DNA of 37,239 nucleotides from Dehalococcoidia bacterium (lineage in GTDB: Bacteria; Chloroflexota; Dehalococcoidia; Tepidiformales; Tepidiformaceae), in assembly GCA_009839725.1 (NCBI GenBank), contig VXPF01000024.1, positions 1 through 37,239 on the forward strand, given 5' to 3'. The translations under genes were made by a program, and so were the position numbers. Of this stretch, positions 1 through 37,239 are shown in pieces. Positions within the stretch are counted from its first letter, which is position 1. Each line of letters starts with the position of its first letter. The notes below the pieces were generated by a model. It ran no database searches and was not told where the DNA came from. It saw only the letters and a program-made list of their open reading frames with translations.

Positions 1-69
1 CCGCGGCCCCTCGCCCCCCGCGACCCCTTCGACGCCCTCGCGTCCGCCGCCCGCCGGCTGGTCCGTCAT
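1..69 (-). CDS. N-terminal fragment of an unrecognised protein
   Basis: This is the first 23 codons of a gene that runs off the left edge. The ATG is at 69-67 and is preceded by an AGGAGA Shine-Dalgarno-like sequence in the 16-base gap after the peroxiredoxin stop. The visible peptide is rich in Gly, Glu and Arg and shows no motif. The spacing makes it the third gene of a minus-strand operon behind the split-barrel protein and Bcp. The function cannot be judged from this fragment. Confidence 0.5.
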   Translation of the reverse strand, partial: MTDQPAGGGREGVEGVAGGEGPR

Positions 70-85
70 GGTGGTCTCCTGCGGC

Positions 86-556
86 CTAGCCCTTTCGCAG
101 CAGCTTCAGCACGGCGCCCGGGTTGTTGAGCGCCTGGGCGCGCTTCCAGACCTTCGTGAACGTGCCGTCCGGCCCGATGACGAAAGTCGAGCGCGTCATG
201 CCGATGCTCTTGCGTCCGTAGAGCGTCTTCTCGCCCCACGCTCCGTACTCCGTCGAGACCTTCGCGTCCTCGTCCACCAGCAGCGGGAAGGGCAGGTCGT
301 ACTTGTCCCGGAACTTCGTGTGCGACTCTGCATCGTCCGTCGAGACGCCCAGCACGACCGCGCCCTCGGCCCCAATGTCCTCGTGCTTGTCGCGGAAGCC
401 GCAGGCCTGTTTCGTGCAGCCTGGCGTGTTGTCGCGCGGGTAGAAGTAGAGCACCACGGTCTGGCCGCGGTAGTCCTGCAGGCGGTGCGTCTTCCCGTCC
501 TGGTCCTGTAGCTCGAAATCCGGGGCCGTGTCGCCCGCTTCCAGTGTGACCGGCAT
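86..556 (-). CDS. bcp: Peroxiredoxin, Bcp/PrxQ type (thioredoxin-dependent thiol peroxidase)
   Basis: This 156-residue protein should reduce hydrogen peroxide and organic hydroperoxides in the cytoplasm using thioredoxin. The thioredoxin fold carries the peroxidatic motif PRDNTPGCTKQAC: Cys47 is the peroxidatic Cys and Cys52, five residues on, is the resolving Cys typical of the atypical two-Cys Bcp/PrxQ class. The length is normal for the family. The ATG is preceded by AGGAGG at 566-561. It lies 22 bases downstream of the split-barrel gene and is probably cotranscribed with it. Identification is firm. Confidence 0.95.
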   Translation of the reverse strand: MPVTLEAGDTAPDFELQDQDGKTHRLQDYRGQTVVLYFYPRDNTPGCTKQACGFRDKHEDIGAEGAVVLGVSTDDAESHTKFRDKYDLPFPLLVDEDAKVSTEYGAWGEKTLYGRKSIGMTRSTFVIGPDGTFTKVWKRAQALNNPGAVLKLLRKG

Positions 557-578
557 GGTTCCTCCTGTGTCAGTTCGC

Positions 579-986
579 TTAGCGGATTACGCCTGAGACG
601 CGCTCCGGGTGGATGCGCAGGATGACCCGCCGCTGCGCCTCCAGCCAGGCGGGCAGGTCCTCCGGCTCCGTGAAGCCCGAGCCCTTGATGTTCTCGAACA
701 CGAGGTGCGTGGCGTGCTCCAGCCCCTCGCGCTCGATGTCGCACCTGCCCTCGACCGTCACGAAGTTGAAGGGCGCCGCGTCGTTGAACACCGTGATCGT
801 CACGCGAGGGTCGTTCTCCAGCGTGCGCACCTTCAGCGTGGGTGCGGTCGTGCTCACGACGAGCGTGTCTCCCTCGCGCGCGTACGCGACCACCGAGCTG
901 CTCGGCTGCCCGCTCTTCCGCACCGTCGTGATGACGGCCCAGCGGTTTTCACTCACGAACCGGTCGAACGCCTCCGTCCCGATCAT
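579..986 (-). CDS. Split-barrel PPOX-fold protein, F420-binding Rv1155-like type
   Basis: This 135-residue protein has the pyridoxamine-5'-phosphate-oxidase-like split barrel, with an N-terminal helix (FDRFVSENRWAVITTVRKSG), the barrel segment TLVVSTTAPTLKVRTLENDP and the C-terminal IHPERV. This layout resembles small F420-dependent Rv1155-type proteins more than true PdxH. An F420-linked reductase role is therefore an inference. The ATG at 986 is chosen because AAGGAGG precedes it and the family begins there; the same reading frame stays open far upstream, but only as an antisense shadow of the 1125-2693 gene. It leads an operon with bcp. Confidence 0.85.
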   Translation of the reverse strand: MIGTEAFDRFVSENRWAVITTVRKSGQPSSSVVAYAREGDTLVVSTTAPTLKVRTLENDPRVTITVFNDAAPFNFVTVEGRCDIEREGLEHATHLVFENIKGSGFTEPEDLPAWLEAQRRVILRIHPERVSGVIR

Positions 987-1124
987 CCGCGCCTCCTTCA
1001 GTCCGGCTTGCCGCCGGCTCGCCCTATTCTCGCGAACGCGGCGGCGCGGGTCACGCGCGGGACGCTCACCACTACGCGGGATGCTCACCACTACAATGGC
1101 GCGAACCCCGGCACGGGAGGCCCC
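987..1124. promoter_or_regulatory. Divergent promoter region with a 19-bp tandem repeat
   Basis: This 138-base region separates the minus-strand split-barrel operon from the plus-strand thioredoxin fusion. A TACAAT -10-like hexamer lies at 1092-1097, about 27 bases before the plus-strand ATG, which has its own GGGAGG Shine-Dalgarno. Two head-to-tail 19-base copies occupy 1057-1094, and the second copy runs into the -10 box. No good -35 element is visible. Confidence 0.45.
1057..1094. repeat. 19-bp direct tandem repeat, two copies
   Basis: The unit GCGGGAYGCTCACCACTAC occurs at 1057-1075 and immediately again at 1076-1094, with one mismatch at the seventh base. It sits in the divergent promoter region and overlaps the start of the TACAAT box. 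It could be a pair of regulator half-sites on one face of the helix or a simple slippage duplication. Confidence 0.8.
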
Positions 1125-2693
1125 ATGTCCCAGCTTCCGGCCTTCACCCTCTCCGACGGCGACGGGCGGGAGCGCGCCTTCCCCTCCGGCCGCCCCTCCC
1201 TCCTCGCCTTCGTCAAGGAGGACTGCCCCACCTGCGGCCTCTCTATGCCCCTCATCCAGGCCGCCCACGAGGCCTTCGGCGAGGCCGTCGACGTGCTCGC
1301 CATCGGGCAGGAAGCCGAGGGCAACGCCGTCCTCGTCGAGCGCCACGGCCTCACCGCCCCCATGCTCGACGACAGCGCCCTGCACACCTCCTACGCCTAC
1401 GACCTCGACACGGTCCCCACCCTCATCCTCACCGGCCCCGACGGCGCCGAGCAGAGGCGCTTCATCGGCTTCGGTCGCGACGACTGGCAGGAGCTCTTCG
1501 GCGAGCTCGCCGCCATCGCCGCCGTCGACGCCCCCGACCCCGGTTGGGACGACTACCCCGACTCGCGCCCCGGCTGCGGCTCCCGCTCCGTCGAGCCTGG
1601 CATCGCCGAGCGGCTCGCCGCCGAAGCCGAAGGCAGCCCCCTCCGCGCCCGCCGCATTGACATCGGCGCCGGCGACGACCTCCACGAGTTCCTCTTCGAC
1701 CAGGGTCTCACCGACGGCCTCCCCGTCGTCCCTCCCACCCCTGAGCGCGTCATGCGCATGCTCGAAGGCACCACCCGCGACGCCCAGGACCTGGTCGCCA
1801 TCGTCCCCCCCAACATGGCCCCCGCCACCGTCGAGAAGATCGCCATTAACGCCGTCATGGCCGGCTGCAAGCCCGAGTACCTGCCCGTGGTGATCACTGC
1901 CATCGAGGCCTGCGTCACCGAGGAGTTCAACGCCCACGGGGTCTGGGCCACGACCATGGGCGCCGCCCCCGCCATCGTCGTCAACGGACCCATCCGCCAC
2001 CACATCGGCATGAACATGCGCCTCGGCGCCCTCGGCCAGGGGAACCGCGCCAACGCCGCCATCGGGCGCGCCGTGCGCCTTGTCATGCGCAACGTGGGCG
2101 GCGCGAAGCCTGCCGGCACCGAGCGTTCCACCCTCGGCACCCCCATGAAGTACACGCTCTCCTTCGCGGAGTGGGAGGAGCGCAGCCCCTGGGAGCCGAT
2201 GCACGTCGAGAAGGGTTTCGACCCCGACGACAGCGTCGTCACCGTCTTCCCCGCCACCAGCGGCCCCCAGCTCATGGTCGACCAGACCGCCCGCACGGCC
2301 CGCGCCCTCACGGGCATCCTCGGCCTCACGATGGCGGCGGTCGGCAACCCCCGCACGCCCACCGGTCACGTCCTCTTCGTGGTCTGCCCCGAGCACGCCG
2401 ACACCATCTGGCGCGACCGCTGGAGCAAGCAGCAGGTCCGTGACTACATCCTCGAAGTCACGAGCATGCCCCTCCGCGACCGCCTTGCCACCGCCGACGC
2501 GAGCGGCATCGAGCCCACCCAGTTCGGCCCCGACGGCCCCACCGAGGAGCAACTCGACAAGCTCTACTCGAAGTTCCGGGCGCCCGAGTTCATCCACATG
2601 GTCGTGGCCGGCAGCGAGGCCGGAAAGTTCTCCGCCGTGCTGGGGGGATGGGCGAGCTCACCCGTCAGCAGGAAAATCGAAAACATCCCGTAA
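1125..2693 (+). CDS. Thioredoxin-like domain fused to a large conserved domain of unknown function
   Basis: This 522-residue protein starts with a redoxin-like domain (about residues 1-135) carrying CPTC (Cys34, Cys37) and a cis-proline segment DTVPTLIL near residue 98, so it can plausibly perform dithiol chemistry. A linker with the motif RPGCGSRSVEPG (Cys151) leads into a domain of about 340 residues. That domain has DGLPVVPPTPERV, IVPPNMAPATVEKIAINAVMAGC and VVNGPIRHHIGMN; I recognise these as recurring in uncharacterised bacterial proteins but cannot assign a function. There is no signal peptide. The ATG is chosen for its GGGAGG Shine-Dalgarno at 1115-1120 and because it begins the thioredoxin fold; the longer open frame upstream is antisense to the split-barrel gene. 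Confidence 0.85.
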   Translation: MSQLPAFTLSDGDGRERAFPSGRPSLLAFVKEDCPTCGLSMPLIQAAHEAFGEAVDVLAIGQEAEGNAVLVERHGLTAPMLDDSALHTSYAYDLDTVPTLILTGPDGAEQRRFIGFGRDDWQELFGELAAIAAVDAPDPGWDDYPDSRPGCGSRSVEPGIAERLAAEAEGSPLRARRIDIGAGDDLHEFLFDQGLTDGLPVVPPTPERVMRMLEGTTRDAQDLVAIVPPNMAPATVEKIAINAVMAGCKPEYLPVVITAIEACVTEEFNAHGVWATTMGAAPAIVVNGPIRHHIGMNMRLGALGQGNRANAAIGRAVRLVMRNVGGAKPAGTERSTLGTPMKYTLSFAEWEERSPWEPMHVEKGFDPDDSVVTVFPATSGPQLMVDQTARTARALTGILGLTMAAVGNPRTPTGHVLFVVCPEHADTIWRDRWSKQQVRDYILEVTSMPLRDRLATADASGIEPTQFGPDGPTEEQLDKLYSKFRAPEFIHMVVAGSEAGKFSAVLGGWASSPVSRKIENIP

Positions 2694-2785
2694 CGCACGA
2701 GGCCGTTTTCGGCTGGCGCGTGCGAGATTCGCCGCCTACGCTGGATCTGCGGGTCGGAGCGACCGGCCCCGGAAGAGGTACTGCC

Positions 2786-3025
2786 ATGAGCGGTGCGATT
2801 GGACCCGGCAGCGAGGGCATGAACCTGGAGCACATCAAGACGTGCGTCCGTTGCGGCCTGCGCTACGACTGGCGCCGGTCCTCAAGCGCGTCCCTCAAGA
2901 TGACCTACTGCAGCCACCTCTGCGAGGCGGGCGACCTCGGCTTCACGCTCGAGGCCCTGCTGCACGCGCAACCCCCGGCCGCCGAAGAGGTCGAGGCCTC
3001 AGAGCCCGAGACCGCCGCCATCTAG
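2786..3025 (+). CDS. Small zinc-ribbon-like protein
   Basis: This 79-residue protein has four cysteines arranged as Cys20-x2-Cys23 and Cys42-x3-Cys46, a likely zinc-binding knuckle pair, followed by an acidic Glu/Ala-rich tail. The start ATG at 2786 follows GGAAGAGG; an internal ATG at residue 12 is a possible alternative. A TACGCT box at 2737-2742 may give it its own promoter. I do not recognise the family. Possible roles include nucleic-acid or protein binding, but nothing in the sequence decides this. Confidence 0.65.
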   Translation: MSGAIGPGSEGMNLEHIKTCVRCGLRYDWRRSSSASLKMTYCSHLCEAGDLGFTLEALLHAQPPAAEEVEASEPETAAI

Positions 3026-3043
3026 CCACGAACGGCGCTGCCG

Positions 3044-3877
3044 CTACGTGACGAGCGGCGTGTCCTCCCGGTTCGCCCACTCGTACATCGACCCGTCGTA
3101 CACGCGCACGTCGTCGTAGCCGAGCAACGTCAGGGCGAAGGCCGAGTGCGCGGCCCGGATACCCCCCTGGCAATACGTGATCGTGCGCGCCCCGGGCGCC
3201 ACCCCCGCCTCCTCCAGCAGGCGCTGCATCTCCTCCGCCGGCAGGAAGCGGCGCGTGTCCGACCGCTCGACGAGGTCGGTCCACTCCAGGTGCTTCGCTC
3301 CCGGCACGTGCCCGACCCGGCTGTTTCCCCGCGAGTTCGAGCCGCCCCACTCCCCGTCGCTGCGCACGTCCAGCACCGTGCATTCCGGTGAGTCGTGCTC
3401 GGCGACCAGGTCCTCCGCGCTCGCGTGCAGAGCCGCCACCGAGCGCGACTCGAAGGTGCGCGTCTCCGGCCGCGTCGCGTGGAACGTCACCGACCGCCCC
3501 TCCGTCAGCCAGCGATGCCAGCCCCCGTTCAGCACCTTCGCCTTCGTATGCCCGTAGTAGTTCAGCACCCACCAGAGACGCGCCGCCACCAGCGCGTTGT
3601 TGTCGTCGTACGTCACGACGGTCGTGTCGCCATCGACCCCGAGGCTGCCCATGAGCGAAGCGAAGTCGTCGGGCGGCATCACGAACATGCCCGCCCCGCC
3701 TTCGCGCTCGCCCTGCTCCTTGATGTAGTAGTGAACGGGCAGGTGCACCGCCCCGGGAATGTGGGCGCGCCGGTACGCCTCCAGCGTGGCGCAATCGATG
3801 ATCCGCACCTGGGGGTCGTCCGCATGCTCTACGAGCCAGTCCGGCTCGGCGAGCAGCTCCGGTCGGGCGTACGGCAT
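3044..3877 (-). CDS. sseA: Two-domain sulfurtransferase (rhodanese / 3-mercaptopyruvate sulfurtransferase type)
   Basis: This 277-residue protein has two rhodanese domains in tandem. It should move sulfane sulfur from thiosulfate or 3-mercaptopyruvate to a thiophilic acceptor in the cytoplasm. The C-terminal domain has the active-site loop ITYCQGGIRA with Cys236. The N-terminal domain has Asp91 at the equivalent place (VVTYDDNN) and is catalytically dead, as usual in this family. The loop CQGGIRA does not match the classic CRKGVT (thiosulfate) or CGSGVT (mercaptopyruvate) sequences, so the donor is uncertain. GAGGAG precedes the ATG, and a TATCCT box lies at 3915-3910. Confidence 0.92.
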   Translation of the reverse strand: MPYARPELLAEPDWLVEHADDPQVRIIDCATLEAYRRAHIPGAVHLPVHYYIKEQGEREGGAGMFVMPPDDFASLMGSLGVDGDTTVVTYDDNNALVAARLWWVLNYYGHTKAKVLNGGWHRWLTEGRSVTFHATRPETRTFESRSVAALHASAEDLVAEHDSPECTVLDVRSDGEWGGSNSRGNSRVGHVPGAKHLEWTDLVERSDTRRFLPAEEMQRLLEEAGVAPGARTITYCQGGIRAAHSAFALTLLGYDDVRVYDGSMYEWANREDTPLVT

Positions 3878-3909
3878 CGCTCACTCCTCGGGCTCCGAGA
3901 GTCCCGCAG

Positions 3910-3915
3910 AGGATA
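3910..3915 (-). promoter_or_regulatory. -10-like box (TATCCT) for sseA
   Basis: TATCCT on the minus strand ends 32 bases before the sseA ATG, leaving room for a leader of about 25 bases that contains the GAGGAG ribosome site. No clear -35 hexamer is visible. Confidence 0.4.
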
Positions 3916-3935
3916 GGCCGGGCGACCCCGCCCCG

Positions 3936-6062
3936 CTACGCCAGCAGGTGCTCCTCGAAGTACGACAGCAGCCGGCGCTCCATGTACTCCAGACCCGCCG
4001 CATCGCGGGGCATGTGCCGCTCCTCCGGGAAGATCTGGATGTCGTACGGCTTCTGCGCCGCCGTCAGCGCCGTGATCAGCCGCGCCGTGTGCCGGAAGTG
4101 CACGTTCTCATCGACCATTCCGTGGACCAGCAAGAGCTTCCCCGCTAGCCCCTCCACATGCGTCGTCACCGCCCCTTCCCGGTACCCCTCCGCGTTGTCC
4201 TGCGGTGTCGACATGTAGCGCTCGGTGTAGCCCGTGTCGTAGCCGTCCCAGTCGACCACCGGCGCGCCCGATACCCCCACGTGGAAGACCTCGGGGGCGC
4301 GCATCAGGCACAGGCACGTCATGTAGCCGCCGTAGCTCCACCCGTAGATGCCGACCCGCTCGGAATCGGCCAGCCCTTCCGCCACGAGCTGCTCGACCGC
4401 CGCCACCTGGTCGTCGACCTCGACCGTGCCCATGCGCCGGTGCAGGTGCGCCTCGAACGCGAGCCCCCGGTTGGCGCTCCCCCGATTATCGACCGCGAGC
4501 ACGGCGAAGCCCGCCTGCGCGAGGTACTGCGCCCGCAGGTCCACCGTCAGCGCCCAGTCGTCGAGGACGCGCTGTGCGTGCGGACCCCCGTACACCGACA
4601 CCACCAGCGGGTGCGGGCCCTCCCCTTCGGGCCGGTACAGCGCCCCGAACATGGGTGTTCCGTCCGCAGCCGCCATCACGCGCAGCTCGGGCGCCCGCAG
4701 CCCCTGCCCGGTCGCCGTCATCTCCGGCTCCTCGAACAGCGTCGCCAACACATTGCCGCCATCCGTGCGGCGCAGCGTCGTCACCGCGGCGTGCTCCCGC
4801 GACGAGAAGGTGTCGACGAACGTCGCCCCGTCCGGCGAGACCGCGCAGCCGTGCACGCCCGGCTCGCTCGTCAGGCGCTCGACCTCCCCGCCGTCCAGCC
4901 CCACCCGATACAGGTGCCGCTCCACCGCCCCCTCCCGCGTCCCGCTGAAGAACACCGTCCGCCTTTCCTCGTCCACCTCCACGATGCGCGTCACGACCCA
5001 CTCCCCCGAGGTCAGGCGGCGCGACTCGTTGAGGTCTCGGTCGTACAGCTCGAGATGCCGGAAGCCCGTCCGCTCGCTCGACCACAGCAGCTCGCCCGTC
5101 TCGAGGAAGCGGAAGTCGCCCAGGTTCAGCCACGGCTCGCTGCGCTGGACGAGCGTTCGCGCTACCGCTCCGGTTTCCGCATCGAACAGGTGCAGGCGCA
5201 GCTCCGTCTGGGCGCGATTCAGCACCACGCCCGCGAGCATCCCATCCGGTCGCCAGACGACCCGCGGCAGGTAGATGTCGTCCTCGTCCCCGAGGTCCAT
5301 CCAGACCGGCTCACCGCCGTCCGCCGCGACCACCCCCAGCCGCACGCGCGCGTTCGGCGCTCCCGCGAACGGGTAGCGGTGGTGCTCGGTGTCGAGCGCG
5401 TCCTGCCCCTGGTGGACGATCGGGTAGTCGGGGATGTGTCGGGCGTCGACCTCCACGAAGGCGATGTGCGACCGGTCCGGCGACCACCAGAACCCGTCGG
5501 ACTGCCCGAACTCCTCTTGCGCGATGAAGTCCGCCAGCCCGTTCGTGAACCCGTCCTCGGCCCCGCTCGTGAGCTGCTGCGCTTCTCCTCCACCGGCCGG
5601 CATCGCGAACAATTCGCCGCCCCGCACGAACGCGAGCCGGGAGCCGTCCTGCGTCAGCCGCGGCGTGATCGCCCCCTCCGCCCCCTCGATCGCCATCGGC
5701 TCCCCGTCGCCCACGATGACCCTCGGACCCTCGCCCCCGGGCAGCAGGATGGTGCGTTCTTCTGCCTTGGGTGCGAAGCGGTAGTCCGTGACGCCCACGT
5801 CGCGCAGGCGCGCGCGTTCCCGGCGCAGCTCCTCCTCCCGCGAGATCGGCCCGCCCCCGCCCGCCGGCCCGGCCAGCGCCCGCCGTTTCCCCGTCGCGAC
5901 GTCGTATAGCCAGAGGCTGCGCACGAGGCCGCCGTCCTCGCTCGCGAGGTAGGTGATGCCGCTCCCGTCGGGCGTAAAGGACCAGCGCGCCGGCCCGCCC
6001 ATCCCCGGCCGCGGGTAGCGCGCCACCTGCTCGATGGAGACTCGCTCGTAGGGAGCCGTCAC
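3936..6062 (-). CDS. S9 family prolyl dipeptidyl peptidase, DPP-IV-like
   Basis: This 708-residue serine peptidase has an N-terminal beta-propeller (about residues 1-450) and a C-terminal alpha/beta-hydrolase domain. The catalytic triad is visible as Ser576 in GWSYGGY, Asp651 in VHGMVDENV and His683 in EERHMP. The segment [19 protein letters not shown] matches the double-Glu motif by which DPP-IV enzymes hold the substrate amino terminus, so removal of X-Pro dipeptides is the best prediction. No signal peptide is seen, so it is probably cytoplasmic. The start is GTG at 6062-6060, which overlaps the TGA of the upstream aminopeptidase P gene by four bases and implies translational coupling. Confidence 0.92.
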
Positions 6063-7456
6063 GCTCGCAGGCCCTCTGCGCGAAGCGCCTCGATCGCGTC
6101 GAGCGCCTTCGGCGTCGCCGCCGACAGCACCTCCGCCCCCTCCTCGGTCACGAGCACATCGTCCTCGATGCGGATGCCGCCGAAGTCCAGCATCCCGTCG
6201 ACCCGCTCCCAGGCCACATCGTCGCGGTACCGCTCCCGCAGATCGGGATCCTCCAACAACGCGCGGATGAAGTAGATGCCCGGCTCGATCGTGACCACGT
6301 ACCCGGGCTGCAGGGGCAGGTCCGCTCGCAGGTAGCGGAGCGTCGGCCGGTCGCTCGGCGCCCGTCCTTCGAGGCAGCCTCCCGCGTCGTGCGTCGCCAG
6401 CCCCAGCATGTGCCCGAGCCCGTGCGGGAAGAACAACGCCTGCGCGTCCCGCTCCACCAGTGCCTCCGCATCCCCCCGCAGCAGCCCCAGGTCGACCAGC
6501 CCCCGTGCGGTCTCGACGCTCGCCGCGAGGTGCAGGTCCATGTACTCGACCCCCGGCCTCACCCCGGCGATGGCGTTTTCCTGCACGCCAAGCACGAGCG
6601 AATACAGGTCGCGCTGGATGCCCTCGAACCGTGCCCCTAACGGGTACGTGCGCGTCACGTCGCTCGCGTAGCCCCCCACTTCCGCCCCAGCATCGACCAG
6701 GACCAGCTCGCCCTCGCCGAATTCCCGTGCGGTGGGCTCGAAGTGCAGGATGGCCGCGTTCGGCCCGCCCCCGACGATCGACCCGTACGCCGTCCGTTCC
6801 GCTCCCGCCCGGAAAAACTCGACCTCGATCTCGATCTGGAGCGCCCGCTCCGACATGCCCGCCCGCGCCTTCCGTATTCCCGCCATGTGCCCGGGATGCG
6901 TCGCCGCCGCCGCTTCACGCATCAGCGCCAGCTCGCCCGGATCCTTCGCCCGCCGCAGCTCCGCGACGACGGTGCGTAGCCGCTCGTTCTCCTCGTCGTC
7001 CGTCGCGAACTCGAGGCTGGCCCACGACTCCACCCCGTACTCGGCGGCCCGCAGCGTGAGGTCGTCGTTCCCGATGATCGCGACCGGCTCCCCTCGCCGC
7101 CGCTCCAGCCACTGCCCCAGCTCCGTTGTGGGTCGTACCCGCTCCAACCCCGATGCCTCCGCCACCGCGGCCAGCGAGGGGCCGTCGCCGGTCCAGACCC
7201 GCTCCGCCGCCTCGGGCTGCGGCACGAACAGGGTCCAGCCCTCGCCCGCGTCGAACGCGAGCACGCCGCCCGGCTGCCCCACGCCCGCCAAGTAGCGATG
7301 CTCCGGGTGCGCGTGGTACTCGTGGAACTGGTCCGTCCCCGCGATCGGCAGCATGAGCCCCGCCGGTACGAGCACGACCCCCCGGTCGAGATTCCAGCGT
7401 GCCACCGCTCGTTGGCGCCGCTCCGCGACGAGCTGCGCCGCTTCGTTCCCTGCCAT
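6059..7456 (-). CDS. pepP: Xaa-Pro aminopeptidase (aminopeptidase P, M24B)
   Basis: This 465-residue metallopeptidase should release an N-terminal residue ahead of proline. An AMP_N-type domain (about 1-160) precedes the pita-bread catalytic domain. The five metal ligands fit VDAGAEVGGYASDVTRTYP (two Asp), the His in HGLGHMLGLATHD, the Glu in TIEPGIYF and the Glu in GGIRIEDDVLV. The ATG at 7456 is selected because a TACACT box ends exactly six bases upstream and no Shine-Dalgarno is present, as expected for a leaderless message; an ATG ten codons further upstream would lie before the -10 box. The gene runs into the DPP-IV-like gene with a four-base overlap, giving a two-gene proline-peptide degradation unit. 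Confidence 0.93.
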   Translation of the reverse strand: MAGNEAAQLVAERRQRAVARWNLDRGVVLVPAGLMLPIAGTDQFHEYHAHPEHRYLAGVGQPGGVLAFDAGEGWTLFVPQPEAAERVWTGDGPSLAAVAEASGLERVRPTTELGQWLERRRGEPVAIIGNDDLTLRAAEYGVESWASLEFATDDEENERLRTVVAELRRAKDPGELALMREAAAATHPGHMAGIRKARAGMSERALQIEIEVEFFRAGAERTAYGSIVGGGPNAAILHFEPTAREFGEGELVLVDAGAEVGGYASDVTRTYPLGARFEGIQRDLYSLVLGVQENAIAGVRPGVEYMDLHLAASVETARGLVDLGLLRGDAEALVERDAQALFFPHGLGHMLGLATHDAGGCLEGRAPSDRPTLRYLRADLPLQPGYVVTIEPGIYFIRALLEDPDLRERYRDDVAWERVDGMLDFGGIRIEDDVLVTEEGAEVLSAATPKALDAIEALRAEGLRA

Positions 7457-7462
7457 GACCGC

Positions 7463-7468
7463 AGTGTA
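7463..7468 (-). promoter_or_regulatory. -10-like box (TACACT), predicted leaderless promoter of pepP
   Basis: The minus-strand TACACT is followed by six bases (GCGGTC) and then the ATG of pepP at 7456. That spacing puts the expected transcription start at or next to the A of ATG. No Shine-Dalgarno is visible. Confidence 0.55.
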
Positions 7469-7501
7469 GCGATTTCGCGTCATTGCCCGCCCGCGCGGGT
7501 G

Positions 7502-7507
7502 TACGCT
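7502..7507 (+). promoter_or_regulatory. -10-like box (TACGCT) before the Mo oxidoreductase
   Basis: TACGCT lies 58 bases ahead of the ATG at 7566 and would give a leader of roughly 50 bases that includes the AGGAGG site. It faces away from the pepP promoter box in the same divergent intergenic region. Confidence 0.3.
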
Positions 7508-7565
7508 GGAGCGGACCCGGCTGGCGCCGCCCGTCACTCCATGCGGCGGGCGGCAGGAGGGTCCG

Positions 7566-8603
7566 ATGAACGCCTCCGCCACCAACCTCGCCCTCTTCGC
7601 CCTCCTCCTGCTGGAGCTGATCTCGGGGCTGGCGAGCTTCCTCGTGGGCAGCCCCGAGGGGCGCTGGGTCTTCTGGCTCCACAGTGCGGGCGGACTCTCG
7701 GTCGTGGTCCTGCTCGTCTGGAAGTGGCGCATCGTCGTGCGCTCGTTCGCCCGCCGGGGCGCCGGAATCTGGTCGCTCGCCCCCGCGCTCCTCGGCGTCC
7801 TCTTCCTGGGCATCCTCGTGACCGGGCTCTGGTGGCTGCTCGTCGGACGCGGGACCCTGCTCGTCCCCTTCTACGGCGAGATGCGCCCCCTCGTGCTCCA
7901 CACCATTCTCGCCCTCGCGCTCGTACCGCTCTTCGCCCTGCATGTCTTGCTGCGGTGGCCTCGACGCCCCGCCGTCGCCTTCGCCAGCCGCCGCGCCGTC
8001 CTGCGTCTCTTCGCCGTGGGCGGAGCCGGCCTCGCCGTCTCCCGCGGACTCGCCCTGGCCGCTCCCCACTCCGGCCCCGACCGGCGCTTCACCGGCTCGC
8101 GCGAGGAGGCGAGTTTCACCGGCAACCGCCACCCCGTGACGAACTGGCTGGGCGACAACCGCCAGCGCATCCCGCGGGACGAATGGCGCCTGGAGGTCCA
8201 CGGCGAGGTGCGCGAGCCCCTCACCTTCGACTACGACGAGCTCACGTCCCTCGCCGAACGCACCCGCCGCGCCACCCTCGACTGCACGGGCGGCTGGTAC
8301 ACCGTCCAGGACTGGAGCGGTGTTCCCCTCGCCGCGGTCCTGGAACGCGCCGGCCCGACCGACGAGGCCCATAGCGTCGTCATCACCTCCGCGACGGGCT
8401 TCAGCCGCCGCTTCGGCCTCGGGACGGTTCCACGCCTCCTGCTCGCGACGGAGGTCGGCGGCGAGCGTCTCAGCTCGGGCCACGGCTTCCCCGTTCGGCT
8501 CGTGGCCCCCGGCCGGCGCGGCTACAACTGGGTCAAGTGGGTCGTCAGCATCGAGGTCAGCCATCGCCCCGGCTGGTGGCAGGCGCCCCTTCCCACCCAG
8601 TAG
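7566..8603 (+). CDS. Membrane-anchored sulfite-oxidase-family molybdopterin oxidoreductase with fused cytochrome-b-like module
   Basis: This 345-residue protein begins with four predicted membrane helices (about 8-28, 35-57, 72-94, 108-130). They carry histidines at 39, 112 and 126; the H112-x13-H126 pair would suit a b-type heme. An internal twin-arginine motif SRRAVLRLF (141-149) precedes a fifth hydrophobic stretch (146-166), then a sulfite-oxidase-type Mo domain with the predicted Mo ligand Cys240 in TLDCTGGWYT. It looks like a one-polypeptide version of the MsrP/MsrQ (YedY/YedZ) pair, with the Mo domain outside the membrane. The substrate is unknown. The ATG follows AGGAGG; a TACGCT box lies at 7502-7507. 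Confidence 0.85.
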   Translation: MNASATNLALFALLLLELISGLASFLVGSPEGRWVFWLHSAGGLSVVVLLVWKWRIVVRSFARRGAGIWSLAPALLGVLFLGILVTGLWWLLVGRGTLLVPFYGEMRPLVLHTILALALVPLFALHVLLRWPRRPAVAFASRRAVLRLFAVGGAGLAVSRGLALAAPHSGPDRRFTGSREEASFTGNRHPVTNWLGDNRQRIPRDEWRLEVHGEVREPLTFDYDELTSLAERTRRATLDCTGGWYTVQDWSGVPLAAVLERAGPTDEAHSVVITSATGFSRRFGLGTVPRLLLATEVGGERLSSGHGFPVRLVAPGRRGYNWVKWVVSIEVSHRPGWWQAPLPTQ

Positions 8604-8624
8604 GCACATTTCCGGCCCCCTGCG

Positions 8625-8630
8625 TAGGAT
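8625..8630 (+). promoter_or_regulatory. -10-like box (TAGGAT), possible leaderless promoter of the DUF3090 gene
   Basis: TAGGAT is followed by eight bases and then the ATG at 8639. There is no Shine-Dalgarno in the gap. The gene could also be reached by readthrough from the Mo oxidoreductase, which ends at 8603. Confidence 0.4.
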
Positions 8631-8638
8631 CGGCGGCC

Positions 8639-9148
8639 ATGCCCCTGACCGAGTTCGGGCCCGTCCAGCACCTCTCCGCCGATGCGGTGGGCCAGCCGGG
8701 ACAGCGCCGCTTTCGTCTGCGCGCCATCAGCCAGGGCGGCACCTACGCCTTCGTCTGGATGGAGAAAGAGCAGCTCGCCGCCATCGGTGAGGCGATCGAG
8801 ACCACCCTCGAACACGCCGAGGTCGACCTTGACCCCTTCGGGCCCGGGGAGCCCGAACCCGTCTTCCCCCTCGAGGCCAATCTCGACCTGGACGTCCGCG
8901 CCGGCCGCCTCTCGCTCGGCCTGAACGAAGAGACCCGCCGCATCGTCATCGTGGGCGCCGAGGCTCCGACCGAGACCGAGGGAGAGGCTGTCTCCCTCGA
9001 GTTCGACTTCGACACCGCCCGCCGCCTTCGCGCGCAGATCAACGAGGTCGTGGCGGCGGGCCGGCCACCCTGCCAGTTCTGCGGCGCCCCCGTCGACCCC
9101 GAGGGGCATGTCTGCCCCCGTTCCAACGGCCACAACCCCGAGGAGTAG
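8639..9148 (+). CDS. DUF3090 family protein
   Basis: This 169-residue protein matches DUF3090, a family I know from Actinobacteria and Chloroflexi and whose function is unestablished. It opens with LTEFGPVQHLSADAVG and continues with a beta-rich body (FRLRAISQGGTYAFVWMEK). It ends in a zinc-ribbon-like tail with Cys145, Cys148, Cys159 and His165 (CQFC and HVCPRSNGH). In actinobacteria, members often sit next to a histidine-phosphatase gene; here the only histidine phosphatase is about 12 kb away at 21407. The ATG at 8639 is chosen from the family N-terminus. Confidence 0.85.
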   Translation: MPLTEFGPVQHLSADAVGQPGQRRFRLRAISQGGTYAFVWMEKEQLAAIGEAIETTLEHAEVDLDPFGPGEPEPVFPLEANLDLDVRAGRLSLGLNEETRRIVIVGAEAPTETEGEAVSLEFDFDTARRLRAQINEVVAAGRPPCQFCGAPVDPEGHVCPRSNGHNPEE

Positions 9149-9160
9149 CCGCTCGCCCCG

Positions 9161-10132
9161 CTACCCCTCCAGCCCGCGCAGGAACGCGATCATGGCCTTA
9201 TTCACTGCCTCGGGCGCTTCCTGCTGCGTCCAGTGCCCGACGCCCGGGATCATCACCGCGTCGCGCAGGTTCGGGGCCGAGTGCTCCATCTGCTCGCGCC
9301 ACTTCGGCCCCATCAGCGAGACCACGAGATCCCGGTCGCCCGTCACGAACAGGGACGGGGGCGTCACCTTCTTTCCGTTGAAGGCCGCCATCAGCTCCCA
9401 GTTCCGGTCGATGTTGCGGTACCAGTTCAGACCCCCGCGGAAGCCCGCCCGCTCGAACTCGCCTGTGAAGACGTCGAGGTCGGCCTCCGTCAGCCACGGC
9501 GGCAGGTTGTCGCCGGGGTCCTGCATCGCGTCGAGGAAGCCCGCCGTCTTCGGGAGCGCTGCCGCTGCCGGGTTGGGTGGGCAGTCGCCCGAGGCGGTGT
9601 AGAGCAGCATCCGCATCGTCGTGCGAACGTCCGCCTCCAGTTCCGCCTCTGCCTTGCCCGGCTCCTGGAAGTAGAGCTGGTAGAAGAAGGTGTCGCCGAA
9701 GCGCTGCTTCATCCCCTCCGTCGGCGGGATCGGCCCCGACCACGCGTTCGGCGGCACGCTCAGCCCCGCCACCCCGCGGAAGCGGTCGGGTCGCAAGGTT
9801 GCCGCGTTCCATGCCACCGGCGCCCCCCAGTCGTGCCCCGCGACCACCGCCTGCTCCTCCTCCAGCGCGTCCAGCAACCCCACGAGGTCGCCAACCAGGT
9901 GCAGCTGCGTGTACGCGCCGATGTCCTCGGGCGCGTCCGTCTGACCGTAGCCGCGCTGGTCCGGTGCGACCGCGTGGAAGCCCGCCTCCGCCAGCGCCAC
10001 CAGCTGGTGCCGCCACGAGTACCACGACTCCGGGAAGCCGTGGCACATCACCACCAGCGGCCCCTCCCCCGCCTCCGCGATGTGCATGTTGATGCCGTTC
10101 GTCTCGACGAACCGGTGAGTGATCTCCGTCAT
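9161..10132 (-). CDS. Soluble-type epoxide hydrolase (alpha/beta hydrolase)
   Basis: This 323-residue alpha/beta hydrolase has the epoxide hydrolase signature. HGFPESWYSWRHQ gives the oxyanion-hole HGFP, GHDWGAPVAW gives the nucleophile Asp101, GDRDLV gives the acid (Asp266 or Asp268), and GVGHWTQQEAP gives His300. A lid tyrosine is likely Tyr238 (NWYRN). The Asp nucleophile separates it from esterases; haloalkane dehalogenases also use Asp, but the HGFP and lid tyrosine favour an epoxide substrate. The ATG at 10132 has a GGGAGG ribosome site; another ATG seven codons upstream is less likely. TAGGAT at 10157-10152 may be its promoter. Confidence 0.88.
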   Translation of the reverse strand: MTEITHRFVETNGINMHIAEAGEGPLVVMCHGFPESWYSWRHQLVALAEAGFHAVAPDQRGYGQTDAPEDIGAYTQLHLVGDLVGLLDALEEEQAVVAGHDWGAPVAWNAATLRPDRFRGVAGLSVPPNAWSGPIPPTEGMKQRFGDTFFYQLYFQEPGKAEAELEADVRTTMRMLLYTASGDCPPNPAAAALPKTAGFLDAMQDPGDNLPPWLTEADLDVFTGEFERAGFRGGLNWYRNIDRNWELMAAFNGKKVTPPSLFVTGDRDLVVSLMGPKWREQMEHSAPNLRDAVMIPGVGHWTQQEAPEAVNKAMIAFLRGLEG

Positions 10133-10271
10133 GTGGCGCCTCCCGGCGCGCATCCTAGCCCGTCTCCTCGTAACGGAACTCGCTACACTCCCGGCCACCG
10201 CGAAGGCGTCAACGGGCCGACAGGCCGCGAGTGAACGCGAAGCGAAGCGGAGCAGTCGAAGGAGCAGCGGC
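10133..10271. promoter_or_regulatory. Divergent promoter region between epoxide hydrolase and LLM oxidoreductase
   Basis: In 139 bases, a minus-strand TAGGAT (10157-10152) lies 19 bases before the hydrolase ATG. A plus-strand TACACT (10184-10189) gives a leader of about 75 bases for the LLM gene. The leader ends with a purine-rich AAGGAG site before the ATG at 10272. No strong terminator is present. Confidence 0.4.
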
Positions 10272-11213
10272 ATGAAGTTCGGCGTTCACTTGATCCAGCA
10301 GAACATCGAGATGGCGGAGCTCCGCCGCCTCTGGACCTGGGCCGACACCGCCGGCTTCGACTGGATCGACGCCTCCGACCACTTCTACGAAGCGCCCCTC
10401 GTCCACGAGAACCACGGCGACTACTGGGAGGGCACCACCATCATGACCGCCCTCGCCTGCGAGACGAAGAACCTCCGCATCGGCTCGCTCGTGCTGGGCA
10501 TGAACTACCGCCATCCCGCCGTTCTCGCGAACGCCCTCGCCGCCATGGACCACCTCAGCGGCGGACGCATCGAGCTCGGCATCGGCGCCGGCTGGTACGA
10601 GGACGAGTACCGCGCCTACGGCATTCCCTTCCCCTCCCTGGGCAAGCGCCTCGACATCCTCGAGGAGGGCATCAAGGTCATCCGCCTCCTCCTCACGGAG
10701 GACCACGTGAGCTTCGAGGGCGAGCACTTCACCCTCGCGGACGCCTGCTGCAACCCAAAGCCCTTGCAGGACCGCCTGCGCATCTGGGGCGGCGGCGTCG
10801 GCCGCAAGCGCACCCTCCCGATGATCGCCCGCCTCTGCGACGGCTGGAACGGCCCCTATCTCACCCCCTGGCAGTTCCGCCACCTCGCCCGCGTCCTGCG
10901 CGAGGCCTGCGACCGGGAGGAGCGCGACTTCGACGAGATCGAGAAGAGCGTCAACCTCAGCTTCCACCTCGCCGCCAGCGAGGCCGCCCGCCCCCGCGCG
11001 GAAGAGCACGCCCGCACCGTCTTCGGCGGCGCTATCGACACGTGGCGCGAGCGCGGCCTCATCATGGGCACCCCCGACGAGGCGAAGGAGCTCGTCGGCG
11101 AGTACCAGGACCTCGGCTGCGACCTCCTCAACATCGCTATCCGCCCGCCCCTCGACTGGGAAGCGCTCGAAGCCTGGGCGCAGGAAGTCATCCCGGCCTT
11201 CAGCGAGGACTAG
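10272..11213 (+). CDS. LLM-class (luciferase-like) F420-dependent oxidoreductase
   Basis: This 313-residue TIM-barrel protein of the luciferase-like superfamily begins MKFGVHLIQQN. It contains LRIGSLVLGMNYRHPAVLANALAAMDHLSGGRIELGIGAGWYEDEY, split here as RIGSLVLGMNYRHPA and GGRIELGIGAGWYEDE, the hallmark of the F420-dependent subgroup. It probably transfers hydride between F420 and an unknown substrate in the cytoplasm; FMN cannot be excluded. The ATG at 10272 follows AAGGAG and begins at the first barrel strand. It is one of three LLM genes in the window, and they are not close copies of each other. Confidence 0.9.
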   Translation: MKFGVHLIQQNIEMAELRRLWTWADTAGFDWIDASDHFYEAPLVHENHGDYWEGTTIMTALACETKNLRIGSLVLGMNYRHPAVLANALAAMDHLSGGRIELGIGAGWYEDEYRAYGIPFPSLGKRLDILEEGIKVIRLLLTEDHVSFEGEHFTLADACCNPKPLQDRLRIWGGGVGRKRTLPMIARLCDGWNGPYLTPWQFRHLARVLREACDREERDFDEIEKSVNLSFHLAASEAARPRAEEHARTVFGGAIDTWRERGLIMGTPDEAKELVGEYQDLGCDLLNIAIRPPLDWEALEAWAQEVIPAFSED

Positions 11214-11402
11214 ACCGCGAACGAGCGCGCGAGTCGCCCATTACTCCGCCCGTGTGGACAATCGTCTCGGTGGTTCGGGCCGACAGGCCCCGGCTCATCG
11301 ACGAGCCAATGCCCGCGTGACGAACCGCGGTGGGTCCACCATCCAACCTGAGTTGAATGCCTGCGGGGAGACCATGACTGCTGCTTCGGAGCCCGGCGCG
11401 CC
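11214..11402 (+). promoter_or_regulatory. Structured leader / promoter region of typA
   Basis: These 189 bases are the longest gene-free stretch in the window. They hold several small inverted repeats: GGGCC-GACA-GGCCC at 11277-11290, GGCTC-ATCGAC-GAGCC at 11292-11307, GGTGG-GT-CCACC at 11329-11340 and CAAC-CTGA-GTTG at 11344-11355. A 10-codon open frame follows at 11374-11406. A GACAAT sequence near 11257 resembles a -10 box but has no clear -35. Confidence 0.4.
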
Positions 11403-11406
11403 GTGA
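11374..11406 (+). CDS. Possible 10-residue leader peptide upstream of typA
   Basis: An ATG at 11374, preceded by GGGGAG, opens a 10-codon frame ([10 protein letters not shown]) whose TGA at 11404-11406 overlaps the typA GTG at 11403-11405. The 4-base GTGA overlap is the same arrangement used between real coupled genes in this window, so the short frame may be translated and couple typA to it. It could equally be chance. Confidence 0.3.
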
Positions 11407-13247
11407 CCGCCCTCGCCGAGTCCGGCATCGCCAACGCCCTGCGACGCAACATCGCGATCATCGCCCACGTCGATCACGGCAAGACGACGCTGGTCGATGC
11501 CATGCTGCACCAGACCGGCGTGTTCCGCGCGAACGAGCGAGTGGAGGAACGCGCCCTCGACAACATCGATCTTGAGCGCGAACGCGGCATCACCATCATG
11601 GCCAAGAACACGGCCATTCGCTATCGCGACTGGACGGTCAACATCGTCGACACCCCCGGCCACGCCGACTTTGGCGGGGAGGTCGAGCGCACGCTCACCA
11701 TGGTCGATGGCGTGCTGCTGCTCGTCGACGCCTCCGAGGGACCCCTTCCCCAGACTCGCTTCGTGTTGGGCAAGGCGCTGGAGCACGGGCTGCCCGCCAT
11801 CGTCGTCATCAACAAGATCGATCGCAAGGATGCACGGCCGGCCGAGGTGCTCGACGAGGTCTATGACCTTTTCATCGACCTCGAAGCGACCGAGCAGCAG
11901 ATTGAATTCCCCGTGCTGTACGCGAACGCGAAGGCTGGGACCGCGAGTGTGGACCCGGACGAGCCGGGTCTGAACCTGCGGCCCCTGCTCGACGCCATCG
12001 TCGGGCAACTGCCGCCCCCGCAGGGCGACCCGGAGGCGCCCCTGCAGATACGCGTCGCGAACCTCGATTCGAGCGACTATCTGGGCCGCATCGCCATCGG
12101 GCGCATCGTCAACGGCCGTGTCGCGCTGGGCGACGAGATCGCCGTCTCGAAGCTCGATGGTTCCGTCACGCAGACCCGCGTTACGAAGCTGTACGTCTTC
12201 GATGGCCTGGAGCGGGCGGAGGTGGAACAGGCCGCGGCGGGCGACATCATCTGTCTCGCCGGCATCGACGACATCACCATCGGCGAGACCATCACCGCCC
12301 CCGACGACCCGCAGCCGATCGCTCCCATGCAGGTGGATGAGCCGACGGTCTCGATGGTCTTCGGCGTCAACACCTCGCCTATGTCCGGGCAGGACGGCCA
12401 GTACGTCACCTCGCGGAAGCTGCGTGAGCGGCTCGAGCGCGAGCTGGAGAGCAACGTGTCGATTCGCGTCGAGGACACCGACTCGCCGGACCAGTTCCAG
12501 GTGATCGGTCGGGGCGAGCTCCAGCTCTCCATTCTCATCGAGATGATGCGGCGCGAGGGCTACGAGCTGCAGGTCGGGCGCCCGCAGATCGTGACACGCG
12601 AGCGTGACGGCCGCACCGAGGAGCCCGTCGAGGAGCTGGTCATCGATGTGGCTGAGGACTACCAGGGCATCGTCATCGAGCAGCTCAGCGCTCGTCGGGC
12701 GACGCTGACCCGGATGGTGAACCACGGCAGCGGCCGCGTCCGGCTCGAGTTCCTGATCCCGACGCGCGGCATCATCGGCTTCCGCTCCCAGTTCCTCACC
12801 GATACCCGCGGCACCGGCATCATGAACCACCTCTTTGCCGGCTGGGAGCCCTGGAACGGGCCGATCTCCGGAAGGCTGACCGGCGCCCTCGTGGCCGACC
12901 GGCCGGGGAAGGCGACCGCCTACGCCATCTACAACCTGCAGGAGCGCGGCGAGATATTCATCGGTCCCGGCACGCAGGTCTACGAGGGGATGGTCATCGG
13001 TGAGAACGCCCGTCCCTCCGACATGGACGTGAACGTGACCAGAGAGAAAAAGCTCACCAACATGCGCGCGGCCTCGGCCGACGACGCCCTGCGCCTCGTT
13101 CCACCGAGGTTGCTCAATCTGGAGCAGTCGATCGAGTTCATCAACGACGACGAGCTGGTGGAGATCACCCCGGGAAGCATCCGCCTGCGCAAGCGCATCC
13201 TCGCCGCGACTCCCCGGTCGAGGAGTCAGTCCTCGTCCGGCCATTGA
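11403..13247 (+). CDS. typA: Ribosome-associated translational GTPase TypA/BipA
   Basis: This 614-residue translational GTPase of the EF-G/LepA superfamily is tied to ribosome assembly and stress or cold adaptation. The GTPase motifs are in order: [10 protein letters not shown] (21-30), [19 protein letters not shown] and NKIDRKD. EF-G-like domains follow, including the TypA-type segments [19 protein letters not shown] and [15 protein letters not shown]. The length is typical. The start is GTG at 11403, since it begins directly ahead of the G domain. Leu and Ala codons include many CTG and GCG, unlike the CTC/GCC-heavy neighbours. Confidence 0.97.
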
Positions 13248-13299
13248 CACGGCTCCCCGCGATTGGCAACGTGCGCGCACATAACTCCGGAGGTACCCC

Positions 13300-13890
13300 A
13301 TGGCTGACGAGGCCTACGCGCCCGACCCCACCAAGGATCACGAGACCGTCTCTATCTACCCCCTCGACGATGACGTCAAGGAGGAGCTCCTCAACACCGT
13401 CGGCGAGGCCGTCCTCAACTGGTCGACGAAGGACGGCTGGCCCGTCGGCGTCATGCACGCCGTCGTCTGGGCCAAGGGCTCCTTCTGGATGACCGCCGCC
13501 GCCCATCGCCACCGCATGGCCGCCCTGCGCCGCGACCCGCGTTGCTCCGTCGTCCTCACGAGCACCGGCACGCACCTCGGCGGGGGCAAGACCATCACGG
13601 CAAAGTGTCGCTGCGTCATGTACGAGGACCGCGAGACGAAGGACTGGTTCTACCATGCCCTCGCCTTCCGCCCCGGGGCCGACCCCGAGCAGGCAGCCGC
13701 CTTCGAGAAGTCCCTCGACTCGCCCCTGCGCGTCGTGATGGAGCTCGTGCCAGAGAAGTGGATCACCTTCGACGGCGCCAAGATGGGCATGGCTTCCGCC
13801 GGCGTGCTCCCCGACGAGCAGAAGGGCCCGATGCTCAGCTCCGACGCCGTCCGCCTCGAGAAGGAGCTCAAGGCCCGCGGCCTCGCCTGA
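13300..13890 (+). CDS. PPOX/split-barrel family protein
   Basis: This 196-residue protein has a split-barrel flavin/F420-binding core: GWPVGVMHAVVWAKGSFWMTAAAHRHRMAALRRDPRCSVVLTST, read here as GWPVGVMHAVVWAKGSFWMT followed by RMAALRRDPRCSVV. It belongs to the pyridoxamine-5'-phosphate-oxidase-like superfamily. A cofactor cannot be assigned, though F420 would suit the gene neighbourhood. The ATG has a strong CGGAGGT ribosome site. It follows typA by 52 bases and may be cotranscribed with it. Confidence 0.85.
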   Translation: MADEAYAPDPTKDHETVSIYPLDDDVKEELLNTVGEAVLNWSTKDGWPVGVMHAVVWAKGSFWMTAAAHRHRMAALRRDPRCSVVLTSTGTHLGGGKTITAKCRCVMYEDRETKDWFYHALAFRPGADPEQAAAFEKSLDSPLRVVMELVPEKWITFDGAKMGMASAGVLPDEQKGPMLSSDAVRLEKELKARGLA

Positions 13891-13961
13891 CGCCGGCCGC
13901 ATCTTCTCGCGCTCGTAACCCGGAGGGGCTGGTTTCGCTCGTCCCGTTCACGGTTCCGCGC

Positions 13962-13967
13962 TACGGT
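13962..13967 (+). promoter_or_regulatory. -10-like box (TACGGT) before pfk
   Basis: TACGGT lies 32 bases before the GTG start of the phosphofructokinase and would give a leader of about 25 bases containing AAGGGGG. It sits in the 109-base gap after the PPOX gene. Confidence 0.35.
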
Positions 13968-13999
13968 CGTTGCACACCTCTCGCAAGGGGGACACGACC

Positions 14000-15049
14000 G
14001 TGCGCGTTGGAATCCTGACCGGCGGAGGCGACTGCCCCGGCCTGAACGCCGTCATTCGTGCCGTCGTCACCAAGGGCGAGCGCCAGTACGGCGACGAGGT
14101 CGTCGGCTTCCGCAACGGCTGGGCCGGCGTCATGGAGGGTGACGTCATGCCCCTCAGCGCCGAGCGTTGCCGCGACATCCTCCCTCTGGGCGGCACAATC
14201 CTCGGGACCTCCCGCGCCAACCCCTACGCCACCGAGGGCGGCGCCGAGGCCGTGCGCGCGACGCTCGACCGCGAAGCCGTAGACGGCCTCATCGCCGTCG
14301 GGGGCGACGACACCCTCGGCGTCGCCGGCAAGCTCGCCGCCGACGGGGCCAGCATCGTCGGCGTCCCCAAGACCATCGACAACGACCTCGGCGTCACCGA
14401 GGTCACCTTCGGCTTCCACACCGCCGTCCAGACCGCCACCGAGGCCATCGACCGCCTCCGCACCACCGCCGAGTCGCACCACCGCGTCATGGTCGTGGAG
14501 GTGATGGGACGCGACGCCGGCTGGATCGCGACCTACGCCGGCATCGCCGGCGGCGCGACCGAGATCCTCATCCCGGAGGAGCCGTTCAGCATGAGCGGCC
14601 TCTGCGAGCGCCTGCTCGCCCACCACGATCGCGACGTTTCCGCCTCCATTGTCGTCGTCGCCGAGGGCGCGCGCCCCGAGGGCGGCGAGGTCATCACCCA
14701 GACAGATCAGCGCGATGCCTTCGGCCACGTCCGTCTCGGCGGCATCAGCCGCCTCGTCGCCGACGAGATCGAGGCCCGCACCGGCTTCGAGACGCGCCTC
14801 ACCGTGCTCGGCCACGTCCAGCGTGGCGGGACGCCCACCGCCTTCGACCGCGTCCTCGCGACCCGCTTCGGCATCGCTGCCATCGATGCCGTCCACGACG
14901 GCCGCTGGGGACAGGCCACCGTCCTCCTGGCCAACGAGATCAACCTCGCCCCCCTCGCCGACCTGACCGGGCAGGCCCGTCTCGTCGACCGCCACCTCTA
15001 CGAGACTGTCGCCGGCGCCCTCGTTGCCCTCCCCACCAACAGCCATTAG
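14000..15049 (+). CDS. pfp: 6-phosphofructokinase, PPi-dependent type by active-site residues
   Basis: This 349-residue protein phosphorylates fructose-6-phosphate to fructose-1,6-bisphosphate in glycolysis. Motifs include GILTGGGDCPGLNAVIR at the N-terminus, GGDDT at 101-105, PKTIDNDL at 123-130 and MGRDAGW from 169. The numbering coincides with E. coli PfkA. At positions 104 and 124, where ATP enzymes have Gly, this protein has Asp104 and Lys124, the known determinants of pyrophosphate use. A reversible PPi-dependent enzyme is therefore likely. The GTG at 14000 with AAGGGGG ahead is preferred over an upstream TTG at 13970. Confidence 0.88.
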   Translation: MRVGILTGGGDCPGLNAVIRAVVTKGERQYGDEVVGFRNGWAGVMEGDVMPLSAERCRDILPLGGTILGTSRANPYATEGGAEAVRATLDREAVDGLIAVGGDDTLGVAGKLAADGASIVGVPKTIDNDLGVTEVTFGFHTAVQTATEAIDRLRTTAESHHRVMVVEVMGRDAGWIATYAGIAGGATEILIPEEPFSMSGLCERLLAHHDRDVSASIVVVAEGARPEGGEVITQTDQRDAFGHVRLGGISRLVADEIEARTGFETRLTVLGHVQRGGTPTAFDRVLATRFGIAAIDAVHDGRWGQATVLLANEINLAPLADLTGQARLVDRHLYETVAGALVALPTNSH

Positions 15050-15070
15050 CCAATAGCCAGCGCCCCTCCC

Positions 15071-15076
15071 TATAGT
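15071..15076 (+). promoter_or_regulatory. -10-like box (TATAGT), predicted leaderless promoter
   Basis: TATAGT is followed by six bases (CCCCGC) and then the ATG of the epoxide hydrolase at 15083. There is no Shine-Dalgarno, and the expected transcription start coincides with the start codon. Confidence 0.55.
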
Positions 15077-15082
15077 CCCCGC

Positions 15083-16222
15083 ATGCCTCCACGACCCTTC
15101 CGTATCGACGTCCCCGACTCCGTCCTCGACGACCTCCGCGACCGCCTTGACCGCACCCGCTGGCCCGACGCCATTCCGGACACCGGCTGGGACTACGGCG
15201 CGGACGTCGCCTACGTCCGCGAGCTCTGCGACTACTGGCGCGACGAGTACGACTGGCGCGCACAGGAGGCCGCGCTGAACGCCTGGCCCCAGTTCCTCTG
15301 CGAGGTCGACGGCGTCGATATCCACTACTGGCACGTCCGCGGCCAGGGCCCCGATCCCCACCCCCTCCTCCTGACGCATGGCTGGCCGGGCTCGATGTTC
15401 GAGTTCCTCCACCTCATCGGGCCCCTCACCGACCCCGCCGCCCACGGTGGTGACCCCGCCGACGCCTTCGACGTCGTCATCCCCTCCATCCCCGGCTTCG
15501 GCTGGAGCGGCAAGCCCGCCGAGCGCGGCTGGGGCCCCTCCCGCATCGCCGCCGCCCTCGACCACCTCATGACCGCCGAGCTCGGCTACGAGCGCTACGG
15601 CGCCCAGGGCGGCGACTGGGGCGCCATCATCAGCACCCGCCTGGGCGCCGCCCACGCCGGCAATCTGAGCGGCATCCACCTCAACATGGCCCTCGCCGGG
15701 CCACCCGACCCGCCCACAGAGGCGGACGAGGCCGGACTTGCGTCGCGACGCGCCTTCCAGGCCCGGGAAACCGGCTACAGCAACGTCCAGAGCACCAAGC
15801 CCCAGTCCCTCGGCATCGCCCAGGCCGACTCGCCCGCCGGCATCGCCGCCTGGATCACGGAGAAGTTCCGCACCTGGAGCGACTGCAACGGCGATGTCGA
15901 GTCGCGCTACTCGAAGGACACGCTGCTCACCAACATCATGTTCTACTGGGCGCCGAACAGCATCGCGTCGGCGGCTCGCATCTACTACGAGGCCCGCGCC
16001 GAGGGCGTCGGCGGCCGCGTTCCCCCGGTCGAGCGCATCGCCGTCCCGACCGGCTTCGCCGCCTTCCCCGGCGAGATCATCCAGGCTCCCCGCCACTGGG
16101 TCGAAGCTGCCTACAACCTCGTGCACTACACGGAGATGCCTGCCGGGGGCCACTTCGCCGCCCTCGAGGAGCCCGACCACCTCCTCCGCGACATCCGCGC
16201 CTTCTTCCGGCAGGTGCGCTGA
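15083..16222 (+). CDS. Microsomal-type epoxide hydrolase (EHN domain)
   Basis: This 379-residue protein has an N-terminal EHN domain ([24 protein letters not shown]) and an alpha/beta-hydrolase body. Catalytic residues are Asp178 in GAQGGDWGA, Glu331 in FAAFPGEI and His357 in [11 protein letters not shown], the Asp/Glu/His set of microsomal epoxide hydrolases. HGWPGS at 99-104 is the oxyanion loop. It should open epoxides to diols; the substrate is unknown. Unlike mammalian enzymes, no N-terminal membrane anchor is seen. It is a different family from the epoxide hydrolase at 9161-10132. Confidence 0.92.
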
Positions 16223-16230
16223 AGGCAAGA

Positions 16231-16244
16231 GAGTCCCGAGACTC
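16231..16244. repeat. Short inverted repeat upstream of the mutase promoter
   Basis: GAGTC-CCGA-GACTC is a perfect 5-base inverted repeat whose right arm falls where a -35 element would lie relative to the TATACT box at 16263-16268. It may be an operator or chance. Confidence 0.3.
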
Positions 16245-16262
16245 CATAACTCCCCCGCGGGC

Positions 16263-16268
16263 TATACT
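16263..16268 (+). promoter_or_regulatory. -10-like box (TATACT) of the methylmalonyl-CoA mutase operon
   Basis: TATACT is the best -10 match in the 113-base gap before the mutase operon. It would give a leader of about 60 bases ending in a GAAGGA-containing stretch ahead of the ATG at 16336. Confidence 0.5.
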
Positions 16269-16335
16269 GCCCTGCGCGGATTTCGCCGCGGACTCTGCCC
16301 TCGGCATCACGCCCTGAAGGACCACGGATAGCGAA

Positions 16336-17982
16336 ATGCCCAGCCAATCGAAAGAAGAGTGGCTCGAAGGTACGTACCGCAAGGCGGTCGAGCGCAACCC
16401 CGAGCGCGCCGAGTCGTTCCGCACGACCGGCGAGACCGTCCTCGACCCCGTCTACACGCCCGAGGACGCACCCGCTAACGGCGACCTCGGCTTCCCCGGC
16501 GAGTACCCCTTTACCCGTGGCGTCCAGCCCACCATGTACCGCGGGCGCCTCTGGACGATGCGCCAGTACGCCGGCTTCGGCACCGCCGAGGAGTCAAACG
16601 AGCGCTACCGTTATCTCCTCGACCAGGGCCAGACCGGCCTCTCCGTCGCCTTCGACCTCCCCACCCAGATCGGCTACGACTCCGATGACTCGATGGCCAT
16701 GGGCGAGGTCGGCAAGGTCGGTGTCGCCATCGACTCGATCGATGACATGCGAACGCTGTTCCAGGAGATCCCCCTCGACCGCGTCACTACCTCCATGACC
16801 ATCAACGGCACCGCCGCCGTCCTCCTCGGCCTCTACATCGCCGTGGGCAAGGAGCAGGGCGTACCCCTCGACAAGCTCGGCGGCACCGTCCAGAACGACA
16901 TCCTCAAGGAGTACATCACCCGCGGGACGTGGATCTATCCGCCCACGCCCAGCATGCGGCTCATCACCGACGTCTTTCAGTTCTGCTCCGAGAACGTGCC
17001 CCGCTGGAACACCATCTCCATCTCCGGGTACCACATGCGCGAGGCGGGCTGCACCGCCGCCCAGGAGATCGCCTTCACCCTCGCCAACGGCATCGCCTAC
17101 GTCGATGCCGCTGTCTCCGCCGGCCTCGATGTCGACGCCTTTGCGGGGCGGCTCAGCTTCTTCTTCGCCTGCCACAACAACCTGCTGGAGGAGGTGTGCA
17201 AGTTCCGCGCCGCGCGCCGCCTCTGGGCCACGATCATGAAGGAGCGCTTCGAGGCCAAGAGCCCGCGCTCGATGATGATGCGCTTCCACACCCAGACCGG
17301 CGGCGCCACCCTTACCGCCCAGCAGCCCGAGAACAACATCGTGCGCACCACCCTCCAGGCTCTCGCTGCCGTCCTCGGCGGGACCCAGTCGCTCCACACG
17401 AACTCGATGGACGAAGCCCTCTCACTTCCCACCGAGAAGGCCGTCCAGATCGCCCTCCGCACGCAGCAGGTCATCGGCTTCGAGAGCGGCGCCGGCGATG
17501 TCATCGACCCCCTCGGTGGCTCCTGGTACATCGAATCCATGACCGACCGCCTCGAGGCCGAGGCGCGCGACTACCTCAAGACGATCGAGGACCTCGGCGG
17601 CGCTCCCGCCGCCCTCGAACAGGGCTTCCAGCAGCGCGAGATCCAGGAGGCCTCCTACCGCTACCAGCGCGAGATCGAGGACAAGGACCGCATCATCGTC
17701 GGCGTCAACGACTTCACCGTCAGCGGCGAGGAGCCCCCCGAGCTCCTGCGCGTCGACCCTTCCATTGGCCGGCGCCAGGTGGAGCGCCTGCAGGCCCTCC
17801 GCGCCCAGCGCGACAACGCCGCTGCGGACGCCGCCATCGCCTCCCTCGAGGAGGGCGCCCGCGGCACCGACAACCTCGTCCCGCTCATCGTCGCCGCCGT
17901 CGAGGCGCGCGCCACGCTCGGCGAGATCAGCCACGCCCTGCGCCGCGCCTGGGGCGAGTACCGCGAGATCGTGGTCGTCTGA
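16336..17982 (+). CDS. mcmA1: Methylmalonyl-CoA mutase, catalytic (large) subunit lacking the B12 domain
   Basis: This 548-residue TIM-barrel half of an adenosylcobalamin mutase interconverts (R)-methylmalonyl-CoA and succinyl-CoA. Diagnostic residues are Tyr68 in [17 protein letters not shown], Arg196 in [13 protein letters not shown] and the Tyr232-His233 pair in SGYHMREAG. They match the Tyr89/Arg207/Tyr243/His244 set of methylmalonyl-CoA mutase rather than the Phe/Gln variant of isobutyryl-CoA mutase. The B12-binding domain is a separate gene at 19358, so the enzyme must assemble from two subunits. It opens the operon, and its TGA overlaps the next ATG by one base. Confidence 0.95.
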
Positions 17983-18500
17983 TGCCCGAGGACGACACCC
18001 GTAGCTTCGTGGACGACCGCCGCCGCCTGCTCGGCGAGCTGGAGCTGGAGCGCAATCAGCTCCTGCGCAACATCGAGACCTGCCGTATCCGTGACATCGA
18101 GCGCCCCATGATCGACGAGTGGTCCCTCAAGGACATCATCGGCCACGTCGCCAGCTGGGAGGCCGAGGTCGTTAGCGCCCTGCTCGACATCCAGGAGGGC
18201 CGCCGTCCCGCCATCCTCGACTTCGACGAGACGCGCACCGACGCCTGGAACCAGGACCACGTCGAGCGCAAGCGCAGCCTCACCTTCTGGAGCGTCCTCG
18301 AACAGCTCAAGGCGGGTCGCGAGCGCCTGCTCGCCACCGCCGCCGAGTTCGACGACGCCGCCATCGGCGAGGAAGGCCGCGTCCCCAACCAGCTCCTGCA
18401 GGTGGTCGCCAACCACGACAGGGAACACTGGCACATCATCGCCGCCTACCTCGCCGGCATGCCAGGTGTGCGCGAAGCCAGCGCCGCCGGAACCAGCTAG
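17982..18500 (+). CDS. DinB-like four-helix metal-binding protein within the mutase operon
   Basis: This 172-residue protein fits the DinB/YfiT-like four-helix fold. The likely metal triad is His55 (IIGHVASWE), His145 and His149 (NHDREHWH), spaced as expected for the fold. Members are often thiol-dependent transferases using bacillithiol, mycothiol or glutathione, but the activity here is unknown. The ATG overlaps the mutase stop codon (TGATG), so translation is coupled. Nothing I know of the methylmalonyl-CoA pathway requires such a protein, which makes its place between mutase and epimerase notable. Confidence 0.85.
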   Translation: MPEDDTRSFVDDRRRLLGELELERNQLLRNIETCRIRDIERPMIDEWSLKDIIGHVASWEAEVVSALLDIQEGRRPAILDFDETRTDAWNQDHVERKRSLTFWSVLEQLKAGRERLLATAAEFDDAAIGEEGRVPNQLLQVVANHDREHWHIIAAYLAGMPGVREASAAGTS

Positions 18501-18516
18501 CACTCAGAGGAGCCTC

Positions 18517-19332
18517 ATGCTCAGCAAGGTCCACCACGTTGGCATCGTCGTCCGCAGCGCCGACGACGCGCTTGGCTTTTACCGAGACGCCCTCGGCCTC
18601 CCCGTCAGCGTCGACCGCGTTATCGAGGACCAGGGGGTCCGCGGCGTCCTCCTCCCCTGCGGCACCGCCGAGATCGAGCTGCTCGAACCGACGCGCGACG
18701 ATACCGGCGTAGCGCGCTTCCTTCAGGGGCGCGGCGAGGGCATGCACCACGTCTGCTTCGAGTCCGACGACTGCGGGGCCGACCTGCGCGCGGCCGCCGA
18801 GGTGGGCGTCCAGCTCATCGACGAAGCGCCCCGCGCCGGGCTCGCCGGCATGATCGGCTTCCTCCACCCGAAGTCGAACCACGGCGTCCTCGTCGAGTAC
18901 GCGACCCCTGTCGAGGAAGCCCACGTCGGCCCCAGCGACGATGCCACGGCGAACCGTATCGACCACATCGGCATCGTCGTGCAGGACATCCCCACCGCCG
19001 CCGCCACCTACGAGCGCCACTTCGGCTTCAGCCTCGACCCCGAGCTCGGCGGCCAGAACGAGGCCCTCGGCATCGAAAACGCCTTCATGCTCGCCGGCAA
19101 CGCCCACCTCGAGTTCATCCGGCCCACGACAGAAGAAGGGCCCGTCGCGAAGTTCGCCTCCGAGCGGGGCGAGGGCTCGTTCCTCCTCTCGCTCGCCGTA
19201 TCCGACGTCCAGGCCGCCGTCGACTCGCTCCGCGCCTCCGGCGCGCGCGCAGGCGACCCCAACGGCCCGGTCGCTTTCGTTTCGCCCCGCTCGTCCTTCG
19301 GCGTCAACCTGCAGTTGGTCGAGCGATCCTGA
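18517..19332 (+). CDS. mce: Methylmalonyl-CoA epimerase-like protein with two VOC domains
   Basis: This 271-residue protein has two glyoxalase/VOC domains. The first (about 1-130) has the features of methylmalonyl-CoA epimerase: VHHVGIVV with His7, [15 protein letters not shown] with His78 and VLVEYA with Glu127 as metal ligands. The second (about 147-270) repeats the fold ([11 protein letters not shown]), but the second His position is Leu223 (GSFLLSLAV) and the Glu position is Gln266, so its metal site seems lost. Usual epimerases have only about 130-150 residues. Its position between the two mutase subunit genes supports the epimerase role. The ATG follows AGAGGAG. Confidence 0.85.
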
Positions 19333-19357
19333 CCCCACGACACACAGGAGCAGCATC

Positions 19358-19776
19358 ATGACCGCATCTCCCGAAACAACCGCCGGACAGAAGATCCGGG
19401 TCCTCATCGCCAAGCCTGGCCTCGATGGCCACGACCGCGGCGCCAAGATCGTCGCGCGGGCCCTGCGCGACGGAGGCTGCGAGGTCATCTACACCGGCAT
19501 CCGCCAGACGCCCCAGATGATCGCCGAGGCCGCCCTCCAGGAAGACGTTGATGTCGTCGGCCTCAGCATCCTCTCCGGCGCCCACCTTGAGCTCTTCCCC
19601 CGCATCGTCGAAGAGCTCAGGTCTCGCGGCCTCGACGATGTCCTCCTCTTCTGCGGCGGCATCATTCCCGAGGAGGACACGGACGCCCTCGAGGCGATGG
19701 GCTTCAGCGCCATCTTCCGTCCCGGCACCAACACCCGGGACATCGTGTCGTTCGTGTACGACAACGCCTCATCCGA

Positions 19777-19780
<4 letters not shown>
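19358..19780 (+). CDS. mcmA2: Cobalamin-binding small subunit of methylmalonyl-CoA mutase
   Basis: This 140-residue protein is the Rossmann-like B12 domain. It carries the base-off/His-on signature LDGHDRG, with His25 as the axial cobalt ligand, plus LSILSGAH and the glycine-rich [10 protein letters not shown] that line the nucleotide tail. It completes the mutase encoded at 16336. The ATG follows CAGGAG. Its TGA overlaps the GTG of meaB by four bases. Confidence 0.95.
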
Positions 19781-20711
<931 letters not shown>

Positions 20712-20715
<4 letters not shown>

Positions 20716-21410
20716 GCGAGGCCCGCCAGCGCATCCGTGCTCGCTTCCGTAAGGGCGAGCGCGTGCGCCACATCTCCCACCTCGACGTCCTCCGCTACTG
20801 GGAGCGCGCCATCCGCCGCGCCGAGTTGCCCCTCTGCTACTCACAGGGCTTCACCCCTCATCCCAAAATCGCCTTTGCGGCTCCCCTTCCCCTCGGCTTC
20901 ATCGGAGAGGGCGAGATCATGGAGGTGCTCCTGGAGGAGCGCGTTCCCCTCGACCGTTTCGCAGCCGACCTGAGCGCCCAGACGACCGCCGACCTTGAGA
21001 TCCGCGAGGCGTCGGAGGTCGCCCTCGGCCTCCCTGCGCTCCCCACGCTCCTGCGCTGGGCGGACTACCGGATCCCGCTCGAAGGCGTCACGCCCGAGCA
21101 CGCTATCGAGTCCGTGAATGCCTTCCTCGCGACCGAGACCTTCCCCTGGCGCCAGGAACGCGAGGGCAAGAAGGCGCGCGAGTACGACCTCCGCGCCGGG
21201 GTCGCCTCGCTCACCACCACGGATGTGGAAGGCTCCGCCGCGCTCGACGCCCGCTTGAGCTGCGGGCAGGAGCTGACCGTGCGCCCCGAGCAGCTCGTCG
21301 CGGCGCTCTTCCCGACCGCGACGGTCGAGCGCTACGTGCGCGCGGGGCTCGTGCTCGAGGAGCCGTCCGCCGCCCTCCGGGCCTGGCGTGAGAAGGGGCG
21401 GTACGAGTGA
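20712..21410 (+). CDS. DUF2344 / TIGR03936-type radical-SAM-linked protein
   Basis: This 232-residue protein has the DUF2344 layout: RIRARFRKGERVRHISHLDVLRYWERAIRR is represented by the start RFRKGERVRHISHLD, followed by GFTPHPKIAFAAPLPLG and GEGEIMEVLLEE. This family usually lies beside, or is fused to, a B12-binding-type radical SAM protein (TIGR03960-like), often near rplU and rpmA. No radical SAM gene is in the window. The function is unknown; a tRNA- or RNA-linked role has been suggested by context. The GTG at 20712 overlaps the meaB stop by four bases, so the link to the mutase operon is translational. Confidence 0.88.
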
Positions 21411-22033
21411 GGCTCTTCCTCGTCCGCCACGGCCAGAGCACCTACAACCGCGACGGCCTCGGCCTTGGGCGGGAGGACCCGCCCCTCACCGACCTCGGCC
21501 TGCGCCAGACCGCCGCCGCCGTCGAACGCCTCGCCGGCGAGCGCGTCGACCGCATCCTCACGAGCCCCCTGGAACGCGCCGCCGCGATCGCCCGCGGGCT
21601 CGCCGACCGCACGGGTGCGCCCCTCGAGACCCGCGAGGAGCTGATCGAGATGGACGTCGGCGAAACCGAGGGCCTCCCCTTCCGCGAGATGCGTGAACGC
21701 TTCCCCGCGTTCATCGAAGCATGGCGCGCCCCCGACCCCACGGATGTCGTCATGCCCGGCGGCGAGAGCCTCGCGCAGGTCGCCGCGCGCCTCGAACCGC
21801 TCGCCGCTGAGCTGCACACCCTCCCCGACGAAGACACCGTGGTGGCCGTCTCCCACAACTTCGTCGTGCGCCTCCTGATCTGCCGTCTGCTGGACCTGGA
21901 GGTCGCCGCGTTCCGCGCTTTCAGCCTCGATCTGGCCTCCGTCTCGACGCTCTCCCTGCGGGCCGGTCAGGCCTCACTGCGCACCCTCAACAACCGCTGC
22001 CACCTTCCCGCGGACCCGAATACAGGCGCTTGA
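21407..22033 (+). CDS. Histidine phosphatase (phosphoglycerate-mutase-like)
   Basis: This 208-residue member of the histidine phosphatase superfamily has the phospho-acceptor motif LVRHGQ (Arg7-His8-Gly9), Arg57 in TSPLERA, Glu81 in EMDVGETEG and the second histidine His150 in VSHNF. It should hydrolyse a phosphomonoester; the substrate is not predictable, and a cofactor-dependent mutase is less likely. The GTG overlaps the DUF2344 stop by four bases, closing a chain of coupled genes that starts at the B12 subunit. Confidence 0.9.
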   Translation: MRLFLVRHGQSTYNRDGLGLGREDPPLTDLGLRQTAAAVERLAGERVDRILTSPLERAAAIARGLADRTGAPLETREELIEMDVGETEGLPFREMRERFPAFIEAWRAPDPTDVVMPGGESLAQVAARLEPLAAELHTLPDEDTVVAVSHNFVVRLLICRLLDLEVAAFRAFSLDLASVSTLSLRAGQASLRTLNNRCHLPADPNTGA

Positions 22034-22058
22034 ATCTTGACGAACGCGCGCCTAATTT
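22030..22058 (+). promoter_or_regulatory. Promoter with -35 TTGAAT, 17-bp spacer and -10 TAATTT; leaderless
   Basis: TTGAAT at 22030-22035 and TAATTT at 22053-22058 are separated by exactly 17 bases. This is the clearest sigma-70-like promoter in the window. The -10 box ends six bases before the ATG at 22065, so the ftsB-like message should be leaderless. The -35 overlaps the last codon and stop of the upstream phosphatase gene. Confidence 0.65.
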
Positions 22059-22064
22059 GGTCAC

Positions 22065-22406
22065 ATGCCTATCCCGGTGTTCACTAAGACCACCCTGTTT
22101 TTCCTGGTCTGCCTGCTCCTTACTGGCTACTTCGTGTACACCGCCTCCTCCGGGACCGTCCGTCAGCGCCAGCAGAATGAGGACCACGAGGCCGCCCTCG
22201 CCGAGATCGAGGACCTCCGCTCCAGGCGCGATCATCTCCTCGCCGTTTACGACTACGTCGTCTCCGACGCCTACGTCGAGCAGGCGGCGCGGCGCGAGCT
22301 CGGCTACACCCGGCCGGGCGAGACCGCCTTCATCGTGTTGAGTCCCCCGCCGCACTCGGATGAGCAGGTGTCCGGCGAGTGGTGGGAACGCCTCTTCCCC
22401 AAGTAG
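22065..22406 (+). CDS. FtsB/DivIC-like septum formation initiator protein
   Basis: This 113-residue single-pass membrane protein has a short cytoplasmic start, a membrane helix at about 9-27 and a coiled-coil stretch at about 33-65 rich in Gln, Glu and Arg. The family motif DAYVEQAARRELGYTRPGETAFIV is represented by YVEQAARRELGYTRPGE. It would act in the divisome outside the membrane with FtsL/FtsQ-type partners. The small size and layout are typical. The next gene, tilS, begins at its stop codon. Confidence 0.88.
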   Translation: MPIPVFTKTTLFFLVCLLLTGYFVYTASSGTVRQRQQNEDHEAALAEIEDLRSRRDHLLAVYDYVVSDAYVEQAARRELGYTRPGETAFIVLSPPPHSDEQVSGEWWERLFPK

Positions 22407-23827
22407 TGCCTCCCCCGACGTCCTCGCCCCTCGACCGCGTGCGGCGCTTCACCGATCGCGAGCGGCTCTTCCGCCGCCTCTCGAAGGTCGTCGTCGCCGT
22501 CAGTGGCGGGGCTGACTCCGTGGCGGCCCTCCTGCTCCTGCGCGAGCTCGCCGAGGAGCACGGCTTCGAGGTCGTCGCTGCCCACTTCGACCACCACCTT
22601 CGCGCCGATTCCGGCGGGGACCGCGCCTTCGTGAGCGACCTCTGCGAGCGCCTCGACGTGCCCTGCATGACAGGCGAGGGCGACGTGCTCCTCGCCGCCG
22701 GGGAGATGGGCACCGGCATCGAGGAGACGGCCCGCCGCCTCCGCTACCAGTTCCTGGCCTTCGCCGCCGAGCGACAGGGCGCCGGGGCCGTGGCCACCGG
22801 CCATACCGCCGATGACCATGTCGAGACCGTCCTCCACCACCTCGTGCGCGGCAGCGGCGTGCGCGGCATGCGCGGCATGCTTCCCAGCGCGCCCCTCCCC
22901 GGCATGCCCTCCCTCCAGCTCATCCGCCCGATTCTCTCCCTTGGCCGCACCGAGACCGTCGCCGTCTGCAATGCCGCCGGGATCGACTACCGCGAGGACT
23001 CGACGAACGCCGAGCTCCACGCCACCCGAAACCGCATCCGCCACGTGGTCCTCCCCCAGCTACGCGAGGAGAACCCCGAGGCCGATGCCGCCATCCTCGG
23101 CCTTGCCGAGAGCGCCCGCGAGCTCTTCCGCTCAGTCGAGCAGGCCGCCGACCTCGCGCAGCCCCGCGACCGCGCCCCCGGTGCCGTCGTGTTCGACCTC
23201 GAGACGCTCCGCTCGCTCGGCAGCGAGGCTCGTCTGCTCCTCCTCGAACGTGAGGCCACCTTCCTCAAAGCCGAGGTCGACGCCAACCGCACGCGCCTCC
23301 GCAATCTCGATACCGTCCTCTCCCGGGGCACTGGCCAGGTCAGCTTCGGGGGCGTGACGGTCGAAGTCTCCGCCGGCGTGGTGCGTCTCTCCGGCGGGGG
23401 CGAGGAGGAGGTGGAGCCGTTCGAGGAGCAGTTCGTGAACATCCCCGGCGTCACCCGCGCAGGTGAGCGCGTCCTCCAGGCCGCCACCGACCCCTTCCCC
23501 GACAACGCGGGCGCGCCCCCAGCCGCAGCCGTCCCCGCCGACCGCATCGAGGGAGCCCTCCGCCTTCGCCCCCTCGCCCCCGGCGACCGCATGCGGTACC
23601 GGGGCTACCGTCGCAGGGTCAGCGGCATCCTCAAGAACGCCCGCGTCCCCGTGTGGGAGCGCCACAACCTCGTAGCGCTCGCCGGACGGGAGGATGTCGT
23701 CGCAGTGGTGGGCAGGACCGTCGCCATCGCCGATGGAGGCGAGGGCGACAACTGCTACTACTTCCGCCTCGCACCGCCGCCGCCCCCGCCGCGCCTTGAG
23801 AGCGCCGGTCCAGCCGTCACGACGTAA
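22406..23827 (+). CDS. tilS: tRNA(Ile)-lysidine synthase
   Basis: This protein of about 473 residues modifies C34 of the AUA-reading tRNA-Ile with lysine using ATP. The PP-loop motif VAVSGGADSVAA is present, followed by AHFDHHLRADS and ATGHTADDHVETVLHHLVRGSG, and the C-terminal domain follows. I place the start at GTG 22406, whose G is the last base of the upstream TAG (TAGTG); an in-frame GTG at 22379 inside the ftsB-like gene is the alternative. A short proline-rich stretch (PPPPPP) sits near the C-terminus. Its 3' end overlaps the convergent SDR gene by 11 bases. Confidence 0.93.
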   Translation: MPPPTSSPLDRVRRFTDRERLFRRLSKVVVAVSGGADSVAALLLLRELAEEHGFEVVAAHFDHHLRADSGGDRAFVSDLCERLDVPCMTGEGDVLLAAGEMGTGIEETARRLRYQFLAFAAERQGAGAVATGHTADDHVETVLHHLVRGSGVRGMRGMLPSAPLPGMPSLQLIRPILSLGRTETVAVCNAAGIDYREDSTNAELHATRNRIRHVVLPQLREENPEADAAILGLAESARELFRSVEQAADLAQPRDRAPGAVVFDLETLRSLGSEARLLLLEREATFLKAEVDANRTRLRNLDTVLSRGTGQVSFGGVTVEVSAGVVRLSGGGEEEVEPFEEQFVNIPGVTRAGERVLQAATDPFPDNAGAPPAAAVPADRIEGALRLRPLAPGDRMRYRGYRRRVSGILKNARVPVWERHNLVALAGREDVVAVVGRTVAIADGGEGDNCYYFRLAPPPPPPRLESAGPAVTT

Positions 23828-24428
23828 CCGATATCGCCTGTCCCCGGTAAGCGCCCTCGGCCGCCTCCCGCACGAGGAAGTCGGCGAGGTCCGCGCGGCC
23901 AATGCGAGTGACCCTGCCGGTGTTCGTCGCGACAACGTCACCCGAGGGCGGGTCATCGCTGAGGACCGCGGCGCGCACGATTGTCCAGTCGAGCCCGCTC
24001 GATCGGACCACCGCTTCCTGCGCGGTGTGGTCCGCATGGATGTTGCGCAGCAGCGTCTTGAACATCACCCGCGAGAGCAGCGGGATCTGGTCCCAGCTGT
24101 CACCCACGCCCGCGGCCGACAGGACGACCAGTCGCTCCACGCGGTGCAGTTTCATCCCCTCCACGAGGCGGCTTGTGCCGCTCGTGAGCGTCGTCCTGTC
24201 GCGCAGGCCGTTGCTGCCCAGCACGACGATCGCCCCATTTTGGCCGGCCACCGCCCCGGCAACCGCGTCGGCGTCCGCCACATCGCCCTGGACGACCCGC
24301 ACGCCTGCGCTCGCATCGATCCGGTCGGGCGAGCGAGTGAAGGCGGTGACCTCGTGACCCAGATCGAGCGCGCCGCGCCAGACGTGCTGTCCCGTCTTTC
24401 CCGTTGCGCCGAACACGATGAGCTTCAC
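23817..24428 (-). CDS. NAD(P)-binding atypical SDR (NmrA/BVR-B-like)
   Basis: This 203-residue Rossmann protein has the dinucleotide motif GATGKTG at 7-13, VRVVQGDVADADAV for the second nucleotide-side contact, VVLSAAGVG and DWTIVRAAVL. It lacks the classical YxxxK of short-chain dehydrogenases, like other atypical NAD(P)H-binding proteins such as NmrA and biliverdin reductase B. The substrate is unknown. The GTG start at 24428 has a strong GGGGAGG ribosome site. It follows the LLM gene by 31 bases on the same strand and may form an operon with it. Confidence 0.87.
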   Translation of the reverse strand: MKLIVFGATGKTGQHVWRGALDLGHEVTAFTRSPDRIDASAGVRVVQGDVADADAVAGAVAGQNGAIVVLGSNGLRDRTTLTSGTSRLVEGMKLHRVERLVVLSAAGVGDSWDQIPLLSRVMFKTLLRNIHADHTAQEAVVRSSGLDWTIVRAAVLSDDPPSGDVVATNTGRVTRIGRADLADFLVREAAEGAYRGQAISVTS

Positions 24429-24459
24429 CGTTGGAACCTCCCCTGTGGGTGACGTTCGA

Positions 24460-25380
24460 CTACCCCGTGTGGACGGCGGGCAGCACTTCCTCGATCAGCC
24501 GCTGCGTCTGCGCGTAGGCGTCCTCGTCCGAGTCGGCCAGCGGCCGCAGGACGAACTTGCTGATCCCGCACGCGACGTACTCCCGTGCCCGCGCCACGAT
24601 CTCGTTCGCACCGCCCACGGCGAAGAGCGCCTCGGGGTCGAGTGCGGCGAAGCGGCTGTACGCCTTCGCCGTGCGCGCGATCGGCCCGTCGTCCCAGCTC
24701 CCGAAGCGGAACGGGAAGCCGGCCCCGTAGTGGTCCTCGTCGATCGACCGCCCTGCCTCCGCGACCGCGGCCTTGATCTTCGTCACCACCGGCCCCACCT
24801 GCGCCGGCGTCTGGATGCCCGCCAGCCAGCCCGTCCCCCGCAGCGCCGTCCGCCGGATGGCCGCGTCGCTGCTTCCCCCGATCCACAGGGGCAGCGGCTG
24901 TTGCACCGGCCGCGGTCTGATCGATGCCGCCTCGTACTGGAAATGCTCCCCCTCGAACGTAACCTCGTCCTCCTCCCACAGCCGCACCATCAGGTCGATG
25001 ATCTCGTCCGCGATGGCCCCCCGGCCCCGCGGCTCCCGCCCCGTCGCCCGCCACTCGGGCGCGTTCAGGGCGCCCACCCCGAAGGCTGGCAGCAGCCGCC
25101 CGTCGCTCAGGTAGTCGATGGTCGCGCACTCATTCGCGAGCACCAGGGGGTCGCGCAACGGCAGCAGCACGACGTTCATCCCGAACTTGATGCGCTTCGT
25201 CGCCCCGGCGACGGCTGCCATCGCCGTCATCGGTTCGAGCGCCGCTTGCGGTCCCGCGAGCCGCTCGCTGAACCAGATCGAGTCGACCTCGCTCTCCTCG
25301 CACAGGTCCAGCCAGCGGAAGAACGATGCCGGCGTCGTCTCCGGCAGCAGCGCCGCCCCCAGCCCGATCCGTACGCTCAT
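24460..25380 (-). CDS. LLM-class F420-dependent oxidoreductase
   Basis: This 306-residue luciferase-like TIM-barrel protein contains RIGLGAALLPE, RIKFGMNVVLLPLRDPLVLANECATIDYLSDGR (abbreviated as RIKFGMNVVLLPLRDP and IDYLSDGR) and LPLWIGGSSDAAIRRTALRG. The WIGG motif is typical for the F420 subgroup. Substrate unknown. The ATG follows GGAGG, and a TAGGAT box at 25404-25399 suggests a very short leader. The downstream SDR is probably cotranscribed. Confidence 0.9.
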   Translation of the reverse strand: MSVRIGLGAALLPETTPASFFRWLDLCEESEVDSIWFSERLAGPQAALEPMTAMAAVAGATKRIKFGMNVVLLPLRDPLVLANECATIDYLSDGRLLPAFGVGALNAPEWRATGREPRGRGAIADEIIDLMVRLWEEDEVTFEGEHFQYEAASIRPRPVQQPLPLWIGGSSDAAIRRTALRGTGWLAGIQTPAQVGPVVTKIKAAVAEAGRSIDEDHYGAGFPFRFGSWDDGPIARTAKAYSRFAALDPEALFAVGGANEIVARAREYVACGISKFVLRPLADSDEDAYAQTQRLIEEVLPAVHTG

Positions 25381-25398
25381 CGCGATGCCTCCGCCCGA

Positions 25399-25404
25399 AT
25401 CCTA
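25399..25404 (-). promoter_or_regulatory. -10-like box (TAGGAT) with short leader
   Basis: Minus-strand TAGGAT lies 18 bases before the LLM ATG at 25380, leaving a leader of about 11 bases with GGAGG. The same box and spacing occur before the epoxide hydrolase at 10132. Confidence 0.45.
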
Positions 25405-25421
25405 GCCCGTCGCGCGCTTTC

Positions 25422-26216
25422 CTACCGCGAGAAGCGCCGGAAGTAGTCGCGGATGCGAGCGTGCAGCCCCGCCTCCGCCACCAGCAGCCCTCGCACCAGC
25501 GGACTCGGCTGGTTGAACTCGATGGGTTGGCCGAGCACGTCCGTGACCGTCAGCCCTTTCCCCAGGCAGAGCGCGGCCCCCGCCGCCACGTCCCACTCCT
25601 GCCGCGCGTACCAGGTCACCACCACATCGCCCTTCCCCGCCGCCACCAGCGCCAGCCGGTAGGCGACGCTTCCCACCCCTCGAGTAGTGGCCTGCCCGGG
25701 AAGCGGCGGAACCTCCCCCAGCCGGTCCTCCCCCCGGCTCACAAGCGCGAGGTAGCCCCCCTGCTGCCCGTCACTGTTTCTCGCTTCCGGCGATGGGTCC
25801 GGACAGACGGCCGTGTGCATCTCTTCCCTGGCGGGGTTGTACACGACCCCGAGGACCGGTCGCCCCCGCACCGCCAGCCCCACCGAGATGGCGTACTCGG
25901 GGAGCCCCTGCAGGTACTCGCGCGTTCCGTCGATCGGATCGACGATCCACACCCGCTCCCGGTCGAGCCGGTCCGCCGTGTCCTGGTGTTCCTCGCCCAG
26001 CCAGCCGTCATCGGGAAACGCCCCCGTGAGCGCCTCGTGCAGGATCTCCGATGCGTGGATATCCGCCTCCGTGACGAGCTCGTAGCCCCCCTTCCGGCCG
26101 TAGCGCAACCCCTCCTCCCGCATGCGCACGACCTCTGCGCCCGCACGCTTCGCGGCATCAACCGCTACTTCCAGTTCCCGTTCCAGCACCGCCCCACTGT
26201 GGGGGTCCCGTTCCAT
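25422..26216 (-). CDS. cysQ: Inositol-monophosphatase-family phosphatase, CysQ-like
   Basis: This 264-residue metal-dependent phosphatase probably acts on 3'-phosphoadenosine 5'-phosphate or inositol phosphates. Metal-site motifs are GEEHQD (Glu75, Glu76), WIVDPIDGT (Asp93, Asp96) and EWDVAAG (Asp209). The sequence leans to the CysQ/PAP-phosphatase side because of its GTREY after DPIDGT, but substrate assignment is uncertain. I choose the ATG at 26216; a TTG five codons upstream extends the frame but lacks a ribosome site. It is divergent from the DUF255 gene, 43 bases away. Confidence 0.85.
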
Positions 26217-26245
26217 CGGGGCAATCGCCAAAGGCAGCGCCCACG

Positions 26246-26251
26246 TACACT
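26246..26251 (+). promoter_or_regulatory. -10-like box (TACACT), predicted leaderless promoter of the DUF255 gene
   Basis: TACACT is followed by eight bases and the ATG at 26260, without a Shine-Dalgarno. Expected transcription starts at or just before the start codon. Confidence 0.5.
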
Positions 26252-26259
26252 ACGTTGCG

Positions 26260-28349
<2,090 letters not shown>

Positions 28350-28353
<4 letters not shown>

Positions 28354-29198
28354 CCGCCCCCTCCCCCGTCCTCGAAGTCACCGACGAGACCTTCGCCGAG
28401 GCCGTCGTCGAGGAATCGAAGAACCGCCCCGTTGTCGTTGACTTCTGGGCCGACTGGTGCGGCCCCTGCCGCGTGCTCAGCCCCATCATCGAGAGGGTCG
28501 CCGCCGAGTTCGGCGAGGACGTCCTCCTCGCCAAGCTGGACACCGACCGCAACCCCCACACCGCCGCCTCCCACCGCATCCAGGCCATCCCCTCCGTCAA
28601 GGCGTTCGTCGATGGCGAGGTCGCGAGCGAGTTCGCGGGCGCTCTCCCCGAAGAGCACGTCCGCGCCTTCTTCGCCCGGCTCGTCACCTCGCCCGCCGAA
28701 GCCGCAGCCGCCGAGGCCGAGGACCTCGCCGCCTCCGGCGACCTCGCCGGCGCCGAGGCCCGCTACCGCGAGATGCTGGAAGAGGACGACGAGAACGCCG
28801 ACGCCCTCACCGGTCTCGCCGTCATCCTCCTCGAACGGGGCGACCGCGAGGAGGCCGAGGAGCTGATCACGCGCGCGGGCAACGACCGCCGCGCCAAGGC
28901 CCTTCGACACCACATCTTCCTCGAGGAGTTCGCCGCGAAGCACGACGCCGCCGAGCTCGAGCAGGAGGCCCGGCTCGAACCCGACGATCCCCGCGCCCGC
29001 TATCGCTGGGGCGTGATGCTGGCCGCCGTTGGGCGCTACGAGGAGGCCCTCGACGAGCTGCTCGAGTCGGTCCGCCTCGACCGAAGCTTTGCCGACGACG
29101 CTGCGCGCAAGGCCGTGCTCGCCGTGTTCGACATCCTCGGCCTCGAGAGCAGCCTTGTGCGCGATTACCAGCGCCGCCTCACCCAGCTCCTGTTCTAG
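28350..29198 (+). CDS. cnoX: CnoX/YbbN-like thioredoxin-TPR protein
   Basis: This 282-residue protein has an N-terminal thioredoxin domain (about 1-110) with an intact active site [10 protein letters not shown] (Cys37, Cys40), then helical TPR-like repeats (about 120-280). The layout matches CnoX, a redox-controlled holdase that hands clients to GroEL or DnaK. E. coli CnoX lacks the WCGPC pair, so this member can probably also act as an oxidoreductase, as reported for some relatives. It starts with ATG in a four-base ATGA overlap with the DUF255 gene. Confidence 0.9.
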
Positions 29199-29238
29199 CC
29201 CCCAGCCTCCCCCTGCGGGTTCCGATGTTCCTTTGGGC

Positions 29239-29267
29239 TTGACGCCTCTCGCCCCGAGGCGTCATAA
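29239..29267 (+). promoter_or_regulatory. Candidate promoter with inverted-repeat operator upstream of the DAHP-synthase-like gene
   Basis: TTGACG (29239-29244) is followed after 17 bases by a weak -10, TCATAA (29262-29267). A perfect 8-base inverted repeat, GACGCCTC-TCGCCCC-GAGGCGTC, occupies 29241-29263 and thus fills the space between the two elements. It could be an operator. As a hairpin it might also end transcription of the cnoX-like gene, but no T-run follows. Confidence 0.45.
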
Positions 29268-29312
29268 GCACTGGTCTATTGACCGCGCGCGTAGGAAGAT
29301 GAGCCTTCGAAA

Positions 29313-30422
29313 GTGACGGAGAACCCCGAAATTATGATCATTCACATGGTCGAAGGCGCGACCGACGAGCAGACAGAGCGCGTCATCGATCGCATCGTCA
29401 GCGACTACGGGCTCCAGTGCCAGACCATGGTCGGCGCGGGAAGCATCGTCATCGGTGTCAAGGGGATGGCCGGAATCATCGATGAGGGCCGCGTCACCGA
29501 GCTGCCGGGCGTCGACCGCGTCATCCGCATTACCGAGAAGTACAAGGACGCCAGCCGCAACTTCCACCACGAAGACACCATCGTCGACGTCAACGGGACC
29601 CTGGTTGGCGGCGGCAGCCTCACCATCTTCGGCGGCCCCTGCGCGATCGAGACGGAGGAGCAGGCGGTCGAGTCCGCCGTCATGTCCCGCGACGCGGGAG
29701 TCGACATCCTCCGCGCTTTCGTCGACAAGTCCCGCACGAGCCCCTACGACTACCGCGGCCTCGAGATCGCTCGCGGCCTCGATATCGTGAAGGCGATGAA
29801 GGCCGCCACGGGCCTCCCCGTCGTCTGCGAGCTCATCGACCTGCGCCACCTGGAGGCGTTCCTCGAGGCCGGCATCGATGTCATCCAGATCGGCGCCCGC
29901 AGCGCCCAGTACTCCCCCCTGCTGGAGGAGCTCTCGCGCATCCGCACCCCGGTCGTGCTCAAGCACGGTTTCGGCAACGACCTCAACGAGTGGCTCTGCG
30001 CCGCCGCCTACATCATGTCCGGCCTTGATCGCGCCGGGAACCACACCGGCGCCGGCAACCCGAACGTCATCCTCTGCTACCGCGGCATCAGGTCGTTCGA
30101 ATCCGAGACCCGCTTCGCCGCGGACATCTCCATGATTCCGCTCGTGCGCAGCAAGTCGCATCTGCCCCTCATCGCCGATCCCTCCCACAGCTCCGGCGAC
30201 CGTTCGCTCGTCGAGCGGGTGTCCTACGGCTTCGTGGCGGCCGGCGCGAACGGCCTTGAGTTCGACATCCACTGCAACCCCGAGGAGGCGCTCTGCGACG
30301 GTCGGCAGGCTGTGCGCGAAGAGGCGGGTCGCATCGTGACCCACGCCCGCCAGATCCACGCCCTCCTTGCCGGGAACGGTGTCGACAGCGGTGTCGCAGC
30401 CGCGGCTGCCGTCTCGAAGTAG
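29313..30422 (+). CDS. aroF: Divergent DAHP synthase-family protein (AroF, Thermotoga type)
   Basis: This 369-residue protein aligns by eye with the Thermotoga-type 3-deoxy-7-phosphoheptulonate synthase. It has an N-terminal ferredoxin-like regulatory domain, then GGPCAIE with Cys110, DKSRTSPYDYRG with Lys139, IQIGARSAQ, VLKHGF, CYRGIRSFES, DPSHSSG with His292 and FDIHCNPEEALCDG with Asp329. Several active-site positions differ from the consensus: KRG is KHG (His218), CERG is CYRG (Tyr256) and the metal-site Glu of VEVH is Asp318. A loop of roughly eight residues is inserted near 240-249. The usual reaction is erythrose-4-phosphate plus PEP, but altered specificity is possible. GTG 29313 is used; ATG 29334 matches the family start better. 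Confidence 0.8.
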   Translation: MTENPEIMIIHMVEGATDEQTERVIDRIVSDYGLQCQTMVGAGSIVIGVKGMAGIIDEGRVTELPGVDRVIRITEKYKDASRNFHHEDTIVDVNGTLVGGGSLTIFGGPCAIETEEQAVESAVMSRDAGVDILRAFVDKSRTSPYDYRGLEIARGLDIVKAMKAATGLPVVCELIDLRHLEAFLEAGIDVIQIGARSAQYSPLLEELSRIRTPVVLKHGFGNDLNEWLCAAAYIMSGLDRAGNHTGAGNPNVILCYRGIRSFESETRFAADISMIPLVRSKSHLPLIADPSHSSGDRSLVERVSYGFVAAGANGLEFDIHCNPEEALCDGRQAVREEAGRIVTHARQIHALLAGNGVDSGVAAAAAVSK

Positions 30423-30440
30423 CGGAACGGGCGATCCCCG

Positions 30441-31028
30441 ATGCTCCTGAAGCGCGCGACGCTTGAGGGCATCGCCGAGGGCCGCATCACCCTCGCCTTC
30501 CGCCGCTGGAAGCGCCCGACCGTTCGTGCCGGTGGCGAACTGCGCACCTCCATCGGCGTGCTCGGCATCGACGCCGTGGATCGCATCACCGAACGCGACA
30601 TAACTGACACAGCTGCCCGCGCTGCTGGTTACCCCGACGGAGACGCCCTCCTCTCCGAGCTGAACCGCCGCCCCGAGGGCGTCCTCTATCGCGTCGCCCT
30701 CCACCTCGCCGGCGACGACCCCCGCGCGGCCCTGCGCGAGCAGGACGCCCTCGATGACGAGGCCGTTGCCGCCATCGCCGCTCGCCTCGACCGCTTCGAT
30801 CGATCGAGCCGCCGTGGCCCCTGGACCGAGGCCGTGCTCCGCCTGATCGCGGACTCTCCCGGCACGCGCGCCCCCGACCTCGCCGCCTCCCTCGGCCGCG
30901 AGACGCAGCCCTTCAAGCGCGATGTCCGCAAGCTCAAGGAGCTGGGCCTCACCGAGAGCCTCGAGATAGGCTACCGGCTCTCGCCCCGCGGACGCGCCTG
31001 GCTCGCCGCACGCGACAGCGAGGGCTAG
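30441..31028 (+). CDS. ASCH-like (PUA-fold) domain with C-terminal winged-helix domain
   Basis: This 195-residue protein begins MLLKRATLEGIAEGRITLAFRRWKRP, shortened here to LLKRATLEGIAEGRITLAFR. This resembles ASCH domains, a PUA-related RNA-binding or nuclease fold. The C-terminal region (about 128-190) reads as a winged helix: APDLAASLGRETQPFKRDVR with KLKELGLTESLEIGYRLSPRG as the wing. The order suggests RNA or DNA recognition. I have no function for it. It follows the DAHP-synthase-like gene by 18 bases and is probably cotranscribed. Confidence 0.65.
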   Translation: MLLKRATLEGIAEGRITLAFRRWKRPTVRAGGELRTSIGVLGIDAVDRITERDITDTAARAAGYPDGDALLSELNRRPEGVLYRVALHLAGDDPRAALREQDALDDEAVAAIAARLDRFDRSSRRGPWTEAVLRLIADSPGTRAPDLAASLGRETQPFKRDVRKLKELGLTESLEIGYRLSPRGRAWLAARDSEG

Positions 31029-31031
31029 CGG

Positions 31032-31406
31032 CTACTCTCCCTCCATCGAGAGGTCGCGCTCGACCTCCCCCCGCGCCAGCTCCCCCAGCCGCTCCGGCAA
31101 CTCCCGCGCCCCAAACCGCCACGCCACCGCTTCCTCGAAAACCTCCGCCGTCTCGTTCGGCACGCCCCCCTCGCTCGCGAGGATCCACGCGCCTGCCAGC
31201 AGCCGCAGGTGGTACGCCGCCGCCCCCCGGTACAGCTTCGAGTCCGTCGCCTCCGCCTCCGCTGGCAGCTCCCCGGTAACGCGCTCCGCCAGCGCCTCCG
31301 CCGGCCCCGCCACCAGCGGGTCCGCGTCTACCGTCCGCCCGAAGGAGGTCATCAGCTTTCCGTAGTTCTCCTCGGTAATCAGCGGCCGCCGCCGGAAGAG
31401 TCGCAT
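31032..31406 (-). CDS. Uncharacterised small protein
   Basis: This 124-residue protein begins MRLFRRRPLITEENYGKLM and is mostly helical by appearance, with an acidic C-terminus (LARGEVERDLSMEGE). I do not recognise the family. No membrane segment, cysteine pair or catalytic motif is visible. The ATG at 31406 is supported by a minus-strand TATGAT box exactly six bases upstream and no Shine-Dalgarno. It converges with the ASCH-like gene (3-base gap) and diverges from mobA across only 40 bases. Confidence 0.7.
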   Translation of the reverse strand: MRLFRRRPLITEENYGKLMTSFGRTVDADPLVAGPAEALAERVTGELPAEAEATDSKLYRGAAAYHLRLLAGAWILASEGGVPNETAEVFEEAVAWRFGARELPERLGELARGEVERDLSMEGE

Positions 31407-31446
31407 CGCGCCATCATAGCGAGCCCCGCTCGCGTACCCTGAGCGC
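31407..31446. promoter_or_regulatory. Compact back-to-back leaderless promoter pair
   Basis: In only 40 bases between two divergent ATGs, a minus-strand TATGAT (31418-31413) and a plus-strand TACCCT (31435-31440) each end exactly six bases before their start codon. Neither gene has a Shine-Dalgarno. The two -10 boxes are 16 bases apart, so polymerases probably cannot occupy both at once. Confidence 0.6.
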
Positions 31447-32127
31447 ATGCCCGAAGGCGTCACCGGCATCATCGTGGCGGGCGGCCTGAGTCGGCGCTTC
31501 GGCTCCGACAAGGCCTCCGCCAGCCTGCGCGGGCGCCCCCTCCTCCAGTGGGTGCGGGACGCCCTCGCCCCGGTCGTCGACGAGATGGTGGTCGTCACCG
31601 CCGCCGGCCAGACGCTGCCCCCCATGCACCCCGCCATGCCCGTCATCGTGGTCGAGGACCGCGAACCCGAGCGCGGGCCCCTCGCCGGTCTCGTGGCCGG
31701 CTTCACCGCGGCGGCCTCACCCGTCTGCTTCGCGGCTTCCTGCGACGCCCCCCTCCTGCGGACGGCAGTCGTCGAGCGCGTGACTGGCGGCCTCGGGAGC
31801 CACGATGCCATCCTCCCCGAGGTGGGTGGTTTCCAGCAGCCCCTCGCGGCCGCCTATCGCCGCGAGCCGTGCCTGGCGGCCGCCGAGGCCTCCCTCGCGG
31901 CGGGCGGCAACAAGGTCATCGAAGCCTTCGCCGAGCTCGATGTCCTCGCCCTCGCCGAGGACCGGCTGGCGCGAGTCGACCCGGACCTCCGCAGCTTCCG
32001 CAACGCGAACACGCCCGACGAGCTGGCCGCCATCGCCACTCTCCTGGACGCACCTGCGCCTTCAGCCCCAACCCAGCCTCGCCGCAAGCGGAGCCGGCCC
32101 CGCGGCAAGAGCCGCCGCCGCCACTAA
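31447..32127 (+). CDS. mobA: Molybdenum cofactor guanylyltransferase-like protein
   Basis: This 226-residue nucleotidyltransferase has IIVAGGLSRRFGSDKA at the N-terminus and CDAPLL (Asp100) for metal binding, as in MobA, which links GMP to molybdopterin. The order GIIVAGGLSRRFGSDK with FRNANTPDEL near the end fits MobA better than IspD or MocA. A basic tail of about 17 residues (210-226, e.g. RRKRSRPRGKSRRRH) is unusual. The Mo protein at 7566 is of the sulfite-oxidase class, which does not normally need the guanylyl form, so MobA probably serves enzymes outside this window. Confidence 0.85.
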   Translation: MPEGVTGIIVAGGLSRRFGSDKASASLRGRPLLQWVRDALAPVVDEMVVVTAAGQTLPPMHPAMPVIVVEDREPERGPLAGLVAGFTAAASPVCFAASCDAPLLRTAVVERVTGGLGSHDAILPEVGGFQQPLAAAYRREPCLAAAEASLAAGGNKVIEAFAELDVLALAEDRLARVDPDLRSFRNANTPDELAAIATLLDAPAPSAPTQPRRKRSRPRGKSRRRH

Positions 32128-32140
32128 GGAGAGTCCTGCG

Positions 32141-32146
32141 TACAAT
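32141..32146 (+). promoter_or_regulatory. -10-like box (TACAAT) before the LLM gene
   Basis: TACAAT lies in the 67-base gap after mobA, 48 bases before the LLM ATG at 32195. It would give a leader of about 42 bases containing AAAGGACA-type purine-rich sequence. Confidence 0.4.
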
Positions 32147-32194
32147 CGTCGATTGGCGCTCCGCGACGGGGCGAGTCGAAAGGACACAGGACAC

Positions 32195-33271
32195 ATGAAG
32201 GTTGGCAGCGGGTTCGGCGGTGGCTGGCTCACAGACGTGGAAGCAGGCGCGGTGCGCGCCGAAGAACTCGGATTCGACTTCGCGAACGTCGCGGAGACGG
32301 CCCACGACTCGATCCTCTCCTCCACCCTCGCCCTGAAGGCGACCGAGCGCATCGAGATCGCGACTTCGGTGACGATCGCCTTCCCCCGCGCCCCCATGGT
32401 CCTCGCGATGCAGGCCTGGGACCTCCAGCACCTGAGCAAGGGCCGCTTCTCCCTGGGCCTCGGCAGCCAGGTGAAGGGCCACAACCAGCGCCGCTTCAGC
32501 GTGCCCTGGGTGCCGCCCGCCCCCCGCATGAAGGACTACATCCGCACCCTCAAGGCCATCTGGAAGACCTTCCAGACCGGCGAGAAGCCCGACCACGTCT
32601 CCGAGCACTACCAGTTCACGCTCATCAACCCCAACTTCAACCCCGGCCCCATCGAGTACCCAGAGCCCAAGGTCATGCTCGCCTGTGTCGGCGCCGGCAT
32701 GGCCCGCGCCGCCGGCGATGTCGCCGACGGCGTCTACCCCCACGGCTTCATGACCGACAAGTACATGCGCGAGGTCGTCCTCCCCAACATCGCCATCGGC
32801 CTGCGACGCTCCGGCCGCACGTGGGAGGACATCGAGCTCTCCGGCGGCGGCTTCACCGTCTTCGGCGAGAACGAGTCCGAAATCGAGCAAGGTCTCGAGG
32901 CGCTGCGCCAGCCCATCTCCTTCTACGGCTCCACCCGCAGCTACCACGACGTCTTCGAGATCCACGGCTGGAAGGACCTCGGCATGGAGCTCCACTCCCT
33001 CTCGCTCGCGGGCAAGTGGGACGAGATGCGCCGCGTCATCCCCGAGGACGTCCTCCGTGGCTTCGCCCAGACCTCGACCTACGACGACCTTCCGAACTTC
33101 ATCCGCGAGAACCGCGAGTACGCCACCCGCGTCGGCTTCGGCATGCCCGTCAAGACACCCGAGCAGCGTGAGCGCTTCGCCCACATCCTCGGCGAGATCC
33201 AGAAGGTCGAGGTGCCCGGCGTGCCCCGCGGGCTCGAGGATGCCGTCCTCCCGGGCGCAGCCGTCTCCTGA
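32195..33271 (+). CDS. LLM-class F420-dependent oxidoreductase (TIGR03617-like)
   Basis: This 358-residue luciferase-like protein contains ERIEIATSVTIAFPRAPM, LSKGRFSLGLGSQVKGHNQRR and MKDYIRTLKAIWKTFQTGE. The GLGSQVKGH segment is typical of an F420-dependent subgroup best known in mycobacteria and Chloroflexi. It should be a cytoplasmic hydride-transfer enzyme with unknown substrate. The ATG follows a purine-rich stretch. The downstream nuclease gene begins ten bases after its stop, so the two are probably cotranscribed. Confidence 0.9.
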   Translation: MKVGSGFGGGWLTDVEAGAVRAEELGFDFANVAETAHDSILSSTLALKATERIEIATSVTIAFPRAPMVLAMQAWDLQHLSKGRFSLGLGSQVKGHNQRRFSVPWVPPAPRMKDYIRTLKAIWKTFQTGEKPDHVSEHYQFTLINPNFNPGPIEYPEPKVMLACVGAGMARAAGDVADGVYPHGFMTDKYMREVVLPNIAIGLRRSGRTWEDIELSGGGFTVFGENESEIEQGLEALRQPISFYGSTRSYHDVFEIHGWKDLGMELHSLSLAGKWDEMRRVIPEDVLRGFAQTSTYDDLPNFIRENREYATRVGFGMPVKTPEQRERFAHILGEIQKVEVPGVPRGLEDAVLPGAAVS

Positions 33272-33281
33272 GGGGCGCCCG

Positions 33282-33938
33282 GTGGCCGTCCCCCGCGACG
33301 AGCCGTACGTCTGGCTGAGCTGGCTTGCGCCGTGGATGAGCGGCGAGAAGAGCTGCGACTGGGCCGTCTGGTTTCGTTCGAACTGGCAGGACTACGAGAA
33401 GGCGGAGGATGACTCCGACTTCTCCGTCTGGCGCGTTCGCCACACGAAGCTCCTTCGCGAGACCCATCGCGCCCTCAACGGCGAGGGGTACCGGGTCAAG
33501 GTCGAGAACCAGAACCGCTTCAGCGCCCGCCACGAGGACTCGCCCGGCATCGTGATCGGCGGCAAGCCCGACCTCCTCGCCCTTCGCGAGGAGGACAACA
33601 TCGTCCTCGACGTCAAGACCGGCCGGGTGCACGACTGGCACGAGCAGCAGGTGCTCCTCCCAATGGCGCTCCTCCCCGTCTCCAACCTCGATGAGCACCG
33701 CGAGCGCCGCTTCCGCGGTCGCCTCGTCTACGAAGACGGGCTCGTCAAGGAGTTCCACCCCCGCCAGGCCGAGGACATCATGGCGGAGCTCCCCTACTTC
33801 CTCGACATCCTCGCCGGTCCCGAGGAGGAAGCGCGCCGCATCCCCAGCTGGCAGGAGTGCCGCTACTGCCCCATCAGCAAGACGCACTGCCCCGACCGTG
33901 TCGAGTCCGACCCGGGAGACTGGGACGCCGGCGGGTAG
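33282..33938 (+). CDS. Cas4/Dna2-like PD-(D/E)XK nuclease with predicted Fe-S cluster
   Basis: This 218-residue protein has the RecB/Cas4-type nuclease core: His54, Asp97 in GGKPDLLAL, Asp110-Val-Lys112 in VLDVKTG and Gln122/Gln123 in HEQQ. One cysteine near the N-terminus (Cys25) and three near the C-terminus (Cys193, Cys196, Cys203 in CRYCPISKTHC) form the four-ligand pattern that holds 4Fe-4S in Cas4 and AddB. It is likely a DNA exonuclease or end-processing enzyme. No CRISPR repeat or other cas gene is nearby. The GTG at 33282 is the best start, though the frame stays open upstream inside the LLM gene. Confidence 0.85.
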   Translation: MAVPRDEPYVWLSWLAPWMSGEKSCDWAVWFRSNWQDYEKAEDDSDFSVWRVRHTKLLRETHRALNGEGYRVKVENQNRFSARHEDSPGIVIGGKPDLLALREEDNIVLDVKTGRVHDWHEQQVLLPMALLPVSNLDEHRERRFRGRLVYEDGLVKEFHPRQAEDIMAELPYFLDILAGPEEEARRIPSWQECRYCPISKTHCPDRVESDPGDWDAGG

Positions 33939-34406
33939 CTAGAGTCTTCCCGGGTGCCCCGGATGGTCGTCCGGGCTGGCCTCGACCCCCGGTGTGAAGC
34001 TCCCGATGCCCACCACCTCGCGCCTCGCGAACAGCCACTCCCCATCGACCTTCGTGAGCTCGTCCACCCAGCGGCCCCAGTAGTGGGTGTGCTCCATCGA
34101 CCCCTTGATGCGGTGGAAGGCGTACACGTACGACTGCGCCCGCGCCGTCGTCTCGCCCGTCAGCTCGATCTGCACGTTCGTCAGGTGGTGACTCGTCGCG
34201 TGGAACCCGGCGAGGATGCCCGTCAGCCGCTCCGCGATGGCCTCGCGACCAACGTAGTCGCCCCAGTACACGCCCAGGCCGTCGGCCGCGAAGCAGGCCG
34301 CCGCGCCGGCGGGATCGTTTGCGTCGATACGGTCCGCGTAGCGCACCATCAACCGCGTGATGGCGTCGCGTTCGAGCAGCTCGGTCAGCGCCTCGGCGTC
34401 TGCCAT
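33939..34406 (-). CDS. SnoaL-like / NTF2-fold protein
   Basis: This 155-residue protein has the cone-shaped alpha+beta barrel pattern of SnoaL_4-like proteins: ALTELLERDAITRLMVRYADRIDANDPAG at the N-terminus (cut here to ITRLMVRYADRIDANDPAG), GREAIAERLTGI and THYWGRWVDEL. Members include ring-hydroxylating dioxygenase small subunits, steroid isomerases and polyketide cyclases. The active site is not assignable. It lies one base after the stop of the other SnoaL gene and abuts the convergent nuclease gene with no gap. Confidence 0.85.
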   Translation of the reverse strand: MADAEALTELLERDAITRLMVRYADRIDANDPAGAAACFAADGLGVYWGDYVGREAIAERLTGILAGFHATSHHLTNVQIELTGETTARAQSYVYAFHRIKGSMEHTHYWGRWVDELTKVDGEWLFARREVVGIGSFTPGVEASPDDHPGHPGRL

Positions 34407-34407
34407 G

Positions 34408-34878
34408 TCAGCTCTCCCGCGGCCCCTGGTACTGCCGGTTCGGCCAGACGAAGTCGATGTACGTGCGCTCGATCTTCCACTCGCCGTTCACCTTGCGGTA
34501 TACGTCGTCGTAGATGCCCATCAGCGTCAGCGGATTCTGGTCCGCCGGGCCGCTCAGCGAGAGGTCGAGGAGGTACCACCGCGCCTTCGCTGTGTCGGGG
34601 CCCGTCAGCTCGATCCACTCGTTCGTGTTCGCGTGCATCGCCCCCGTGAACGGCCCGGCCTCGCCCCCGAACTCCTCGTAGCCCGCGCGGATGCGCTCCT
34701 TGCCGACCCAGTCGCCCCCGTAGTTCGGCCCGAACTCGCAGACCGCGTCGTCCGTGAACAGGTCCACGAGGTTGTCGAAGTCCGCCATGTCGAAGTAGTG
34801 CGAGTAGAGGATGCGAACGCGCTTGATCGCCTCGACCTCGAGCAGTTCTTCGACGGTCAGCGGTGCTGTTGATGCCAT
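34408..34878 (-). CDS. SnoaL-like / NTF2-fold protein
   Basis: This 156-residue protein is a second SnoaL-like barrel: EAIKRVRILYSHYFDMADFD, DLFTDDAVCEFGP, GKERIRAGYEEFGG and GEWKIERTYIDFVWPN. It is clearly related to the next gene downstream but well diverged, so the pair might form a heteromer or act on related substrates. The ATG has an AAGGAGG ribosome site, and a TAGGCT box at 34926-34921 may be the promoter. Confidence 0.85.
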   Translation of the reverse strand: MASTAPLTVEELLEVEAIKRVRILYSHYFDMADFDNLVDLFTDDAVCEFGPNYGGDWVGKERIRAGYEEFGGEAGPFTGAMHANTNEWIELTGPDTAKARWYLLDLSLSGPADQNPLTLMGIYDDVYRKVNGEWKIERTYIDFVWPNRQYQGPRES

Positions 34879-34920
34879 GCGGGGCCTCCTTGTCGCGCCG
34901 GTCGCTGCAATGCGCGCGGT

Positions 34921-34926
34921 AGCCTA
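34921..34926 (-). promoter_or_regulatory. -10-like box (TAGGCT) for the SnoaL pair
   Basis: The minus-strand TAGGCT lies 42 bases before the first SnoaL ATG in a 71-base gap after the transporter permease gene. It leaves a leader of about 36 bases with a strong AAGGAGG site. No clear -35 is visible. Confidence 0.35.
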
Positions 34927-34949
34927 GCACGGCACTGAACGGAGACGGA

Positions 34950-35798
34950 TCAGGTTCCGAAGATCCTCCGCAGCGAGGGCGCCAGGCCCCGTGGCGAGAG
35001 CGTGAACACGATCAGGAAGAAGAGGGCCGAGGTCACGACGATCGCCGGGCCAGAGGCCACGTCCGCATGGAAGGAGGCGTACAGCCCGATGACCACCGAC
35101 AAGACACCGAAGACAGCGCCGACAAGCATGATCAACGGCACCCGGCGCACCACCAGTGCGGCCGTCGCCGCTGTGGCGACGAGCATCGCCATCACCAGGG
35201 CCACGCCCACCAGCCGGAAGGCCGCCACCGCCGCCAGCGCCACCAGCACCATCAGGCCCGTCTGCACGAGCGCCACCGGCACGCCCGCAGCCGCCGCCAT
35301 CGTGGGGTCGTACGCCACGAACAGCATCTCCCGATAGAAGATGGCCATCACCACGACGACTACGATCGAGAGTATTGCCATCACGATGATGTCCTCCGTG
35401 GGCACCGTCAGGATGTTCCCCACCAGGAACGAGCTGAGCTCAAGCGTGTAGTTCCGCGCACGGCTGATCAGCAGGATTCCGAAGGCGAAGAGGGCCGCAA
35501 AGAGGATGCCGATGGCCGTGTCCTCGCGGAGCCGTGCGCGCGTCAGCGCCGATACCCCCACCGCCGTCATCCCCGCTGCCACTGCTGCCCCAAGGCTGAT
35601 CATGATCGACCCGCCCCCCGCCAGGAACGCGATCGCCGCGCCCGCCAGCGAGGTGTGCGCGACGGCGTCCGTCAGGAACGCCAGTCCCTTGATCACGACG
35701 AACGCGCCGACGACGGAGCAGGCCAGCGCCACCAGCGCTCCGGCCAGCAATGCCCGCTGCATGAACTCGAACTGCCAGGGGTCGGTCAGCCAGTCCAT
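34950..35798 (-). CDS. znuB: Metal (Zn/Mn) ABC transporter permease, ABC-3 family
   Basis: This 282-residue polytopic membrane protein has about eight hydrophobic helices. Family motifs include GAFVVIKGLAFLTDAVAHTSLAG and LVALAAVAAFRLVGVALVMAML, shown here by GLAFLTDAVAHTSLAG. It forms the channel for zinc or manganese uptake with the ATPase upstream and the binding protein at 36668. Sequence alone does not separate Zn from Mn. The ATG at 35798 lies eight bases after the ATPase stop. Confidence 0.92.
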   Translation of the reverse strand: MDWLTDPWQFEFMQRALLAGALVALACSVVGAFVVIKGLAFLTDAVAHTSLAGAAIAFLAGGGSIMISLGAAVAAGMTAVGVSALTRARLREDTAIGILFAALFAFGILLISRARNYTLELSSFLVGNILTVPTEDIIVMAILSIVVVVVMAIFYREMLFVAYDPTMAAAAGVPVALVQTGLMVLVALAAVAAFRLVGVALVMAMLVATAATAALVVRRVPLIMLVGAVFGVLSVVIGLYASFHADVASGPAIVVTSALFFLIVFTLSPRGLAPSLRRIFGT

Positions 35799-35806
35799 AC
35801 CCGCCC

Positions 35807-36661
35807 CTACCCCCGGCCGCGCCCCTCGTGCCCGCGCACGCGGTGGCTGTGGCGGGCGTGATCGCCGTCCCGGTGGGGGTCTTCGCGCTCGTAGTGGTCG
35901 TGGGATGACAGCGCCAGCCTGTTGCCTTCCGCCCCCATCACCAGCGCGTGCCCTTCGAATGTGCGGTTGAGCATCTCCTCTGTGATCGTCGTCGCGGGCG
36001 GTCCGTACGTGACGACCTGACGGTTGAGGAACAGCGTCAGATCGCAGCACTCGGCAGCGCAGCCGATGTCGTGCGTGCAGAACACGATGCTCGCACCGTC
36101 GGCGGCCAACTCGCCCAGCAGGTCGATCATCTCCTGCTCGGAGCGCGTGTCGAGCCCGGCAGTGGGCTCATCCAGCAGGAAGAGGTCGGGATTCCGTACC
36201 AGCGCCCGCGCGCAGAGCACGCGGCGTTGCTGCCCCCCGCTCAGTTCCCCCGCCTGACGGTCGGCGAGGTGGTCGACGGAGAGCCGCTTGAGCGCTGTCA
36301 TGATGCGATCCTGCTCTTCTGACCTGCGCCGGAAGCGGTCCAGTCCGAGCGCCTTCCGGTAGAGGCCCATCGCCACCACCTCCCGCACCGTCACGGGGAA
36401 GTTCCAGTCGATGTCCTCCGCCTGCGGCATATAGCCAACCTGCCGCCGCGCCTCCCGTGGCGTGCCGCCGAGGATGCAGACGTCGCCCTCCCACGGCTCG
36501 ATCAAGCCCACCAGCGTCTTGATCAGCGTGCTCTTGCCCGAGCCGTTCGGCCCCAGCAACCCCATGACCTTCCCCTGCGGCAGCGAGAACGACACGTCCT
36601 CGATGGCCCGGTGCCCTCGGTAGCCCGTCGTCAGGCTCTTCACCTCGATGGCTGGAACCAC
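35807..36661 (-). CDS. znuC: Metal ABC transporter ATPase with His-rich tail
   Basis: This 284-residue ATPase has Walker A GPNGSGKST (37-45), signature LSGGQQRR, Walker B LFLLDEP and the H-loop THD. It powers the ABC-3 permease. The last 30 or so residues carry a His/Asp/Arg-rich extension (HDHYEREDPHRDGDHARHSH) that may bind metal in the cytoplasm and sense or buffer it. The start is GTG at 36661, seven codons or so ahead of the first beta strand. It is six bases after the binding-protein stop. Confidence 0.92.
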   Translation of the reverse strand: MVPAIEVKSLTTGYRGHRAIEDVSFSLPQGKVMGLLGPNGSGKSTLIKTLVGLIEPWEGDVCILGGTPREARRQVGYMPQAEDIDWNFPVTVREVVAMGLYRKALGLDRFRRRSEEQDRIMTALKRLSVDHLADRQAGELSGGQQRRVLCARALVRNPDLFLLDEPTAGLDTRSEQEMIDLLGELAADGASIVFCTHDIGCAAECCDLTLFLNRQVVTYGPPATTITEEMLNRTFEGHALVMGAEGNRLALSSHDHYEREDPHRDGDHARHSHRVRGHEGRGRG

Positions 36662-36667
36662 TTCGCG

Positions 36668-37239
36668 CTACTCCGCGATGCCGTTGGCGATAGCGCGGAG
36701 GAACTCCACGTACGTTGGATACTCCTCGGCCAGGCCCCCGGAAGGAATCGTGCGGACAGTCGCGCCCGTGTCGCGGGCGATCTGTTCGATCACGCGCGCA
36801 CTGAACTGCGGTTCGGTGAAGATGAAGGGTATCCCCAGCTCAGTGATGTGCTCCACCAGTTCCGTGATGGCCGAGGCGCTTGGCTCCTCCTCCGGACCCT
36901 CCACCAGGAAGCCCAGGATCGTCAGCCCGTAGCGGTCTGCGAAATACCCGTAGGCGTCGTGGAAGGTGACCAGGTAGCGCCGCTCCTCCGGCAGCCCGGC
37001 CAGGAGTTCCCGGATCTCCTCGTCGACATCACGCAGCTCCTCGATGTAGGCCGCTGCCCGGTCGCGGTAGTGGTCCGCCCCGTCCGGGTCGAGCCGCGTG
37101 AGCTCGTCACGGATTTCCTCGACCGCTTGGATGACGAAGTCGATGTCCATCCAGAAGTGCGGGTCGAAGGCGCCGTGTCCGTGCCCTTCCTCGTCGCCGT
37201 GGTCGTCGCCTTCCTCGTCGCCGTGGTCGTCGCCTTCCT
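36668..37239 (-). CDS. znuA: Zinc/manganese ABC transporter substrate-binding protein, 5' truncated
   Basis: The window holds the C-terminal 189 residues of a ZnuA-like periplasmic or lipid-anchored metal-binding protein. The visible part starts in a charged loop of repeated GDDHGDEE units, then DPHFWMD with a metal-ligand His, VTFHDAYGYFADRYGL with another His, and FTEPQFSARV with the C-lobe Glu. The acidic His loop is typical of zinc-type proteins rather than manganese ones. The N-lobe, signal peptide and first metal His lie beyond the right edge. It is the first gene of the transporter operon. Confidence 0.92.
   Translation of the reverse strand, partial: EGDDHGDEEGDDHGDEEGHGHGAFDPHFWMDIDFVIQAVEEIRDELTRLDPDGADHYRDRAAAYIEELRDVDEEIRELLAGLPEERRYLVTFHDAYGYFADRYGLTILGFLVEGPEEEPSASAITELVEHITELGIPFIFTEPQFSARVIEQIARDTGATVRTIPSGGLAEEYPTYVEFLRAIANGIAE
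37191..37238 (-). repeat. 24-bp perfect tandem repeat in the His/Asp/Glu loop of the metal-binding protein
   Basis: Two identical 24-base copies, at 37191-37214 and 37215-37238, encode two GDEEGDDH-type units in the znuA loop. The second copy ends one base before the window edge, so more copies may follow. Confidence 0.85.

Follow-up and report, generated by a model that had tools for sequence, protein, structure and literature searches.

The closest described counterparts of the genes considered here are the TA-led genes of Zheng et al. (2011; PMC3160421), which have a TANNNT hexamer about 12 bp before the start codon, carry little information in its middle three bases in their high-GC form, lack a Shine-Dalgarno sequence and occur alongside SD-led genes. 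According to the available part of that survey, TA-led genes average 19.2% in Actinobacteria and 39.4% in Deinococcus-Thermus, and were found in four of 12 Chloroflexi genomes at an average of 4.7% (4.0–5.7), with a TAtaaT form in medium-GC members of the phylum. The accessible text of PMC9581028 quotes GeneMarkS-2 figures for leaderless genes in Actinobacteria and Deinococcus. A literature search combining leaderless starts with Chloroflexota promoters and start codons gave no match, with subscription papers mostly outside its reach. The mechanism itself is known, and this lineage has previously hardly been described for leaderless starts.

Divergent promoters provide a further comparison. 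Bidirectional promoters are defined by divergent transcription starts 7–25 bp apart (Middlemiss et al. 2023, PMC10268837), and the word 'leaderless' does not occur in the text available from that paper. As far as that text describes them, they resemble the locus at 31404–31449 studied here in placing two divergent promoters in minimal space; at a second locus outside the window, cinA/phzF, the two putative -10 elements overlap. They differ in spacing: the inferred transcription starts of the P0002/mobA pair at our locus lie 41 bp apart, outside the 7–25 bp definition, which makes it two adjacent promoters.

The stretch of DNA that we analysed (the window, 37,239 nucleotides, 70% G+C) belongs to the 188,484-base contig 117 of a 2.83-Mb assembly in 160 contigs. 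We call this genome G000 and its eight congeners G028–G035, nine genus genomes in all. The initial annotation of the window had listed seven genes with TANNNT shortly before an ATG, and all seven layouts are present as described, with gaps of 6, 8, 6, 6, 8, 6 and 6 bases:

6059–7456, minus strand: M24 metallopeptidase (aminopeptidase P type); TACACT, gap 6; motif present in all 6 orthologues
8639–9148, plus strand: DUF3090 gene; TAGGAT, gap 8, with AGGA in the hexamer; the same hexamer in all 6 orthologues
15083–16222, plus strand: epoxide hydrolase family gene; TATAGT, gap 6; motif present in 5 of the 6 orthologues
22065–22406, plus strand: DivIC-like septum formation initiator; TAATTT, gap 6; motif present in all 7 orthologues
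26260–28353, plus strand: thioredoxin-domain (DUF255) protein; TACACT, gap 8; kept in 8 of 8 orthologues
31032–31406, minus strand (ATG at 31406–31404): P0002, 124 aa, function unassigned, predicted leaderless; TATGAT, gap 6; kept in 6 of 7 orthologues
31447–32127, plus strand: mobA-like gene (molybdenum cofactor guanylyltransferase family), predicted leaderless; TACCCT, gap 6

Elsewhere in the window, a run of genes at 16336–20715 resembles, from reading the sequence, a methylmalonyl-CoA mutase set; we take it to comprise the large part of the mutase, an epimerase-like gene, the B12-binding part and a MeaB-like GTPase.

Start codons were called with a home-made gene finder that uses codon statistics and start-codon type only, with no promoter or Shine-Dalgarno term. 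It selected the identical seven starts. Seven of the 38 window genes with a usable start had TANNNT at a gap of 6–8, where 0.30 were expected from control positions (Poisson P = 3.4e-8). The hexamer is indeed rare in this DNA, as had been claimed (0.00092 per base per strand in a 602-kb sample), and the spacing is very unlikely to be due to chance. It is not fixed, however: gaps of 6 and 7 are the most frequent in the larger sample, with fewer genes at up to 9, and the gene at 26260, with a gap of 8 in the window, has 6 or 7 in its orthologues. The absence of a Shine-Dalgarno sequence from the seven starts held in general, except that the AGGA inside TAGGAT lies at a workable Shine-Dalgarno distance from 8639, which leaves that gene ambiguous from its own sequence.

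The prediction that the hexamer would peak six to eight bases before starts across the genome was borne out. We sampled 960 kb of G000 (61 stretches, 68% G+C), giving 852 genes with usable computed starts. TANNNT lay at -12 (gap 6) in 39 of these genes and at -13 (gap 7) in 25, against a mean of 2.25 genes over 12 control positions, and the profile was far from flat. Within -15 to -12 the hexamer was present in 86 of the 852 genes, about nine of them by chance, corresponding to roughly 9% (about 9–10%) of genes. The carriers comprised 82 of 567 first-like genes and only four of 285 inner genes; that nearly all of them are first in their transcription unit counts for a leaderless-promoter reading. 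Over the whole of G000 there were 186 occurrences of TANNNT-6-ATG, 53 of TANNNT-12-ATG, which keeps the identical reading phase, and 87 of the reversed pattern. The -12/-13 peak recurred in samples of two other genomes, G027 (23/371) and G068 (23/204). The TANNNT/ATG observation is real.

Compared with the available figures of Zheng et al. (2011), the G000 form is the high-GC one, and its share of about 9–10% of sampled genes is about twice the 4.0–5.7% of the Chloroflexi genomes. The G000 genes share promoter position and mixed Shine-Dalgarno use with the leaderless genes of Actinobacteria and Deinococcus, as far as those are covered in the sources available, and their share is lower.

A Shine-Dalgarno tetramer was present in only three of the 64 genes with the motif at gap 6 or 7, compared with 399 of the 760 genes without the motif (Fisher P = 2.3e-15). 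Its absence is not specific, because the other 361 motif-free genes also lack the tetramer. The hexamer itself has the character of a -10 element. Hexamers without the final T (TANNN[ACG]) showed no excess at -12 (five, control mean 13.9), nor did those without the A (12 vs 12.2), while those lacking the first T showed some excess (32 vs 16.8, control maximum 27). The A and the last T are required, and the first T mostly, as at T-12, A-11 and T-7 of sigma-A -10 promoters. The fifth base prefers A or C in 73 G000 genes. No column upstream of the hexamer was informative in the same 73 genes, so that no sigma-A -35 element was found in them; the -35 element is dispensable in some promoters. In G068 there was some TG directly before the hexamer, and in G027 there were two weak columns.

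The layout is conserved. Comparing stretches around mobA in the eight congeners, and excluding alignments that began after query residue 8 or had N upstream, we found that for the seven genes 46 of 48 orthologues have TANNNT 5–9 bases before a start, whereas for the other 31 window genes none of 195 do. The two exceptions are instructive and speak for the leaderless reading. The G028 orthologue of the 15083 gene has lost the motif and has GGAG upstream. G029 has an inserted gene of 219 aa, lacking any Pfam match, directly behind the minus-strand promoter of the P0002/mobA locus, with the same bases from the -10 element to the start codon. It lies at L098:801–1460 on the minus strand, between the promoter and the P0002 orthologue. 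The displaced orthologue overlaps the end of the inserted gene by ATGA and has GGAGG upstream. The predicted leaderless start has been taken over by the inserted gene.

The best example given by the initial annotation was the P0002/mobA locus, where two promoters were said to lie back to back within 40 bases. Both hexamers are there, but they lie on opposite strands, before divergent genes, and not in tandem:

31407–31446, both strands: whole intergenic region between the two start codons, 40 bp
31413–31418, minus strand: -10 element TATGAT of P0002, gap 6 to ATG
31419–31433, both strands: palindrome GCGAG-N5-CTCGC between the two -10 elements, a possible operator
31435–31440, plus strand: -10 element TACCCT of mobA, gap 6 to ATG

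The -10 elements are 16 bases apart. The mobA-like product matched PF12804 (E = 3.4e-31), and TIGR02665 with E = 2.7e-27 at 96 bits, below the cut-off of 151.85; mobA is 78–85% identical in five named Chloroflexi or Dehalococcoidia metagenome assemblies. P0002 matched nothing in Pfam or NCBIfam. TACCCT with a gap of 6 was present in all nine genus genomes including G000, and TATGAT, alike in hexamer and geometry, in eight of the nine, G035 being the exception; the P0002 orthologue of G028 starts with GTG. The 40-bp region is 37–38/40 identical to the window in G029–G034, where fourfold sites are 0.62–0.74 identical, and 30/40 identical in G028, including all 12 hexamer bases, where fourfold sites are 0.28 identical. 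Its conservation exceeds that of fourfold sites in these seven congeners (P = 1.2e-9 to 5.8e-4), and is weaker once the two hexamers are removed (P = 8e-5 to 0.012). As single-stranded DNA a 46-base strand of the locus folds slightly better than shuffles (z = -2.3), but we give this no weight because neither inferred message contains that strand.

We considered whether the hexamers might have another explanation. If TANNNT were the -10 element of ordinary leadered promoters near starts, transcription would begin further upstream and the chosen start codons would be wrong. The start codons are computed only, and a broad low rise of TANNNT from -40 to -24, up to 11 genes per position among the 852, shows that leadered promoters also exist. 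Further points count against leaderless starts: TAGGAT at 8639 is readable as a Shine-Dalgarno sequence, the motif-blind finder called the P0002 start although its frame is open further upstream (31032–31811), and double-leaderless pairs are not enriched. Loosely placed promoters cannot, however, yield a narrow two-position peak that falls to one gene at -11 (gap 5) and none at -10 (gap 4). In its frame, mobA has no possible start between the preceding stop codon and the ATG at 31447, and motif, gap and start codon are retained jointly in orthologues. We regard leadered promoters with wrongly chosen starts as improbable. A gene-calling artefact, in which an in-frame TAA or TAG at -12 forces the start to be placed just downstream, is more improbable still. 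Such stops were seen at -12 in 21 of the 852 genes, and in 10, 14, 11 and 10 at -9, -15, -18 and -21. The stop-free TA[CT]NNT shows the same peak, with 21 genes at -12 and 15 at -13, seven at each of -14 and -15 and 0–3 at most other positions, and we rejected the artefact on this ground. Position -13 is moreover out of frame, and a stop would not require the final T, without which there is no excess.

A different alternative concerns only the 40-bp region, which may be conserved chiefly as an operator, the palindrome binding a repressor of both genes and the leaderless starts being incidental. The palindrome lies at the symmetry axis between the promoters, and its GCGAG and CTCGC arms are invariant around a variable centre in seven genomes (G000 and G029–G034). 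But it is broken in G028, which keeps both -10 elements and all spacings, and has no counterpart in G035, which keeps the -10 element of mobA alone, without that of P0002. Nor is the pattern rare: the 960-kb sample has 13 copies of GCGAG-N5-CTCGC, most of them intragenic, and no regulator was identified. We consider this alternative unlikely, although less so than the two above. As a genome-wide operator, the palindrome at 13 places in 960 kb was not convincing. At least one copy in G000 besides that of the mobA region, at L171:3816, lies in an upstream region.

The seven sites are very probably sigma-A-type -10 elements of leaderless messages, including two divergent, probably competing promoters at 31404–31449, and the finding is best read as the standard leaderless gene class. 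We infer leaderless messages from promoter position, the absence of Shine-Dalgarno sequences and conservation. RNA polymerase would begin transcription on the first base of the start codon or one to two bases ahead of it, and ribosomes that recognise a 5'-terminal start codon would translate these messages without Shine-Dalgarno pairing. At 31404–31449, two leaderless sigma-A-type promoters would face apart in 40 bp. Counting from the inferred starts, positions -35 to -30 before 31447 fall at 31412–31417, while the minus-strand -10 element occupies 31413–31418, and each inferred -35 place coincides within one base with the -10 element of the other gene. A polymerase bound at one promoter should therefore exclude the other, and expression of P0002 and mobA is probably mutually competitive.

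A more compact arrangement is found at C158:142982–143009 of G000 (L202:4983–5010), between divergent genes for a CinA C-terminal-type amidohydrolase and a PhzF-family protein. There are 22 bases between the start codons (28 from CAT to ATG), and the -10 elements TAGCAT and TACGCT, on opposite strands, share their TA. Bidirectional promoters with near-symmetric -10 elements have reportedly been described by Warman et al. in 2021. The unit is present in eight of the nine genus genomes, with the core CGATGCTACGCT invariant there. In all eight, an in-frame stop at -12 leaves cinA no earlier start. The phzF start is not fixed in this way, as there is an in-frame ATG at -24 in all eight genomes and at -30 in seven, and the gene finder took the -30 ATG in five of the seven genomes where the gene was called. 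The PhzF family profile begins at residue 3 of the short form, which favours that form.

Ten of 38 family genomes have the exact mobA geometry, with 16 bp between the -10 elements, at one of three loci; the reversed control gave one genome. The loci are mobA in seven genomes, a unit in G002 with a 126-aa left frame and an FmdB-type zinc ribbon gene on the right, and one locus common to G036 and G037 with a peroxidase-related gene and an RsmE-type methyltransferase gene. A spacing of 17 bp was found in one family genome and 15 bp in none. With only three loci, we do not claim that a spacing of 16 bp is preferred. Double-leaderless pairs could not be upheld as an enriched class either: they make up three of 123 divergent pairs in G000, where 4.5 are expected under independence, one of 50 in G027 (0.84 expected) and two of 32 in G068 (2.0 expected).

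Units with overlapping -10 elements gave 22 matches in 19 of 107 genomes of family f40, and two in the reversed control. We inspected 20 of these, all but those of G357 and G417. Only two loci, one common to L227 and L229 and the other at L239, had overlapping -10 elements flanked by good divergent frames, here in a Chloroflexota family other than that of G000; L238 is a doubtful case. Most of the remaining matches have a gene to one side alone, and the excess is therefore due mainly to single leaderless genes. Within f1, the family of G000, the overlapping matches in G015 (two) and G006, with G017 left out, had no good genes on both sides. At the mobA loci of genus g17 (L109, L110, L112, L114, L116 and L117) a TANNNT of the neighbouring gene, at gap 7, overlaps a weaker mobA hexamer, and at L110 there are about 22 bases between the starts. 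Only three of the six loci have a mobA hexamer that matches TANNNT, at gap 5, and for this reason mobA is no more than a candidate leaderless gene in g17.

It is conceivable, and we suggest it tentatively, that some divergent pairs in this lineage act as a single promoter-only unit with overlapping -10 elements on the two strands and two leaderless messages, where one polymerase footprint picks which protein is made. The cinA/phzF locus would be the type case, the 40-bp mobA region a relaxed form, and the unit a portable cassette open to an incoming gene, as in G029.

How far the signature extends in the lineage had been a guess of the initial annotation, and the answer is mixed. We counted TANNNT-6-ATG and TANNNT-12-ATG over 301 Chloroflexota genomes and took the ratio of gap 6 to gap 12. 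Ratios were tabulated for 103 of the genomes, all the members of 12 of the 81 families; these families were chosen, high and low, after the counts had been seen, and illustrate the spread and are not a random sample:

f1, 3.0 (3 genomes, including G000); f40, 3.4 (19); f28, 3.1 (7); f58, 2.5 (7)
f47, 3.8 (3 genomes); f16, 3.6 (1); f19, 2.3 (2); f25, 1.8 (8)
f38, 1.4 (16 genomes); f44, 1.1 (5); f2, 1.04 (11); f37, 1.01 (21)

In low-GC families a high background would hide a moderate excess.

With ratios of 1.01–3.8 between families, the signature is patchy, even inside one class, as f2 and f1 belong to the same class. Some Chloroflexota families show it strongly, while in others the gap-ratio count does not detect it.

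What is new here is the share of about 9–10% of genes, the patchiness across the phylum and the conserved double-leaderless divergent units; what is unusual is how compact and strongly conserved those divergent units are. In these uncultured genomes, roughly one gene in ten may be given a wrong start by gene finders that expect a Shine-Dalgarno sequence. The 301-genome count indicates that reliance on leaderless starts varies strongly between families of one phylum, opening its gain and loss to comparative study, and the G029 and G028 cases would be individual genes that changed from one type of start, leaderless or SD-led, to the other. Divergent leaderless pairs may offer a minimal setting for promoter competition, because there is no untranslated region to confuse the result.
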